NCBI RefSeq assembly: GCF_002288365.1
Contig: NZ_CP016782.1
Location: 496,001 to 560,000 of the forward strand
Origin: Candidatus Planktophila limnetica
GTDB lineage: Bacteria; Actinomycetota; Actinomycetes; Nanopelagicales; Nanopelagicaceae
DNA: 64,000 nucleotides
Reading direction: 5' to 3'
A program made the translations under genes and the position numbers. Numbering within the stretch: the stretch's first letter is position 1; every line of letters starts with the position of its first letter. Positions 1 to 64,000 of this stretch are shown here, in pieces. The notes under the pieces were generated by a model. It was given only the letters and a program-made list of their open reading frames with translations. It was not told where the DNA came from and did not search any database.

Positions 1-441
1 ATTTTGACACCAGGTGGAAAGCGTTTCAACCAACGAATGGCAGAACAATTCTCTCAGTGCTCGCAATTAGTTTTTGCGTGTGGCCGATATGAGGGCATTG
101 ATGATCGCATTCGCCAGTATTACTCCCAGAATAAATTTGCAGACAAGGGTGTTCGCGTTCACGAAGTTTCTATTGGCGATTATGTTTTGGGTGGGGGAGA
201 AGTAGCGGCAATGGTGATGATTGAAGCCATCACCCGCTTGCTTCCAGGAGTTCTGGGCAATCCTGAATCAATTATTGAAGAGTCACATATGCACGAAGGA
301 TTTGCAGAACATCCTGCATTTACCAAACCACAAACGTGGCGAGATATCGCAGTACCTGAGATTTTGCTCAGTGGAAACCACGCACAAATTGCAGCATGGC
401 GCGCACAATCTGCAAAAGATAGAGCCGAAAAGAATTTCTAA
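1..441 (+). CDS. trmD: tRNA (guanine-37-N1)-methyltransferase, C-terminal part (5' truncated by window)
   Basis: This enzyme uses S-adenosylmethionine to methylate G37, next to the anticodon, and so prevents +1 frameshifting. The frame is open from base 1, so the true start lies upstream; about 146 C-terminal residues are present. Visible are GRYEGIDDR, SIGDYVLGGGE and LPGVLGN, the conserved segments of the trefoil-knot SAM site, followed by the helical C-terminal domain. The gene ends at TAA 439-441. In most bacteria the next gene is rplS; here a fatty-acid desaturase with its own promoter follows after 38 bp. Identification is secure from the motifs. Confidence 0.97.
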   Translation: MLTPGGKRFNQRMAEQFSQCSQLVFACGRYEGIDDRIRQYYSQNKFADKGVRVHEVSIGDYVLGGGEVAAMVMIEAITRLLPGVLGNPESIIEESHMHEGFAEHPAFTKPQTWRDIAVPEILLSGNHAQIAAWRAQSAKDRAEKNF

Positions 442-466
442 CTCGCGCGTAACGCTTTTCGTGCCG

Positions 467-472
467 TAGGCT
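467..472 (+). promoter_or_regulatory. -10 element TAGGCT, leaderless promoter of the desaturase gene
   Basis: TAGGCT ends 7 bases before ATG 480. No purine-rich ribosome-binding site lies between them, so transcription probably starts at or next to the A of the start codon. No convincing -35 box is seen. Confidence 0.55.
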
Positions 473-479
473 TTATTCC

Positions 480-1448
480 ATGTCCGAAGAGTCTGCAAGT
501 ATCCAATCCCGACTTATTCGTGACCTCGAACCAATCGTTGCCGTAGAACTTGAGCGACATCTAGCGATTCAAAAAAATTGGTACCCACACGAATATGTCC
601 CTTGGAGTGAAGGTCGCGATTTTGCGGGTCCACTCAATGGTGATGCGTGGGAGGCAAAAGATTCTCGGTTGAGCTCAGTTGCTCAAGATTCACTTATTCT
701 AAATTTATTAACTGAAGATAACCTGCCGAGTTATCACACCGAAATCACTCTCTCAATGGGCAGAGATGGCGCATGGGGCAACTGGATAGAACGCTGGACT
801 GCCGAAGAAGGTCGTCACGCAATTGTGATTCGCGATTATTTGATGGCAACACGTGGTGTTGATCCTTATGAGTTAGAGGATTTACGAATGGCCCACATGT
901 CACTGGGTTATCAGACACCTTATGAAAATGACATGCTGCACACAATCGCCTACGTTTCCTTTCAAGAATTAGCGACCCGAATTTCTCACCGTAATACCGG
1001 AAAAATTTCTGAGGATCCAATTGCAGAAGGCATGATGCAGCGAATTGCATTGGATGAAAATCTCCACATGATTTTTTACCGTAATACTCTCAAAGCAGCA
1101 CTTGATCTAGAACCTAATGCAGCGATGCGAGCAATTGCAGATGTTGTAACAAATTTTGATATGCCCGGTGCCAACATGCCTGGGTTCGGTCGCAAAGCTG
1201 TTCAGATTGCTCTTGCTGGAATTTATGACATGCAGCAACATTTGGAAGAAGTAATTGCCCCTGTGCTTCGTGCGTGGGAAGTCTTTGAAAGAAATGATCT
1301 ATCTGGTGACGGCCTGGTAGCCCGCGATGAACTCAATGCATTTTTGACAAAAACCACGGAAGAATCAAATCGTTTTAATGAAAAACGTGAACATCACTTT
1401 GAGCGACTCATTGCTCGTGGACAAGAGCCAATTCGCATTCAAAAATGA
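480..1448 (+). CDS. acyl-ACP desaturase (soluble di-iron, fatty acid desaturase type 2)
   Basis: Soluble di-iron enzyme that puts a cis double bond into an acyl chain carried on acyl carrier protein, using O2 and ferredoxin; it tunes membrane fluidity. It is 322 residues long, normal for the DesA1/DesA2 group of actinobacteria. Iron ligands of the family are visible: Glu88 in LPSYHTE, the EEGRH motif (Glu110, His113), Glu163 and His170 in FQELATRISH, and DENLH (Glu193, His196). The start is ATG 480, set by the -10 element 7 bases upstream. It overlaps the next gene by four bases (ATGA), implying translational coupling with an amidotransferase whose link to lipid metabolism is unclear. The precise acyl-chain position cannot be told from sequence. 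Confidence 0.9.
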   Translation: MSEESASIQSRLIRDLEPIVAVELERHLAIQKNWYPHEYVPWSEGRDFAGPLNGDAWEAKDSRLSSVAQDSLILNLLTEDNLPSYHTEITLSMGRDGAWGNWIERWTAEEGRHAIVIRDYLMATRGVDPYELEDLRMAHMSLGYQTPYENDMLHTIAYVSFQELATRISHRNTGKISEDPIAEGMMQRIALDENLHMIFYRNTLKAALDLEPNAAMRAIADVVTNFDMPGANMPGFGRKAVQIALAGIYDMQQHLEEVIAPVLRAWEVFERNDLSGDGLVARDELNAFLTKTTEESNRFNEKREHHFERLIARGQEPIRIQK

Positions 1449-2173
1449 GTAAACGAGTAATATTTATCGAACACGACCACGTCAGTGAAGGTGGTCCAAT
1501 TTGGCACCAATTCAAAGTTCGTGGATTTGAAATAACTAGATTTGTTATTGTTGATAAAGAACATCAAAAGAGTCCAAATGTTTCGGTGCAGTGGCCGGAC
1601 TTACTTTCTTTCGATGTTGTCGTTGTCATGGGCGCGCCGTATGCCGCCTATGGAGATGACGTCGTTGGTAATTGGCTAATGCCAGAATTAGAAAAAATGA
1701 AAGAAGTGCACAACGCAGGGATTCCAGTACTCGGAATTTGTTTTGGTGGACAACTCATGTCACGCGTTCTAGGTGGCACAGTTTCACGATCCCCTCACGC
1801 CGAACTTGGTTGGTATGACATCCAAAGCAAAGATGTGGCACTCATTCCAAATGGTCCATGGTTTCAATATCACTGGGATCGCTTCACGCTACCGCCAGAT
1901 GCAACCTTGATTGCAGATAATGAATTATGCCCTCAAGCCTTTTCATTTGGGCGTACGTTAGGTCTGCAATTTCATCCAGAGATTGATGCACATGTTCTGG
2001 ATTTATGGCTGGAAATGGAAGGTGGCTGCGCCGAGGTTGAATCCGAAGGCGTTGACGTTAAAGAACTACGCGCACAAACAAAAGAAATTGAAGAGCAAAG
2101 CAATCAGCGCGGTTACGATTTAGTCGATCAATTTCTTGATCGCATCGCAACCGCGCCGATTAAGCGGATCTAA
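1445..2173 (+). CDS. class I glutamine amidotransferase-like protein
   Basis: A stand-alone 242-residue class I (triad) glutamine amidotransferase fold, like the GuaA amidase half. The nucleophile is Cys99 in GICFGGQ; His177 and Glu179 in LQFHPEID complete the triad, so it should be active. Members hydrolyse glutamine or gamma-glutamyl amides; without a synthetase partner a hydrolase role is likely. It is coupled by ATGA overlap to the desaturase. It converges, with only 9 bp between stops, on a minus-strand cassette holding a gamma-glutamyl ligase and an aldehyde dehydrogenase. It could therefore act like PuuD and remove the gamma-glutamyl group; this is inference from position. A GMP-synthase-like protein of other function is the alternative. 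Confidence 0.8.
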   Translation: MSKRVIFIEHDHVSEGGPIWHQFKVRGFEITRFVIVDKEHQKSPNVSVQWPDLLSFDVVVVMGAPYAAYGDDVVGNWLMPELEKMKEVHNAGIPVLGICFGGQLMSRVLGGTVSRSPHAELGWYDIQSKDVALIPNGPWFQYHWDRFTLPPDATLIADNELCPQAFSFGRTLGLQFHPEIDAHVLDLWLEMEGGCAEVESEGVDVKELRAQTKEIEEQSNQRGYDLVDQFLDRIATAPIKRI

Positions 2174-2182
2174 ATACTTAAT

Positions 2183-2956
2183 TTACATATCAAGCGGAGT
2201 TACATACGCTCCAGAAATACCACCATCTACCAAGAAGTTAGATGCTGTAATAAATGATGAGTCATCACTGGCTAGAAATGCCACGGCAGCAGCAATTTCT
2301 GTGTCATCGGCAAAACGTCCCATTGGAATATGAACTAAGCGACGAGCAGCGCGCTCTTTATCTTTAGCAAAGAGTTCCTGAAGAAGTGGTGTGTTAACTG
2401 GCCCTGGAGATAGCGCATTCACGCGAATACCTTCACGAGCAAATTGGACACCAAGTTCGCGTGACATGGCTAGAACGCCACCTTTTGATGCTGTGTATGC
2501 AATCTGAGAAGTTGCAGCGCCCATAGTTGCAACAAATGATGCGGTGTTAATGATCGAACCCTTTCCAGCTTTTTGCATGTAGGGAATTACGTATTTGCAG
2601 CAGTGGAAAACACTCGTTGTGTTAACGCGCAGGACTCGTTCCCATGCATCAAGGCCAGTAGTTAAAATCGAGTCATCATCAGGTGGTGAAATTCCGGCGT
2701 TGTTAAATGCAATATCAATACGACCATAGGTATCAAAAGCCACCTTGTACATATTTTCAACATCTGTAGCACTTGTTACATCTGCCTTGACGAAGATTCC
2801 GCCAGTTGCTTTTGCAGCAGCTTCGCCAGATTCAGCGTTCATATCCACTGCGACAACCTTTGCGCCTTCACTTGCTAAGCGCTTTGCTGTTGCTAGACCG
2901 ATTCCGCTGCCAGCTCCGGTGATTACTGCTACGCGTCCTTCAAGGCGTTGAGCCAT
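2183..2956 (-). CDS. short-chain dehydrogenase/reductase (SDR)
   Basis: NAD(P)-dependent oxidoreductase of the classical SDR family, 257 residues. The Rossmann motif TGAGSGIG is near residue 13, NNAG in the middle, and the catalytic Ser...YTASK tetrad members follow near residues 140-160. The C-terminal LVDGGIS is typical of FabG-like and alcohol-oxidising SDRs. The start ATG has a good ribosome-binding site (AAAGGAAG, 4 bases upstream). It is the last gene of a minus-strand cassette with aldehyde dehydrogenase, gamma-glutamyl ligase and permease. It may oxidise an alcohol or amino-alcohol-derived substrate ahead of the aldehyde dehydrogenase; the substrate is not deducible. Confidence 0.85.
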   Translation of the reverse strand: MAQRLEGRVAVITGAGSGIGLATAKRLASEGAKVVAVDMNAESGEAAAKATGGIFVKADVTSATDVENMYKVAFDTYGRIDIAFNNAGISPPDDDSILTTGLDAWERVLRVNTTSVFHCCKYVIPYMQKAGKGSIINTASFVATMGAATSQIAYTASKGGVLAMSRELGVQFAREGIRVNALSPGPVNTPLLQELFAKDKERAARRLVHIPMGRFADDTEIAAAVAFLASDDSSFITASNFLVDGGISGAYVTPLDM

Positions 2957-2982
2957 TTTTCTTCCTTTTCTGTAAGTGTGCT

Positions 2983-4341
2983 TTAGTCGTTAGAAATAAA
3001 GACGTTCTTTACTTCGGTAAATGAATCAAGTGCATCTGGTCCAAGTTCGCGACCTAATCCTGATTGCTTAAATCCACCAAATGGAGTCCAGAAACGAACT
3101 GAGGAATTGGAGTTAACAGAGAGCGCGCCAGTTTCGATTCCGCGAGATACGCGAAGTGCGCGACCGACATCGCGTGTCCAGATGGATCCAGATAGCCCGT
3201 ATTCGCTGTCATTTGCCATTGCAATGGCTTCTGCTTCATCTTCAAATGTCATAACAGAAACCACTGGTCCGAAAATTTCTTCTCTCCATGAACGAGACTG
3301 TGTATTTTTTGGCAAGAGAACTGTTGGCGCCATCCAATACCCAGGACCACTTGGAGCCGAACCCTTAAATGCAATTGGTTCATCAAGGAAAGATTCAACA
3401 ACATCGAATTGTTTCTTAGAAATAAGTGGACCCATGTCAGCGGTGGCAAGATTGGGATCTTCGACGCGGAATTTCTTGACTGCTACTTCGAAGTGCTCCA
3501 TAAATGTATCGAATGCAGATTTTTGAACAAGAATGCGAGAGCGAGCACAGCAATCTTGGCCGGCATTATCAAAGACTGCACTAGGTGCACCAGCTGCTGC
3601 TTTAGCAATATCTGCATCTGCAAAGATGATATTTGATGACTTGCCACCTAGTTCAAGGGTTAATCGCTTCACCTGTTCGGCGCAGCCGACCATGATTTGT
3701 TTTCCAACTGTTGTAGATCCAGTGAAAACAACTTTTCTTACAAGCGGATGGGTTACAAATCTGTTTCCGACAATGCTTCCTTTGCCTGGAAGAACATTGA
3801 ATACACCCTCTGGAATTCCGGCTTTAAGTGCGAGTTCGCCTAAGCGAATTGCAGAAAGTGGTGTGTATTCAGCAGGTTTTAATACAACTGTGTTTCCAGC
3901 AGCTAACGCCGGAGCAAAACCCCAACCAGCAATTGGCATTGGAAAATTCCAAGGAACGATAATTCCAACAACTCCGAGTGGTTCTTTAAATGTGACGTCT
4001 ATGCCACCAGGAACTGGTATCTGTCGACCAAATAAACGCTCAGGAGCCGCGGCGTAATACATAAGTGTGTTGGCAACATTGTCTGCTTCCCACAGTGCAT
4101 TTCCGCGAGTGTGACCAGAGTTTGTAATTTCAATTTGAGCAAGCTCTTCACGGCGATCTGTAACTATTTGTGAAAAAGCACGGAGTAAACGCGCACGCTC
4201 TCCGGGTGCAACGTTTTTCCAACTCTCAAATGCATTAGCTGCTTTTGCAATAACAGCATCAGTTTCTTCTAAACCTAGAAGTTGGACTGTTTCTACGATG
4301 CTTTCATTTGCTGGGTTTATTACGTCATACGTAGATGGCAC
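2983..4341 (-). CDS. NAD(P)-dependent aldehyde dehydrogenase
   Basis: Oxidises an aldehyde to the acid. At 452 residues it is slightly shorter than the usual 470-500. Seen are PWNFPM (cofactor/oxyanion Asn), ELGGKS with the general-base Glu, and GQDCCARSR with the catalytic Cys. The family includes gamma-glutamyl-gamma-aminobutyraldehyde and betaine-aldehyde dehydrogenases. The start is GTG 4341, right after the TAA of the upstream glutamine-synthetase-like gene; GAAAGG precedes it by 9 bases. Position between the ligase and the SDR supports a role in oxidising a gamma-glutamylated amino-aldehyde, as PuuC does in the Puu pathway. That pathway assignment is inferred from neighbours. Confidence 0.88.
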
Positions 4342-4344
4342 TTA

Positions 4345-5703
4345 TTAAAACCTTTCGAAGTTTCGGAATAATTCCCAGTCGGTAACAGCTTTTGCATATG
4401 CAGAGATTTCAACGCGAGCCATATTTGCATAGTGGGCTTGGACTTCATCGCCGAAAGTTTCTTTCACCCATGCGCTCTTTTCCCACAGATCGAGGGCTTC
4501 GTTCATGGTTGAAGGTACACGGGCAGAGTCTGAAACATATGCATTACCTGTAAATGCAGGTTCTAGTTTCATCTTCTTATTAATTCCATCTAGCCCAGCC
4601 GCAATAATTCCTGCAACAGCTAGATAAGGATTGACATCGCCTCCAGGAATGCGGTTTTCAAGGCGCAAACCTGCACCGTGGCCTACAAGTCGGAAAGCAC
4701 ATGTGCGGTTATCGCGTCCCCAGCGAATTGCTGTTGGAGCAAAGGATCCCGGCACATAACGCTTATATGAGTTGATATTTGGTGCAAAGAGAAGTGATAG
4801 CTCGCGCATGTGTGTGAGTTGGCCGGCAATAAATTGGCGACCAAGTTCTGACATGCCATGTTCTTTATCTGAATCATCTGTCATGACTAATTCGCCATTT
4901 AATCCACGGAAAGATAAGTGAATGTGTGAAGAATTACCTTCGCGCTCATTTGGCTTTGCCATAAATGTCAGCGCATATCCCGCTTCGGCTGCGATTTCTT
5001 TTGCGCCATTTTTATATATAACGTGTTGATCGCAATTTGAAAGCGCATCAGAGTATTTAAATGCGATTTCATGCTGACCGAGATTACATTCACCTTTTAC
5101 GGATTCAACAGTCATTCCTGCTGCTGACATGCCAAGTCGTATTTCACGAAGTAGCGGTTCAATGCGAGAGCCACCCAAGATTGAGTAATCAACGTTGTAT
5201 TGGTTAACAGGAGTCAGATCACGGTATGCCTTATCCCATGCTTCTTCGTAGGTATCTTTGTAAACAACGAATTCGAGTTCGGTTCCACACATTGCCTGCA
5301 TGCCAGCTTTTTCCAGATTAGCAATTTGCTTGCGCAGAATCTGGCGGGGAGATGCAACAACAGGGGTGTGATCGAGCCACTGAACATCGGCTAGAACAAG
5401 GGCTGCGCCTTCTTGCCAAGGAATTAAACGAAGGGTGTTGAAATCTGGTGCGAGTTCAAAGTCGCTATAACCGCGTTCCCAGGATGACATTTCATAACCT
5501 TGCACGGTATTCATATCAACATCGACTGCTAGAAGATAGTTGCAACCTTCTGTGCCATGTTTTAGAACCTCATTGAGAAAGTGATCTCCGTGAATTCTCT
5601 TACCTGTAAGCCGGCCTTGCATATCTGTCATTGCAACGACGACTGTGTCGATGGCACCTGATTGGATTGCAGCGGTTAATTCTTCAATTGATAGTGAACT
5701 CAT
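4345..5703 (-). CDS. glutamine synthetase-like gamma-glutamyl amine/polyamine ligase
   Basis: ATP-dependent ligase of the glutamine synthetase fold, 452 residues, closer to PuuA/GlnA3/GlnT-type proteins than to the ammonia-assimilating enzyme (a normal type I glnA lies at 46492-47922). Metal and substrate motifs are visible: GTELEF, GECNLGQHEI, GNSSHIHLS and NRTCAFR. Such proteins attach glutamate through its gamma-carboxyl to putrescine, ethanolamine or similar amines. The reading frame extends to a TTG at 5730, but that codon abuts the T-tract of a terminator, so ATG 5703 (MSSLSIEEL) is preferred. It is followed directly by the aldehyde dehydrogenase and preceded by the permease. The exact amine is not deducible. 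Confidence 0.85.
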   Translation of the reverse strand: MSSLSIEELTAAIQSGAIDTVVVAMTDMQGRLTGKRIHGDHFLNEVLKHGTEGCNYLLAVDVDMNTVQGYEMSSWERGYSDFELAPDFNTLRLIPWQEGAALVLADVQWLDHTPVVASPRQILRKQIANLEKAGMQAMCGTELEFVVYKDTYEEAWDKAYRDLTPVNQYNVDYSILGGSRIEPLLREIRLGMSAAGMTVESVKGECNLGQHEIAFKYSDALSNCDQHVIYKNGAKEIAAEAGYALTFMAKPNEREGNSSHIHLSFRGLNGELVMTDDSDKEHGMSELGRQFIAGQLTHMRELSLLFAPNINSYKRYVPGSFAPTAIRWGRDNRTCAFRLVGHGAGLRLENRIPGGDVNPYLAVAGIIAAGLDGINKKMKLEPAFTGNAYVSDSARVPSTMNEALDLWEKSAWVKETFGDEVQAHYANMARVEISAYAKAVTDWELFRNFERF

Positions 5704-5738
5704 AGCGGTGAGTATTCCACTTTTAGACAAAAATAAAA

Positions 5739-5769
5739 ACTCCCCCTCATCACTTGGACGAGGGGGAGT
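5739..5769 (-). terminator. rho-independent terminator between permease and gamma-glutamyl ligase
   Basis: A perfect 10-bp stem, ACTCCCCCTC / GAGGGGGAGT, encloses an 11-base loop. On the minus strand it is followed by a T-rich run. It lies 13 bp after the permease stop and 35 bp before the ligase ATG. Confidence 0.88.
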
Positions 5770-5782
5770 TCTTATTTGTAAT

Positions 5783-7324
5783 TTAGATAGTGCTCTTTGG
5801 TCCTGTGAACCACTTCTTGACTGATAGATGCCACCAGATCCAAAGTAGAAGCATCGATCCGCCGACTAGCACAGGGGCATAGTTGACGAATTTGATGTCA
5901 AAGGAATCACTAGTTGGCCATCCCATTGGAGTGGTAGGCATAATGAAGTAGATGCAAATAATTACAATTTCTGCAATTGCAATAGGAGCCATCCACTTGT
6001 ACTTGTTACCAAGTGTCCATGATCCTGGCTTGAATTTATCGCCCATACGGTAACGCTGATAAATTGGAACCAAGAATGCTAAGTACAAACCGATAACAGT
6101 AATTGAAGTTACTGCATAGAAAGCGGTAGGTACAACAATTGGTGCATCTGCTGAACCGATGTTTACTTCAACCAATGCTGGCAAAGTAATTGCAAGTGCA
6201 ACAGTCGAACAAGCCAAAACAGCATTCTTTGGAACCTTGTTCTTATCTACCTTTGACCACAACTTGGATCCAGGTACCGCTCCGTCGCGACTAAATGCAA
6301 ACATCATGCGTGAAGCACTTGTGAGTGCAGATGTACCGCAGAAGAGTTGTCCGACGCTTGCGATGAGAAGAACTACGCCCGCCCACTTAGCACTGAGTGC
6401 TTGAGCAAAGATAACAGCTACGCCGCCACCGCCTGCGGTTACTGCTTCTGCATCTTGTACTGCGTAAAGGAATGCAAGGAGCAAGATCCATCCACCGATA
6501 GCGGAGTAGAAAATTGCTTGCCACAATCCACGAGCAGCTGAGTGTTCAGCACCCTTAGTTTCTTCAGACATGTGAGCACAAGCATCAAAGCCTGTGATTG
6601 TGTACTGAGTTAAAAGGAAGCCAAGTGGAAGCACATAGAACCAGAAAGCAGTTCCGCTTGTTTCGCCGCCAGCTAATCCAGCAGAGTTATTGACTCGCAT
6701 TGAGAACATGTCATAAACGCTCATGTGATTTTCTGGAAGAATAACTAGAACACCAATAATGAAAGCAGCGCCAAATACGTGCCACCATACTGAGATATTG
6801 TTCAAAGTTGCCATCAAGTGTCCGCTGCCGATATTGAGAGCAGCCATGATTACAAGAATCACAATGAACATAATGAATACGCGCTGCAATGAATATCCTT
6901 CTGCCCAACTTGGACTTAGTGAAGAGAAAGAAAGATCAAAGAACGTTGCGCAACCGTATGCAACCGATGCGGTACATCCAAACAGACCAAGCAGATTTAA
7001 CCAGCCTGTGTAAAAACCAACCTTAGCTCCACCCATTTTCGATGCCCACCAGTAAATACCACCGGATGTCGGATAAGCAGAAACGAGTTCTGACATACAA
7101 AAACCAATAATGAGAATAAACAATGAAATAAGTGGCCAACCAAGTGAGATAGCAACTGGACCACCGTTATTCCAAGCCTGGCCAAAGGTTGTAAAGCAAC
7201 CGGCGAGAATTGAAATAATTGAAAACGAAATTGCGAAGTTCGAGAATCCACTCCATGAACGCTCAAGCTCTTGCTTGTATCCAAGTTCAGCTAAGCGTTT
7301 TTCATCATTCTGTAAGTTTGACAA
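5783..7324 (-). CDS. APC-superfamily amino acid/amine permease
   Basis: Integral membrane transporter of 513 residues with about 12 hydrophobic helices. It belongs to the amino acid/choline (ACT)-type branch: the N-terminal LGYKQEL, SGFSNFAISFS and YPTSGGIYWW segments are characteristic. Substrates of relatives include GABA, choline, ethanolamine and polyamines. The start is TTG 7324, supported by a strong ribosome-binding site (TAGGAGG, 8 bases upstream) and no better in-frame ATG. It heads the minus-strand cassette with gamma-glutamyl ligase, aldehyde dehydrogenase and SDR, but a strong terminator follows it, so expression may be separately set or attenuated. It probably imports the substrate of that cassette. 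Confidence 0.87.
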   Translation of the reverse strand: MSNLQNDEKRLAELGYKQELERSWSGFSNFAISFSIISILAGCFTTFGQAWNNGGPVAISLGWPLISLFILIIGFCMSELVSAYPTSGGIYWWASKMGGAKVGFYTGWLNLLGLFGCTASVAYGCATFFDLSFSSLSPSWAEGYSLQRVFIMFIVILVIMAALNIGSGHLMATLNNISVWWHVFGAAFIIGVLVILPENHMSVYDMFSMRVNNSAGLAGGETSGTAFWFYVLPLGFLLTQYTITGFDACAHMSEETKGAEHSAARGLWQAIFYSAIGGWILLLAFLYAVQDAEAVTAGGGGVAVIFAQALSAKWAGVVLLIASVGQLFCGTSALTSASRMMFAFSRDGAVPGSKLWSKVDKNKVPKNAVLACSTVALAITLPALVEVNIGSADAPIVVPTAFYAVTSITVIGLYLAFLVPIYQRYRMGDKFKPGSWTLGNKYKWMAPIAIAEIVIICIYFIMPTTPMGWPTSDSFDIKFVNYAPVLVGGSMLLLWIWWHLSVKKWFTGPKSTI

Positions 7325-7402
7325 GTCTTACGCCTCCTAATGCTTATACATATCCAAACCGGGCGGCTTGAATATGATGATGCTGGTTCGATGAGGGGCA
7401 TC

Positions 7403-7421
7403 GAGGTACTCTTTCTACCTC
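7403..7421. promoter_or_regulatory. inverted repeat GAGGTA-N7-TACCTC between divergent genes
   Basis: A 6-bp perfect inverted repeat lies in the 132-bp gap between the permease start and the class II amidotransferase. It sits just upstream of the plus-strand -10 candidate TAGTGT (7423-7428). It could be an operator controlling either gene; no known regulator is assigned. Confidence 0.35.
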
Positions 7422-7456
7422 ATAGTGTGACCTGAGCGACAGGGGTTTGACGATAA

Positions 7457-8197
7457 ATGTGCCGCCTTTTAGGTTACGTGTCGCACGAGAAGCAGACCTT
7501 TAACTCAACAGTAGGGTCGGATTTCTCCGAGTTTGTGACCCTTTCTTCAGTGCATTGCGATGGCTGGGGAGTGGCAACTATTGATCACAATCAAAGCGTT
7601 GCACAGATGATTCGCCAACCAGAGGCTGCCAATAAGAGTAAAGACTTTTCCACCGCCATTGAGAAATCTGTTTCAGATGGAGCGTTGCTTCACCTTCGTT
7701 GGGCCACTGCTGGTTTACCGGTGAGTGAGAACAACACTCATCCATTTATTTATAAGGATATTTCCTTTATTCACAACGGAGCAACGTATCCACCAGCGGC
7801 TCTTGAGCCATTGATTTCACCAGAGTTAATTCCTCATATTCAAGGCGATACGGATAGTGAAAGATATTTTTATTTTGTTATCACAAAGATTAAAGAGTTG
7901 GGATTTATCGAAGGGTGCAAAGCCGCAGCCAATTACATCCGAGCCAATGTTGATTATTCAAGCATTAACGCAATGATCATGAATGAAAAACAATGGGTTG
8001 TTATTTGTGAGCACCACCCAGATCGCGCCCCTGATTGGGCACCTGATGATTATTATGAATTGAAATACAAATCTGATAAACAGGGCGTTTTGGTTGCATC
8101 AACTGGTTGGAATCAACCTGGATGGACCGTGCTTGCCAACCATCACATGCTCGTCATAGACCGAGATAGCTTTGCAGTTGAGGTTATACCCCTGTAA
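7457..8197 (+). CDS. class II glutamine amidotransferase (YafJ/EgtC-like)
   Basis: N-terminal-nucleophile hydrolase of 246 residues. After removal of Met1, Cys2 of MCRLLGY would be the nucleophile. HCDGWG, LRWATAG and FIHNGA are the glutamine-binding and oxyanion segments of the GATase_6/YafJ group. Relatives hydrolyse gamma-glutamyl amide bonds; in ergothioneine pathways the EgtC member removes a gamma-glutamyl group. No egtA, egtB or egtD lies nearby, so that role is not supported. Divergent from the amine permease cassette, it could supply the gamma-glutamyl hydrolase step there; this is an inference. A weak AGGGG lies 11 bases before ATG 7457. Confidence 0.82.
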   Translation: MCRLLGYVSHEKQTFNSTVGSDFSEFVTLSSVHCDGWGVATIDHNQSVAQMIRQPEAANKSKDFSTAIEKSVSDGALLHLRWATAGLPVSENNTHPFIYKDISFIHNGATYPPAALEPLISPELIPHIQGDTDSERYFYFVITKIKELGFIEGCKAAANYIRANVDYSSINAMIMNEKQWVVICEHHPDRAPDWAPDDYYELKYKSDKQGVLVASTGWNQPGWTVLANHHMLVIDRDSFAVEVIPL

Positions 8198-8207
8198 GGG
8201 GTGCCCG

Positions 8208-8213
8208 TAGTAT
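8208..8213 (+). promoter_or_regulatory. -10 element TAGTAT, leaderless promoter of miaB
   Basis: TAGTAT ends 6 bases before ATG 8220. It drives the likely miaB-miaA-dapF-hflX run. No ribosome-binding site is seen. Confidence 0.6.
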
Positions 8214-8219
8214 TGGCCT

Positions 8220-9641
8220 ATGGAGCGCACCTATTCCGTTGAAACCTACGGATGTCAAATGAATGTTCACGACTCCGAACGCATCGCAGGGCTATTAGAT
8301 GAAGCCGGATACATCCCAGTTAAAACTGGTGAGCAGGCTGATCTGGTTGTTTTTAATACGTGTGCGGTTCGAGAAAATGCGGATAACAAGTTATATGGCA
8401 ACCTAAGTTTCTTAGCTCCAATTAAAAAGCTAAACCCTGGAATGCAGATAGCAGTGGGCGGTTGTCTGGCGCAGAAAGATCAATCAATAATCCTTAAAAA
8501 AGCACCATATGTTGATGTTGTCTTTGGAACACACAATGTTGGATCGCTACCGGCACTACTTGAACGCGCAAGGATTGAAGAAGAAGCCCAAATCGAAATT
8601 AAAGAATCCCTCGAACATTTCCCATCGACACTTCCTGCCCGACGATTATCAGCATTTTCAGCGTGGGTTTCAGTATCTGTTGGATGCAATAACACCTGCA
8701 CTTTTTGCATTGTTCCAACGCTTCGCGGAATCGAAAAAGATCGTAGCGAAGATGACATTTTGCGTGAGATTCACGCACTCGTAGATCAAGGCGTTATTGA
8801 AATTACCTTGCTAGGTCAAAACGTAAATGCATACGGAGTTGATTTTGGTGACAGGCAAGCATTTGCAAAACTTCTTCGCAAGTGTGGGGATATCGATGGT
8901 CTAGAACGGGTGCGTTTTATGTCTCCGCATCCACGAGATTTCACAGACGATGTCATTGAGGCAATGGCGCAAACCCGCAATGTCATGCCACATCTACATA
9001 TGCCATTGCAATCTGGTTCAAATCAAATCTTGCAGAGCATGCGCCGCTCATATCGAACAGATCGATACCTAAATATTTTAAATAATGTCAGAACTGCAAT
9101 CCCGCAGGCATCTATTACAACCGACATCATTGTTGGCTTTCCTGGTGAAAGTGAATCTGATTTTCAGGCTACTTTAGATTTATGCACAGAGGCACAATTT
9201 GCTGCCGCCTACACATATCAATATTCGATTCGCCCAGGTACACCGGCAGCAACAATGCCAAATCAAGTTTCATCTGAAGTTGTCGGGCAGCGATACACGC
9301 GTTTACATGAGCATCAGCAAAAGATTTCACTTGGTGTTAATAAACGCGCAATTGGCCGCGAGATGCGAGTTTTGGTTGGCGAATATGAAGGTCGACGAGA
9401 TGGCAGAGAATCGCGCATGACGGGTAAGAGTGAAGATTTTCGTTTAGTTCACTTCGCCGATTCAAGCAGCGCTCGTGCCGGCGACTTTGTTGATGTTCGA
9501 ATCACTGATGCATCTGCTCATTACTTAATTGCAGATGAAATACGCACTATTGCAACACGTGGCGGAGATGCGCACGAACTAAGAAATAGGGAAGTTACTT
9601 CAACAGGTGTCTCACTTGGCATTCCTACAGTGCGTGCATGA
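8220..9641 (+). CDS. miaB: tRNA-2-methylthio-N6-isopentenyladenosine synthase
   Basis: Radical-SAM methylthiotransferase that adds a methylthio group to i6A37 of tRNA, acting after MiaA, the next gene. It is 473 residues long with the expected order: UPF0004 domain with three cluster cysteines ([17 protein letters not shown]), the radical-SAM domain with CNNTCTFC, then a TRAM domain around residues 380-450. It overlaps miaA by four bases (ATGA), so the two steps of the same modification are coupled. The C-terminus has a short extra tail of low conservation after TRAM. Confidence 0.96.
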
Positions 9642-10531
9642 AATTAGTTGTAATTGCAGGTGCAACTGCGACGGGTAAAAGCTCTTTAAGTGTGGAGTTA
9701 GCACAGGCCATTGATGCCGAAATAATCAATGCTGATTCAATGCAGGTATATCGCGGAATGGATATCGGTACCGCCAAGATAACCCTTGAAGAGCGCCAAG
9801 GCATTCCTCACCACATGCTGGATGTTTTAGATGTCAATCAAGATTCCACTGTTGCCTGGTATCAATCTGGTGCTCGTGAAGTCATCGATGAGATTCATTC
9901 TCGTGGCAAAAGCGTTGTCATGGTTGGTGGGACGGGTCTTTACATTAAGGCTGTAATCGATGAACTTAACTTTCCAGATACAGACCCAATGGTCAGACAC
10001 ACGTTAAACAAGGAGGCTGAAGATTTAGGAATCGATGCAATGTTTGCGCGATTAGAAAAACTTGATCCAGCCGCAGCGATTGCAATTGACCGTGCGAATT
10101 TACGAAGAATTATCAGAGCCCTAGAAGTTATAGAGATCACTGGCAAGGCATTTACTGCCAATTTGCCCAGAGAAGAGAGCATTCGATATCCAGATGCTCG
10201 GCAATTTGGTTTGGTTATGGATCGCGAGTTGTTATCGGAAAGAATTGATCAGCGCGTAAATACAATGTTTGAAAATGGTTTTGTTGAAGAAGTGCAAAAG
10301 TTAATGTCAAGCGGATTGTTAGAAGGCAGAACAGCGCAAAGAGCTTTGGGGTATTCCCAAATAGTTAGCCATCTAAAGGGTGAAACATCACTTGATGCTG
10401 CCATAGAAGAAACCAAACGAGCCACCCGACAATACGCTCGCCGGCAGGAAACCTGGTTCTCACGTGATGCGCGTATTAAGTGGATTTCAACTAGACAACC
10501 ACGCCTAGAAACTATTTTGGAATCCCTGTAG
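9638..10531 (+). CDS. miaA: tRNA dimethylallyltransferase
   Basis: Transfers the dimethylallyl group to A37 of tRNAs that read UNN codons, making the i6A that MiaB then methylthiolates. It has 297 residues. The P-loop GATATGKS is at the N-terminus, followed by [15 protein letters not shown] and [10 protein letters not shown], all diagnostic. It starts inside the miaB stop (ATGA). The isoprenoid donor depends on the MEP pathway, whose first enzyme, Dxs, is also encoded in this window. Confidence 0.96.
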
Positions 10532-10545
10532 GCAGTAAGAACTAC

Positions 10546-10551
10546 TAAACT
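10546..10551 (+). promoter_or_regulatory. possible -10 element TAAACT upstream of dapF
   Basis: TAAACT lies 9 bases before the dapF ATG, a little farther than the usual 6-7 in this window. Together with the absent ribosome-binding site it suggests an internal, near-leaderless promoter in the mia-dapF-hflX run. Confidence 0.35.
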
Positions 10552-10560
10552 AACTTCCAC

Positions 10561-11373
10561 ATGAATACTTCACAGCCTGTTCCTGCAACTTATGGGCACG
10601 GCACTCACAATGACTTTGTACTTATTTTTGATCCAGATGATCTGCGTTCGGTAACAACGGCCCAAACTCAAGCAATTTGTAATCGAGAAACAGGAATTGG
10701 TGCTGATGGTTTGATTCGAATACTAAAGCGCGATGGCAAATGGTTTATGGATTACAGAAATTCAGATGGATCGTTGGCTGAAATGTGCGGCAATGGAATA
10801 CGCGTGATGGCTAAATATTTGGTTGTTCACGGTCATCAAGGTGAGGGCATTTTTGCAATAAACACGCGTGATGGATTAAAGCATCTTCGTGTTCCAGCCG
10901 ATGGTGATATTTCGGTCAATATGGGCAAAGTAAGTGATGAATCCGAAGAAGTCACTGCCTCACATAATGGCCACATTTGGAATGGTTACAACATTAATGT
11001 CGGCAATCCACATGCAGTTGTATTTGTAGAAAGTTTAGAAGAGGTTGGCGAACTCAGAGATGCTCCGATTGTTCGTCCCAAGGAGAGTTACCCAGAAGGC
11101 GTTAATATTGAGTTTGTAGAGTTTATGAGCGAGACTGAATTAAAGATGAGGGTCTTTGAACGCGGAAGTGGCGAAACACAATCATGCGGAACTGGAACAT
11201 GCGCCGTGGCACTTGCAGCAACGCTAAAGAAAGAGAAGAACTTGCCCGCACATTGGGTCATTTATCCACCGGGTGGACGTTTAGAGGTAGATATTGATGG
11301 ACATTCCAATGCAACGCTTATTGGTCCTGCCGAATTGGTTAAAGAAGTAGATCTGGCGAATTTTTTCCAATGA
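10561..11373 (+). CDS. dapF: diaminopimelate epimerase
   Basis: Converts LL- to meso-diaminopimelate for lysine and peptidoglycan synthesis by a two-base, cofactor-free mechanism. It has 270 residues. The two catalytic cysteines are visible in EMCGNGIRVM and in SCGTGTCAVA. N-terminal GHGTHNDF and GADGLI are also typical. It lies 29 bp after miaA and overlaps hflX by four bases (ATGA). The miaB-miaA-dapF-hflX order is a conserved actinobacterial arrangement. Confidence 0.96.
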   Translation: MNTSQPVPATYGHGTHNDFVLIFDPDDLRSVTTAQTQAICNRETGIGADGLIRILKRDGKWFMDYRNSDGSLAEMCGNGIRVMAKYLVVHGHQGEGIFAINTRDGLKHLRVPADGDISVNMGKVSDESEEVTASHNGHIWNGYNINVGNPHAVVFVESLEEVGELRDAPIVRPKESYPEGVNIEFVEFMSETELKMRVFERGSGETQSCGTGTCAVALAATLKKEKNLPAHWVIYPPGGRLEVDIDGHSNATLIGPAELVKEVDLANFFQ

Positions 11374-12842
11374 GTGATAAAGGTCGCCATGAAGACCGTA
11401 GTGAAGATTCATTTGAAGCTTTATTGCGCGAAAGTGCGCGAGTTACGGCAGATTACGATGCCGACCAAGATGATTTAGAAGCAACTTCTCAATCCGAAAT
11501 AGCAGATCGCGCGGCACTACGACGAGTCAAAGGATTCTCAACAGAGTTACAAGATATTTCCGACGCCGAATATCGCCAGCTTCAATTAGAGCGCGTTATT
11601 TTAGTTGGCGTATGGACTGAAGGCACAGCCGAAATGGCAGAGAATTCACTCGATGAACTAAGAGCATTGGCACAAACTGCTGGCTCTGAGGTTCTAGATG
11701 GATTTATCCAGCGACGCGATAAACCAGATCCTGCAACGTATATCGGTTCAGGAAAAGTTGAAGAACTACGCAACGTTGTACTTTCAAGTGGCGCCGACAC
11801 AGTTATTTGCGACGGCGAATTATCACCTTCTCAATTGCAGCAACTTGAGGGAAAACTAAAAGTTAAAGTTGTAGACCGAACCGCATTAATTCTGGATATT
11901 TTCGCTCAACATGCCAAGAGTAAAGAAGGAAAGGCTCAAGTTGAGTTAGCTCAAATTTCTTATTTGCTTCCACGTTTGCGTGGTTGGGGTGACTCTCTTT
12001 CTCGCCAAGTAGGCGGTCGCGCAGCTGGTGGTGCGGGTATTGGTGGACGCGGACCTGGTGAAACAAAAATAGAAACTGATCGCCGTCGCATTCGAGACAA
12101 AATGGCAAAGCTTCGCCGTGAAATAGCGGAGATGAAAGTGTCGCGGGACACAAAGCGACAAGAGCGAAAGAGAAATAATGTTGCATCAGTTGCCATTGCC
12201 GGTTACACAAATGCTGGCAAGTCTTCATTATTAAATAAGTTAACTGGCGCGGGAGTCTTAGTTCAAAACGCCCTCTTTGCAACTTTGGATCCAACTGTTC
12301 GTAAGACTCATACAGCCGATGGGCGGATTTATACACTGACTGACACTGTTGGTTTTGTGCGGCACCTACCGCATCAGTTGGTAGATGCATTTAAATCAAC
12401 GCTAGAAGAAGTATCTGGTGCAGATGTGATTGTCCATGTTGTCGATGGTTCACACGCTGATCCATTTGAACAAATTCGAGCAGTTCGCACAGTAATCAAT
12501 GAAATTGGGGCCCAGGAAGTTCCGGAAATTATCGCTATCAACAAAGCCGATGTTGCAGACCAAGAAGTTCTCATGGAAATTTTGCGCAAAGAACCAAACA
12601 GTTATGCAATATCGGTCAAAACAGGGTTTGGAATAGATGCTCTTATCCATGCGATTGAAAAAACTTTACCTAGGCCAAAAATTGAAGTTGATGTCATAGT
12701 TCCGTATAACCGAGGTGATCTCATTAGCGCCATTCATGAACATGGTGAAATCTTGAGCGAAGAGTATGTCGCCGAAGGAACTGCGATTCACGCCCGCGTT
12801 GATGGAGGGCTAGCACGCCAAATACAAGCTATGCAGGAATAA
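11370..12842 (+). CDS. hflX: GTPase HflX
   Basis: Ribosome-associated GTPase that splits or rescues stalled 70S ribosomes. At 490 residues it has a long acidic N-terminal extension (about 70 residues), then the HflX N-terminal domain with the GSGKVEEL segment, a glycine-rich GGRGPGETKIETDRRRI linker, and the GTPase domain. G1 is GYTNAGKSSL, G3 DTVGF, G4 NKAD. Translation is coupled to dapF by the ATGA overlap. No clear terminator is seen after the TAA; a 107-bp gap precedes the DUF4193 gene. Confidence 0.95.
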   Translation: MSDKGRHEDRSEDSFEALLRESARVTADYDADQDDLEATSQSEIADRAALRRVKGFSTELQDISDAEYRQLQLERVILVGVWTEGTAEMAENSLDELRALAQTAGSEVLDGFIQRRDKPDPATYIGSGKVEELRNVVLSSGADTVICDGELSPSQLQQLEGKLKVKVVDRTALILDIFAQHAKSKEGKAQVELAQISYLLPRLRGWGDSLSRQVGGRAAGGAGIGGRGPGETKIETDRRRIRDKMAKLRREIAEMKVSRDTKRQERKRNNVASVAIAGYTNAGKSSLLNKLTGAGVLVQNALFATLDPTVRKTHTADGRIYTLTDTVGFVRHLPHQLVDAFKSTLEEVSGADVIVHVVDGSHADPFEQIRAVRTVINEIGAQEVPEIIAINKADVADQEVLMEILRKEPNSYAISVKTGFGIDALIHAIEKTLPRPKIEVDVIVPYNRGDLISAIHEHGEILSEEYVAEGTAIHARVDGGLARQIQAMQE

Positions 12843-12949
12843 ATAGTGCTCTTGGCGTGTTGTAACAGGCAGTAACCCCAAAAATAGGCGATTATGCGCC
12901 CGTTCAGTAATTACTTCAGAAACTAGTGCAGTGAAGGTAGGTGAGAGCA

Positions 12950-13246
12950 GTGGCAACGGATTACGACACCCCCAGAAAAACGGATGAAGAACTCCACGAA
13001 GAGTCGTTAGAAGAGTTAAAAGCCCAGCGAGTAGATGCTCAATCCGGCCAGATCGATGTTGATGAAGCAGAGGCTGCTGAAACCTTAGAGCTTCCTGGTG
13101 CTGATTTATCTGGTGAAGAATTAACAGTACGTGTAGTGCCAAAACAAGTTGATGAATTTACATGTTCACGTTGCTTCTTGGTTCACCACATTACTCAACT
13201 TTCTAAAGGTGAAGGCGCTAAAGCAATTTGTAAAGAGTGTTCTTAA
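12950..13246 (+). CDS. DUF4193 family protein (small zinc-ribbon protein)
   Basis: A 98-residue protein of a family found almost only in actinobacteria; function unknown. The N-terminus is acidic (TDYDTPRKTDEEL) and the C-terminus has two Cys pairs, FTCSRC and ICKECS, about 25 residues apart, which should bind zinc. GTG 12950 is preferred over GTG 12941 because AGGTGAG lies 5-6 bases upstream and the protein then begins MATDYD, as in relatives. The stop overlaps that of the convergent DUF3093 gene (TTAA, 13243-13246). Confidence 0.85.
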   Translation: MATDYDTPRKTDEELHEESLEELKAQRVDAQSGQIDVDEAEAAETLELPGADLSGEELTVRVVPKQVDEFTCSRCFLVHHITQLSKGEGAKAICKECS

Positions 13247-13680
13247 CGCAGCGCAGCTGCTAACTCTGATCCCCGCCGTGTAGAAATAATCCAATGCGGT
13301 GTTTCGTCTCGAATATCTTTGACTCGCACAATCACTCCGCGGGAACTCCAAAATCTAATGGCTAAGTAGTCAGCCGGATCGGCATCGCGCCCACGCACCA
13401 AACGCATTGCATCAGATTCTAAGACTCGTGTGTCACCTAAGTACTTAAGTTCAATGTGAGCTTTATTTACTCGCAACTCTTGATCATCTACTTCAATGAC
13501 CATGCGCCATCGAACATAGATATAAACCAGTGCGATAGTGAGAATAATCTGGCACCAGAGAGCAGGATTGTTTCCAATGGCTGCCCAAATTGAGATGCTC
13601 AATGATGTAAACAAGAAGTAAATGAAGGCTAAGAGCCAGACTGGGGGAGCAATCACTTCGCGAAATCGCACGGGTGTCAC
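13243..13680 (-). CDS. DUF3093 family membrane protein
   Basis: A 145-residue protein of an actinobacterial family of unknown function. Two hydrophobic helices lie near residues 12-32 and 40-56, followed by a soluble, beta-rich domain with VRGRDADPADYLAIRFW and WIISTRRG. It lies between DUF4193 and dut, the position it holds in Mycobacterium and Streptomyces. It is transcribed opposite to both neighbours and shares its stop region with DUF4193. Confidence 0.85.
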   Translation of the reverse strand: MTPVRFREVIAPPVWLLAFIYFLFTSLSISIWAAIGNNPALWCQIILTIALVYIYVRWRMVIEVDDQELRVNKAHIELKYLGDTRVLESDAMRLVRGRDADPADYLAIRFWSSRGVIVRVKDIRDETPHWIISTRRGSELAAALR

Positions 13681-13713
13681 GCTACATCATTAATTATTGA
13701 CTCGCTAACGCAG

Positions 13714-13719
13714 TAAACT
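13714..13719 (+). promoter_or_regulatory. -10 element TAAACT, leaderless promoter of the hotdog thioesterase
   Basis: TAAACT is followed by exactly 6 bases and ATG 13726. The 45-bp gap leaves room only for overlapping divergent signals with the DUF3093 gene. Confidence 0.6.
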
Positions 13720-13725
13720 ACATGG

Positions 13726-14310
13726 ATGAGCCGAGTTGCCAGTACTACGCCACCACCTGGAGCGACAATTCCAGTTCGCCACCCTGAAGCGCCGCCAACT
13801 GGTTCAAAAATTCCTTCTCACTTTGCACATTGTTTTGGTTGCGGTGAGAAACATCCAACTGGTTTACACCTTGTCGCACATGTTGGAAATGCAATGGATA
13901 TAACGGCTGAGTTTGTAGTTTCACAAGATCATCAAGGCGCACCAGGGCTTGCACACGGTGGCTTACTTTCACTCGCATTTGATGAGGCGCTTGGAAAACT
14001 TATGTGGTTACTTCGCGCACCGGCAGTAACTGCCCGACTTGAAACAGATTTCCTGAAACCTGTGCCAATGGGTTCAAAGTTATTTATTACAGCGCAAATC
14101 ACTGGCCAAGTGAGCCGTAAAGTTTATTGTTCAGCCATTGGGCGTTTAAATTCGCCAGAGGGTGACATCGCAATCAAAGCGGCAGCCTTATATGTCATTG
14201 TTCCAATGTCGCACTTTCTGCAAAATGCTCCTGCGGATTATTTGGAAGCTATTTCAAAAACTCCAGAAGTTCTGGCATTTGTTGATCCGAACTTTGAGAT
14301 AAATCCATGA
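13726..14310 (+). CDS. PaaI-type hotdog-fold thioesterase
   Basis: A 194-residue protein with a single hotdog domain in the last 150 residues. HCFGCGEKHPTGL opens the domain, and GAPGLAHGGLLSLAFDEALG is the helix-and-active-site region of PaaI/4HBT thioesterases. It probably hydrolyses an acyl-CoA; the substrate is unknown. It overlaps dut by four bases and likely forms one transcript with dut and the DUF3159 gene. The proline-rich N-terminal 25 residues look disordered. Confidence 0.82.
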   Translation: MSRVASTTPPPGATIPVRHPEAPPTGSKIPSHFAHCFGCGEKHPTGLHLVAHVGNAMDITAEFVVSQDHQGAPGLAHGGLLSLAFDEALGKLMWLLRAPAVTARLETDFLKPVPMGSKLFITAQITGQVSRKVYCSAIGRLNSPEGDIAIKAAALYVIVPMSHFLQNAPADYLEAISKTPEVLAFVDPNFEINP

Positions 14311-14747
14311 GTGTAAAAGTTCTAATCAAGCGCCTGGATCCAGGCGTGCCGTTGCCTATTTATGCAAAGGGTGGCGATGCTGGAGCAGACATTGTCTCTG
14401 CAGTTGATATCACTTTGGCCCCCGGCGAACGCGCGTTAGTACCAACTGGAATTTCAATTGCGCTTCCTGATGGATATGTTGCACTCGTGCATCCACGTTC
14501 GGGATTAGCAATTAAGCATGGAGTCACAATGGTCAATGCTCCAGGAACCGTTGATGCAGGATATAGAGGCGAACTAAAACTAATTTTGATCAATCATGAT
14601 CGAAGTGAGTCAGTCTCTTTTAAACGCGGTGATCGAGTCGCGCAATTAGTTATTCAACAAGTTGAGCGAGCAGAATTTATTGAAGTACAAGAACTCCCTG
14701 GCTCAGGTCGAGGTACTGATGGATTCGGATCAACGGGGCGCGTATGA
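14307..14747 (+). CDS. dut: dUTP diphosphatase
   Basis: Hydrolyses dUTP to dUMP, keeping uracil out of DNA and feeding dTMP synthesis. It has 146 residues, the normal size of the trimeric enzyme. The five dUTPase motifs are visible, including AGADIVSA, PRSGLAIKHG, NAPGTVDAGYRGEL, RGDRVAQLVI and the C-terminal GRGTDGFGSTG arm. It overlaps both neighbours by four bases. In many actinobacteria a DUF3710 gene follows dut; here DUF3159 follows directly. Confidence 0.96.
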   Translation: MSVKVLIKRLDPGVPLPIYAKGGDAGADIVSAVDITLAPGERALVPTGISIALPDGYVALVHPRSGLAIKHGVTMVNAPGTVDAGYRGELKLILINHDRSESVSFKRGDRVAQLVIQQVERAEFIEVQELPGSGRGTDGFGSTGRV

Positions 14748-15367
14748 GTATTGAAAATAATGATCGAGACAAAGTAGTTAACGCCCTCGGTGGTAAAAAA
14801 GGTCTCATTGATTCAGGTCTACCATCTGTCCTTTTTCTCATTGTTTTTAACATCGCAGATAATTTACGCACAGCTCTTTATGCGGCCGTCATCACATCAG
14901 CGCTTCTTACGATTCTTCGATTGATTAAGAAAGACACAATCCAGCATGTGATTTCTGGCTTCATTGGTGTTGCTTTTTGTGCATACCTTGCCAATCGCAC
15001 TGGAAATGCCACTGATTTTTTCTTACCTAAATTTCTTACCAACCTCGTATACGGAACGGTGTATTTGATTGGAAACGTTGCTGGGTGGCCAATTCTTGGT
15101 TTAGTTCTAGGACCAATCCTGGGCGAAAACCTACTGTGGCGAAAAAACCCAGAGCGCAAAAAAGCTTATATTCGCGCCGGATGGTTATGGGTTGCAATGT
15201 TTTATTTACGTTTACTTGTTCAAGTTCCAATTTATCTCAGTGGTCCAGAAAATCTGAATTTATTGGGAAGTGTTAACTTGGCAATGGGTTATCCGCTTTT
15301 TGCCGCCGCTGCGTGGGGTTCGTGGTTGATTATTAAGAAAGTTCCGAGCGTAAAACCAGAGGATTAG
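14744..15367 (+). CDS. DUF3159 family membrane protein
   Basis: A 207-residue polytopic membrane protein with about 5-6 hydrophobic segments, of an actinobacterial family with no known function. GGKKGLIDSGLPSVLF near residue 15 and the NPERKKAYIRAGWLWVAMF segment are typical. It is coupled to dut by ATGA overlap, and its stop overlaps that of the convergent TrkA gene (TTAG 15364-15367). The usual intervening DUF3710 and OB-fold genes are absent. Confidence 0.85.
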   Translation: MSIENNDRDKVVNALGGKKGLIDSGLPSVLFLIVFNIADNLRTALYAAVITSALLTILRLIKKDTIQHVISGFIGVAFCAYLANRTGNATDFFLPKFLTNLVYGTVYLIGNVAGWPILGLVLGPILGENLLWRKNPERKKAYIRAGWLWVAMFYLRLLVQVPIYLSGPENLNLLGSVNLAMGYPLFAAAAWGSWLIIKKVPSVKPED

Positions 15368-16023
15368 CTCTGAATGAAGCACGCTTTAATTTGAGACTCA
15401 GCTGCAGCTGATGCAACGAATAGTAATTCATCGCCAGCGGCAAAAACATCGTGAGCAGAACACGCAATAACTTGGCCATCTCGCACGATCGCAGCAAGGG
15501 ATGCGTTATCTGGTAACTCAATTTCTTCTACAGTTTTTCCAATGCAAGAAGATGTATCAGGAAGAGTGAGTTCAACTAAATTTGCTTGACCTTTTCTAAA
15601 GGAGAAGAGACGAACCACGTCACCAACACTTACGGCTTCTTCCACCAGTGCTGAAATAATTCGCGGTGTAGACACGGCAACATCGACGCCCCATGAACTA
15701 TCAAATAGCCACTCATTCTTTGGGTGATTAATTCGCGCTACCACTCGTGGAATTCCGTATTCAGTCTTTCCTAGAAGAGATGCAACGAGATTAACTTTGT
15801 CATCTCCAGTTGCGGCAACCAATACTTGGCAATTATTTAGTTTGGCATTATCTAATGATGTGATTTCGCAGGCATCTGCCATAAGCCATTCAGCATCTGG
15901 AACGCTTTGCATTTTCATTGCTTTTGGATTCTTATCGATCAAAAGAACTTGATGACCGTTATCTAAGAGTTCGCGTGCGATAGCGCGTCCAACATTTCCT
16001 GCTCCTGCTATTGCAATTCTCAT
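15364..16023 (-). CDS. TrkA-family potassium uptake regulator (second of pair)
   Basis: Cytosolic NAD(H)/nucleotide-gating subunit of K+ transport, 219 residues: TrkA-N Rossmann domain with AGAGNVGRAIA at residues 5-15, then a TrkA-C domain from about residue 140. It corresponds to CeoC-like proteins. It overlaps the first TrkA gene by four bases (ATGA), so both products are coupled, as expected for a hetero-oligomeric gating ring. The membrane transporter they should control is not adjacent. Confidence 0.88.
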   Translation of the reverse strand: MRIAIAGAGNVGRAIARELLDNGHQVLLIDKNPKAMKMQSVPDAEWLMADACEITSLDNAKLNNCQVLVAATGDDKVNLVASLLGKTEYGIPRVVARINHPKNEWLFDSSWGVDVAVSTPRIISALVEEAVSVGDVVRLFSFRKGQANLVELTLPDTSSCIGKTVEEIELPDNASLAAIVRDGQVIACSAHDVFAAGDELLFVASAAAESQIKACFIQS

Positions 16024-16685
16024 GAGGCATCCTCCGGAGCGTGTGAAAATGATTTTTCAACGTTCGCATGGTCTTCATCTCGCACCATCATGTGCAGTAG
16101 ATCGCCTTCTTGGAAAACAGTGTGCTCATCTGGAATTAAACCTGCACCGAGTCGCGTAATAAATGCAACACGAGCACCAGTGATATTTTCAATTCGAGCA
16201 ACTGAGATTCCATACCAACTAGCAACCGGATGAAACTCACAGAGTTGAACTGCGCCACTTGCATCACGCCACTCAGACTTTGAACCTTCGGGAACGATGC
16301 GTCTTAAAATTTGGTCCGTAGTCCAGAGCACTGTGGCAACAGTTGGAATTCCTAAGCGCTGGTAAATTTCCGCACGACCTGGGTCATAAATGCGAGCAAC
16401 CACATTTGCAACTTTATAAGTTTCTCGTGCAACGCGAGCGGCAAGAATGTTTGAATTATCTCCGTTGCTTACTGCTGCAAATGCATCGGCTTTTTCTATG
16501 CCAGCTTCTAAAAGTGTGTCTCGGTCAAAACCCATACCTGTGACTGTGTGGCCTTTGAAATTAGGTCCTAAACGGCGAAATGATTCGCGAGCTTGATCAA
16601 TCACAGAAACTGAGTGACCAGCAGATTCCAATTCAATTGCGAGGGATGAACCAACTCGACCGCAACCCATAATCACTACGTGCAC
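16020..16685 (-). CDS. TrkA-family potassium uptake regulator (first of pair)
   Basis: CeoB-like protein of 221 residues with the nucleotide-binding motif GCGRVGSSLA at the N-terminus, and a TrkA-C domain from about residue 140. The frame extends to TTG 16694, but GTG 16685 is preferred: the product begins MHVVIMGCGRVG as in relatives, and a -10 hexamer (TAAGTT on this strand) ends 7 bases upstream. It is divergent from the RNA methyltransferase gene with only 32 bp between starts. In many actinobacteria a cation/amino-acid permease gene sits at this junction; here it is missing. Confidence 0.88.
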   Translation of the reverse strand: MHVVIMGCGRVGSSLAIELESAGHSVSVIDQARESFRRLGPNFKGHTVTGMGFDRDTLLEAGIEKADAFAAVSNGDNSNILAARVARETYKVANVVARIYDPGRAEIYQRLGIPTVATVLWTTDQILRRIVPEGSKSEWRDASGAVQLCEFHPVASWYGISVARIENITGARVAFITRLGAGLIPDEHTVFQEGDLLHMMVRDEDHANVEKSFSHAPEDAS

Positions 16686-16692
16686 GTAGTAC

Positions 16693-16698
16693 AACTTA
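16693..16698 (-). promoter_or_regulatory. -10 element TAAGTT, leaderless promoter of the TrkA pair
   Basis: On the minus strand TAAGTT is followed by 7 bases and GTG 16685. Only 6 bp separate it from the plus-strand -10 of the methyltransferase gene, so the promoters are back to back. Confidence 0.55.
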
Positions 16699-16704
16699 CA
16701 CCCT

Positions 16705-16710
16705 TACTCT
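16705..16710 (+). promoter_or_regulatory. -10 element TACTCT, leaderless promoter of the TrmA-type methyltransferase
   Basis: TACTCT is followed by 7 bases and ATG 16718. Any -35 contact must fall in the coding sequence of the divergent TrkA gene. Confidence 0.55.
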
Positions 16711-16717
16711 TAGATAC

Positions 16718-17947
16718 ATGGAATCAAAGGCACAGATAAGCCTGCAGGTAGGCCAACGCCTCACAGTGGACATAGAAAAAATTGCTCACGGGGGACACTT
16801 CATCGCGCGTCATGAAAGTGAATCGGGTAAGAAGGCTGTGATTTTTGTGCGCCACGCAATTCCTGGCGAAAAAGTTGAGATTGAAATTACAAGTACAAGC
16901 TCAAACTTTATTCGAGCCGATGTAGTCCAAGTAATTACGCCTAGCCCAGATCGAGTTGTTGCCCCCTGTAAATTTGCACATCGCGATGGATGCGGCGGAT
17001 GCGATTTTCAACATATCTCCGCATCTCGCCAACGAACCCTGAAGTCAGAAGTAATCACTGAACAATTTGCACGAATTGCAAAAATTCCAATGACAGTTGA
17101 AGTCGAAGAAGTGGATCAACCGCTTCATTGGCGAACACGGGTCACTGCCACAACAGATCACAATGGAGCCATCGGTTTTTATTCATCCAGAAGCCATCGA
17201 GTGATTTCAGTAGATGAGTGCCTCATAGCCGTGCCTGAGATCGGCATCAAAGAGATGTCCAAGCAAAAACTTTCACCTGATGTGCGTATTGAGATTGCAT
17301 ACTCTTCTGAAGGAGAACGAATGGTTGCTGAAGCACCAAAGAGTGGTGACGGTAAGTTTAGGCAAAATAGTGGACCTGCAGTCCTGCATGAAAAGATCGG
17401 TGATCGCTTACTGCAAGTGAGTCAAAGATCTTTTTGGCAGGGACATAAACGCGCCCCAGAAATATTGGCAGCAGTTGTCAGTGACTTTGCAGAGATCAAA
17501 AATGGAGACCTCGTCCTAGATTTATACGGCGGTGTTGGACTTTTCACCGCTTCTTCTTTGAACGCTGTAGGCAGCCAAGGAAGTATTCATTTGGTTGAAG
17601 GCAGCAAAGATGCAACATCGGATGCTAAAAACAATTTTGCTGGTCAAAGCAATGTACAAATTACAACGGGGGATGTGGCCAAAATAATTACACGCATTCA
17701 AAGCGCCGATGTGGTTATTTTGGATCCACCACGCGAAGGTGCTGGCAAAGATGTTGTGCAGCAATTAGCTCGTATTGGCGCCAGAGGTATTGTCTACGTT
17801 GCCTGCGATCCAGCAGCCTTGGCAAGAGACACTGTTTATCTAGCCGAAAGTGGTTATTCAATGAGAAAGATCCGCGCGTTCGACTTATTTCCTATGACTC
17901 ACCACATCGAATCTGTTGCATTGTTTACCCCAAGTAAGGTATCTTGA
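16718..17947 (+). CDS. TRAM-domain RNA uracil-C5 methyltransferase (TrmA/RlmD family)
   Basis: SAM-dependent enzyme methylating C5 of a uridine in tRNA or 23S rRNA. It has 409 residues: an N-terminal TRAM domain (about 1-65), a cysteine cluster CKFAHRDGCGGC that would bind an iron-sulfur cluster, and a Rossmann methyltransferase domain with DLYGGVGLFT, ILDPPREGAG and the catalytic cysteine in YVACDPAALARD. Whether the target is tRNA U54 or an rRNA uridine cannot be told. Its stop codon lies inside an 18-bp palindrome that probably controls the downstream aconitase gene. Confidence 0.88.
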   Translation: MESKAQISLQVGQRLTVDIEKIAHGGHFIARHESESGKKAVIFVRHAIPGEKVEIEITSTSSNFIRADVVQVITPSPDRVVAPCKFAHRDGCGGCDFQHISASRQRTLKSEVITEQFARIAKIPMTVEVEEVDQPLHWRTRVTATTDHNGAIGFYSSRSHRVISVDECLIAVPEIGIKEMSKQKLSPDVRIEIAYSSEGERMVAEAPKSGDGKFRQNSGPAVLHEKIGDRLLQVSQRSFWQGHKRAPEILAAVVSDFAEIKNGDLVLDLYGGVGLFTASSLNAVGSQGSIHLVEGSKDATSDAKNNFAGQSNVQITTGDVAKIITRIQSADVVILDPPREGAGKDVVQQLARIGARGIVYVACDPAALARDTVYLAESGYSMRKIRAFDLFPMTHHIESVALFTPSKVS

Positions 17948-17957
17948 CGTCAAGATA
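17935..17957 (+). promoter_or_regulatory. candidate acnA promoter with 18-bp perfect palindrome operator
   Basis: TATCTTGACGTCAAGATA (17940-17957) is a perfect palindrome. A -10-like TAAGGT (17935-17940) would place the transcription start near 17947, in the middle of the palindrome, the usual geometry of a repressor site. The regulator is not identified. Confidence 0.6.
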
Positions 17958-17976
17958 GTTTTAGAAGGGAGCGCCC

Positions 17977-20634
17977 GTGAGTTCAAATTCCTTTGATGCC
18001 AAGAGCACATTAAATGTCTCTGGAAAAAATTACGAAATATTTGATATTTCTAAAATCGACGGTGCTAGCTCACTCCCGTTTAGTTTGAAAATACTTCTTG
18101 AAAATCTATTGCGAACCGAAGATGGCGCCAATATTACGGCTGGTCATATCAAAGCATTAGCTCAGTGGGACCCAGCGAGTGAACCTGACACCGAAATTCA
18201 ATTCACTCCAGCTCGCGTTGTTATGCAAGATTTCACCGGCGTGCCTTGCATCGTAGATCTTGCCACAATGCGTGAAGCAATTGTGTCACTAGGCGGGGAT
18301 GCATCCAAAGTTAACCCTCTTGCACCGGCCGAATTAGTTATTGATCACTCCGTCATTGCAGATGTCTTTGGAACCAAAGATGCTTTTGAGAAAAATACAG
18401 ATATTGAATACGAACGAAATCGCGAACGCTACAGATTTTTGCGTTGGGGACAGGGCGCATTTGATGAGTTCAAAGTTGTGCCACCTGGAACTGGAATTGT
18501 TCACCAAGTAAATATTGAATACCTTGCTCGTGTTGTCATGACCAGAAACGTCAATGGAGTCTTGCGCGCTTATCCAGATACAGTTGTTGGAACTGATTCA
18601 CACACAACAATGGTCAATGGACTCGGAGTTCTTGGCTGGGGAGTCGGTGGCATCGAAGCTGAAGCGGCGCTGCTTGGTCAGCCTGTATCAATGCTTATTC
18701 CGCGCGTCGTTGGTTTCAAACTCAGCGGAGCATTGCCGCTTGGAACAACAGCAACAGATTTGGCTCTGACAATTACCGAAATACTTCGCAAGCATGGAGT
18801 TGTAGGAAAATTTGTTGAGTTCTATGGACCGGGAGTTGTTTCGGTTCCAATGGCGAATCGCACAACTATTGGAAACATGAGCCCTGAATACGGATCAACG
18901 TGTGCAATTTTTCCAATTGATGAAGAAACCTTGCGTTACCTCACACTGACAGGTCGTTCCGCCGAGCAAGTAGAACTCGTTGAAAGATATGCAAAACTTC
19001 AGGGACTGTGGCACAACCCAGAAGTTTCTCCTCGCTTCTCAGAAAATATCGAACTTGATCTATCAATGGTGGTTCCATCAATTGCAGGCCCAAAACGTCC
19101 TCAGGATCGAATCTCACTGATCGACTCCAAGAGTGCATTTGAAAATATATTGCCTACATACTTTGGGGATAAAACCAATAAGAACCCAATCGATATTAAG
19201 GTTAAAGAAAAAAGCACCACAATTAAAAATGGTGATGTGGTCATTGCATCGATTACATCGTGCACAAATACTTCAAATCCTTCAGTGATGATTGGCGCGG
19301 CTTTACTTGCCAAAAAGGCTGTGGAAAAGGGACTCTCATCTAAGCCTTGGGTAAAGACAACTTTGGCGCCGGGATCAAAGGTTGTAACTGATTATTACGA
19401 CCGTGCTGGTCTAACTCCTTATATGGAAAAACTTGGATTTAATCTTGTTGGCTATGGCTGCGTAACATGTATTGGTAATTCCGGACCGCTCCCAATTGAA
19501 ATTAGCAAAGCTGTCAATGATCATGATTTAGCTGTCAGTGCAGTTCTTTCAGGAAATAGAAACTTTGAAGGGCGCATCAGCCCTGATGTAAAGATGAATT
19601 ATCTTGCTTCTCCACCACTGGTTGTGGCGTATGCATTGGCTGGAACAATGGATCACGATTTTATTAAGGATTCTTTGGGTAATGACACAGATGGTGAGCC
19701 TGTTTATTTGGCTGACATTTGGCCATCTCCAGAAGAGATTCAAAGCGTGATTGATTCTTCTATATCTTCAGAAATGTTTAGTAAAGATTACGCAAGTGTT
19801 TTTGAAGGTGACCATCGTTGGAAGTCACTCGATACTCCAACAGGAAACATCTTTGAGTGGGATCCAAAGTCAACCTATGTGCGAAAGCCACCTTATTTTG
19901 ATTCAATGCCACCACAACCAACTCCAGTAACAAATATTTCAGGCGCTCGTGTCTTGGCCATTCTGGGGGATTCAGTTACTACTGATCACATTTCACCAGC
20001 AGGAAATATCAGGGGCGATTCACCGGCAGGAAAATACCTTGAAGCAAATGGGGTTGATCGTAAAGACTTCAACTCTTACGGATCTCGTCGCGGAAATCAT
20101 GAAGTAATGATTCGTGGAACTTTTGCAAACATTCGCCTGAAAAACTTATTACTAGATGGTGTTGAAGGTGGCTTCACTCGTAACTTCCTAAAAAATGGCG
20201 AGCAATCAACCATTTATGATGCGTCGATTGATTATCAGAATGCAGGCACGGCATTAGTAATTCTTGCTGGTAAAGAATATGGATCAGGATCCTCCCGAGA
20301 TTGGGCCGCAAAGGGCACAGCACTACTTGGTGTTCGAGCAGTAATTGCCGAAAGTTTTGAACGAATCCATCGCTCCAATCTCATCGGTATGGGTGTTCTG
20401 CCATTGCAATTTATAGATGGCCAAAATGCGGCATCACTTGGTTTACGCGGTGATGAAGTATTTGAATTAACTGGGATTACCGAACTTAATTCTGGGATCA
20501 CTCCTAAGGAAATTACCGTTAAGGCAGGCGATAAAACATTTAGCGCGCGCCTTCGAATTGATACGCCGGGAGAGGCTGATTACTACCGCCACGGTGGAAT
20601 TATGCAGTACGTATTACGTTCACTTCTTGCATAG
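17977..20634 (+). CDS. acnA: aconitate hydratase (aconitase A type)
   Basis: Isomerises citrate to isocitrate in the TCA cycle. It has 885 residues, typical of the AcnA/IRP type. The three cysteines that hold the 4Fe-4S cluster are Cys429 (SCTNTSNP) and Cys495/Cys498 (GCVTC). [11 protein letters not shown] and the C-terminal swivel-domain [12 protein letters not shown] are also clear. The GTG start has GAAGGGAG about 6 bases upstream, so unlike many neighbours it is translated from a leadered mRNA. The palindrome just upstream suggests repression, as aconitase often is in actinobacteria. Confidence 0.96.
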
Positions 20635-20658
20635 TGTGCTAATTCCGGCCTGGCGTTC

Positions 20659-20664
20659 TAGAAT
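20659..20664 (+). promoter_or_regulatory. -10 element TAGAAT, leaderless promoter of dxs
   Basis: TAGAAT is followed by 6 bases and GTG 20671. It lies in the 36-bp gap after acnA, so dxs can be transcribed independently. Confidence 0.6.
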
Positions 20665-20670
20665 GACGAT

Positions 20671-22590
20671 GTGATCTCTGATATCAATTCGCCTAAGGAT
20701 TTAGAGCGTCTAAATCACGCTGAGTTAGAGGCCCTTGCCGCGGAGATCCGTTCTTTTTTGATTGAAAAAGTTACTAAAACTGGTGGTCACCTTGGCCCAA
20801 ATTTGGGTGTTGTTGAATTAACGATTGCAATTCATAGAATTTTCGAATCTCCCAAAGATGTGATTCTTTTCGACACTGGCCACCAAAGTTATGTGCACAA
20901 AATTCTTACCGGCCGCAGTGAAGGTTTTGATTTACTTCGCCAACGAGGTGGCTTAGCTGGATACCCAAATAGATCCGAAAGTGTTCACGACGTTATTGAA
21001 AATTCCCATGCATCAACAGCTCTTTCGTGGGGCGATGGAATTTCTCGCGGATTTAGCCTCAGCGATCAAGCCGATCGCTCTGTTGTAGTCGTGGTCGGCG
21101 ATGGCGCACTCACAGGCGGAATGTCATGGGAGGCTTTAAACAACATTGCTGCATCGAAAACTCAAAAACTAGTAATTGTTGTCAATGATAACGAGCGTTC
21201 ATATTCACCAACTATCGGCGGATTAGCGACATACCTTTCTACATTGCGCGCTACTCGCGGATATGAAAAATTCTTAGACTGGGGCAAAGAAGTTCTTGCT
21301 CGCACACCCGTTGTTGGTGGGCCGATTTATGACACATTGCATGGAATGAAAAAGGGAATAAAAGACATAGTTGCGCCACAAGGAATGTTTGAAGATTTAG
21401 GCTTGAAATATTTAGGACCTTTTGATGGCCATGACATTGAAGCAATGGAGAAGGCTTTAATTAAAGCCAAGGAGTTTGGTGGACCAATCTTGGTCCACGC
21501 AATCACTGAAAAGGGTCGCGGCTATGCACCGGCGATTGAAGATGAGGCAGAGAAGTTTCATGCAGTTGGAATCGTTGATGCTGAAACCGGATTACCTGTA
21601 AAGAAGAGTTCGGCCTCTTGGACAAGTATTTTCTCTAATGAATTAGTTGAAATTGGTCGAGAGCGAAAAGATATCGTTGCAATAACTGCTGCAATGCTTG
21701 GTCCAACTGGATTAGACAAGTTTCAAAAAGAGTTTCCAGAGCGCACAATTGATGTTGGAATCGCCGAACAGCACGCTGTGACAAGTGCTGCAGGATTAGC
21801 CTTTGCAGGAATGCATCCTGTTGTTGCTGTCTACGCCACTTTTCTAAACCGAGCATTTGATCAAATGCTCCTAGATGTTGCACTGCATAAGGCTGGCGTT
21901 ACTTTCGTACTAGATCGCGCCGGTGTAACTGGAGATGATGGTCCCTCACATAATGGAATTTGGGACTTGGCACTTACTGGGATTGTTCCAACATTGCGCG
22001 TTGCCGCTCCTCGAGATGGCGCGCGAGTAAAAGAGACACTTCGCGAAGCCGTAGAAGTAAGTGATGCACCGACTCTTCTTCGTTTTCCTAAGGGCGCAGT
22101 TGTTGCCGATATTCCGGCCTTTGAACGTCGCGACGGAATTGATGTTTTATACCGTGGGGAGAGTGCAGATGTGCTTCTCATCAGTATCGGTGCGATGGCA
22201 AATATCTCAGTGGAGGCAGCTTCACAGGCTTATCGCGAAGGTGTTGGCGTAACAGTTATTGATCCACGATGGGTAAAGCCATTGCCGCAATCGCTAGTAA
22301 CAATGGCGCAGCGCTATAAGAGTGTTGTTGTGCTTGAAGATGGAATTAAACATGGTGGCATTGCCAGCACGGTTTCAGAAATGTTTAGAGATGCGAATTT
22401 GCAAGTTCCGATTCATTCCATCGGAGTCCCACTCGAATTTTTGGAACACTCTAAGCGCGATCAAGTTTTACAAGACCTCGGAATTACTGCGCAAAATATT
22501 ACGCGTTCAATCGTGGAGTGGAGCAGTTCCCTTAAGGAAGGGATGCAATTCCCGGCTGATGAAAACGTTTCGCGCACACAGCTTCGCTAA
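20671..22590 (+). CDS. dxs: 1-deoxy-D-xylulose-5-phosphate synthase
   Basis: Thiamine-diphosphate enzyme condensing pyruvate and glyceraldehyde 3-phosphate, the first step of the MEP isoprenoid pathway. It has 639 residues in the usual three transketolase-like domains. [16 protein letters not shown] carries the ThDP/Mg motif, followed by [13 protein letters not shown] and, in the second half, [15 protein letters not shown]. The GTG start is set by the -10 element 6 bases upstream. Its last 59 bp overlap the 3' end of the convergent fadB gene, which is unusual for two well-conserved genes. Confidence 0.96.
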
Positions 22591-24646
22591 TTCCTTCACG
22601 ATCTAAGTACGGCAATATTCCACCTAGATGCATAGGCCAACCAGCGCCGAGTAACATGCATAAATCAATCTCTGCAGGAGTTGCTACGACACCTTCATCG
22701 AGCATCATGCGTGCCTCCTCTGCAAGTGCTGTCAGTGCACGGGAGCGAACTTCTTCGGCAGTTGATGCTTTGTTGCCAGCGACAATAAGTGCAACTGCTT
22801 CTGGATTTGCAACAAAGGCGCCCTTGTCATCTTTAATATAGAACGTACGAATACCGCCCTTGACCATTGCTTGCATAGTTGGTGAAATTTTGTAACGTGG
22901 TCCGAGGTTTTTATTGAGGGTCTCTGAAACATGTAGAGCAACACCTGGACCAACAAGACCAAGTAATTCAAATGGAGACATAGGAAAACCAATTGATCGC
23001 ATGGCATTATCGGCAATTTCTGGGGGAGTGCCTTCATCCATTGCATCTGTGATTTCGCCCATGAAACGAGTAAGCAAACGATTGACCACAAAACCTGGAG
23101 CATCTTTAGTGATAACCATCGTCTTCTTTAACTCTTTACCAACAGTAACCGCTGTTGCAGTAGTTGCATCATCAGTGTGTTCTGTGCGCGCAACTTCTAG
23201 CAGCGGCATGATTGCCACTGGATTAAAGAAGTGAAAGCCAACTACTCGTTCAGGATTCTTAAGTCCCTGACTCATGGCTTGCACAGAAAGCGATGAAGTA
23301 TTAGTTGCTAGAACACACTCAGGTGAAACTATATTTTCTAGTTTCTTAAATAACTCTTGCTTGAGTGAGAGTTCTTCAAAGATAGCCTCAATCACAAAAT
23401 CGCATCCTGCAAATACGCTTTGATCAGCAGAGCCAGAGACAAGTGCTGAAAGGCGATCGGCACTCTCTTTCGACATGCGTCGTTTCTCAACGAGTTTTGC
23501 TAACTCTGCGTGGACCCAGGCAACTCCTTTGTCTGCACGCGCTTGATCAATATCTGTCATCACAACAGGACATTTAAGATTTCGAACAAATAAGAGTGCA
23601 AGTTGTGAAGCCATTAATCCGGCCCCAACAACGCCTACCTTTGTCACTTTGCGACCAAGAGCAGGCTTAGGTGCACCCTCTACTTTTTTACGCTTCTTTT
23701 GAATCAAGTTAAATGCATATAAAGAGGCGCGCAGTGGATCTGCCATGGTCAAATCTGCAAGTGCTTGATCTTCGGCATCAAATCCGCTTGAACGTGTCGC
23801 AGTTTTTGACTCTGCGATAAGTTTTAGTGCGCGAGTAGGGGCTGCAATTTCTGCACCTCCATATTTTTTAAGAGCCGCAGCCCGGCCAGTCGCCAATGCG
23901 CTATCCCATGCCGGATCATTACTGAAATCTTTTCGTTCAATTTTTGTGGCGCCACTTAAGACAGAAGCAGCAAAGGCCACAGATTTTTCGAGGAAGTCTG
24001 CTGGTTCATAGACCGCGTCAACAACACCTAATGTCAGAGCATCCTTTGCTTTCATCATTGTGTTGTTATTTAGAGCATTGAGCATGATGACTTGAACAGC
24101 TTTTTCAGGACCGATGAGTTGAGGAAGAAGTGTTGCACCACCCCAACCAGGAACTAGTCCAAGGAAAACCTCTGGCAAACCGGTAAAGGCCGTGGAGGAG
24201 AGAGTTCTGTAATTGCAGTGAAGACCAACTTCTAATCCACCACCGAGTGCTAAACCATTGATAAATGAAAATGTTGGGATTTCAATTTCGCCGAGTCGAC
24301 GAAAGACATCGTGACCTAATTTTCCGATTGCTAGTGATTGCTCACGCTTGCTCAGAAATGCAAGTGCAGATAGATCCGCTCCTGCGGCAAATATAAATGG
24401 CTTGCCAGTAATTGCTATGGCAGCAGGCGCCGTTGCTATAGCTGCACTTATTGAAGCGTTGAGAGCTGCAAGAGACTTTGCACCAAATGTGTTTGGGCGC
24501 GTGTGATCTAAACCGTTATCTAAAGTAATAAGTGCCAATGTGCCTTTAAATCCAAATGGAGTTAAATCAATGGGGCGAAGGAGTGCCTGAGTAATAACTT
24601 CTTCTGGAGCACCCTCTGGAAGTGTGAGATCTGTAGATGTGCTCAT
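22532..24646 (-). CDS. fadB: fatty-acid oxidation multifunctional protein (enoyl-CoA hydratase / 3-hydroxyacyl-CoA dehydrogenase)
   Basis: Carries two beta-oxidation steps. It has 704 residues: a crotonase domain (about 25-300) with both catalytic Glu (GGGLEVG and GLPEVFLG), then an NAD-binding 3-hydroxyacyl-CoA dehydrogenase domain starting at [11 protein letters not shown], with HFFNPV and the C-terminal helical domain. The reading frame is open upstream, but ATG 24646 (MSTSTDLTL) is chosen because it overlaps the thiolase stop as TAATG. It thus forms the usual fadA-fadB pair. Its 3' end runs 59 bp into the dxs coding sequence. Confidence 0.94.
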
Positions 24647-25836
24647 TACTTTGCACCCTTCGTAAAGTGTGGGTTTTCCCAAATAATTGTTCCGCCCATA
24701 CCAAGGCCAATGCACATAGTTGTTATGCCATAACGCACCTCAGGATGCTCTTCAAAACCACGCGCTAAATTAAGTGCAAGACGAACACCAGAGGATGCAA
24801 GTGGATGGCCAACGGCAATTGCGCCACCAACTGGATTTACTCGAGGATCATCATCTGCAATTCCAAAGTGATCAAGGAAAGCTAGAACCTGAACTGCGAA
24901 TGCTTCATTAATTTCAAAGAGGCCGATATCGGCAATTGTTAAGCCGGCTTTTTTAAGTGCTTTCTCAGTTGCAGGAACTGGTCCGTAACCCATTACTTCT
25001 GGTTCTACGCCAGCGAATGCAAAAGTTACCAAGCGGGCTTTAATAGAAAGTCCTTTTTCTTTTGCAAAATCTTCACTAGCCAAGAGTGAAACCGTCGCGC
25101 CATCATTTAAACCCGCAGCATTTCCGGCAGTAACTCGACCAGCTGGGCGAAATGGTGTTTTAAGCGCTGCAAGTGCTTCCATAGTTGTGCCCGGGCGTGG
25201 TGGTTCATCAACTGTTGCAATTGACCAACCGAGCTCAGGATTTCGTGTGGCAGTGGGAATCAAATCTTTTTGTATTTTCCCTGCCGCGTATGCTTTCGCA
25301 GTTTTTTCTTGAGAACCAAGTGCATATCTATCTGCACGCTCTTTAGTAATTGCAGGGAAGCGATCGTGTAAACGCTCTGCAGTATTTCCCATAGCAAGTG
25401 CATCTTGTTCAACAATTTTTTCTGCAAGATAACGTGGATTTGGATCCATACCTTCACCCATTGGGTGATTTCCCATATGTTCCACACCGCCTGCGATGCC
25501 GACGTCGTAGGCTCCCATTGCAATTGATCCAGCAATAGTTGTCATTGCAGTAAGCGCACCAGCGCACCAGCGATCAATTGAATAACCAGGAACCGAATTT
25601 GGTAATCCAGCTAGAAGAGTTGCGCTTCGACCAATGTTCATTCCTTGATCGCCACTTTGAGTTGCAGCAGCAATTGCAACATCATCAATATCTGTTGGAG
25701 CAATCTTTGGATTGCGCTCTAGTAGCCCTCGCATCGCACGAACGATCAAATCATCAGCGCGTGTGCCGGCGTACAAACTGCCAGCTTTTCCAAATGGAGT
25801 ACGTACGGCATCGACTAAAACCACTGAACGTGACAT
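24646..25836 (-). CDS. fadA: acetyl-CoA acyltransferase (3-ketoacyl-CoA thiolase)
   Basis: Thiolase that cleaves 3-ketoacyl-CoA to acetyl-CoA and a shortened acyl-CoA. It has 396 residues. The acylated cysteine is in DRWCAGALTAM, the His of NEAFAVQ is present, and GGAIAVGHPLASSG and CIGLGMGG carry the C-terminal His and Cys. The start ATG has GAAAGAAG 6 bases upstream, and TAACCT on this strand about 40 bp upstream could be the -10 element. fadA and fadB form one operon. Confidence 0.95.
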   Translation of the reverse strand: MSRSVVLVDAVRTPFGKAGSLYAGTRADDLIVRAMRGLLERNPKIAPTDIDDVAIAAATQSGDQGMNIGRSATLLAGLPNSVPGYSIDRWCAGALTAMTTIAGSIAMGAYDVGIAGGVEHMGNHPMGEGMDPNPRYLAEKIVEQDALAMGNTAERLHDRFPAITKERADRYALGSQEKTAKAYAAGKIQKDLIPTATRNPELGWSIATVDEPPRPGTTMEALAALKTPFRPAGRVTAGNAAGLNDGATVSLLASEDFAKEKGLSIKARLVTFAFAGVEPEVMGYGPVPATEKALKKAGLTIADIGLFEINEAFAVQVLAFLDHFGIADDDPRVNPVGGAIAVGHPLASSGVRLALNLARGFEEHPEVRYGITTMCIGLGMGGTIIWENPHFTKGAK

Positions 25837-25907
25837 CTAAGACTTCTTTCTATGGCTCCTGTATGAGGTGCTCATAGGTTACTCGTCAGTAGCCAAAAGT
25901 AAAAGAA

Positions 25908-26732
25908 CTACGCTGAAATTAGTTCTTTCTTTGAGACTCGAGCGGGCTTGAGATAGAGCCACAAAATGACTGCGATGTAGGCACCGGCTACAAGGAATTG
26001 CAACCATGACGTGGTGGTATCAAATCCAATGGAGCCTGCAAGAACGGTGGCCAGAATTGAATCTTTTGCCATCCAACTTGTGACATCCCAAATAAATGAC
26101 TCAGCCCCAGGAAGCCAGCCCAACTCTTGATACTCGTGAATGCCATAGGAGAGAACTCCTGCTGCAACAACTACCAATGCGGTTCCAGTGATCTGGAAAA
26201 ATTTGCTCAAATTGATTTTGACCGAACGGTTATAAATTAAATAACCGAGTGCAACTGCTAAGGCAAGGCCAAGAATTAATCCGATAGTGGCAGATGATGC
26301 AGCCCCAACGGTTTTAAAGTTTGTATAGATAAATAACGCTGTTTCTAGGCCTTCGCGAACAACGGCTACAAAGGCAGTAACGGCAATAGCTAATGATCCG
26401 GCTCCAACGGCTGAATCAACTTTTCCGTGAAGTTCATCGCGCAAACCACGTGCTGCTCGCTTCATCCAAAAAATCATCCATGTAACGAAACCAACTGCTA
26501 AGAAAGAAGTTGTGCCAGCAAAGAACTCTTCACCGCGAGGGCTTAGTTCTGCAGATGTGAATGAGAGAAAACCACCGAGTGCCAAACTTGCAGCAATTGC
26601 TAGGCCCACGCCAACCCACAGTGGAGTAAGCAAGTGATTGCGACCAGTTTTTACAAGGTAGGCAACAAGGATTCCAATGATGAGGGCGGCTTCTAGCCCC
26701 TCACGTAGCGCGATAAGAAATGTACTTAACAT
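25908..26732 (-). CDS. FTR1/EfeU-family iron permease
   Basis: High-affinity iron transporter of the inner membrane, 274 residues with about 7 helices. The two REGLE iron-binding motifs that define the family are at residues 10-14 (ALREGLEAAL) and 126-130 (VVREGLETAL). EfeU normally works with periplasmic EfeO and peroxidase EfeB; neither gene is adjacent. The start ATG 26732 is preceded by TAGATT 6 bases upstream on the minus strand. Confidence 0.92.
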   Translation of the reverse strand: MLSTFLIALREGLEAALIIGILVAYLVKTGRNHLLTPLWVGVGLAIAASLALGGFLSFTSAELSPRGEEFFAGTTSFLAVGFVTWMIFWMKRAARGLRDELHGKVDSAVGAGSLAIAVTAFVAVVREGLETALFIYTNFKTVGAASSATIGLILGLALAVALGYLIYNRSVKINLSKFFQITGTALVVVAAGVLSYGIHEYQELGWLPGAESFIWDVTSWMAKDSILATVLAGSIGFDTTTSWLQFLVAGAYIAVILWLYLKPARVSKKELISA

Positions 26733-26738
26733 GGCAAT

Positions 26739-26744
26739 AATCTA
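26739..26744 (-). promoter_or_regulatory. -10 element TAGATT, leaderless promoter of the iron permease
   Basis: On the minus strand TAGATT ends 6 bases before ATG 26732. The adjacent hairpin at 26758-26785 would cover the -35 region. Confidence 0.6.
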
Positions 26745-26757
26745 GAACGATGTGGCG

Positions 26758-26785
26758 ATTTACGCAACTCAAACGTTGCGTAAAT
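26758..26785. repeat. perfect 11-bp inverted repeat between rnd and the iron permease
   Basis: ATTTACGCAAC and GTTGCGTAAAT enclose a 6-base loop. There is no T-run on either side, so a rho-independent terminator is doubtful. It abuts the ribonuclease D stop and covers the -35 position of the iron-permease promoter, so an operator is equally possible. No similarity to a known iron box was noticed. Confidence 0.6.
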
Positions 26786-28089
26786 CAATCTACGGCTGGC
26801 TCAGATTCCGGCGTCTCGGGCAGGGGGATTTCCCTTGGTTCGCGCTCAAGAAGGGCTGTGGCAACGGGGGCGGCCACGATTTCGATCTGCCAGGCCCTGG
26901 CACCCAGTGTTGCCATGGCTTGTGCAACCGCGGCCGCATCAAGGGCGGCAGTACTTGCAGCAGGGGGCGCCCAACATATGCGCCGGATAACTTCAGGGGA
27001 GATTAGGTTCTCAGCAGGAATTGATAAGTCGTGGGCCAGAGTTTCAACTGCAAATCGTGCATGGGTAAGGGGTGCGTATTTTTCTGGAAATCTTTCTCGC
27101 CACAACTTAATTGGGGGCAAGGTGTCGGCTCCGGATTTCATCGGCGGCCACTGATCTTCTGGAGTATTTACCGCAGATTCGATGGCAGCAATCCACGTAG
27201 ACATATTTTCTGACCACCGCGCTCGCATTCCTATAGGGCGTAGTGTTTTTTCAACATCTTTTTTTGTCATGGGTTTGTGAATTGCTAATTCAATAATTCC
27301 GGCATCGTTGAGAAGTTTCCCACTAGAAACATCATTAGCCTGTGCGATTTCATTTCGGGCAATCCATAAGTTTTTGATTACTGCGAGCTGGTCGCGTTTT
27401 TTAATCTTATGCATGCCTGAAGTCCGTCGCCATGGATCAATGCGAGGGGGAGCAGGTGGTGCTAATAAAATTGATGCGAATTCTTCTTCAGCCCATTTCC
27501 ACTTCTTTGCATCACTGAGTAATTCATACATTTTGTTTCGAAGTGGAATCAATAATTCAACATCTAAAGCTGCGTAATTGAGCCAGTCATGGGGCAAAGG
27601 ACGGGTAGACCAATCAACTGCAGAGTGCTCTTTTGCTAGGGAAACGCCCATCAAGGATTCAAGAAGTGGGCCTAAACCAACTCGGGGCAATCCTGCTATT
27701 CGCCCACCTAGTTCAGTATCAAATAACTTTGAAGGATTTATTCCTACTTCTCGTAAGCATGGAAGATCTTGGGTGCTGGCGTGCAAAATGACTTCATCAG
27801 TATTGAAAAGTTCATTGAGTTGAGTAAAAAGTGCATGGCCCGGACCAAAAGGAATTGGATCTATTAGATGTAATCCGCCACCCTCTCTTTTGATTTGAAT
27901 CAGATATGCACGTGAGCTGTATTTATATCCAGATGCTCGTTCGGCATCGACTGCAAATGGCCCACTTCCATTTTTTAAAGCATCCAAGAGTTGAAGAAAT
28001 TTTTCCTCAGTATCGACAACGGGCGGGACGCCTTCTGCTGGCGTCAGTAAAGGCAGAGCCTCAGGAGTTTGTGGCGTTGTTTCGCTCAT
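26785..28089 (-). CDS. rnd: ribonuclease D family 3'-5' exonuclease with HRDC domain
   Basis: DEDD-type exoribonuclease for tRNA and stable RNA 3' processing. It has 434 residues. Exo motifs are visible: FAVDAERASG (first acidic pair), HASTQDLPCL (second Asp) and YAALDVELLIPL (Tyr and last Asp). An HRDC-type helical domain follows from about residue 225. The C-terminal 150 residues are the longer actinobacterial form. It starts 3 bp after the DUF3000 stop; this pairing is conserved in actinobacteria. Confidence 0.92.
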   Translation of the reverse strand: MSETTPQTPEALPLLTPAEGVPPVVDTEEKFLQLLDALKNGSGPFAVDAERASGYKYSSRAYLIQIKREGGGLHLIDPIPFGPGHALFTQLNELFNTDEVILHASTQDLPCLREVGINPSKLFDTELGGRIAGLPRVGLGPLLESLMGVSLAKEHSAVDWSTRPLPHDWLNYAALDVELLIPLRNKMYELLSDAKKWKWAEEEFASILLAPPAPPRIDPWRRTSGMHKIKKRDQLAVIKNLWIARNEIAQANDVSSGKLLNDAGIIELAIHKPMTKKDVEKTLRPIGMRARWSENMSTWIAAIESAVNTPEDQWPPMKSGADTLPPIKLWRERFPEKYAPLTHARFAVETLAHDLSIPAENLISPEVIRRICWAPPAASTAALDAAAVAQAMATLGARAWQIEIVAAPVATALLEREPREIPLPETPESEPAVD

Positions 28090-28092
28090 TCG

Positions 28093-28671
28093 TTATTTTC
28101 GCTTGGCAGAAGTAATTGCAGATACACCCTCTGGAACTGGTGGCAATCCTGAAACTTCGGCAATTAAATTGCACCAACCTTCAATATGTTTAATCAAATC
28201 TCGTGGGTCTTCAACGATGGGACTCCATGAAGCACGAATTTCCATTTCAGACTCATCATGACGTGGAGATAGTTTTCCAAATGATGCACTTGAAACACGT
28301 GTCACTGTTCCACTGGGGGCGTTAAATTCACAGCCAGTGTTTGTGATGGATTCAAGAAACCAACTCCAACCCACTTCAGGCAAAAGTGGATCTTCTTGCA
28401 TCACTGGATCAACATCTGCACGAACAAATGTCACGCAGCGAAACTCACCCTCCCAGGTGTCTTGTCCGCCAGGTTCGTGTAAGAGTACAAATCGTCCACT
28501 CGCTAGTTCATCTTCGGCATCGCCTAATAACCCATTACTAACATCGGCTGAAAATGCAAAAGAGTAGGCGGCTAATTTTTGTGGAGCAGGTACTTCCTCA
28601 AGAATGATTTCTGGTCGTGGAGTAATTAATCGTAAATGATCGATTAACTTATCAAAGGCAAATGAATCCAC
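28093..28671 (-). CDS. DUF3000 family protein
   Basis: A 192-residue soluble protein of an actinobacteria-specific family with no known function, always found next to ribonuclease D. It has no membrane segment and no obvious catalytic motif. The start is GTG 28671, with TAGAGT 6 bases upstream on the minus strand. It is divergent from the EamA exporter with 60 bp between the starts. Co-transcription with rnd suggests an RNA-related role; this is an inference. Confidence 0.85.
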   Translation of the reverse strand: MDSFAFDKLIDHLRLITPRPEIILEEVPAPQKLAAYSFAFSADVSNGLLGDAEDELASGRFVLLHEPGGQDTWEGEFRCVTFVRADVDPVMQEDPLLPEVGWSWFLESITNTGCEFNAPSGTVTRVSSASFGKLSPRHDESEMEIRASWSPIVEDPRDLIKHIEGWCNLIAEVSGLPPVPEGVSAITSAKRK

Positions 28672-28677
28672 TGGCTA

Positions 28678-28683
28678 ACTCTA
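28678..28683 (-). promoter_or_regulatory. -10 element TAGAGT, leaderless promoter of DUF3000-rnd
   Basis: On the minus strand TAGAGT is followed by 6 bases and GTG 28671. Confidence 0.55.
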
Positions 28684-28719
28684 AATCGCATCTTCCCAAT
28701 AGCGTGGGAGGCGGGGCTG

Positions 28720-28725
28720 TAGCAT
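28720..28725 (+). promoter_or_regulatory. -10 element TAGCAT, leaderless promoter of the EamA exporter
   Basis: TAGCAT is followed by 6 bases and ATG 28732. The divergent DUF3000 promoter is 36 bp away. Confidence 0.6.
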
Positions 28726-28731
28726 GCGTTA

Positions 28732-29583
28732 ATGGGTTCATTGCTAGCACTCTTATCCAGCGCTCTTTGGGGCACGGCAGATTTCTTTGGCGGAAAATTA
28801 AGTAAGAAGTACGCACCAATTCTTGTTTTGGGTATGACTCAGGCAATTGGTTTGTTATTCGGAATTACATTGGTGTTATTAAGCGGTGAACTATTTGGTT
28901 CCAATCCTCCGAATGCATTTGGAGATGGTGGATATTTCTTTGCGGGTGCTATTGCCGGCGTAACGGGTTACATCGGTTTGATTTGCTTGTATGCCGGCTT
29001 ATCTACAGGTCGCATGGGAGTTGTCTCACCTATTAGCGCACTTAGCGCAGTCATACCTTTAACTGTGGCACTTGTTACCGGTGAAGTACTAACAACAGCG
29101 CAAGGAATTGGCGTCGTCATAGCCATGGTTGGAGCATTTTGTGCAAGTGGTCCCGAGCTATCGCAAGGACTATCTCCGAAGCCAATTTTCTTGGCACTTG
29201 GCGCGGCCGCAGGTTTTGGTACAGCAATGACTTTTATGGCAATTGGATCCGAGTCAAGTGCGTTGATGACAATGGTCATGATGAGGGCAACAACATTTAT
29301 CGTAACAATTTTCTTAGTTATTAGATATAGAACAGTTGGAAACTTTGAAAAATCTGAGATTCCAGTTCTATTGTTTATCGGCGTATCAGATTTCTTAGCA
29401 AATCTTTTACTTGGCGTAGCCACTAATTTCGGACTAGTTTCACTAGTAATGGTTCTTGGTTCAATTTATCCAATTGTTACAGCGCTACTGGCCTTTATAA
29501 TATTAAAAGAGCGGTTACATCGAGTTCAATACGTGGGAATTGTCTTTGCAGTTGCCGGAGTAGCACTTATTTCTGCTTCTTAA
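28732..29583 (+). CDS. EamA-family (DMT superfamily) transporter
   Basis: Ten-helix membrane protein of 283 residues made of two EamA repeats (about 3-135 and 148-282). The first opens with LLSSALWGTADFFGGKL, a common EamA start. Relatives export or import metabolites such as amino acids or nucleotides; no substrate can be assigned. The 3' end overlaps the convergent RibD-like gene by 17 bp. Confidence 0.85.
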   Translation: MGSLLALLSSALWGTADFFGGKLSKKYAPILVLGMTQAIGLLFGITLVLLSGELFGSNPPNAFGDGGYFFAGAIAGVTGYIGLICLYAGLSTGRMGVVSPISALSAVIPLTVALVTGEVLTTAQGIGVVIAMVGAFCASGPELSQGLSPKPIFLALGAAAGFGTAMTFMAIGSESSALMTMVMMRATTFIVTIFLVIRYRTVGNFEKSEIPVLLFIGVSDFLANLLLGVATNFGLVSLVMVLGSIYPIVTALLAFIILKERLHRVQYVGIVFAVAGVALISAS

Positions 29584-30061
29584 AGTGCGCCGTGTAAAAA
29601 ATAGTTCCGTCCACTTTTTTCTCATCTAAAGAGTCTGCTCGCGCAAGATATTTGGCAAAATCAAAAACATCAGATCCACCGGTGGCCGGTGTAAGACTGA
29701 GTTCAAGTGAATCAATTACATTCTTATCGAGTAGATAAGAAATGAATGAGGCGCCACCTTCAATAAGAATATTTTCTCCAAACTCTTTTGCAGCCCTGAT
29801 TACCCCATCGCACGGATCGATATTCCACACATGAGCGGCAGGTAGGTTTGGATGACTTTGGCGTGAAATGACTACCAAAGGCACCGGAGTCTTTACATAT
29901 GGTTCGTTGCGGGCCGTATTTCCGCCGATGATGATGCAATCAACCATCCGGCGGCGTTGAAGAAAATTCTGCCTATCGGCTGGCGATGTCACCTGAGTGG
30001 AGGTGCCATTAAGTGAAGTGCAGCCATCGGCGCCCATAACAATCGTTGCTGTGACGCTCAT
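29567..30061 (-). CDS. stand-alone RibD C-terminal (pyrimidine reductase / DHFR-like) protein
   Basis: A 164-residue protein matching only the reductase half of RibD, which reduces the ribosylamino group in riboflavin synthesis. MGADGCTSLNG, DCIIIGGNTARNE and LIEGGASFISYLL are the NADPH and substrate segments. There is no deaminase domain and no other rib gene nearby. It may supply the missing reductase for a split riboflavin pathway or reduce another pteridine-like substrate. The ATG has AGGGGG 9 bases upstream. Confidence 0.8.
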   Translation of the reverse strand: MSVTATIVMGADGCTSLNGTSTQVTSPADRQNFLQRRRMVDCIIIGGNTARNEPYVKTPVPLVVISRQSHPNLPAAHVWNIDPCDGVIRAAKEFGENILIEGGASFISYLLDKNVIDSLELSLTPATGGSDVFDFAKYLARADSLDEKKVDGTIFYTAHFKKQK

Positions 30062-30123
30062 GACCGAGAACCCCCTGAACCAGTGCGCTAATGATGTCAG
30101 TGCCTATCTCTATCGTAAGGCTC

Positions 30124-30318
30124 ATGATCATTGACTGCGATAAATGTTTAAAGAAAGATATCGAATGCGCTAATTGCGTTGTCTCTTTTTTTATTGGCGT
30201 GCCAGAAAAAACAGATATTTCTGCGCAGGTGCACAACGCAATAACTCTGTTGGCCTCACGCGAGATGACAAAAGGGCTCAAGTTTGAACCCGCAGATTTT
30301 GGCGACCAAACGGGATAA
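30124..30318 (+). CDS. small conserved cysteine-rich protein
   Basis: A 64-residue protein with CDKCLKKDIECANC near the N-terminus, a four-Cys motif (CxxC-x6-CxxC) likely to bind zinc or a cluster, followed by VVSFFIG. Similar small proteins precede NlpC/P60 hydrolase genes in other actinobacteria; their function is unknown. ATG 30124 (MIIDCDKCL) is preferred to the upstream in-frame ATGs because AAGG lies about 5 bases before it and relatives start this way. The NlpC/P60 gene follows on the same strand after 94 bp, with its own promoter. Confidence 0.75.
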   Translation: MIIDCDKCLKKDIECANCVVSFFIGVPEKTDISAQVHNAITLLASREMTKGLKFEPADFGDQTG

Positions 30319-30399
30319 CACCCCGAAAAATCTGACTTTCTTACTGATTTCTCAGGCTCATCTGGGCGTTTGAGGTTGAGGCGCGCTCTTATGACAGGT

Positions 30400-30405
30400 T
30401 AACCT
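30400..30405 (+). promoter_or_regulatory. -10 element TAACCT, leaderless promoter of the NlpC/P60 gene
   Basis: TAACCT is followed by 7 bases and ATG 30413, and TTGAGG at 30376-30381 is a possible -35 with an 18-bp spacer. The hexamer is half of the palindrome AGGTTAACCT (30396-30405). Confidence 0.6.
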
Positions 30406-30412
30406 CGTAACC

Positions 30413-31429
30413 ATGCGTTTCATTGGCTATCGAGTGGGGATCAGCGTTGCGCTTACAAGTGCCCTGATTTCATCTGTATTCGTAGCTCCCCAATCTCACG
30501 CGGCGCCAACACTTGCTGAAATTCAAATCAAGGTTCGCCAATTAGAAGAAGATGCAACATCGGCAGCAGAAGGTGCACAAGAAGCAAAAGTCAAGATAGC
30601 CGTGCTAACAAAGACGCTGACAGGAATCAAGCAAAAGGCAGCAGTGCAGGGTCAAAATGTTTCCGAACTCTCAAAATCACTGGGAGCTATTGCAATTGAT
30701 CAGTATAAAAATGGCGGATTAAGCCAGAGCTTGGAACTTTTATTCTCATCTGATCCAACACTTTATTTATCTGCTGCGGGTTCACTAGATGCACTCACTC
30801 GCCGTAAATCTATTCAATTAAATAAATTTCAAGCAGCAGAACAACGCCTTAATGCAACAACGCTCACTGTCGAAGACAAGCTTGCTCTGATTGCGGCCGC
30901 GCAAAAGAAGTATCAGGCACAAGCTCGTTTGGCTCAATCTAAATTAGCTGAAGCCGAAAGATTGCTGGCGCAATTAAAGAAAGAAGATAGAGACAGATTG
31001 GCACGTCTTGCAGAAGAGCAAGAAAATGCAGATCAAGCGTCATCTCTTGAAGCCGCTAAAGGCGCACAGGGAGTCTCAGGGCGAGCAGGTGTTGCTCTTA
31101 AATATGCGTTGAAGCAAATCGGCGATAGATATGTTTTTGGTGCAGATGGATTAACTACGTGGGATTGTTCTGGTTTAACTATGCGTGCTTTTCAAGCATC
31201 AGGGGTTTCGCTGCCTCACTCTTCAGCAGCGCAATTTCGTTATGGAAAACTAATTTCGCGATCAAATCTTAAGGCTGGTGATTTAGTATTTTTTGGCTCT
31301 CCAATTTCCCACGTTGGAATTTATCTTGGCGGTGGCAAAATGGTTCACGCACCACGTTCAGGTTCACGTGTGAAGGTTGCAACGATGGACATGGGACGCA
31401 AAAAATTTAGAGGTGGTAAACGTTTATAA
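30413..31429 (+). CDS. secreted NlpC/P60 peptidoglycan endopeptidase
   Basis: Exported cell-wall hydrolase, 338 residues. A signal peptide (about 1-30, cleavage after SHA) leads into an Ala/Lys/Glu-rich coiled coil (about 31-215) and then the NlpC/P60 domain. The catalytic Cys252 (TWDCSGL), His300 (ISHVGIYLG) and His312 (VHAPRSG) are present. This is the RipA/p60-like architecture that cuts stem peptides during growth and division, with the coiled coil as an autoinhibitory or docking part. The glycosyltransferase gene overlaps its 3' end. Confidence 0.92.
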   Translation: MRFIGYRVGISVALTSALISSVFVAPQSHAAPTLAEIQIKVRQLEEDATSAAEGAQEAKVKIAVLTKTLTGIKQKAAVQGQNVSELSKSLGAIAIDQYKNGGLSQSLELLFSSDPTLYLSAAGSLDALTRRKSIQLNKFQAAEQRLNATTLTVEDKLALIAAAQKKYQAQARLAQSKLAEAERLLAQLKKEDRDRLARLAEEQENADQASSLEAAKGAQGVSGRAGVALKYALKQIGDRYVFGADGLTTWDCSGLTMRAFQASGVSLPHSSAAQFRYGKLISRSNLKAGDLVFFGSPISHVGIYLGGGKMVHAPRSGSRVKVATMDMGRKKFRGGKRL

Positions 31430-32564
31430 AAAGATTCTGGTTGTAACAAATGATTTTGGCCCGCGGACCGGGGGGATCGAAACATTTATCATTGGACTAC
31501 TGGAGAGAATCAAAGGGCACGAAGTTATAGTTTTTACATCCGCGCAAGGCGATACATCAGAGTATGACCAAAAGTGGCTTAATCAATATGGCGTGCGAGT
31601 AATTCGTGATCGAAGCAAAATTTTATTGCCTTCGTGGCGCACAACAAGACGAGCTAAAGAGATTGTTAAGTTACACAACATTGATGTGATCATCTTCGGC
31701 GCTGCAGCGCCACTTGCCTTGATGGCTCCGGCCCTGCGCAAATTAGGTGTTAAGAAAATTGTTGCTCTTACGCATGGACACGAAGTTTGGTGGGCAAAAA
31801 TCTTCCCATTTAATCTTGCCATGAGACGAATTGGTAGCGCAGTGGACCACCTAACCTATCTTGGTGAATTTACTCGAAATGCCATTGCACAATCTTTGAC
31901 TCAAAGAAGTGCTGATGCCATGGTCAAAATAGCTCCAGGAATTGATACATCGCACTTCATTCCACAACCAGATTCGATGCAAAAACGCATAACACTTGGT
32001 TTAGAAGATAAAAAAATCATCATCAGCGTTGGTCGACTTGTTCACCGCAAGGGCCAAGATAAATTAATACAAGCCATGCCGGCAGTTTTGCAGAAGGTTC
32101 CTAATGCGCATCTTCTATTAGTTGGAGAAGGCCCTTATCGATCTCACCTAGAAAAATTAGCAAAGAAGTTATCGGTTCAGGAGAATGTAACTTTTGCCGG
32201 GCGAATTTTGTATGACAAGTTGCCAAGTTATCTTTCAGCCGCTGATCTCTTTGCCATGCCTTCTCGTTCCCGATTCTTTGGGTTAGAAGTTGAAGGCCTT
32301 GGAATTGTTTATCTAGAAGCTAGTGCATGTGGGATACCCGTTGTTGCGGGAAATTCTGGGGGCGCACCCGATGCCGTACTTGAAGGTGTTACCGGGTTGT
32401 GTGTCGATGGCACCGATGTTAATTGCATTGCACAAGCAGTAATAGATATTTGTAGCGATGCTAAGCGAGCATCAAACATGGGATCTGCAGGGCGTAACTG
32501 GGTTGTTGACCAATGGAGATGGGAAATTTGGTCTAAAGAATTTAATGCACTTTTAGTTGATTAG
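31413..32564 (+). CDS. GT4-family glycosyltransferase
   Basis: Retaining glycosyltransferase of the GT-B fold, 383 residues. NDFGPRTGGIETF near the N-terminus, SVGRLVHRKGQDKL in the middle and the GLEVEGLGIVYLEASACG donor-binding segment define it. Relatives in this position include mannosyltransferases for phosphatidyl-inositol mannosides; an ino1 gene in the window fits but does not prove it. The frame opens at TTG 31377; GTG 31413 (MVNVYKKILV) is preferred and gives a 17-bp overlap with the NlpC/P60 gene. Its stop overlaps the response-regulator gene by 12 bp. Confidence 0.85.
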   Translation: MVNVYKKILVVTNDFGPRTGGIETFIIGLLERIKGHEVIVFTSAQGDTSEYDQKWLNQYGVRVIRDRSKILLPSWRTTRRAKEIVKLHNIDVIIFGAAAPLALMAPALRKLGVKKIVALTHGHEVWWAKIFPFNLAMRRIGSAVDHLTYLGEFTRNAIAQSLTQRSADAMVKIAPGIDTSHFIPQPDSMQKRITLGLEDKKIIISVGRLVHRKGQDKLIQAMPAVLQKVPNAHLLLVGEGPYRSHLEKLAKKLSVQENVTFAGRILYDKLPSYLSAADLFAMPSRSRFFGLEVEGLGIVYLEASACGIPVVAGNSGGAPDAVLEGVTGLCVDGTDVNCIAQAVIDICSDAKRASNMGSAGRNWVVDQWRWEIWSKEFNALLVD

Positions 32565-33176
32565 TAAACCATTTTTTCTCGCCACGATAATTGCTTGGAT
32601 TCTATTTTTGGATTCAAGTTTTCTATAAATTGAAGCTAGGTGTGTCTTAACGGTTGCTTGGGTAATAAATAGTTCTAATCCGATATCACCAGCACTTAAG
32701 CCATCGGCTAACTTTTGAAGGACTTGCGTTTCTCTGTGGGTCAGAGAATTTGCTTCTAAATCTCGCGTGATCACACCAGAGATGCCTTGGGCGCTAAATG
32801 ACAGTGGTGAAATCGCTGAGTGCTCAATGGCAGAGATTAATTCTGCAAGAGGTGCGTTTTTTTCAACATATGCGCTAGCTCCAGATTTCATGACAGTGAG
32901 TAAATAATCCTTTGCACTATTTAATGTCAGAACAACTATTCCAATGCGCTGTGAAAGCGAACGTGCCCAAGTAACAATTTCTAATCCATTTCCATCAGGC
33001 AGAGATAGATCAACAACTATTATCTGCGGATTAGTGTGTGCAATCTGAGCGCGAGCCTCGGCGATAGTGGCTGCTTCACCCACACAAATATGTCCTGCAC
33101 GTGCAAGTGCAACCTTTACACCGGCTCTGACACTTTCATGGTCATCAATGATTAATACGGTAAGCGGTTGTTTCAT
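32553..33176 (-). CDS. NarL/LuxR-family response regulator
   Basis: DNA-binding response regulator of 207 residues. The receiver domain has the acidic pair Asp11/Asp12 and the phospho-acceptor Asp56 (VVDLSLPDG). The C-terminal LuxR-type HTH spans about residues 142-205 (LTHRETQVLQKLADG, QATVKTHLASIYRKL). It overlaps the histidine kinase by four bases (ATGA) and is the last gene of a transcript that starts with an acyl-CoA ligase. Targets are unknown; control of lipid genes is a reasonable guess from context. Confidence 0.92.
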   Translation of the reverse strand: MKQPLTVLIIDDHESVRAGVKVALARAGHICVGEAATIAEARAQIAHTNPQIIVVDLSLPDGNGLEIVTWARSLSQRIGIVVLTLNSAKDYLLTVMKSGASAYVEKNAPLAELISAIEHSAISPLSFSAQGISGVITRDLEANSLTHRETQVLQKLADGLSAGDIGLELFITQATVKTHLASIYRKLESKNRIQAIIVARKNGLLIN

Positions 33177-33748
33177 GAAGGTAAGGTGATTGAATAATTA
33201 GTACCCTGTGACGAGCTCGACGTAGTCAATGCGCCATTAATTGCCGAACAACGCTCTTGAATTCCACGGATGCCAAAACCTGCTGATTTAGGTGTATTCA
33301 TACCTTTTCCATTATCGCGATAGATGTATTGCATACTATTCTCGCTTTTGGAAATGGATATCTCTATAACGCTAGCCCCAGAGTGCTTAAGCGAGTTGCG
33401 AAGTAGTTCGCGAGAAATGGCCAATAACTCCTCTTCTATGTGGGCAGATATGGCGAAATCCTCACGCGCAATCTTTAACTCAACGGTTGATCTGAGTTCG
33501 AGCAACAGGGCTCGTAGAGATTGCTCAAAAGAGAGTAATTCCTGGGCTCGTAAGTTAAAGATTTCTGCACGAACACTTTCGATCAATGCTGATACTTTGA
33601 AGAGAATCGTTCGAAGTTCTATGCGTGTGACAGATGGAGTTTCGGGGGCAGCAAGTAGTAGATCTAATGAGTACGAAAGCCCCACGAGATCTTGCGCTAT
33701 TCCATCATGTAACTCTTGAGCGATTTTTACTCGCTCGCGTTGTGTCAC
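33173..33748 (-). CDS. sensor-less histidine kinase (HisKA_3 type)
   Basis: A 191-residue kinase made only of the dimerisation domain, with His14 in QELHDGIAQDL, and the HATPase domain (ELLRNSLKHS N-box, DNGKGM, GFGIRGIQERC). No membrane segment, PAS or GAF domain precedes the histidine. The GTG start directly follows the TAG of the acyl-CoA ligase (TAGGTG), so the short form is genuine unless a sensor domain was lost. The signal must come from a partner protein or a cytosolic ligand. Confidence 0.88.
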   Translation of the reverse strand: MTQRERVKIAQELHDGIAQDLVGLSYSLDLLLAAPETPSVTRIELRTILFKVSALIESVRAEIFNLRAQELLSFEQSLRALLLELRSTVELKIAREDFAISAHIEEELLAISRELLRNSLKHSGASVIEISISKSENSMQYIYRDNGKGMNTPKSAGFGIRGIQERCSAINGALTTSSSSQGTNYSITLPS

Positions 33749-35539
33749 CTAATCTGCAAAGAGGGCAGCGATATCTGCTGCGAATTCTTTTCCAATCACG
33801 TGGCGCTTTAATGAAAGTTTTGCGGTGAGATGACCGCCTGCAATGGTGAAATCAGTTGGCAGAATTCTAAACTTGCGAATTGATTCCGCACGGCTGACTG
33901 CCTTATTTGCTTCATCTACTGCTGTTTGAATAACAGCAACAAGGTCTGGATCTGTTGTCAGATCAGCAAGGGATGCACCCTCTTTTTTATTAGCTACGAC
34001 CCATGTCTTTAATGCATCTTGATCGATAGTTACCAAGGTTGCAATAAATGGTTGATTATCGCCAACGACCATGCACTGGCTAATCAGTGGGTGAGCGCGC
34101 AATCTATCTTCAAGAACAGCTGGTGCAACGTTTTTTCCACCGGCTGTAACAATAAGTTCTTTCTTGCGTCCGACAATAAATAAATATCCTTCATCATCGA
34201 GTTTGCCGAGATCTCCAGAGTGAAACCATCGATCGCCGGAGAATACTTCGGCATTTGCCGCATCATTTTTCCAGTAACCCTGCATAACGATTGGTCCCTT
34301 GATGAGAACTTCTCCATCTTCAGCAATTTTTATTGTTGTGCCAGGAATTGGACGACCAACTGAACCAACTCGAATTTCATTTGTTAGGTTAAGTGTTGCT
34401 CCGGCTGTTGTTTCAGTCAGTCCGTAACCTTCAAGAATTGTGATGCCAGCGCCACGGTAGAAGTGACCGAGTCGCTCACCTAGTGGCGCGCCTCCTGAAA
34501 TAGCAGCCTCTACACGCCCACCTAAACCGGTACGAATCTTTGAGTACACAAGTTTGTCAAAGAGTCCATGCTTAAACTTAAGCGCAGGTGAAATTTTGCC
34601 ACTCTCGATTCCTCGGCTGTATTCAATTGCAATGTCTGCAGCTTTTCTAAATATTTTTCCCTTGCCAGCAGCTTCTGCTTTTGCTTCAGCGCCGTTGTAT
34701 ACCTTTTCAAAGATGCGAGGAACTGCAAGCACGAAAGTCGGCTTAAAGGAAGCAAGATCAATTGGTAAGCGCCCAACAGGATCGCTGCAATGTGCCAGAT
34801 GTAAACCTGCGGCAACAGAACCAATTTGAACCATGCGTCCAAAGACGTGAGCTACCGGTAAGAATAAAAGTGTTGATCCACCAGGCTTGAGGAACAAATC
34901 ATTTGCTCCTTGTACAACGTTTCCACACTCGGCTAAGAAGTTTGCGTGTGAAATTTGGACACCTTTAGGTTTACCTGTTGTACCTGATGTGTAGATAAGT
35001 GTTGCCAACGTTTCGGGCAATAAAGCTTTTCTGCGCTTTTCGATCTCTTCATCGCTGACGGCTGCTCCATCGTAGGCAAGTGTTGCCAAGACATTTTCAG
35101 TCATCGTCCACATACGTGTGGTGTGTGATGGTTGAACAGTTTTAACGAGATCTCGCAACGCAGGAGTTTCTACGATAATTGCAACCGCACCTGAATCGTT
35201 GAGAATCCAATCAATTTGTTCAGCCGATGATGTGTCATAAATAGGAACAACACAACCGCCGGCATACCAAATTGCAAAATCTAAAATCGTCCATTCATAA
35301 CGAGTGCGAGCCATGATTGCGACTCGGTCACCAATGTTTATTCCTGCAGCAACGAGACCTTTTGCGGTTGCACGTACTTCAGATTCAAACTCTTTTGCAG
35401 TAACACTCTGCCAACCATCTCCGAGTGCACGTGAGAGCATGACGCGTTCAGGTTCGAACCACGCACGTTCTGATACAAGGTTTGTTAGGTTTCCAGCGCT
35501 GGCAATCGGCACAAGGGCCGGGACTGAGATCTCATTCAT
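33749..35539 (-). CDS. long-chain fatty acid-CoA ligase (AMP-binding)
   Basis: Activates fatty acids with ATP and CoA. It has 596 residues. The P-loop LIYTSGTTGKPKGV, EGYGLTET and the C-terminal SGDLGKLDDEGYLF and GRKKELIVTAGG segments are those of FadD15-like enzymes. It is the first gene of a transcript with a histidine kinase and its regulator, with no gap between them. The start ATG has TAGCGT 7 bases upstream on the minus strand. Confidence 0.93.
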   Translation of the reverse strand: MNEISVPALVPIASAGNLTNLVSERAWFEPERVMLSRALGDGWQSVTAKEFESEVRATAKGLVAAGINIGDRVAIMARTRYEWTILDFAIWYAGGCVVPIYDTSSAEQIDWILNDSGAVAIIVETPALRDLVKTVQPSHTTRMWTMTENVLATLAYDGAAVSDEEIEKRRKALLPETLATLIYTSGTTGKPKGVQISHANFLAECGNVVQGANDLFLKPGGSTLLFLPVAHVFGRMVQIGSVAAGLHLAHCSDPVGRLPIDLASFKPTFVLAVPRIFEKVYNGAEAKAEAAGKGKIFRKAADIAIEYSRGIESGKISPALKFKHGLFDKLVYSKIRTGLGGRVEAAISGGAPLGERLGHFYRGAGITILEGYGLTETTAGATLNLTNEIRVGSVGRPIPGTTIKIAEDGEVLIKGPIVMQGYWKNDAANAEVFSGDRWFHSGDLGKLDDEGYLFIVGRKKELIVTAGGKNVAPAVLEDRLRAHPLISQCMVVGDNQPFIATLVTIDQDALKTWVVANKKEGASLADLTTDPDLVAVIQTAVDEANKAVSRAESIRKFRILPTDFTIAGGHLTAKLSLKRHVIGKEFAADIAALFAD

Positions 35540-35546
35540 GTGGCTA

Positions 35547-35552
35547 ACGCTA
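35547..35552 (-). promoter_or_regulatory. -10 element TAGCGT, leaderless promoter of the acyl-CoA ligase/two-component operon
   Basis: On the minus strand TAGCGT is followed by 7 bases and ATG 35539. The divergent SRPBCC gene has its own -10 element 41 bp away. Confidence 0.55.
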
Positions 35553-35593
35553 GCGTGACCGGGTTATTTTGCGAAAGAGGTGTTACTTAAGGG

Positions 35594-35599
35594 TAACCT
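35594..35599 (+). promoter_or_regulatory. -10 element TAACCT, leaderless promoter of the SRPBCC gene
   Basis: TAACCT is followed by 6 bases and ATG 35606. The same hexamer serves the NlpC/P60 gene at 30400. Confidence 0.6.
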
Positions 35600-35605
35600 T
35601 GGACC

Positions 35606-36043
35606 ATGAGCGACTTAAGCACTTCAACCATATCCATCGACGCACCAGTTGACGCTGTCCGAGCCATCCTCTTTGACTTGGCGGGCTACCCAAGCTGGTC
35701 AACTGCCATTAAGAGCGCCGAAGTTAAGGCAACCGATGATCAAGGTCGCGCAACGAGTGTGAAGGTTTCCATTGATGCGGGAATGATGAAAGATCGCGTT
35801 CTTCTTAATTACGACTGGAGCAGCGCACCAGACAAACTTGAGTTTTCACTTGAGGAAGCAGATTTATTGACAGCTATGAATGGCGCATACATCACCAAGG
35901 CAATCGATGCAGATACGACATCTGTTACATACGAGCTCGGTGTTGAAGTTTCAATGCCAATCCCATCGATGATGCGCACAAAAGCAGAGAAAGCCACAAT
36001 CGATCAGGCCCTGGCGCAACTTAAAGCTCACGCTGAAAACTAG
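35606..36043 (+). CDS. SRPBCC-family (polyketide cyclase/START-like) protein
   Basis: A 145-residue single-domain helix-grip protein. STISIDAPVDAVRAILFDL and YPSWSTAIKSAEV are the usual N-terminal strand and helix of the family. It probably binds a hydrophobic ligand; actinobacterial genomes often place such genes beside acyl-CoA ligases, as here (divergent). It lies 17 bp upstream of the ROK kinase and may be co-transcribed with it. Confidence 0.82.
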   Translation: MSDLSTSTISIDAPVDAVRAILFDLAGYPSWSTAIKSAEVKATDDQGRATSVKVSIDAGMMKDRVLLNYDWSSAPDKLEFSLEEADLLTAMNGAYITKAIDADTTSVTYELGVEVSMPIPSMMRTKAEKATIDQALAQLKAHAEN

Positions 36044-36060
36044 TTCTTTTCCCACCACTT

Positions 36061-37005
36061 ATGTCACTCACAATTGGAATTGACGTTGGTGGTACAAAAT
36101 TATTAGGTGGCGTTGTCGATGAAAATGGAAATGTTCTCTCTCATGCACGAAGTGAAACACCGCGTGAAGGTGGCCGCAAATTACTTCAAAATATTGCAGA
36201 CTTAGCAAAAGAATTAATTGCTGATAATAAAATTGAAGCTGTAGGACTCTCTGCCGCAGGATTTGTTTCATCTGATAGAAAAACGATGTTGGCTGCGCCA
36301 AATATTGCGGATTGGAATGGCGTAGATCTTGATAAGGAGTTAAACGAATTGATTGGCCTGCCAGTTGTTATTGAAAATGATGCAAATGCGGCAGCATGGG
36401 GAGAAGCCAAATTCGGCGCAGGCAAGAATCAAGATCATGTAATGCTTTTGACAATTGGAACTGGCATTGGCGGCGGCTTAGTCATAAATGGAAATCTACA
36501 TCGTGGAGCATTTGGTGTGGCAGCCGAATTTGGTCATGTGCGTGTTGTTCCAGAGGGACATTTATGTGGTTGCGGTGCCCGAGGTTGCTTTGAACAATAT
36601 GCATCTGGAAATGCATTATTGCGCCATGCACGCGAAGCGATAGCAGCGAGTCCAGAACTTGCACGAAATCTTTTATCACGCGGTGACGGAAGTGTTAATG
36701 GACTAACTGGTGCTGCAATCACAGATGCTGCCCGAGATGGGGATCCAGTAGCACTTGCAGCCTTTAACACAACAGCGCAGTGGCTCGGGGCTGGTATTGC
36801 AACATTAAGTGTTGTTCTTGATCCCCGATTTGTAATCATTGGCGGCGGAGTAATTGATGCTGGCGATATTTTGCTCAAACCAACTCGTGAAGCTGTTGCG
36901 CGTTATATGCCTTTTGCGGGAAAACACCCATACCCAGAAATTATTCCTGCAGCACTTGGTAATAAAGCTGGCCTTATTGGCGTCTCTGATTTAGCTAGAC
37001 GCTAA
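36061..37005 (+). CDS. ROK-family glucokinase
   Basis: ATP-dependent glucose kinase, 314 residues. The phosphate-binding DVGGTKLLGGVVD, the catalytic ENDANAAAWGE, GTGIGGGLV, and the zinc-binding CGCGARGCFEQYASG typical of ROK proteins are visible. In actinobacteria such a kinase (GlkA/PpgK group) feeds glycolysis and carbon-catabolite control. The start ATG is 17 bp after the SRPBCC stop and lacks a clear ribosome-binding site. Confidence 0.9.
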   Translation: MSLTIGIDVGGTKLLGGVVDENGNVLSHARSETPREGGRKLLQNIADLAKELIADNKIEAVGLSAAGFVSSDRKTMLAAPNIADWNGVDLDKELNELIGLPVVIENDANAAAWGEAKFGAGKNQDHVMLLTIGTGIGGGLVINGNLHRGAFGVAAEFGHVRVVPEGHLCGCGARGCFEQYASGNALLRHAREAIAASPELARNLLSRGDGSVNGLTGAAITDAARDGDPVALAAFNTTAQWLGAGIATLSVVLDPRFVIIGGGVIDAGDILLKPTREAVARYMPFAGKHPYPEIIPAALGNKAGLIGVSDLARR

Positions 37006-37017
37006 TTTTTTCACTAA

Positions 37018-37293
37018 TTAAAGCTCGACTCCATCATCTCTATTATTTTCATGTCGCAGCCAACGTCTAATTGCTAGACGTGCACTGGCAATAAAATTTC
37101 TCACACCAGGCCATGAGGGATTCGGTTCTTCAAAATGGTTATCGTCGAAGGTATCGGCATTTTCTAAATCATCTAAGTACGTATTAGGTGTTGATTCATC
37201 AAGTGATAAGCCCGCAACCATAGATTCAAACTCTGAATTTATGAGATCCATCTCATCATCGTTTGGATCCTTCGGTGCCGGGGTATCGCTCAC
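37018..37293 (-). CDS. small acidic hypothetical protein
   Basis: An uncharacterised 91-residue protein: a long acidic, probably disordered N-terminal part and a basic C-terminal segment, FIASARLAIRRWLRHENN. GTG 37293 is chosen because CACTAT lies 6 bases upstream on the minus strand, weakly matching the local -10 pattern; an in-frame TTG at 37299 is the alternative. It lies between the glucokinase and PlsC genes. No function is proposed. Confidence 0.55.
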   Translation of the reverse strand: MSDTPAPKDPNDDEMDLINSEFESMVAGLSLDESTPNTYLDDLENADTFDDNHFEEPNPSWPGVRNFIASARLAIRRWLRHENNRDDGVEL

Positions 37294-37376
37294 GCTCAAA
37301 TAGTGGCACAGGCGTTGCTATCCACTAAATTAGGAGCACTAGATTTGAATAGTTTTCTCAACGAGGAGGAGTGAAG

Positions 37377-38072
37377 ATGAATGTAAACAATCTTCCATAC
37401 GGCGTGCTGCGTGCATTTCTTACTCCATTTTTGATGTTGGCTTTTCGTCCCAAGGTAAAAGGCTTGAGAAATGTTCCAGCCAGTGGCCCCGTCATAATCG
37501 CGAGTAATCATTTATCTTTTAGTGACTCGATTTTTATGCCACTTGTGGTTCCACGCAAGGTTACATTTCTTGCAAAATCTGAATACTTCACTTCTCCTGG
37601 TCCAAAAGGGTTACTCAAGAAATTAACTTTTATCGCACTCGGCCAAGTTCCTGTTGATCGTTCCGGCGGTCGTCGCAGTGAAGCCGCTCTGATTACTGGA
37701 TTACAGGTTCTGGCAGAAGGGGAGTGTTTAGGTATCTATCCCGAAGGAACTCGTTCTCCTGATGGTCGTTTATATAAAGGACGCAGTGGAATTGCTCGTC
37801 TGGCAATTGAATCAGGGGCTCCAATTATTCCGGTTGCAATGTTTAACACCGAAAAAATTCAACCAACGGGCAAAGTAATTCCAAAGATTATGCGAGTGAA
37901 AATGATTTTTGGTGAGCCAATGTATTTTGAAGGGGACTCAGCAGATTTACTACACCTGCGAGATGTCACCGATCAAATTATGAAAAAGATTCAAGAAATG
38001 TCTGGCCAGGAATACGTAGATATTTATGCCAGTCGCAAGAAAGATGAACTCAAAGACGAATCTGAGTATTAA
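37377..38072 (+). CDS. 1-acyl-sn-glycerol-3-phosphate acyltransferase (PlsC family)
   Basis: Membrane-associated acyltransferase making phosphatidic acid, 231 residues. The NHLSFSD (NHxxxxD) catalytic motif and the YPEGTRS substrate motif are present. ATG 37377 is chosen over GTG 37371 because AGGAGGAG lies the right distance upstream. A second PlsC-like protein is encoded at 49127-49828. The stop overlaps the convergent nuclease gene (TTAA 38069-38072). Confidence 0.9.
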   Translation: MNVNNLPYGVLRAFLTPFLMLAFRPKVKGLRNVPASGPVIIASNHLSFSDSIFMPLVVPRKVTFLAKSEYFTSPGPKGLLKKLTFIALGQVPVDRSGGRRSEAALITGLQVLAEGECLGIYPEGTRSPDGRLYKGRSGIARLAIESGAPIIPVAMFNTEKIQPTGKVIPKIMRVKMIFGEPMYFEGDSADLLHLRDVTDQIMKKIQEMSGQEYVDIYASRKKDELKDESEY

Positions 38073-38746
38073 TCCTCGATTTCACTTCGCTGCACTAAGT
38101 AATTACATGTTGGACACTTTGGGCCTGCATCAGGAAAATCTGCTTCCAATACATTAATGAGATCTTCAATCAGCGCCATGAATTGTGCTTCATTTCGCTC
38201 TACAGGCAGATAGTGCTGAGCTGCAAAGAACCCTTGTTTTTCTTTGATATCAAATGCTGCGTTGGGATTCCACACAAGTAAACCCATCGTTGCCACACTG
38301 ACCGCAGCGCCTTGAAGTGGATTTTCAAGGGAGTGTGCATACGCCTCTAATTGAGGAGCATAGAATTCACCGTTATCTCGAGAACTATCTGACACTTTGC
38401 AATCAATAAGGGCTACGGTGCCATCTTCATTGCTTGCAACTAAGTCATATTTTCCGCGGATATGCCAACGCGTTTCGAAACCATTTAATGTGATGGGCTT
38501 GCTCTTGACCCATCCGCCCCATTGTGTGACTTTTCCTGGGCGAAGTGTTGGGTGTATATCTTGCATAGATGCCCCACGAAAGTGTTTTTCCTGCAGATCT
38601 GCCAATGTGCCAACTAAAGGGAAAGCACCAGGCATAGTTACCTTAAACCAATACTTAATCCATAAACATCTTTTACATGTTGATAATCCAAATGTGAGAT
38701 CAGAGGGTGAGATAAATTCTGTGGCCGGGGCTGCTGGTTTTTTCAT
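38069..38746 (-). CDS. stand-alone PD-(D/E)XK nuclease with four cysteines (Cas4/RecB-like)
   Basis: A 225-residue protein with the RecB-family nuclease core: Asp101 in GKYDLV, Asp115-x-Lys117 in LIDCK, and the QLEAY motif (Gln132, Tyr136). Two Cys pairs, Cys24/Cys27 (STCKRC) and Cys211/Cys214 (KCPTC), flank the domain, as in Cas4 and AddB nucleases where they hold an iron-sulfur cluster. No cas genes, helicase or CRISPR array is present in the window. It likely acts in DNA repair or end processing; the exact role is unknown. The ATG has GAGAAGA 7 bases upstream. It lies between PlsC and a LysE exporter. Confidence 0.75.
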   Translation of the reverse strand: MKKPAAPATEFISPSDLTFGLSTCKRCLWIKYWFKVTMPGAFPLVGTLADLQEKHFRGASMQDIHPTLRPGKVTQWGGWVKSKPITLNGFETRWHIRGKYDLVASNEDGTVALIDCKVSDSSRDNGEFYAPQLEAYAHSLENPLQGAAVSVATMGLLVWNPNAAFDIKEKQGFFAAQHYLPVERNEAQFMALIEDLINVLEADFPDAGPKCPTCNYLVQRSEIED

Positions 38747-38761
38747 GAATGAATCTTCTCG

Positions 38762-39406
38762 CTAAGCACTGACAATTGCTGAGATCAAGACCGATATTCC
38801 AAGAATAATCATCACTGTTCCACCTGTTGCGCGTAGTTTTTCTAATCTTTTCGGATCAGTTGCCAACCATTGACGTGCGGTGCCCGCTAGTAAACCCCAG
38901 GATCCATCGGAGATAAATGCCAAAATGGAAAAAACTGCACCAAGAAAAATTAGCTGAAGCGCAACGCTTCCTTTTTCGCGATCAACGAACTGCGGCAAAA
39001 CTGCGGCATAAAAAACTAAACCTTTTGGATTAAGCGCTCCAACCCAAAACCCATCGCGGACAGAACGCGCAATGCCCGGAGCGATATCGCCTTGATTGCG
39101 CATATCTTCAGCGTGTACTCGTCGATGTCTGATGGCATCCACGCCTAGGTACATGAGATACAAACCGCCACCCCATTGAATAGCGGCGTATGCAAGATCA
39201 GATCTTTGAAGTACTGGTCCTAGTCCAATTGCCACAAGAGTAGAAAGTGCAAAGGCACCAGTGACATTTCCTGCAACTGTAAAGACTGCTGTTTTGCGGC
39301 CCCAGGCAATCGCTCGAGCGATAACGAATAAAACACTTGGTCCTGGCGCCAAGATGATCACCATCGCGGCCACGATGTATTCAGGTAGCCGCGAAGGAAT
39401 GACCAT
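38762..39406 (-). CDS. LysE/RhtB-family amino acid exporter
   Basis: Six-helix exporter of 214 residues. The N-terminal PEYIVAAMVIILAPGPSVLFVIARAI and the following glycine-rich GNVTGAF are diagnostic of the LysE/RhtB family, as is GALNPKGLVFYAAVLPQF. Substrates are amino acids such as threonine or homoserine; not assignable here. The start is ATG 39406 with TAAGAT 6 bases upstream on the minus strand. It is divergent from padR across a 196-bp region. Confidence 0.88.
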   Translation of the reverse strand: MVIPSRLPEYIVAAMVIILAPGPSVLFVIARAIAWGRKTAVFTVAGNVTGAFALSTLVAIGLGPVLQRSDLAYAAIQWGGGLYLMYLGVDAIRHRRVHAEDMRNQGDIAPGIARSVRDGFWVGALNPKGLVFYAAVLPQFVDREKGSVALQLIFLGAVFSILAFISDGSWGLLAGTARQWLATDPKRLEKLRATGGTVMIILGISVLISAIVSA

Positions 39407-39412
39407 AGCGGC

Positions 39413-39418
39413 ATCTTA
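39413..39418 (-). promoter_or_regulatory. -10 element TAAGAT, leaderless promoter of the LysE exporter
   Basis: On the minus strand TAAGAT is followed by 6 bases and ATG 39406. Confidence 0.6.
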
Positions 39419-39470
39419 TGGCGAGAGGGATTGAGCCCACAGGTTGGTAGAAGAGGATGGGTAGTGGATT

Positions 39471-39530
39471 AGACGCCGGAAGGTGGCCCTGGCGCAGGGC
39501 GAGCCGAGTTGCCTGCCGGCTGCGTATCGG
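39471..39530. other. GC-rich, foldable island; candidate structured RNA
   Basis: About 75% GC by hand count over 60 bp, in DNA otherwise far richer in A+T. A perfect hairpin GCCCTG-GCG-CAGGGC (39486-39500) sits inside an outer pairing GCCGG (39475-39479) with CCGGC (39116-39120 counted within the line, i.e. 39516-39520). No coding potential is apparent. The strand is uncertain; it lies between divergent lysE and padR. Confidence 0.4.
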
Positions 39531-39547
39531 GTTAACTAGCGCTTCGT

Positions 39548-39564
39548 TATATCGAATCGATATA
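39548..39564. promoter_or_regulatory. candidate PadR operator, inverted repeat TATATCG-AAT-CGATATA
   Basis: A perfect 7-bp inverted repeat with a 3-base centre lies 38 bp before the padR start. PadR proteins often repress their own operon, so this is the best candidate site controlling padR-ino1. Confidence 0.55.
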
Positions 39565-39602
39565 CCTACCGATAGTTCAGCCCGAATGGAAGGAGAATTC
39601 AA

Positions 39603-40130
39603 ATGCGCTCGCGTAGTGAGTCACTCGAATTCGCCCTCCTTGGACTTCTTTCACAGAGTCCGCTTCACGGCTATGAACTTCGCAAAAGAATGAGCGCCAT
39701 ATTTGGTCCATTTCGCGCACTCTCATTTTCTGTTCTCTATCCGCAATTACGCAAAATGATGGAAGCCGGACTCATTGATGCATCCGTGGCTGACACATCT
39801 CGGCGCTCGCGAATTGTTTATGTGATCACAGCAAAAGGAACGAAACGCTTTGAAACTCTGGCAGAGACAGTAAGTCCTGATACATGGGAAGACGAAGGTT
39901 TTGAAATTCGCTTTGCATTCTTTGGTCCAACATCGACTAAGAATCGCGTACGAATTTTGGAAGGCCGACACCGTCGGTTGAAAGAGAAAGCAGAGATTTT
40001 GCGTGGAGAGCTCGAAAAATCTCCCGTGGGAATCGATAAATATCTCGAAGAGTGGCGTCGTCACTCTTTGGAATCAGCACAGCGAGAAATCGACTGGCTG
40101 GAAGACATGATCAAAACCGAGAGGAAATAG
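39603..40130 (+). CDS. PadR-family transcriptional regulator
   Basis: A 175-residue winged-helix repressor. [21 protein letters not shown] is the characteristic PadR N-terminal helix-turn-helix (about residues 10-30), followed by [18 protein letters not shown]; the C-terminal half is the helical dimerisation domain. A clear AAGGAG lies 9 bases before ATG 39603. It is directly upstream of ino1 (1 bp between stop and GTG), an arrangement conserved in actinobacteria, and probably controls inositol synthesis. Confidence 0.92.
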
Positions 40131-40131
40131 A

Positions 40132-41229
40132 GTGAAAATAACAACCGGTAAAGGCGATATCCGAGTTGCAATCGTTGGCGTTGGAAACTGCGCTAACTCT
40201 CTAATTCAAGGCGTTGTCTATTACAAAGATGCTGCCCGCGACCAAGAGATTCCAGGACTGATGCACGCTGTTGTTGGGGGATACCACATCAATAACGTCA
40301 AGTTCGTTGCAGCATTTGATGTCGATAAGAAAAAAGTCGGTCTAGACATGGCAGATGCCATCTGGGCGAGTGAAAACAACACTATTAAATTCGCCAATGT
40401 TGATAAAACAGGCGTTGAAGTTTTGCGTGGAGTTACACATGATGGCCTTGGTCGTTATTACCGCGAAACAATCGAAGAGTCATCTGCAGCGCCAGTTGAC
40501 GTTGTAGCAGTTCTCAAGGAAGAGCAAGTAGATGTACTTATTTGCTACTTGCCAGTGGGATCAGAAGTTGCAGCGAAGTTCTATGCACAGTGTGCAATTG
40601 ATGCAGGATGTGCTTTTGTTAATGCACTTCCAGTCTTTATTGCATCTGACCCAGTATGGGAGAAGAAATTTGCTGATGCCGGTCTACCCATCGTTGGCGA
40701 TGACATCAAGAGCCAGGTAGGTGCAACTATTACGCACCGAATCATGGCTAAGTTATTCCAAGATCGCGGTGTTCACCTTGATCGCACCTACCAATTAAAT
40801 GTTGGTGGAAACATGGACTTTAAGAACATGCTTGAGCGTGATCGCCTAGAGTCCAAGAAGATTTCAAAGACCAACTCAGTTACATCACAACTTCATCATG
40901 ATTTGGGTGAAAAGAATGTTCACATCGGACCTTCTGATTACATTCCATGGCTAGATGATCGAAAGTGGGCCTACGTTCGCCTCGAAGGTCGTGCTTTCGG
41001 TGATGTTCCTCTAAATCTTGAGTACAAGCTAGAAGTATGGGACTCACCAAACTCTGCTGGTGTAATCATCGATGCGCTTCGCTGCGCAAAGATTGGTCTT
41101 GATCGCAAAATTGGTGGAGCACTTCTTTCACCATCTAGCTATTTCATGAAGACTCCACCAACTCAATACACAGATGAACAAGCACATGTTAAGACTGAAG
41201 ATTTCATTTCAGGAAAGCTTGATCGCTAA
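40132..41229 (+). CDS. ino1: inositol-3-phosphate synthase
   Basis: Converts glucose 6-phosphate to 1L-myo-inositol 1-phosphate with NAD+, the first step to phosphatidylinositol and mycothiol. It has 365 residues, the short actinobacterial form. The NAD motif [13 protein letters not shown] is at the N-terminus; [11 protein letters not shown] and [14 protein letters not shown] are the catalytic segments. GTG 40132 follows the padR stop by one base, with AGAGGAAA upstream. A strong bidirectional terminator follows. Confidence 0.94.
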
Positions 41230-41252
41230 AGACTAAATACTCTCGGTAATAG

Positions 41253-41286
41253 AAAAACCCCCCTGACTATTGTCAGGGGGGTTTTT
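41253..41286 (+). terminator. bidirectional rho-independent terminator after ino1
   Basis: A 15-bp perfect stem, AAAAACCCCCCTGAC / GTCAGGGGGGTTTTT, with loop TATT. The A- and T-runs on both sides let it serve ino1 and the convergent membrane-protein gene. Confidence 0.93.
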
Positions 41287-41310
41287 ACTTCCCTCACGGA
41301 GAGTTGAGGG

Positions 41311-41889
41311 TCAAATCGTCGCCTCTTCAGGAGTGCGACGAATATGAACTATTCCCGCGATAGAAAGAAGAAGAAGCAGGATGCCTCCGACTAGTGAAGC
41401 AAGTGCAGCGATTGCTGCAATGTTTCCAAGAGTTCCGAATGCGTATGCTTCAAGGAGAAGTCCACGCAATGTATTTCCCATAAATAATGTTTGGCGAAGA
41501 TCGCCAAGTTTTGCGATTTCTTCAGGAGTTGCTGTGCCGCCCTTGGCAGCGCCCATATACATTCCAGAAACTTCTGAATACGTTGCTTCTTTTCCTATAC
41601 CAGCTTTTGCAGCGCCTTTCATGTGTTCCCAAATGTAAAGGTCTGCATAATCGCGGGCCATTTCACCAGTAGTTACTTGCATCTTTGACCACTTAGCTAA
41701 TTGATCTTTAGTTGCAGGTGGCATCGCCTCTGCAGCAGGAAATGAAATGTTTTGATTTTCTAGTTGGCTCTTGACTGAGTCTTGAGCAAATGTTGCGCCC
41801 CAGTTTAGAAGTCCTGATAGTACGAGCAAGAATACGGAAAGTCCGAATCCTACGAATGTTACGATCTTGTCAAATGTCTTGCGTCTCAT
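41311..41889 (-). CDS. conserved membrane protein of unknown function
   Basis: A 192-residue protein not recognised as a named family. One hydrophobic helix (about 9-31), a soluble extracytoplasmic part of about 115 residues, and a second long hydrophobic stretch (about 150-180, possibly two helices) ending in a short basic tail, RRTPEEATI. The conserved-looking segment is GDLRQTLFMGNTLRGLLLEAYAFG. A strong ribosome-binding site (GGGAGAGAAC) precedes the ATG. It lies downstream of a lone HTH protein on the same strand. Confidence 0.7.
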   Translation of the reverse strand: MRRKTFDKIVTFVGFGLSVFLLVLSGLLNWGATFAQDSVKSQLENQNISFPAAEAMPPATKDQLAKWSKMQVTTGEMARDYADLYIWEHMKGAAKAGIGKEATYSEVSGMYMGAAKGGTATPEEIAKLGDLRQTLFMGNTLRGLLLEAYAFGTLGNIAAIAALASLVGGILLLLLSIAGIVHIRRTPEEATI

Positions 41890-41917
41890 TTTTGTTCTCT
41901 CCCATTTTTAATTGTTG

Positions 41918-41943
41918 TGTAGTTCTTGCAATTTCTAACTACA
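41918..41943. promoter_or_regulatory. inverted repeat TGTAGTT-N12-AACTACA upstream of the membrane-protein gene
   Basis: Perfect 7-bp arms with a 12-bp spacer lie 29 bp before the ATG of the minus-strand membrane-protein gene. A dimeric regulator such as the neighbouring LuxR-type protein is a possible binder. Confidence 0.4.
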
Positions 41944-42025
41944 AGACAATTAAAGACCTGCAAGAGAAAATGAGTTTTGAATTTGCTGGTGCTGGCTCTC
42001 AGCACAATGTGAACTCTGTTACTAA

Positions 42026-42343
42026 TTAATCATGGCGATGGCAAATTGATCTGCCATCGGAATCTATTTCAAAGTGCTGGCACTCAACTTGTAGTTTGTC
42101 GAAAGCGCTGTCTCCATAATGTGTACGAAAAGCAAGTGCAAGTAGTACTCGGGTATTTGTGTCCGCATCGGATTTAATAGCAAAAGCTTTGGCGGAACGA
42201 GAGACCGTATTTTCCACAACTTTTTCGGTATGAGAAGTTTGTGCTGCAATAGCCGAATTTGATTTACCCTCGCAGAGCAGGCCAAGTACCAGCTTTTCAA
42301 ATGGTGTTAGTTCGCGGTTCGCTATCGTTATATCTATTGCCAT
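42026..42343 (-). CDS. lone LuxR-type HTH protein
   Basis: A 105-residue protein with a GerE/LuxR-type HTH in its first 70 residues: LTPFEKLVLGLLCEGKSNSAIA and SHTEKVVENTVSRSAKAF align with the response-regulator output domain, but there is no receiver domain. The last 30 residues, including two Cys and several His (ECQHFEI, SICHRHD), are unlike the family and could bind metal. ATG 42343 is chosen over a longer frame because GGAGAGGG lies 7 bases upstream. Confidence 0.7.
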   Translation of the reverse strand: MAIDITIANRELTPFEKLVLGLLCEGKSNSAIAAQTSHTEKVVENTVSRSAKAFAIKSDADTNTRVLLALAFRTHYGDSAFDKLQVECQHFEIDSDGRSICHRHD

Positions 42344-42420
42344 TTTTTGACCCTCTCCAGGTGACTTTCGGCACGGTCGTGTTTCCATTGTCTACCTTCG
42401 CAAGGCATCTGTGTTACCTC

Positions 42421-42426
42421 TAAGAT
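42421..42426 (+). promoter_or_regulatory. -10 element TAAGAT, leaderless promoter of the crotonase operon
   Basis: TAAGAT is followed by 6 bases and ATG 42433. Confidence 0.6.
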
Positions 42427-42432
42427 GCTCGG

Positions 42433-43176
42433 ATGAGCGAAATCTTGACCACAAGCGCTGAGCAAATCCTCACAATCAGCTTTAACCGCCCCGCAAAGAT
42501 GAATGCGCTGACTCGCGATATGTATGCCGGTTTGGCAACTGCGCTCAATGAGGCTGCTGGAGATTTTGGAATTCGGGCTGTAATTCTGACAAGTGAAGGC
42601 GATCATTTCACTGCGGGAAACGACATTGGCGATTTTATGGCCAATCCTCCCACCGACAGTGATTCAGATGTCGCTAAGTTTTTGGCAGCGCTATTAGATT
42701 TTCCTAAACCTTTACTTGCAGCAGTGAAAGGAAATGCGGTCGGAGTAGGAACAACCATGTTGCTTCATTGCGATGTAGTGGTTGCATCTCCTACGGCCAA
42801 GTTTTCTATGCCATTTACTTCCCTGGGATTAGTTCCTGAAGCAGGTTCAAGTTATTTATTCCCACGTCTAGTTGGCTACCAAAGAGCTGCGCAAATTTTT
42901 ATGACCGGAGACTCTTTTGATGCCGCAGCCGCAAAAGAGATGGGACTTGTGGCGCAGATTGAAAATGATCCAATTACCGCAGTAACCACAATTGCTAAAC
43001 ACATTGCGCAGCAACCACCACAAGCAATGATTAATACCAAAGCACTGCTCAAGAGTGGATCACATGATGCGGTAGCCGCGGTCATGCGCGCAGAGTTTGA
43101 GCTATTTTCTCTCGCACTTCAATCAGAGGAAGCAATGGATGCTTTCATGAAATTTATGGCCAAGAAGGGTAAATAA
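42433..43176 (+). CDS. enoyl-CoA hydratase/isomerase family protein
   Basis: Crotonase-fold protein of 247 residues. The oxyanion segment (HFTAGNDI and KGNAVGVGTT) is present. Only one of the two catalytic Glu of hydratases is seen (LGLVPEAGSS); the first is replaced in GNAVGVGTTML. This pattern is closer to delta3,delta2-enoyl-CoA isomerases. It overlaps the SDR gene by one base (TAATG) and probably shares a transcript with the SDR and NCS1 permease. Confidence 0.85.
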   Translation: MSEILTTSAEQILTISFNRPAKMNALTRDMYAGLATALNEAAGDFGIRAVILTSEGDHFTAGNDIGDFMANPPTDSDSDVAKFLAALLDFPKPLLAAVKGNAVGVGTTMLLHCDVVVASPTAKFSMPFTSLGLVPEAGSSYLFPRLVGYQRAAQIFMTGDSFDAAAAKEMGLVAQIENDPITAVTTIAKHIAQQPPQAMINTKALLKSGSHDAVAAVMRAEFELFSLALQSEEAMDAFMKFMAKKGK

Positions 43177-44006
43177 TGTCACTCGCAGGAAAGCGCATCT
43201 TTGTTACTGGTGGTTCACGTGGAATAGGTTTGGCAATTGCTTTGCGCGCCGCCCAAGATGGCGCGCTCATCGCCATTGCTGCAAAGACAGCTGAAGCCAA
43301 TCCAAAACTACCCGGAACTATTTTTTCAGCAGCAAAGGAAATCGAAGTAGCAGGTGGCACAGCGCTTCCAATTCAATGCGACATTCGCGATGAGGCTCAA
43401 ATCGAAGCAGCAATTAACAAAACAGCAGAACAATTCGGTGGAATCGATATTTTGGTCAATAACGCAAGTGCGATTAATTTAACTCGCACGGATCAGACTC
43501 CCGCAAAGCGTTTTGATCTTATGTTTGATGTCAATGTCCGTGGAACGTTTCTGGTTTCACAAGCAGCCTTGCCACATTTACGACAGTCAGCAGAGGCTGG
43601 CCGCAATCCGCACATTTTGAATCTTTCCCCTCCACTATCAATGAAAGCCGTATGGTTTAAAAATCACGTTGCCTACACAATGGCAAAGTATGGAATGAGC
43701 ATGTGCGTTCTTGGCATGGCAGAAGAATTCAAGCGAGATGGCATTGGCGTTAATGCCTTATGGCCACGAACTGTCATCGATACCGCAGCACTGCAAATGA
43801 TTCCGGGTATTGATGCGAAAGCGGGCAGAACACCACAAATTCTCGCTGATGCCGCACACATCATCTTTAGTCGTGATGCCAAAGAGTGCACAGGCAACTT
43901 CTTTGTAGATGACACGCTCCTTGCAAGTGAGGGAATCACAGACCTTGAAAAATACTCAGTCACTCCAGGAACGAAGGATTTCTTACTCGACTTTTTCTTG
44001 GACTAA
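43176..44006 (+). CDS. short-chain dehydrogenase (HSDL2-like)
   Basis: NAD(P)-dependent SDR of 276 residues. TGGSRGIGLAIA is the cofactor motif, NNASAI follows, and YTMAKYGMSM carries the catalytic Tyr and Lys. PPLSMKAVWFKNHVAY and the ending with GVNALWPRTVIDTAA are typical of the HSDL2 group linked to fatty-acid metabolism. It is coupled to the crotonase gene upstream. Confidence 0.87.
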   Translation: MSLAGKRIFVTGGSRGIGLAIALRAAQDGALIAIAAKTAEANPKLPGTIFSAAKEIEVAGGTALPIQCDIRDEAQIEAAINKTAEQFGGIDILVNNASAINLTRTDQTPAKRFDLMFDVNVRGTFLVSQAALPHLRQSAEAGRNPHILNLSPPLSMKAVWFKNHVAYTMAKYGMSMCVLGMAEEFKRDGIGVNALWPRTVIDTAALQMIPGIDAKAGRTPQILADAAHIIFSRDAKECTGNFFVDDTLLASEGITDLEKYSVTPGTKDFLLDFFLD

Positions 44007-44023
44007 GAAAGGTTTTTGCCAAA

Positions 44024-45436
44024 ATGCCAAGGTATGAAGTCAACTCTACAAACCTGATTGCAGAAAATGAGCGCCACGGAAGAGCTCGCGATCTTTTTTG
44101 GCCTTGGTGTGGCGCAAATGTTTCTTTGCTAGCACTGTCTTATGGATCCTTCTTTTTAGGTTTTGGAATATCTTTTTGGCAAGCAACCCTTGCGGCAGTT
44201 CTTGGCACGGTTCTTTCTTTTCTGGTTGTTGGTTTTAGCTCTCTGGCTGGCAAGAAATCAAATGCAACGACCATGGTTCTCTCTCGCGCAGCCTTTGGAG
44301 TTAAGGGAAATGTTTTGCCCGGATTTCTTTCTTATTTAGTTTTTGTTGGATGGGAAACAGTCTTAGTATCACTGGCAACATTGGCTACCGGAACGGTTTT
44401 CGAACGAGTTGGCAACGTTGATCGCAATATTGCGATGGTCTGCGGTTTTATCGTGGCAGTTTCTCTCACGCTGGTAGGTGGCGTTCTTGGGTTTAAAGCA
44501 ATTATGAAAATTCAAAAGTATCTGACTTTGGTCACCATTGTTTTAACTCTTGGTTACATCGCCCTCACGCTCGATTCTGTTAAGTGGAGCGCTGTTTTAG
44601 ATGTTCCCAATGGATCGATTCAAGGATTTATTGGCGCGCTAATTTTTGGTGTTACCGGAATTGGTTTGGGTTGGGTAAATGCAGCCGCTGATTATTCTCG
44701 TTATTTGCCACGATCTGTAAAGAGTAAATCCGTAGTTGGCTGGACGGTCCTAGGCGCATCCATTGTGCCAATCACTCTTGTGATTTATGGGGCGGCCTTA
44801 TCTGCAAGTGATACAGAGTTATCAGCTGCAATCGCCATGGATCCGATTGGAGCGCTTACAACACTGCTACCAACCTGGTACTTAATTATTTTCTCTTTGG
44901 TTGCGATATTAGGTTTAGTTGGTGGCGCAATTCTGGATCTCTATTCTTCAGGACTAACACTTGTTAGCCTCGGAGTTCCAGTTAAGCGCCACGTTGCTGC
45001 CTTAATCGATGGGCTTATCATGTTAATCGGCGCCATTTACATTGTCTGGATTGCAGATAACTTTTTCTTTCCATTCCAAGGATTTTTGATCACATTAGGA
45101 GTACCAGTTGCTGCGTGGAGCGCAGTATTTGTGACAGATGTTCTGATGCGCAAGAAGAGCTATAGCGAAGCCGACTTATTTACACCCACTGGAAAATACG
45201 GATCTGTAAACTGGAATTCCATTGCCATCGTTGCAATTGGAACAATTATTGGCTGGGGTTTTGTCACAAATACCTTCGCATCTTGGCTCAGCTGGCAAGG
45301 TTATTTCTTAGGTGCAATAGGTGGCAAAGATGGTGCGTGGGCTTATGCCAACGTTGGCGTTATATTTGCAATGATTATTGGATCATTTGGTCGCTATGTT
45401 TTTGGGAAAAAAAGTATTGCTCAGCAAGAGAGCTAA
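44024..45436 (+). CDS. NCS1-family nucleobase/cofactor permease
   Basis: A 470-residue membrane transporter with about 12 helices. DLFWPWCGANVSLLALSYG near residue 23 and the following glycine-rich helices are typical of NCS1 permeases for cytosine, purines, thiamine precursors or hydantoins. No catabolic gene for such a substrate is adjacent, so the substrate is open. It lies 17 bp after the SDR stop. The stop overlaps the convergent nhaA gene (CTAA 45433-45436). Confidence 0.85.
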   Translation: MPRYEVNSTNLIAENERHGRARDLFWPWCGANVSLLALSYGSFFLGFGISFWQATLAAVLGTVLSFLVVGFSSLAGKKSNATTMVLSRAAFGVKGNVLPGFLSYLVFVGWETVLVSLATLATGTVFERVGNVDRNIAMVCGFIVAVSLTLVGGVLGFKAIMKIQKYLTLVTIVLTLGYIALTLDSVKWSAVLDVPNGSIQGFIGALIFGVTGIGLGWVNAAADYSRYLPRSVKSKSVVGWTVLGASIVPITLVIYGAALSASDTELSAAIAMDPIGALTTLLPTWYLIIFSLVAILGLVGGAILDLYSSGLTLVSLGVPVKRHVAALIDGLIMLIGAIYIVWIADNFFFPFQGFLITLGVPVAAWSAVFVTDVLMRKKSYSEADLFTPTGKYGSVNWNSIAIVAIGTIIGWGFVTNTFASWLSWQGYFLGAIGGKDGAWAYANVGVIFAMIIGSFGRYVFGKKSIAQQES

Positions 45437-46431
45437 TCACTTTTGTTTGAATATTTCCTAAGGATAGATAAACCAAGAATTGCTGAGATAAGTGCAGCAA
45501 CAATTAACCCAACTTTTACTTGCGCTAAATCTTGAGTTGAAGTCAATGCAAGATCTGCAATAAAGAGCGAAACCGTAAGTCCCATACCGGCAAGTGCTCC
45601 CGCCCCAGCGATCTCTTTAAAGCTCAAAGATGCAGGTTTAATGGCGAATTTTAACTGAATTGCTAACCAGGCAAAGAGGGTGATTCCAACAATTTTTCCA
45701 ATAACGCGTCCAAATATTAAACCTGATGCAATAGGCGATAAGATGATTTCTTTCAGTGAAGAAAAATCTATGTAGACGCCAATATTTGCAAGGGCAAAGA
45801 GTGGAATGATTATGAAAGCACTGTAAGGATGAATCCAATTTATTAATCTAGTAGTTGTGATTTTTTTACCGCTAGGCAGAGCAAGGGCCAATAAAACGGC
45901 GCCGATCGTTGATGCAATCTTGATTGCGCTAATTCCGGAAGAGTAAAAGATTCCAAGAATAACGATAGAAAATAGATCATCTGCGATTGCCAGAGTTAGT
46001 AAGAAAATCTTAAGGGATGAATCTATTCGCGATCCTAGGAGCGCAAGTGCTCCTAGAGCCAAAGCAATATCTGTTGGCATAGCTACAGCCCACGCCGATG
46101 ACGCGCTGCCTGAAGAATTCAAGGCCGCAAAAATTATTGCCGGCAAAGCCATTCCGCCAATGGCTGCAATCACAGGAAGAGCGGCATTTTTTGGATTCTT
46201 AAACTCACCTTCAACAAACTCTCTTTTGATTTCCAAGCCAACTAGAAAGAAGAAAATAGCCATGAGACCTTCGTTGATGAAGTCATGGAAAGGTGAAAAA
46301 AATGATTCATATGAATCACGCAGTGGAGAGTTCGCAAAAGCAAGAGCAATCACGCAAGCAGTGACTAGAGCGATACCGCTTGAACTCTCAGTCTTGATGA
46401 ATCGAGTCAGAAAGAGACCAAGGCGATTCAT
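45433..46431 (-). CDS. nhaA: Na+/H+ antiporter NhaA, shortened form
   Basis: Exchanges Na+ for protons at the membrane. MAIFFFLVGLEIKREFVEG, AMPTDIALALGALALLGSR and the ion-binding Asp pair in LAIADDLFSIV are NhaA hallmarks. At 332 residues it is about 56 shorter than E. coli NhaA. By eye the deficit is mostly one internal block after FYSSGISA, where the helices corresponding to TM6-TM7 seem absent and the TM8 GVHATLAG motif is reduced to IASTIGAV. The start ATG follows a TATTCT -10 element by 7 bases, immediately downstream of the glnA terminator. Confidence 0.88.
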   Translation of the reverse strand: MNRLGLFLTRFIKTESSSGIALVTACVIALAFANSPLRDSYESFFSPFHDFINEGLMAIFFFLVGLEIKREFVEGEFKNPKNAALPVIAAIGGMALPAIIFAALNSSGSASSAWAVAMPTDIALALGALALLGSRIDSSLKIFLLTLAIADDLFSIVILGIFYSSGISAIKIASTIGAVLLALALPSGKKITTTRLINWIHPYSAFIIIPLFALANIGVYIDFSSLKEIILSPIASGLIFGRVIGKIVGITLFAWLAIQLKFAIKPASLSFKEIAGAGALAGMGLTVSLFIADLALTSTQDLAQVKVGLIVAALISAILGLSILRKYSNKSD

Positions 46432-46438
46432 GTTGGCA

Positions 46439-46444
46439 AGAATA
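46439..46444 (-). promoter_or_regulatory. -10 element TATTCT, leaderless promoter of nhaA
   Basis: On the minus strand TATTCT is followed by 7 bases and ATG 46431. It begins two bases after the T-run of the glnA terminator. Confidence 0.55.
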
Positions 46445-46446
46445 GC

Positions 46447-46478
46447 AAAAACCCCGCCACATAAGCGGCGGGGTTTTT
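46447..46478 (-). terminator. rho-independent terminator of glnA
   Basis: A 12-bp perfect stem, AAAAACCCCGCC / GGCGGGGTTTTT, with an 8-base loop, 13 bp after the glnA stop. T-runs on both strands make it potentially bidirectional. Confidence 0.92.
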
Positions 46479-46491
46479 GATTAATTCAATC

Positions 46492-47922
46492 TTAGAGATC
46501 GAAGTAAAGCTCGAACTCTGCTGGGTGTGGACGCAAGCGAACATAATCAACTTCTTGTGTGCGCTTAAATGCAATCCATGTATCAATGAGATCTTTCGTA
46601 AAGACTCCACCTTTAAGCAAGAACTCATGATCTTCTTCAAGATTGTTAAGTACTGCTTCTAGTGAACCTGGAACTTGTGGAATTGCAGCAGCTTCTGCTC
46701 CCTCTAGTTCATAGAGATCTTTATCAACGGGCTTTGGTGGTTCGATTTTGTTTTGGATTCCATCAAGGCCAGCCATCAACATCGCTGCAAATGCTAGGTA
46801 TGGATTTGATGATGGATCCGGGCAACGGAACTCGATGCGCTTCGCTTTTGGATTCGAACCAGTAATTGGAATACGAATACATGCAGAACGGTTACGAGCG
46901 GAGTACACAAGATTCACAGGTGCTTCATATCCTGGAACTAAGCGGTGATATGAATTTACAGTTGGGTTTGTAAATGCAAGTAGCGATGGTGCGTGCTTGA
47001 GTAAACCACCGACATACCAGCGTGCCATATCTGAAAGATCGGCGTAACCATCTCCGAAGAACAGTGGTTTTCCATCTTTCCACAGAGATTGGTGAACGTG
47101 CATGCCTGAGCCGTTATCTCCATAGAGTGGCTTTGGCATAAATGTTGCAGTCTTGCCATTTTCCCACGCAGTGTTTTTAATGATGTATTTAAACTTCATT
47201 ACATCATCGCCGGCGTTAAGAATGTCGCTGAAACGATAGTTGATTTCCATTTGACCGGCTGTACCAACTTCGTGGTGAGCGCGTTCAACTAATAAACCAA
47301 CTTTGCCAAGATTCATAACCATTTCATCGCGTAGGTCTGCAAACTGATCAGTTGGTGAAACTGGGAAGTAACCACCTTTGATCCGTGTGCGATAACCGCG
47401 GTTAGGAGTTCCATCAGCATCGTATTCAGCGCCAGTGTTCCAAGCGCCTTCGTATGAATCGATGTGGTGGTATGACTCGTGCATATCAGTCTTGAATCGA
47501 ACTGCGTCGAATACATAGAACTCTGCTTCTGGTGCGAAGAATGCAGTATCTGCAATTCCTGTTGATTTTAAGTATTCAACAGCTTTGCCAACTACACCAC
47601 GAGGATCGCGGCTATAAGGAGAGTTATCATCTGGATTGTGAACGCTAAATAGAATCACAAGAGTTTTTTCTTTGCGGAATGGATCAATAAAGGCTGAACC
47701 AGGAATTGGCAGCAACTTCATATCCGATTCGTGAATCGCTTGGAAACCGCGAATCGAGGAACCATCAAACATAAGTCCATCTGTAAAGACAGCTTCATCG
47801 AATGATTCAACAGGCACGTTAAAGTGATGTTGAATACCAGGAAGGTCAATAAAGCGGACGTCGATTAACTTGACGTCTTCCTTTTTAATAAACGCAAAAA
47901 TTTCTGCAGAGTTCTTAAACAT
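46492..47922 (-). CDS. glnA: glutamine synthetase, type I
   Basis: Ammonia-assimilating ligase forming glutamine, a dodecamer. It has 476 residues. [41 protein letters not shown] and NRSACIRIP are the catalytic segments. A Tyr in DKDLYELEG matches the adenylylation loop, so GlnE-type control is possible. GGGAGAAAA precedes the ATG. Upstream is an imperfect operator-like repeat at 48013-48026. It corresponds to the GlnA1 position next to DUF4191 and the RDD gene in actinobacteria. Confidence 0.96.
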
Positions 47923-48012
47923 TTTTCTCCCAGTTGGTGTAGATCACAGCTTTGCGCACCGCTTCATCGAGGGCGCTTGTGCAAAGGCTACGAGTTATCA
48001 GTGAAAAACACA

Positions 48013-48026
48013 TAACCCACGTGTTA
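48013..48026. promoter_or_regulatory. inverted repeat TAAC-CCACGT-GTTA upstream of glnA
   Basis: Four-base arms around a 6-bp centre containing CACGTG, 90 bp before the glnA start and 50 bp before the divergent RDD gene. It resembles part of a GlnR-type site (GTNAC-n6) but not fully. Confidence 0.35.
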
Positions 48027-48041
48027 CGTCTATGTTAAGAA

Positions 48042-48069
48042 TTGCAGGTCTTTGGGCTCAGGCTACGCT
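48042..48069 (+). promoter_or_regulatory. promoter of the RDD gene, TTGCAG-N16-TACGCT, leaderless
   Basis: A plausible -35 (48042-48047) and -10 (48064-48069) are spaced by 16 bp, and the -10 ends 6 bases before ATG 48076. This is the clearest full promoter of the leaderless set and decides the start. Confidence 0.6.
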
Positions 48070-48075
48070 TATGGC

Positions 48076-48450
48076 ATGCATAGAGACGTCAGCTTGGGAA
48101 GAAGATTTGGGGCTATAACTCTGGATTGGTTAGCCAGCTACCTCATTGCCATCGTTTTCTTCAGTGGGCCAGGAACCTTTCTGGAACGCACAGCACACGC
48201 TGGCACACCTGCTCTCATCTTGTTTTTTACCGAGTATTTTCTTTTGATCACTCTTCAAGGAGCATCGGCAGGTCACAGAGTATTTCGGATGCGAATTGTT
48301 AATTTCGAAGATGGTGGGCGACCAACTATTCGCCAGGCGCTCATTCGATCGATTCTCATGGTTATCGTGATTACAGCAATTACCTATGATGAAAATGGTC
48401 GTGGAATTCACGAACGATTTAGTAAAACTAAAATCGTCTTAACTCATTAA
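48076..48450 (+). CDS. RDD-family membrane protein
   Basis: A 124-residue protein with about three hydrophobic helices. SLGRRFGAITLDWLASYL contains the N-terminal Arg and Asp of the RDD signature, and GASAGHRVFRMRIV is the second conserved block. Function unknown; some RDD proteins exchange Na+ or Li+ for protons. ATG 48076 is supported by the promoter; an upstream TTG 48052 lies before the -10 element. It sits between glnA and DUF4191, as in other actinobacteria, and shares its stop region with DUF4191. Confidence 0.82.
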   Translation: MHRDVSLGRRFGAITLDWLASYLIAIVFFSGPGTFLERTAHAGTPALILFFTEYFLLITLQGASAGHRVFRMRIVNFEDGGRPTIRQALIRSILMVIVITAITYDENGRGIHERFSKTKIVLTH

Positions 48451-49130
48451 CGAATTCGAACACCTTTTGGTAGTGGCCCCTTTGGAATTGGCATAGACAT
48501 TCCGCCAACAGCTTTCAAACGAGCACGAACTTCTCGCATTTGATGCGCTGATAGTTTTTTAGGAAGTTTTGACAAGTGCTTTTGTAATTTACGAATAGAT
48601 ACTTGACCTTGTAAATCTCCGACCATAACTTCTGTAATTGGCACACCAGGAGCAAAGCGCTCAGATTTTCTGCGTTCATCTGCCAACATTTGCTTAACGC
48701 CTTGGGAACCTTCGCCAACTAGAACGATGCCTGCGCGACCAACACTTCTATGGACCATGTCTTGATTTCGAGCTACTGCAACAGCCGGAGTTGTTGTCCA
48801 CCCTTTGCGAATTGCCATCAACACAGAAGCACCAGCACCCAATTGACCTTCAATGGATGAGTACGCAGCTGTGGATGCTTGTCGTGTGAAGAAAAACATC
48901 GCCGCTAGCAAAGCAACTGGCAGTGATACAAAAGCCACATAAATTGGATGACCAACTGCGATACCAATACCGATACCAATCGCCCACACAGCAAGGAATA
49001 CAGCGATGAGAGCCAGACCAATCCAAGGCTTTGCACCTTTAGTCACAGAGTAGGCATCTCTAAAGGTTTGAAAGCGCGGAGTCTTAACCGAAGCTTCTTT
49101 ATTTTTCTTATTTCGTTTAAACATGCTCAT
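48447..49130 (-). CDS. DUF4191 family membrane protein
   Basis: A 227-residue protein of an actinobacterial family with two hydrophobic helices near residues 37-55 and 62-80, a basic N-terminus and a basic soluble C-terminal domain. VGRAGIVLVGEG is a typical segment. Function unknown. ATG 49130 overlaps the PlsC stop as ATGA; an in-frame ATG at 49124 lies 7 bases after TAAACT and could be a second, leaderless start. In relatives it directly follows lipA; here a PlsC gene intervenes. Confidence 0.83.
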   Translation of the reverse strand: MSMFKRNKKNKEASVKTPRFQTFRDAYSVTKGAKPWIGLALIAVFLAVWAIGIGIGIAVGHPIYVAFVSLPVALLAAMFFFTRQASTAAYSSIEGQLGAGASVLMAIRKGWTTTPAVAVARNQDMVHRSVGRAGIVLVGEGSQGVKQMLADERRKSERFAPGVPITEVMVGDLQGQVSIRKLQKHLSKLPKKLSAHQMREVRARLKAVGGMSMPIPKGPLPKGVRIR

Positions 49131-49828
49131 AAGTTTAGTGGGGCAGGGGCGCTACCACCAAGACGCACGGGCGCCCAGCGTTGGCCCTGATGGCTATCGG
49201 GATACTCTTCCTGAACTTTATTGAGGCTGGCAAGAAGCACTTCGCGTAGTTTGGCTTCTCCTAGTTCAACATCAGAATCTTTAGCAAAATGAAGTGGTGG
49301 ATTAAATGCCACCGTGATCGGAACGCTTTTTCTTAACAAATTCTTTTTAACGCCCTTTGTCCACACTCTTTGACTGCCCCACACGATTGTTGGAATAACT
49401 GGAACACCAGCAGACATTGCAAGTCTTACTGCGCCAGATTTCAGTTGCTTAATCTCAAAGCTTGTTGAAATTGTTCCTTCGGGAAATATGCCAACGATTT
49501 CACCTTTGCGAAGGGCTCGAAGGGCTGCAACAAAGGAGGCAGAACCATTGCCACGATCAACACTTATGTGATGCATTCCGCGCATCAACGGCCCGGCTAA
49601 CTTGTTATTGAAAATCTCTTTCTTTGCCATAAAACGTACGTAACGTTTCTTCGGCAGCACGGCAGTTCCAACAAGTGCGAAATCTAAGTATCCGATGTGA
49701 TTAATGGCAAGAATTGCGCCGCCTTCTTGTGGAATATTTCCCTCACCAGAAAAAGAGAATCGAAGATCTAAGTATTTCCAAAAGGATTTGATTACTACCA
49801 CCACAGGGGGATAGACAAAATCAGCCAC
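49127..49828 (-). CDS. 1-acyl-sn-glycerol-3-phosphate acyltransferase family (PlsC paralogue)
   Basis: Acyltransferase of 233 residues with [11 protein letters not shown] (the H-x4-D motif) and FPEGTIS. It is a paralogue of the protein at 37377-38072 but clearly diverged. The GTG start lies 8 bp inside the lipA gene, and the stop overlaps DUF4191. It thus sits in a lipB-lipA-plsC-DUF4191 transcript, an unusual place for it. Confidence 0.88.
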
Positions 49829-50759
49829 GAGATACGCCTGCTTTGGCTGCCATTGCTTCTTTATATAAACGACCAGCGCGATAACTAGAGCGAACTAGTG
49901 GACCGCTCATCACGCCTAGAAATCCTATTTCTTTAGCTTCTGCCGCAAGTTCAACAAATTCTTCTGGCTTAACCCAGCGCTCCACTGGATGATGGCGATT
50001 AGTTGGTCTCAAATATTGAGTAATGGTTATGAGATCACATCCAGCGCTTCGTAAATCCAGAAGTGCCTGTGTGATCTCTTCTCGAGTTTCTCCTAAACCT
50101 AAAATTAGATTGGATTTTGTAATTAAGCCGAAATCTCTCGCCATTGTGATAACTGTTAATGATTTTTCATAAGTAAATGCGGGTCTAATGCTCTTGAAAA
50201 TACGTGGGACTGTTTCTAAATTATGTGCGAAAACTTCTGGCTTTGTTTCAAAAATTTGATTAAGAAGTTCTGCTTTGGCATGAAAATCTGGAGCCAGCAT
50301 CTCAACGCCGCAACCAGGATTTAATTCGTGCACCTTGCGAATTGTTTCGGCATATAACCATGCGCCTTCATCTTCTAAGTCATCGCGCGTAACACCTGTG
50401 ATTGTTGCGTACTTCAATCCCATTGTTTTTACAGATTCAGCCACCTTGCGTGGTTCTTCGCGATCAATCGGATCGGGTTTGCCAGTATCAATATTGCAAA
50501 AATCGCATCTACGGGTGCACTTTTCTCCGCCGATTAAAAATGTAGCTTCTTTATCTTCCCAGCATTCAAAAATGTTTGGACACGCTGCTTCTTGGCACAC
50601 GGTGTGCAAACCTTCAGATTTAACCAGTGAGCGAAGACGGGTGTATTCAGGACCCATATTTGCGCGAGTTTTAATCCACTCAGGTTTGCGCTCAATTGGC
50701 ACAAGGGCGTTACGTGCCTCAATGCGAATCATCTTGCGACCTTCAGGTGCAATTGTCAT
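49821..50759 (-). CDS. lipA: lipoyl synthase
   Basis: Radical-SAM enzyme inserting two sulfurs into octanoyl groups on lipoyl domains. It has 312 residues. The auxiliary-cluster cysteines are in [12 protein letters not shown], and the radical-SAM CTRRCDFCN follows. ATG 50759 is chosen since it overlaps the lipB stop as ATGA; a GTG two codons upstream is possible. Its likely clients, the E2 acyltransferase and glycine cleavage system, are encoded in the same window. Confidence 0.96.
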
Positions 50760-51409
50760 GCGCACACCTTAGCCAATGTTGAAAGGAGATTGCGTTCTAG
50801 AACTGGCATCACTTCCGAAGCGCTAATTTCACGCTTTAATTCTTTAGCCATTGAAGTTACTTCGGCATCTGCAATGCCGCAGGGAATGATTTGTGAAAAG
50901 GCTGAAAGATCAGGATTAACATTTAGAGCGAAGCCATGCATCGTGGTGCCTTTTGCTACACGAATTCCGATTGCTGCAATTTTGCGAGGATTAATCTCAT
51001 CTTTCATCCAGACACCAGAGCGACCTTTTATTCGTTGTACGTGTAATCCAAATTCATTACACGTGTCGATGAGTGCGCTTTCGATTTCTCGCACAAAACC
51101 AACTAATTCAGTTGGTTTGGCAAGGCGCACAATTGGATAGCCAACAATTTGTCCAGGACCATGCCACGTAATTTTTCCACCGCGGTTCACATCGATTACA
51201 GCAGTGCCATCTTGTGGTCGTTCAAAATCGAGAGTGCGCTTTCCTGCTGTAAAAACAGGTGGGTGCTCAACAAAAAACAGTGTGTGTGAAATCTGCCCTG
51301 AACTAACTAGTTCGTGAGTCTGTTCTTGAATAAGCAGGGCATCGCCGTATGCAAGGTGCTTTAAATCATGCACCAAAATGCTGCTTTGGATTGTTTCTGT
51401 GGCGGCCAC
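50756..51409 (-). CDS. lipB: octanoyl-ACP:protein N-octanoyltransferase
   Basis: Moves octanoate from acyl carrier protein to lipoyl domains, the step before LipA. It has 217 residues. [30 protein letters not shown] and the catalytic Lys/Cys region ([20 protein letters not shown]) are present. The GTG start follows TAGGCT on the minus strand by 6 bases. That hexamer is half of a palindrome shared with the divergent MMPL promoter. Confidence 0.95.
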
Positions 51410-51414
51410 AGGTT

Positions 51415-51432
51415 AAGCCTAAAGGTAGGCTT
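51415..51432. promoter_or_regulatory. palindromic divergent promoter core, AAGCCTA-AAGG-TAGGCTT
   Basis: A perfect 7-bp inverted repeat. Each arm contains a TAGGCT -10 element, one per strand. The minus-strand one ends 6 bases before the lipB GTG; the plus-strand one (51426-51431) would start the MMPL mRNA about 43 bases before its start codon. Confidence 0.6.
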
Positions 51433-51481
51433 GCCCAGTCGCGAATCACGCGCTCCCGCCAGATCGAAAGGCTTCATTCTC

Positions 51482-53632
51482 GTGTCAAGAACTACTTCTC
51501 AGAAATCTCGTAAACCATTTGCCCTTGCAATGCTTGTTGTTTTGGTCTGGTTTTTACTCACCGGTGTATTTGGGCCACTCTTTGGAAAACTCACATCGGT
51601 CCAAGAAAATAACAACTCGTCTTTTTTGCCAAAGGGAGCAGAGGCAACCCAAGCATCTGAACTGATTCAAACTTTTTCAGGCAAGGACTCTTTTAATTTT
51701 CCAGCCCTTGTTCTATTTGAAGGAAATGCCTCACCTGCCAGCCTGGCGGCTATTAACTCGCATTTAGAAGCTGTGGGTGAATTAACACTTGCAGGTACTA
51801 GTGCCAAAATTTCAGATTACCTTGCACCAGGTCAGAGAATCACTGCATTTGCATCTCAAGATGGGAAAGCAATTCTGGCCACTGTGCCACTAGATGGAAA
51901 CGCTTTGTCGAAAGTTCTTTCAAATGATGAACCCGTATTGCCTGCTGTTGTTGAAGCGCTGCGTGAAGATTTAACTCCGATAGCCAAAGCAAATAATCTC
52001 ACGTCATATGTCACAGGTCCTGGCGGATTACTTGGAGACCTATTTAAAGCTTTTGGATCTATTGACTCAACCCTGCTTTTAACGACACTAGCTGTTGTCG
52101 CTGTTATTTTAATTGTTGTTTACCGCTCTCCGATTTTATGGATCATTCCATTGCTTTCAGCACTCTTTGCTCTGTCTACTGCAGGTGGAATCGTTTATCT
52201 CTTGGCCAAAAATGACATTATCGATGTCGATGGACAATCGCAGGGAATTCTCTCGGTATTAGTTATTGGCGCCGCAACGGATTACGCACTGCTGCTCATC
52301 GCTAGATATCGCGAAGAGCTGCACCTGCATGAAAATAGATTCGATGCAATGCGTGCAACATATAAAGGCGTATGGGAACCAATTTTGGCATCTGGTTCTA
52401 CCGTTGCAATTTCTTTACTCGTACTTTTATTTAGTCAATTAACAAATACAGCAGGATTAGGACCAGTTGGCGCAATTGGAATCGTATGTTCCATGATTAC
52501 GATTTTGACGTTGTTACCAGCACTTCTATTACTCTTTGGAAGATGGATTTTCTGGCCACGTCGTCCAGAATTCGATGGTGATGACCACGTTCTTTCTGGT
52601 ACATGGTCAAAAATTGGTAGCTCAATCGGCCGTCGCCCTCGCAGAGCGTGGATCATTACCGGAGTTGTGCTCCTTGGATTCGCATTCATGTCTCCAACGC
52701 TTAAGGCAGATGGAATTGGAACCGTTGATACATTTACAACCAACCCAGAATCCGTTGTCGGACAAAAATTGTTGCTCACTCACTTTCCTGGTGGAGAAGG
52801 CGATCCAACGCAAATAGTTGTCAGCGCGGACAAGATGGACGCCGTTGCATCAGCAATTAAAAACGCACCTGGTGTGACTTCCATTGAACCTCTTCGTGAT
52901 GGTTTTCAAATGCCTGGGGGACCAGTTCCACCTATTAAGTATGTAAATAATAAGGCGATCTTAAATGTAACCCTTGATAAAGCACCTGACAGTGTTGAAG
53001 CGGCAAATGATATTCCTGAGATTCGTCGCTTGGCACATGAAGCTGATTCAACATCATTAGTTGGTGGAACAAGTGCGGTGTATTTTGATGTCAGAACCGC
53101 AAATGATCGAGATAACAAAACAATCATCCCAATTATTTTGCTTGTTATCACAATGATTTTGGGAGCGCTACTTCGAAGCATTCTCAGTGCAGTGTTGTTA
53201 CTCGGAACAGTTGTCCTGTCATACTTTGCCACCCTGGGAGTATGCGCACTGGTCTTTAACCACATCTTTGGTTTTGCTGGCGGGGATACTTCGTTTCCAT
53301 TATTTGCATTCATCTTCTTAGTGGCTCTCGGCATTGATTACAACATTTTCTTGATGACTCGAGTGCGTGAAGAATCGATTAAATTCGGCACGCGAGAAGG
53401 AGTAATTAAGGGCCTCACCGTTACAGGCGCTGTTATTACTTCGGCCGGAATAGTTCTTGCAGCGACCTTTGCTGTCCTTGGATTAATTCCACTAGTTCCG
53501 CTGGCTCAACTTGGTTTTGCAGTTGCATTCGGAGTTCTCCTTGACACGATCATCGTCCGATCAATTCTTGTGCCCGCGCTGGTCCACGAAATTGGTCCAA
53601 AAATCTGGTGGCCTTCAAAGTTAAAGAAGTAG
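51482..53632 (+). CDS. MMPL/RND-family membrane transporter
   Basis: Large inner-membrane exporter of 716 residues with two RND-like repeats (about 12 helices): one helix near residue 17, a periplasmic loop, five helices (about 190-360), then a second set in the C-terminal half. GAATDYALLLIARYREE and GIDYNIFLMTRVREE are the paired proton-relay motifs of MMPL proteins. Actinobacterial members export lipids or drugs. GTG 51482 (MSRTTSQKS) is preferred over a longer frame because GAAAGG lies 10 bases upstream and the preceding residues overlap the lipB promoter. It heads a three-gene plus-strand run. Confidence 0.88.
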   Translation: MSRTTSQKSRKPFALAMLVVLVWFLLTGVFGPLFGKLTSVQENNNSSFLPKGAEATQASELIQTFSGKDSFNFPALVLFEGNASPASLAAINSHLEAVGELTLAGTSAKISDYLAPGQRITAFASQDGKAILATVPLDGNALSKVLSNDEPVLPAVVEALREDLTPIAKANNLTSYVTGPGGLLGDLFKAFGSIDSTLLLTTLAVVAVILIVVYRSPILWIIPLLSALFALSTAGGIVYLLAKNDIIDVDGQSQGILSVLVIGAATDYALLLIARYREELHLHENRFDAMRATYKGVWEPILASGSTVAISLLVLLFSQLTNTAGLGPVGAIGIVCSMITILTLLPALLLLFGRWIFWPRRPEFDGDDHVLSGTWSKIGSSIGRRPRRAWIITGVVLLGFAFMSPTLKADGIGTVDTFTTNPESVVGQKLLLTHFPGGEGDPTQIVVSADKMDAVASAIKNAPGVTSIEPLRDGFQMPGGPVPPIKYVNNKAILNVTLDKAPDSVEAANDIPEIRRLAHEADSTSLVGGTSAVYFDVRTANDRDNKTIIPIILLVITMILGALLRSILSAVLLLGTVVLSYFATLGVCALVFNHIFGFAGGDTSFPLFAFIFLVALGIDYNIFLMTRVREESIKFGTREGVIKGLTVTGAVITSAGIVLAATFAVLGLIPLVPLAQLGFAVAFGVLLDTIIVRSILVPALVHEIGPKIWWPSKLKK

Positions 53633-53637
53633 AACCA

Positions 53638-54654
53638 ATGAAACTTCGAGTCGGTATAGCAGGTTACGGACTAGCCGGCCGAAGTTTTCATGCTCCGATG
53701 CTGTCGGCAACTAACTTTGAAGTGGCAACGATTCTTACAAATAATGATGTGAGAAAGCGCCATGCAAAAGAAGATTACCCGCAATCAAAAATAGTAAATT
53801 CCATCCAAGAGCTATGCGATCATGGTGTTGATTTAATTGTTATCGCATCTGGCAATCAAGTTCACGCATCGCAAGCATTTGCCTCCATTAAGGCTGGAAT
53901 CCCGGTCGTAGTTGATAAACCTATGGGCCGCGATCTAAATGAAACCAAAGAAATTCTGGAAGCAGCGAATTCTGCCAATGTTGCCATCACCACTTATTTC
54001 AATCGTAAATGGGACAGTGACACTCTCACACTAAAACGAGTGATTAGAGATGGCCATATTGGAAAAGTTCTGCGAATGGATTCACGATTTGAACGTTTTC
54101 GTCCGACGCTTAACCCGCAATCCTGGCGAGAAAATATCTCAGCAGCTGAAGGTGGCGGAATTTTGTTGGATTTGCAACCACATTTGATTTCAACTGCTAT
54201 TGATTGCTTTGGACCTGCGCAGTTAAAAAGCGCACGAGTTCGAAGCGTTCGCGGTGGCGCAGACGATGATGCATTACTTGTTCTTGCACATGAAAGTGGG
54301 GTTGAATCAATTCTTTCGGCCAGCGCAGTTGTAGGGGCGCCAGGACCGAGAATGCGTGTGATTGGCAGTGAAGGTGCGTTGGTTATCCAAGAGTTAGATC
54401 CACAAGAGGATTTATTGCGTTCAGGAGTATTGCCACAAGATGGCAAATGGAATCAACCAACAGCCTCTGCGGCTTTTATTCATCGCGGAGAAAAAGTCGA
54501 AAAATTCGAAGCAGATAACGGCAACTATTGTGTTTTCTACTCATTGGTTCACGATGCAATTACAAATAAGACGCCAATGCCAATTTCGGCCAGAGAAATA
54601 CTAGAAGTCGCACACATTATTGATCAGGCGCGCGAAATGAGTGTGCGTGCCTAA
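53638..54654 (+). CDS. Gfo/Idh/MocA-family oxidoreductase
   Basis: NAD(P)-dependent sugar or inositol oxidoreductase, 338 residues. AGYGLAGRSFHAP is the Rossmann motif and VDKPMGRDLNE contains the catalytic Lys motif (EKP in relatives, DKP here). The C-terminal domain has GGGILLDLQPHLIS. Substrate unknown; ino1 in the window makes inositol one of many options. ATG 53638 is chosen; it lies 5 bp after the MMPL stop. It overlaps the next gene by 8 bp. Confidence 0.86.
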   Translation: MKLRVGIAGYGLAGRSFHAPMLSATNFEVATILTNNDVRKRHAKEDYPQSKIVNSIQELCDHGVDLIVIASGNQVHASQAFASIKAGIPVVVDKPMGRDLNETKEILEAANSANVAITTYFNRKWDSDTLTLKRVIRDGHIGKVLRMDSRFERFRPTLNPQSWRENISAAEGGGILLDLQPHLISTAIDCFGPAQLKSARVRSVRGGADDDALLVLAHESGVESILSASAVVGAPGPRMRVIGSEGALVIQELDPQEDLLRSGVLPQDGKWNQPTASAAFIHRGEKVEKFEADNGNYCVFYSLVHDAITNKTPMPISAREILEVAHIIDQAREMSVRA

Positions 54655-55810
54655 GAAGGTTATTGTTATTGGCGCTGGATTGGCTGGACTCAGTGCAGCG
54701 ATTACATTACAAAATGAGGGCATACCGGTAACCGTTCTTGAAAGTAGTGATCGTCCTGGAGGGCGTGTCACGAGTGATCTAATTGATGGATTCATCTGCG
54801 ACCGCGGGTTTCAACTTCTGAACATAAATTATCCGGAAATCAAAAGGCTAGGGATCGCAAAGGAAATCGATTTTGTTTCCGCTTCATCAGTTATTGAAGT
54901 GGCGCGCGATGACAGACGTATTCGAATTGGCGATCCACGAGTTGCATTTTTCTCGATATTTAGCCCAGAGACTGGTTCATTACTTGAAAAAATCCGCTTA
55001 GTTAAGTACTTAATCAAGCGAACTCGCGTGGCAAGCGTAGGCGAGGAGCTTAAAGTCAACGGCATAGGCAAAGTGTATGAACGAGTTCTGAGACCATTTC
55101 TTACCGGAGTATTTCTGGCAGATCCGTTATTAGTTAATGCAGAGTATGGACGCACTGCAATCGGGCACTTTGTCACTGGAAATTCTGGATTACCAGCTCA
55201 AGGTATTAAAGTTTTTTCAGAAGCACTTGCTGCGCGAGTTCAATCAATTGAGTATGGCGTTCAAGTCAACTCGATCAAGAATAACGTTGTTAAAACCTCC
55301 AAAGGAAAGTACGAAGCAGATGCAATCATCGTTGCAACAGATGCCACAACAGCGGCTCAATTGCTGGATCTAACGGTTGTTCCACAATTAGTCGGCTGCA
55401 CGACCTGGTATCACAGCACCAATGAAAGTCCAACGCAGAGCAAATCTTTGATTATTGATAGTCAAAATCGAGGACCGCTAGTAAATACGATTGTTATTTC
55501 AAACATGCTTCCGAGTTATGCACCGGTGGGTAAGTCACTGATTTCTAGTACAAGTATTTTGCCAGCAACAGAATCAGAGGTTCGTAGACACTTATCGATT
55601 TTGTATGGAACCGATACGAGAAAATGGAAATTGGTTGCAAAGTATGAAATTCCAAGTGCATTGCCATTGGCTGGATTACAAAACCAGATGGCATCTAGTT
55701 TTCACGTAGAAGATTCGATTTATATTGCGGGGGATTACAGGAGCGCACCTTCACAAAATGGTGCGTTGTTATCTGGACGGCTAGCCGCCCTTTCTGTCCT
55801 AGTCGACTAG
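54647..55810 (+). CDS. FAD-dependent oxidoreductase (amine oxidase/phytoene desaturase-like)
   Basis: Flavoprotein of 387 residues. VIVIGAGLAGLSAAITL is the dinucleotide-binding motif, followed by ESSDRPGGRV and the C-terminal FAD segment YIAGDYRSAPSQNGALLSG. It resembles the carotenoid desaturase/protoporphyrinogen-oxidase fold; no carotenoid genes are adjacent. GTG 54647 (MPKKVIVIG) is preferred over GTG 54641. It shares a 12-bp tail overlap with the convergent epimerase gene. Confidence 0.82.
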   Translation: MPKKVIVIGAGLAGLSAAITLQNEGIPVTVLESSDRPGGRVTSDLIDGFICDRGFQLLNINYPEIKRLGIAKEIDFVSASSVIEVARDDRRIRIGDPRVAFFSIFSPETGSLLEKIRLVKYLIKRTRVASVGEELKVNGIGKVYERVLRPFLTGVFLADPLLVNAEYGRTAIGHFVTGNSGLPAQGIKVFSEALAARVQSIEYGVQVNSIKNNVVKTSKGKYEADAIIVATDATTAAQLLDLTVVPQLVGCTTWYHSTNESPTQSKSLIIDSQNRGPLVNTIVISNMLPSYAPVGKSLISSTSILPATESEVRRHLSILYGTDTRKWKLVAKYEIPSALPLAGLQNQMASSFHVEDSIYIAGDYRSAPSQNGALLSGRLAALSVLVD

Positions 55811-56686
55811 AGCTGCAAGCGCGGGAGCAATATGCGGATAATCGAAAACAAATCCGGCATCAAGTAGCGCCTGTGGCATAACTTTTTTAGAACCTAAAAT
55901 CTCGGAGGAAAAACCACCTAGCGCTATTTTTAACGCAAAGGCGGGTGCGGGAAATAAAGCTGGTCTGTGTAGTGCGCGAGCAAGTCCGGCTGTAAATTCT
56001 TGATTTGTTACAGGGTTTGGTGATGTTAAATTAATTGGTCCTTCTATTTTATTTTCAAGGGCAAAAACAATGGCTCGAATTTGATCATGCAAAGTAATCC
56101 ACGACCACCATTGTTTTCCATTTCCAAGTTTTCCACCTAAGCCAAAGCGAAAGAGCGGAAGCATTCGACCGAGTGCACCGCCAGTTGGATCAAGTACTAG
56201 CCCTGTACGAAGCTTCACGGTTCTTACTTCCTGAACCAAATCTGCAGCGCCTTCCCATTCACGGCATACCGCAGCAAGAAAGTCTTCACCGGCACGATCT
56301 GTTTCGATAACAGCGCGATTTCCTGTTTCGCCATACCAGCCAATTGCACTTGAACTGATAAACACTGATGGCTTAACAGCGTTTACCGCATTGGCAATCG
56401 CAGTCGTTCCCAAAAGTCTTGAATTTAGAATTTCACCCTTGTATTTTTTTGTCCAACGTTTATCTCCAACACCTGCGCCAGCTAAGTGAATAATGGCGTC
56501 AACACCTGCGAGTGCTTCTAGGTCTACTACACCAGAGCGCGGATCCCACGTAATTTCTTCGGCTGAACGACTTGGTCTACGAACTAATTTTTGAACTGTG
56601 TAACCCTCAGATTTGAGATGACCAACAAGTGCGGTACCAATCATTCCGGATGCTCCGGTGATTGCAACGCGTTGCATTGTTGGCAT
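55799..56686 (-). CDS. TIGR01777-family SDR/epimerase-like protein
   Basis: Extended-SDR protein of 295 residues. AITGASGMIGTALVGHL is the nucleotide motif; IHLAGAGVGDKRW and SSSAIGWYGETGNRAV are family hallmarks, and a DUF1731-type C-terminus ends with ALLDAGFVFDYP. Cellular role unknown. The ATG overlaps the stop of the E2 gene as TAATG, so it is the last gene of the pepA-lpd-E2 run. In many actinobacteria lipB follows it directly; here three plus-strand genes intervene. Confidence 0.88.
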   Translation of the reverse strand: MPTMQRVAITGASGMIGTALVGHLKSEGYTVQKLVRRPSRSAEEITWDPRSGVVDLEALAGVDAIIHLAGAGVGDKRWTKKYKGEILNSRLLGTTAIANAVNAVKPSVFISSSAIGWYGETGNRAVIETDRAGEDFLAAVCREWEGAADLVQEVRTVKLRTGLVLDPTGGALGRMLPLFRFGLGGKLGNGKQWWSWITLHDQIRAIVFALENKIEGPINLTSPNPVTNQEFTAGLARALHRPALFPAPAFALKIALGGFSSEILGSKKVMPQALLDAGFVFDYPHIAPALAALVD

Positions 56687-58014
56687 TAGAGACCGAGGTC
56701 CGATTCAAATGCACCGTGTTCCAGACGCTCTTTAAGTGTTACCAAGAATCTAGCAGCATCTGCACCATCTACAACGCGGTGATCGTATGAAAGTCCCAAA
56801 TAAACCATTGAGCGAATAGCAATTGTTTCGCCACCATCTTCACCGCGAACAACCATTGGTCGTTTCACAATTGCGCCAAGACCGAGAATGGCAACTTGTG
56901 GTTGGTTAATGATTGGCGTATCAAATAGCGCTCCACGGCTTCCGGTATTTGTTAGCGTAAATGTTCCGCCACCGAGTTCATCGGGTGAAACTTTATTATC
57001 GCGAGTGCGCGCAGCTAGATCAGAAATCTTGCGAGCGATGCCGCCCATGTTTAAATCTCCAGCGCTATGAATAACTGGAACTAATAAACCGCGTTCTGTG
57101 TCGACGGCGATTCCGAGGTGTTCTGCGCCGTGATAAGTAATTTGATCGCCTTCGACGGATGAATTGAGTACTGGGTGCACTTTCAATGCTTCGCAGACAG
57201 CAACTGCAAAGAATGGAAGGAATGTCAGCTTGACACCTTCGCGAGCTTCAAAAGAAGCCTTCGCGCGATCACGCAAACGCGCAATCTTGGTTACATCAAC
57301 TTCAATAACAGTTGTTAGTTGTGCACTTACTTGTAAAGACTCAACCATTCGAGCTGCGATTACTTTACGAAGACGCGACATCGTTACGGTGGTTCCGCGC
57401 AACGGTGATGCTGCAACTGGCGCTAAAGATTGTGGTGAAGATTGTGCAGCAGGTGTGCTCTGAATTACAGATGGTTTAGCAGCTGCCTGGACATCTTCTT
57501 TTCGGATTCGTCCGCCAACACCGCTACCTTGAATTGCAGACAGGTTAACTCCAAGCTCTGTTGCTAACTTTCTAACAATTGGAGTGACATATGCATCAGG
57601 ATCTGTGGCAACTGGGGCTGTAGGTGGTGTAACTACAACAGGTGGAGCCGTAACAACTGGTGGAGCCGTAACAACAGGTGGAGCCGCAACAACTGGCGCG
57701 GCAGGTGGTGCAACTACAACAGGTGGAGCCGCAACAACTGGTTCAGCAACAACTGGCGCTGCCACAGGCGCTGCTGCGCCATCTGCAATAACTGCGAGTT
57801 CTGCGCCAACTGCAACTGTTTGGTCAACGCCAACTACAATTTTTTGAAGTGTTCCTGCAACGGGAGATGGAATTTCAGTATCGACTTTGTCGGTTGAAAC
57901 TTCTAGCAACGGTTCGTCAACAGCAACGTGATCGCCTTCGGCTTTTAGCCAGCGTGTGACTGTTCCTTCTGTCACGCTCTCGCCAAGTGCTGGCATCGTT
58001 ACTGAAAATGTCAT
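56686..58014 (-). CDS. dihydrolipoamide acyltransferase (E2 of 2-oxoacid dehydrogenase)
   Basis: Lipoylated E2 core, 442 residues: one lipoyl domain (about 1-78, lipoyl Lys in STDKVDTEI), a long Pro/Ala/Val linker (about 80-137), a peripheral subunit-binding domain (about 140-178, [15 protein letters not shown]), and the catalytic domain with [12 protein letters not shown] at the C-terminus. In actinobacteria this position is the DlaT/SucB-type E2 that serves pyruvate dehydrogenase. The linker is encoded by 18-bp tandem repeats. It lies 15 bp downstream of lpd. Confidence 0.92.
57621..57741. repeat. 18-bp tandem repeats and an 81-bp-offset duplication in the E2 linker
   Basis: Units GGTGGAGCCGTAACAACT run in tandem at 57641-57694 with small changes. 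A roughly 39-bp block at 57622-57660 recurs at 57703-57741, an offset of 81 bp (27 codons). All changes keep the frame. Confidence 0.8.
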
Positions 58015-58029
58015 TGTTTTCTCCCTAGA

Positions 58030-59397
58030 TTATCCGTGAGCATGAAGCGGTTTACCTGCAAGTGCCATGTGTGCTTCTCCCATGGCTTCTGACAGTGTTG
58101 GGTGTGCATGAATAAGTGGTGCAACATCTGCGGCGCTTGCTTCCCAGTTAAAAATTAATTGGGCTTCAGCGAGTAATTCTCCAACTCGAGAACCAACCAT
58201 ATGAATACCAAGCACTGGACCATTTTTTTGTGAAACCAATTTAACCGAACCTGCTGTGCGCAAAATTTGAGCCTTGCCATTTCCTGCCAAGTCGTAATTT
58301 AATTCAACAACATCGTAGCCACGCTCTTTTGCAAGAGCTGTTGTTAGACCAACGGATGCAACTTCTGGCTCAGAGTATGTAACACGGGGGACACCATCGT
58401 AATTAATTGGACGAGGATTAAGTCCGGCAATCTCTTCGGCAACCAGAATTCCTTCACCAAATCCAACGTGAGCTAGTTGCAGAGTCGGAATTAAGTCACC
58501 GACTGCCCAAACTCCTGGCACATTTGTGCGGCACTTATCGTCAACTAGTACGTAGCCTCGGTCCATCGAAATACCTTGCTCTTCATATCCAAGGTTTGCA
58601 GAAACTGGTCCGCGACCCACACTGACCAGTAATACGTCAGCACTGAAAGTTTTGCCATCTTCCAGCGTTACGGTCACGGTCTCACCGTTAACGGAGGCAG
58701 ATGCAAAGCGAACACCAAGTTCAAAATTAATGCCACGTTTTCTAAATGCGCGTTCGAGCAGCTTGCTAGAAGATTCATCTTCGAGTGCAACCAGGTGAGG
58801 TAGGCCTTCGATAATTGTTACTTCAGAGCCAAATGATTTCCACACCGATGCAAATTCGCAACCAATTACGCCGCCGCCAAGGACGATCACACTCTTTGGA
58901 ACGTATTCCAACTTTGTCGCATGATCTGATGTAATAATTCTTGTGCCATCGATTTCAAGCCCAGGCAAAGTTTTCGCATACGAACCTGTTGCAAGTACAA
59001 CGTTTTTTCCTGTGTACTTTTCGCCATTAACTTCGACGGTGTCCTTAGAAATTAAACGACCGTGACCTTCGATGTATGTAATATTTCTTGACTTAACAAG
59101 ACCTTGTAATCCTTTATGTAATCGAGCGATTACGCCATCTTTATACGAGTTAACTGCAGGCATATCCATTGAAAGGAATTGCGCGTTCACACCAAAGTGG
59201 TTGGCATCGCGCGCGCCATCTGCAATTTCACCTGAGTGCAATAAAGCTTTTGTTGGGATGCAGCCACGGTGTAAACACGTTCCACCAAGTTTGTCGGCTT
59301 CGATCAGTGCTACGGATAGACCTAGTTGTGCGCTACGAAGGGCGCATGCATATCCGCCACTTCCACCGCCAAGGATTACTAGATCGAATTGAGCCAC
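58030..59397 (-). CDS. lpdA: dihydrolipoamide dehydrogenase (E3)
   Basis: FAD enzyme reoxidising dihydrolipoamide with NAD+, shared by 2-oxoacid dehydrogenases and glycine cleavage. It has 455 residues. The redox-active pair is in GGTCLHRGCIPTKALL; GGGVIGCEFASVW is the NAD motif, and the C-terminal HAHPTLSEAMGEA holds the active-site His-Glu. The GTG start has TAGGAGG 9 bases upstream. It is followed by the E2 gene. Confidence 0.95.
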   Translation of the reverse strand: MAQFDLVILGGGSGGYACALRSAQLGLSVALIEADKLGGTCLHRGCIPTKALLHSGEIADGARDANHFGVNAQFLSMDMPAVNSYKDGVIARLHKGLQGLVKSRNITYIEGHGRLISKDTVEVNGEKYTGKNVVLATGSYAKTLPGLEIDGTRIITSDHATKLEYVPKSVIVLGGGVIGCEFASVWKSFGSEVTIIEGLPHLVALEDESSSKLLERAFRKRGINFELGVRFASASVNGETVTVTLEDGKTFSADVLLVSVGRGPVSANLGYEEQGISMDRGYVLVDDKCRTNVPGVWAVGDLIPTLQLAHVGFGEGILVAEEIAGLNPRPINYDGVPRVTYSEPEVASVGLTTALAKERGYDVVELNYDLAGNGKAQILRTAGSVKLVSQKNGPVLGIHMVGSRVGELLAEAQLIFNWEASAADVAPLIHAHPTLSEAMGEAHMALAGKPLHAHG

Positions 59398-59458
59398 TGC
59401 CTAAACCTCCTACGATCCTGAGATGAACTAGGACTACTTTCGCCCGTGTCCTATCTTG

Positions 59459-59474
59459 CCAGCCTTCGGGCTAG
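59459..59474 (-). terminator. weak hairpin after pepA
   Basis: A 6-bp stem with one G-T pair, CTAGCC / GGCTGG on the minus strand, with a CGAA loop directly after the pepA stop. There is no T-run, so termination is doubtful. Confidence 0.3.
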
Positions 59475-60971
59475 TTACCGAATTATTGAATTCTCGACCA
59501 AGCGCAGAAGTGTGCGCAGTGCCACACCAGTGCCGCCAACAGGGGTGTATCCGTGGGCGCCAGATTCGTTATAGGCAGGACCTGCAATATCGAGGTGCAA
59601 CCATGGAACTTCTGGCTTAACGAAATCTTTTAAGAACAATCCTGCAACTAACATCCCGCCCATACGTTCACCGATGTTCGCTAAATCGGCAACAGGTGAA
59701 TCAAGTGATGCGCGCAATTCTTGAGGAAGTGGCATTGGCCAAAATGCTTCACCGCTATCTGTGGCAGCAGACAGTAACTGCGCACTGAAAGCTTCATTAT
59801 TTGTCATCACCGCACTGGTTCGGGTTCCAAGTGCCACCACTTGCGCGCCAGTTAGCGTTGCAACATCTACGAGACCATCTAATGATTTAGTTTCTTGAGC
59901 CTTCACAAGTGCATCAGCCAAAACAAGTCGGCCTTCTGCATCAGGGTTTAGAACTTCAACAGTTTTACCGCCATAAATTGTGATGACATCACTCGGACGA
60001 GTGGCGTTATCGCTGACCATATTTTCAGCCAAGGGTGCCCATGCTTCTATTGACACCGGCAATTTCAGTGAGGCAATTGCAAGTATCGCACCGCATACTG
60101 CAGCAGCTCCACTCATGTCAGATTTCATTGCTTCCATACCGGCTGCAGGTTTTAGCGCTAATCCGCCAGTATCAAATGTGATTCCTTTACCCACGAATGC
60201 AAACTTTCGTAGAGATTTTTCTGGTGTGTATGTGATGTGAAGCAGACGTGGTGGATTTGCTGAACCTTGTCCAACACCAATGATTCCACCATAGCCACCA
60301 CTTTTTAATTGCTTCTCATTGAGAACACTTACTTTAAGTCCGGCCGAGGCGCCGCCTGCGGATTTAACAACGGCTGCAATCTTCTTCGTAAAAGTATCTG
60401 GAGTCAGATGCGATGGGGGAGTGTTGATTAAATCTCGAACTAAATGTGTGTACTTGGCAATTATTTGTGCTCGCTTAAGTGCGTTCTTTGCTTCAATTTT
60501 TTTAGAAAATTTGGAGTGAATCGCGATCTTTGCCAGCGGTAATTTTCTCTCTGATTTTGTTGAGCCGCGGAATTCATCAAAGGCATAGGCGCCAAGGGCC
60601 GCACCTTCTGCAATCGCTGCAACGGCTTCAATATTCGCAGTTGGAAGTGCAAAAGTGGCTTCATCACTTCCGGCTAAAGCACGCGCTGCAGCTCCTGCCG
60701 CGCGACGAAGAGTTTCATGGGCATACACTTTTTGCATCTGACCTAAACCAGTAAAGACGATTAACTTTGTTCGGGTGCCAGGTATTTTGATGATTTCATC
60801 ATGTTTACCAGTTGCTCCCAGTTCTTTGAGTTGAGCGAGCAATGTGCGTGTGTCCAGAGTCAGAGTGCCAGATTCAATGGTTAACGCTGATGCTTTATTT
60901 GGATTAAACGAAAGCCCGACGACGATGACTCCGCCAGTTACAGCGCCATCGGTAAGTGCCAACGTGGACAT
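59475..60971 (-). CDS. pepA: leucyl aminopeptidase (M17)
   Basis: Zinc/manganese aminopeptidase removing N-terminal residues from peptides, a cytosolic hexamer. It has 498 residues. VGKGITFDTGGLALKP and the NPDAEGRLVLADAL signature hold the metal and catalytic Lys/Arg residues. ATG 60971 (MSTLALTDG) is chosen because GAGGGAG lies 5 bases upstream; the frame extends further but without a site. It is divergent from gcvT. Confidence 0.95.
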   Translation of the reverse strand: MSTLALTDGAVTGGVIVVGLSFNPNKASALTIESGTLTLDTRTLLAQLKELGATGKHDEIIKIPGTRTKLIVFTGLGQMQKVYAHETLRRAAGAAARALAGSDEATFALPTANIEAVAAIAEGAALGAYAFDEFRGSTKSERKLPLAKIAIHSKFSKKIEAKNALKRAQIIAKYTHLVRDLINTPPSHLTPDTFTKKIAAVVKSAGGASAGLKVSVLNEKQLKSGGYGGIIGVGQGSANPPRLLHITYTPEKSLRKFAFVGKGITFDTGGLALKPAAGMEAMKSDMSGAAAVCGAILAIASLKLPVSIEAWAPLAENMVSDNATRPSDVITIYGGKTVEVLNPDAEGRLVLADALVKAQETKSLDGLVDVATLTGAQVVALGTRTSAVMTNNEAFSAQLLSAATDSGEAFWPMPLPQELRASLDSPVADLANIGERMGGMLVAGLFLKDFVKPEVPWLHLDIAGPAYNESGAHGYTPVGGTGVALRTLLRLVENSIIR

Positions 60972-61039
60972 GTAGCTCCCTCTTAAAATCCGCAAGGCGC
61001 ACAGGTTATCGGTTGTAGGAACTTTTGTTGCAGTGGGAG

Positions 61040-61045
61040 TAGGTT
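61040..61045 (+). promoter_or_regulatory. -10 element TAGGTT, leaderless promoter of gcvT
   Basis: TAGGTT is followed by 6 bases and GTG 61052. The spacing selects this GTG over the one at 61046. Confidence 0.55.
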
Positions 61046-61051
61046 GTGAAT

Positions 61052-62140
61052 GTGAAAAATTCTCCTCTCCACCAAAAACACCTGGATCGCCAAGCCAAGA
61101 TGGCAGATTTCGGTGGATGGCTTATGCCCATTGAATATCCAGCCACTGGAGTACTTGCCGAACACGCAGCAGTCCGAGAACGAGTAGGTCTTTTTGATGT
61201 TTCACACTTAGGTAAAGCAAGTGTCAAAGGAAGCGGATCAGTAGATTTCCTCAACGCAATTCTTACCAATGACCTTGATCGAATATCTGATGGCATGGCT
61301 CAATACACGATGTTGTGCAATACCGAGGGCGGCGTCATTGATGATCTGATTGCCTACAGAAATTCATCCGATGATGTCTTTCTTGTTCCCAACGCATCGA
61401 ATACATCAGATGTGGTTGCGGCTCTGCAAGCACAGGTAACACCCGGCATCACGATTACAAACTTACATTCAGAGTATGCGGTACTGGCACTACAAGGTCC
61501 GGCCACCCCGGAAGTTTTAACATCCCTAGGTGTAGCTTCCTCCATTGATTACATGAGTTTTACTAAGGTAAAGATTGCCCAATGCGATGTAATTTTATGT
61601 CGTACCGGATATACAGGTGAATTTGGATTCGAGTTATTGCCATTGTGGAAAGATGCTGAAAAAGTTTGGGACGCACTTGTTGCCGCAATCGCTGCCTTTG
61701 ATGGAGTTGTGTGTGGTCTCGGTGCTCGCGATACCTTGAGAACTGAAATGGGATACCCACTGCATGGTCACGAGCTCTCACTTGATATCACTCCGGTTCA
61801 AGCACACGCATCATGGGCGGTGGGATGGAAGAAAGAGAAGTTTTCAGGCGATTCAATCTTGCGAAGTGAGCGCACAAATGGTTCACGCAGATTTTTATAT
61901 GGCCTGAAATCTCTGGATCGAGGTATTCCTCGCGCAGGTATGAAAGTTAAAGATTCAGATGGTATTGAAATTGGTGAAGTTACCTCAGGAACATTTTCAC
62001 CCACATTAAAAAATGGAATTGCCTTGGCTCTATTGGATTCTTCGGTATCACTTGGAACAGTTGTAGTAATCGACGTGCGAGGGCGGCAATCACAAGCAGA
62101 AGTAGTTAATCTTCCCTTTGTTCAATCCCACGTTAAGTAA
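61052..62140 (+). CDS. gcvT: glycine cleavage system aminomethyltransferase (T protein)
   Basis: Transfers the methylene of the H-protein-bound aminomethyl group to tetrahydrofolate, releasing ammonia. It has 362 residues. MADFGGWLMPIEYP, NTEGGVIDDLIAYR, TGYTGEFGFEL and ARDTLRTEMGYPLHGHEL are typical folate- and substrate-binding segments. GTG 61052 (MKNSPLHQK) is set by the promoter rule; GTG 61046 is the alternative. gcvH and gcvP are not in the window. Confidence 0.94.
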   Translation: MKNSPLHQKHLDRQAKMADFGGWLMPIEYPATGVLAEHAAVRERVGLFDVSHLGKASVKGSGSVDFLNAILTNDLDRISDGMAQYTMLCNTEGGVIDDLIAYRNSSDDVFLVPNASNTSDVVAALQAQVTPGITITNLHSEYAVLALQGPATPEVLTSLGVASSIDYMSFTKVKIAQCDVILCRTGYTGEFGFELLPLWKDAEKVWDALVAAIAAFDGVVCGLGARDTLRTEMGYPLHGHELSLDITPVQAHASWAVGWKKEKFSGDSILRSERTNGSRRFLYGLKSLDRGIPRAGMKVKDSDGIEIGEVTSGTFSPTLKNGIALALLDSSVSLGTVVVIDVRGRQSQAEVVNLPFVQSHVK

Positions 62141-62155
62141 GCCTTAAATAGCTAG

Positions 62156-62692
62156 TTAGAAACTTTCTCCAGGTTTAACTTGTGGGTGTGGAGTACGTAG
62201 ACGCCTCATTTGAGTTGAACGCAGCCAGCCGTAGAGACCCAAACCCTTTGTTGGTGAATCTGGAAAGCGGCTACGAATTTCTTTCTTAATTTTGCGAGAG
62301 AGAAAAACACCATCAATGGCTGCAGTTAAGAGAACCGCATACATCAGAGCAATCGCACCGTATTGAAGAGCTGGTACTGGGAATACTGAAAGCAAGAGAA
62401 CAACAAAAATAATTGGTAAGAAATATTCACCAATAGATCTACGTGCATCAACAAGATTTCTCACATAGCGGCGGGCAGGTCCACGATCTCGCAAAGGCAT
62501 GGCACTTTCTTCACCGCGTAAATATGCCGCCCGTGATGCATTGCGAGAAGCACGACTCTGTTCGCGTGCGCGCTTTTTCTCTTCCTTAGTAGATGCCGGA
62601 GCAAGGGATGAAACTATTCGCTTTGATTGCGCTTCTTTGCGCTTAGGAGTTGGTCGACCCTTTTTTGAAGATGCATCTGAAGTATTAGACAT
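62156..62692 (-). CDS. DUF3043 family membrane protein
   Basis: A 178-residue actinobacterial protein of unknown function. A strongly basic, low-complexity N-terminus (about 1-85, many Lys, Arg, Ser) is followed by two hydrophobic helices (about 91-106 and 112-130) and a basic tail. The start ATG is 6 bases after TATAGT on the minus strand. That -10 element overlaps the nadA stop codon. Confidence 0.84.
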   Translation of the reverse strand: MSNTSDASSKKGRPTPKRKEAQSKRIVSSLAPASTKEEKKRAREQSRASRNASRAAYLRGEESAMPLRDRGPARRYVRNLVDARRSIGEYFLPIIFVVLLLSVFPVPALQYGAIALMYAVLLTAAIDGVFLSRKIKKEIRSRFPDSPTKGLGLYGWLRSTQMRRLRTPHPQVKPGESF

Positions 62693-62698
62693 GAGAGA

Positions 62699-62704
62699 AC
62701 TATA
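62699..62704 (-). promoter_or_regulatory. -10 element TATAGT, leaderless promoter of the DUF3043 gene
   Basis: On the minus strand TATAGT is followed by 6 bases and ATG 62692. It is embedded in the last codons and stop of nadA. Confidence 0.6.
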
Positions 62705-63857
62705 GAGCGAGCATTCTTTCTAAGGCGAGTTTTGAATATTTGGCCACTTCAGGGGCCACCCGAATTTGGTTAACTACCGTGCCAGATACGAGGGACTCCA
62801 TTGCCCACACCAAATGTGGCAAGTCAATGCGATTCATGGTTGAGCAGTAGCAGATGTCTTTATCCAGAAAGTAAATTTCTTTATCTGGATTATTCTGGGA
62901 AATGCGTTGAACCAAATTGAGTTCTGTGCCAATAGCCCACTTCGAACCAGCAGGGGATTGTTCAACTATTTTGATGATTTTTTCAGTCGAGCCAACACGA
63001 TCGGCTGCTTGGACAACTTCATGTGTGCACTCAGGATGAACCAGAATCTGAACTCCTGGAACGCGAGTTCGAATCTCATTGACACTATCGATTGAAAAGC
63101 GGCCATGAACTGAACAGTGTCCTCGCCACAAAATTACTTTAGCTTTCTTAATTTGTTCTTCTGTCAGTCCACCCAGTGGTTTCCATGGATTCCAAAGAAC
63201 GCAATCTTGCAGTGATAAACCAAGAGAGAGAACGGCGGTGTTTCTGCCTAAGTGCTGATCGGGTAAAAAGAGAATTTTTGAGCCTTGTGTAAATGCCCAC
63301 TTCATTGCAGCTTCAGCATTAGATGATGTGCAGATTGTTCCACCATGTTCGCCGGTAAAAGATTTAATCGCAGCAGATGAATTCATGTATGTCACGGGAA
63401 TTACTTCTTGGGCCAGGCCAATACTTGAAAGTTCATCCCAACATTTAGTGACTTGATTCGCAGTAGCCATATCTGCCATGGAACAACCAGCCGCAAGATC
63501 GGGAAGAATCACTTTTTGTTTATCAGAAGTGAGAATGTCGGCACTTTCTGCCATGAAGTGAACTCCGCAAAAAATGATGTTTTCCACACCGCTTGCCTTG
63601 GCTGCTTCTTGCGCTAACTTAAATGAATCTCCTGTGATATCGGCAAATTCAATAACTTCATTTCGTTGATAATGATGACCGAGAACCAAGACACTTGAAC
63701 CGAGTGCTTTTCGAGCAGCTCTAGCACGAGCAACTAATTGCGGATCACTGGCGTCAGGTAATTGGCCATCGCATGAAACGCCGCGTTCGCTGGCTAGATC
63801 GCTGCCTTGTCCAAGTAGTAATAGGTCACTTAGATTCACAGGTGCATTCTCTCTCAT
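62700..63857 (-). CDS. nadA: quinolinate synthase
   Basis: 4Fe-4S enzyme condensing iminoaspartate and dihydroxyacetone phosphate to quinolinate in NAD synthesis. It has 385 residues, the long form. VLGHHYQRNEV, IFCGVHFMAESADIL and the cluster cysteines (FCGVHF, TICTSSNA, CYCSTMNRI) are visible. nadB and nadC are not in the window. Divergent from it is an ErpA-type gene, whose product may help load the cluster. Confidence 0.95.
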   Translation of the reverse strand: MRENAPVNLSDLLLLGQGSDLASERGVSCDGQLPDASDPQLVARARAARKALGSSVLVLGHHYQRNEVIEFADITGDSFKLAQEAAKASGVENIIFCGVHFMAESADILTSDKQKVILPDLAAGCSMADMATANQVTKCWDELSSIGLAQEVIPVTYMNSSAAIKSFTGEHGGTICTSSNAEAAMKWAFTQGSKILFLPDQHLGRNTAVLSLGLSLQDCVLWNPWKPLGGLTEEQIKKAKVILWRGHCSVHGRFSIDSVNEIRTRVPGVQILVHPECTHEVVQAADRVGSTEKIIKIVEQSPAGSKWAIGTELNLVQRISQNNPDKEIYFLDKDICYCSTMNRIDLPHLVWAMESLVSGTVVNQIRVAPEVAKYSKLALERMLAL

Positions 63858-63894
63858 AATCTGTGTCCATGTCGCGCAGAATCCATGAGGTTGC

Positions 63895-63900
63895 TAGGCT
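63895..63900 (+). promoter_or_regulatory. -10 element TAGGCT upstream of the ErpA-type gene
   Basis: TAGGCT lies 26 bases before ATG 63927, giving a short leader that contains AAAGGGAGAG. This is a leadered promoter with the same hexamer as lipB and the desaturase gene. Confidence 0.45.
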
Positions 63901-63926
63901 TAGCCAGTACTCGAAAGGGAGAGAAC

Positions 63927-64000
63927 ATGAGCACAGAGACAAGCACTACAACAGGAATTCTTCTATCCGATAACGCAGCAGCAAAGGTCGCTGCATTGTT
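63927..64000 (+). CDS. iron-sulfur cluster insertion protein, HesB/ErpA type (3' truncated by window)
   Basis: The first 24 codons are present. GILLSDNAAAKVAALL matches the N-terminal strand and helix of A-type carrier proteins, which deliver clusters to apo-enzymes. A clear ribosome-binding site (AAAGGGAGAG) precedes ATG 63927. The cluster cysteines lie beyond the window. Being divergent from nadA, which needs a 4Fe-4S cluster, fits the role. Confidence 0.7.
   Translation, partial: MSTETSTTTGILLSDNAAAKVAAL

Follow-up and report, generated by a model that had tools for sequence, protein, structure and literature searches.

Promoter DNA and deletion-junction sequence most likely account for a GC-rich island upstream of padR-ino1 in Candidatus Planktophila limnetica

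Autoregulation of their own promoters is a general scheme described for repressors of the PadR family (PF03551). One example of such an autoregulated PadR-family promoter is described in passages of PMC6624303. In mycobacteria, the gene of an uncharacterised PadR-like regulator shares a transcript with ino1, and this regulator has been suspected to play a role in ino1 control (passages of PMC3899939), and in M. smegmatis the expression of both genes falls on zinc addition (passages of PMC7174638). As well, a stop mutation in Rv0047c was reported in two of four resistant isolates, which were possibly siblings (passages of PMC5571309). Binding regions of Rv0047c have been cited from a database, and the protein could not be purified (passages of PMC9953421). 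No operator sequence for the mycobacterial PadR-like regulator was found in the passages of PMC3899939, PMC7174638, PMC5571309 and PMC9953421.

A comparable padR-ino1 pair is present in Candidatus Planktophila limnetica, within the 64,000-nucleotide stretch of its genome analysed here (the window), where the padR stop codon and the ino1 start codon are one base apart. The 196-nt intergenic region between padR and a lysE-type gene holds a GC-rich island (Table 1). The 60-mer beginning at 39471 has a GC content of 73.3%, compared with a window mean of 45.2%, and is among the top 4 of the 63,941 60-mers of the window, of which the richest (75%) begins at 39472. It also ranks first in GC among the non-coding 60-mers of a 444-kb sample of the genome (runner-up 68.3%), which comprised the window and 19 stretches of 20 kb and in which crude ORF calling (minimum length 90 aa) left 127 non-coding segments of at least 60 bp. 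The figure of about 75% GC given in a preliminary description of the locus therefore holds. Its A+T-rich surroundings were overstated, since the 60-bp windows immediately flanking the island have 43–55% GC. Moreover, GC content over the 60 nt that precede the -10 region averages 57.7% in 80 relatives, compared with 49.6% in padR, and exceeds the value of the adjoining padR in 78 of the 80, with 29 at or above 60% and a top value of 70%, in a count whose anchor slipped onto a different TATC in about 15 loci. Thus, the island represents the extreme of a shared trait and not an oddity.

Table 1. Features in and around the island; positions are those of the window
Feature	Position	Strand	Basis
lysE-type translocator gene, divergent neighbour	38762..39406	-	PF01810, 98.3 bits
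Putative lysE -10 element TAAGAT, 6 nt before start codon	39413..39418	-	TANNNT in relatives
Orphan stretch at presumed site of lost permease	39419..39498		61% GC; last 28 bp (within island) 75% GC
GC-rich island, composite of two stretches	39471..39530		73% GC
Perfect hairpin letters GCCCTG-GCG-CAGGGC	39486..39500		straddles junction near 39499; not conserved
Predicted padR promoter -35 TTGCCT, inside island	39509..39514	+	TTG[CG] conservation
Conserved TATC(GG) just before the -10; possible additional PadR half-site	39525..39530	+	T65 A70 T75 C68 of 80
Predicted padR promoter -10 TAACTA, 18 bp from -35	39533..39538	+	conservation across loci
Perfect 17-bp palindrome TATATCGAATCGATATA, predicted PadR operator just past the putative start	39548..39564		conservation
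CCGATA, possible downstream half-site	39569..39574		moderately conserved
padR, PadR-family regulator, 175 aa	39603..40130	+	PF03551, 54.4 bits, cut-off 27
ino1, myo-inositol-1-phosphate synthase	40132..41229	+	PF01658, 126 bits

Comparison with the 80 padR-relative loci splits the island near 39499, and most likely the island consists of promoter DNA together with deletion-junction sequence. In our view it is highly probable that its right half is double-stranded regulatory DNA and its left half neighbouring filler at a deletion site, and that neither acts as RNA. What comparison of sequences brings out directly is the conserved letters of the predicted promoter and operator, the absence of a permease and the boundaries of homology.

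The right half of the island (39499–39530) is, as judged from conservation, the upstream part of a predicted padR-ino1 promoter that is shared among relatives. The comparison covered 81 loci, namely the window and 80 oriented relatives (L031–L110), which are the best 80 of 103 padR relatives and include freshwater actinobacteria labelled acI, Nanopelagicaceae or Candidatus Planktophila. In 79 of the 81 loci, TTG[CG] lies between -48 and -34 relative to the palindrome, and the -35/-10 spacer is 17–19 bp in 75 of the 81 when some off-consensus -10 forms are allowed; the -10 itself follows the rule in 72 loci and departs from it in nine. A generic sigma-70 scan found no promoter here, the padR -35 and -10 being off consensus, and the promoter assignment rests on this conservation. 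RNA polymerase would recognise TTGCCT and TAACTA, and padR transcription would start about 6–8 nt past the -10. Seven records of metagenome-assembled genomes titled Bifidobacterium breve or Streptomyces griseus (L042, L054, L068, L070, L075, L092 and L093) encode PadR proteins 82–88% identical to that of the window; these loci have Planktophila-like upstream neighbours where visible, and their titles look mislabelled. A search of viral contigs found no PadR.

On the other side of the intergenic region, TANNNT is present exactly 6 nt before the lysE start in 41 of 60 relatives' rows, compared with 7 of 2100 at other offsets, and also in 28 of the 44 rows in which a permease lies upstream of padR. 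Of the 19 rows that lack it at this distance, 15 carry TANNNT one nucleotide further off (by eye), two are pattern misfires, and L090 and L105 have neither. The lysE transcript is probably leaderless, and with the putative starts of padR and lysE so placed, the island would lie upstream of both transcripts.

A palindrome scoring at least 13 of 16 matches is found in all 81 loci, as the top-scoring 17-mer of the respective upstream region, a choice made with no shuffled control. In the 1.33-Mb genome, TATATCGANTCGATATA occurs at a single exact site, and the next best site has two mismatches. Of 197 Actinomycetes genomes, 32 contain its degenerate form, TRTATCGANTCGATAYA, always at a single site, with zero matches for the reversed-pattern control. 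The remaining 165 genomes of the class, including 12 of the 13 genus genomes in the set, lack this form; the right arm of the palindrome varies among relatives, and some of these genus genomes are also without a padR match (G087, G131, G143 and G149). Of the 32 genomes with the form, 30 yielded a locus, with L187 (a two-mismatch site and no exact site) left out. In 29 of these 30, two of which are this genome and one of the same family, padR lies 8–116 bp downstream and ino1 is present in the locus; the exception, L188, has neither gene alongside. When a looser palindrome is allowed up to two mismatches, a site is found in 71 of the 197 genomes (control zero). In 11 genomes in which padR had already been placed it lies 15–82 bp from the padR match, and in G137 it is not near padR.

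From the conservation of the operator and its adjacency to padR-ino1, we strongly infer that PadR binds the palindrome. Binding would probably take place at the transcription start, and PadR would probably repress its own operon, ino1 included, so that inositol synthesis would be tuned via one dedicated site. We put forward tentatively, with the balance somewhat against it, a fuller scheme in which padR-ino1 of Actinomycetes forms a self-contained switch, each genome having one regulator and one operator: PadR would sense a signal of the inositol pathway and bind CGATRTATCGANTCGATAYATCG, the operator in Planktophila would extend via TATC (39525–39528) into the island, and PadR would cooperatively cover the -35 and -10.

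As to the left half of the island, blastn homology to the six nearest relatives (97–99% PadR identity), followed from the left, ends at 39408 or 39418 and restarts at 39497–39499. Similarly, 17 of 135 genus genomes, this one included, match the intergenic region at E of 0.001 or below, and the other 16 matches all begin at query position 91 of 196 or later, that is, at 39497 or later. Therefore, 39471–39498 belongs to an 80-bp stretch for which no relatives were found. Its own genome contains no second real copy of this orphan stretch, a single piece of 14 bp being matched at E 1.27. The stretch gives only pieces of 16–27 bp at E of 0.012 or worse in 11 of the 295 others among 296 family genomes, and has no match in the phage collection.

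In L033 and L039, the gene order is nuclease, lysE and an NCS2 permease (assigned by PF00860) on the minus strand, followed by padR-ino1 on the plus strand. A permease start lies upstream of padR in 54 of the 80 loci, including all six nearest ones, where the permease adjoins padR; the remaining loci have lysE or nuclease upstream of padR, or end too soon. Within the genus, the permease was found in 76 of 135 genomes, many of which are incomplete, and it was not found in this complete genome. The 59 genus genomes without an NCS2 permease match include single-contig ones (this genome and G099), and repeated loss across the genus seems likely, with incomplete genomes inflating the count. By parsimony, which also sets the direction of the change, the permease would have been lost and not gained in this lineage, and the orphan stretch would sit at the deletion. 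The genomes of acI are streamlined and have very short intergenic regions (passages of PMC5301498), which fits gene loss. On this parsimonious reading, an ancestral divergent permease gene would have been deleted together with its upstream element, and the left half of the island would end the orphan stretch at that place.

The upstream element of the permease in relatives, GGYGTGGCGTAC...TACCCT, was observed as GYGTGGCGTAC, a 25-nt gap and TACCCT before the divergent permease at L031:2795-2881 (-) and at 43 further loci. Among 135 genus genomes, 26 have a single match to its strict pattern, each just upstream of the permease, and one control match was obtained (G216). At other loci the gap is 9–10 nt longer (eight rows), 4 nt shorter (L039) or 1 nt shorter (L103). 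Of 54 leaders, nine are without the core and 45 have it, 44 of which were aligned; RNAalifold on these 44 gave five pairs, none changed on both sides. The mean folding z was -0.96, with 19 of 45 sequences below -1, so the element may have weak structure; it has no Rfam match. A riboswitch was considered and rejected for this element, in view of the lack of pairs changed on both sides, the invariant TANNNT and the 25-nt gap fixed in 26 of 26 strict matches. The invariant TANNNT and fixed gap are more in keeping with a promoter and an activator site than with an RNA, and the element looks like a -10 with a putative activator site around -43.

Whether the left half derives from this element or from elsewhere can be weighed against the same comparisons. 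A diverged relic of the lost permease's upstream element would be at the correct location; five letters, ACGCC, align with the conserved TACGCC of relatives, and the permease-less L010 and L064 retain, by eye, apparent pieces of the region. However, 39419–39498 aligns locally to the leader or permease of the six nearest relatives no better than shuffles do, although the sequence from 39499 onward (promoter, padR and ino1 start) shares 93.2% identity with L031 over 708 columns. Also against a relic, the strict element pattern gave zero matches in this genome, a result weakened by the absence of the pattern from 50 of the 76 genus genomes with the permease, and we regard descent from the element as improbable. 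Foreign or filler DNA, inserted or captured at the permease deletion, is a somewhat better candidate and still an unlikely one. It agrees with the G-rich composition of the stretch (36 G of 80) and with the lack of any relative in the own genome, the family genomes or phages, but no source was found, and a stretch of 80 bp can hardly be traced to a source with confidence. A remnant of transferred DNA, as suggested in the preliminary description, may apply to the left half.

The preliminary description, which pointed to a hairpin nested in an outer pairing, suggested a small RNA or a cis-regulator of padR-ino1. As a rival reading, the island would thus be a structured small RNA or a leader RNA controlling padR-ino1. 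The letters are indeed there (GCCCTG at 39486–39491, a GCG loop and CAGGGC at 39495–39500; GCCGG at 39475–39479 and CCGGC at 39516–39520), and a perfect 6-bp hairpin in the GC-richest non-coding 60-mer sampled speaks for an RNA. The stability implied by "can fold" is nevertheless at chance level, with z = 0.10 for the plus-strand fold of the 60-mer (97 of 200 shuffles equally or more stable) and z = 0.32 for that of the whole intergenic region (122 of 200). Mononucleotide shuffling of the island also yields a perfect hairpin, with arms of at least 6 and a loop of 3–8, in 640 of 5000 cases. The plus-strand optimum of the 60-mer alone differs from the nested structure, and the 6-bp hairpin does form within the 196-nt plus-strand fold; the minus-strand optimum resembles the nested structure in a single fold, the shuffle comparison covering the plus strand. 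At gathering thresholds the window has no match in Rfam 15, 39380–39640 has none even at E up to 10, and 15 relatives gave nothing at the gathering threshold; a permissive scan of four relatives returned sub-threshold matches only, at 4606–4791 of three loci, far from the intergenic region. No intrinsic terminator (GC stem plus T run) was found on either strand of 39380–39640. Conservation and covariation in relatives, the check proposed for an RNA, likewise remain at shuffle level: in seven aligned sequences, the 11 nested pairs are paired in 46.5% of cells compared with 44.5% in shuffles, covariation is 0.134 compared with 0.125, and sliding the alignment by three columns pairs better (57.6%), so that the six nearest relatives do not conserve these pairs. 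Five pairs do change on both sides, compared with 3.6 in shuffles, and 106 of 500 shuffles reach five. In addition, half of the island is orphan sequence, and the whole would lie upstream of the putative padR start and the putatively leaderless lysE start. The island is probably not an RNA gene, and we consider the RNA reading very improbable. The suggestion of a cis-regulator of padR-ino1 survives as DNA, the right half being the predicted -35 and spacer of the conserved promoter, and is not supported as RNA.

The island shares a GC-rich hairpin with the structured RNAs of Rfam and matches no family of Rfam 15. The reading as promoter DNA with a deletion junction removes a candidate RNA and advises caution against taking GC islands for RNAs. 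The predicted PadR operator is a side result of value and provides a sharp and testable prediction. With autoregulated PadR promoters the locus has in common a PadR-family gene that is first in its operon and a palindrome at its own promoter, and it differs in the operator letters TRTATCGANTCGATAYA and in ino1 as target, with binding predicted; an operator with these letters and this target was not found in the literature searched. As in mycobacterial Rv0047c-Rv0046c, the padR-like gene is directly upstream of ino1 (passages of PMC3899939). Unlike here, where the palindrome is upstream of padR, the regulator treated in those passages is the LacI-type IpsA, with its site inside the Rv0047c ORF. 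The uncharacterised PadR-like gene beside mycobacterial ino1 (passages of PMC3899939) has, in many Actinomycetes, relatives whose own promoters carry a conserved palindrome. If PadR binds this palindrome, one dedicated repressor would govern inositol synthesis and, along with it, mycothiol and inositol lipids in organisms that make them.
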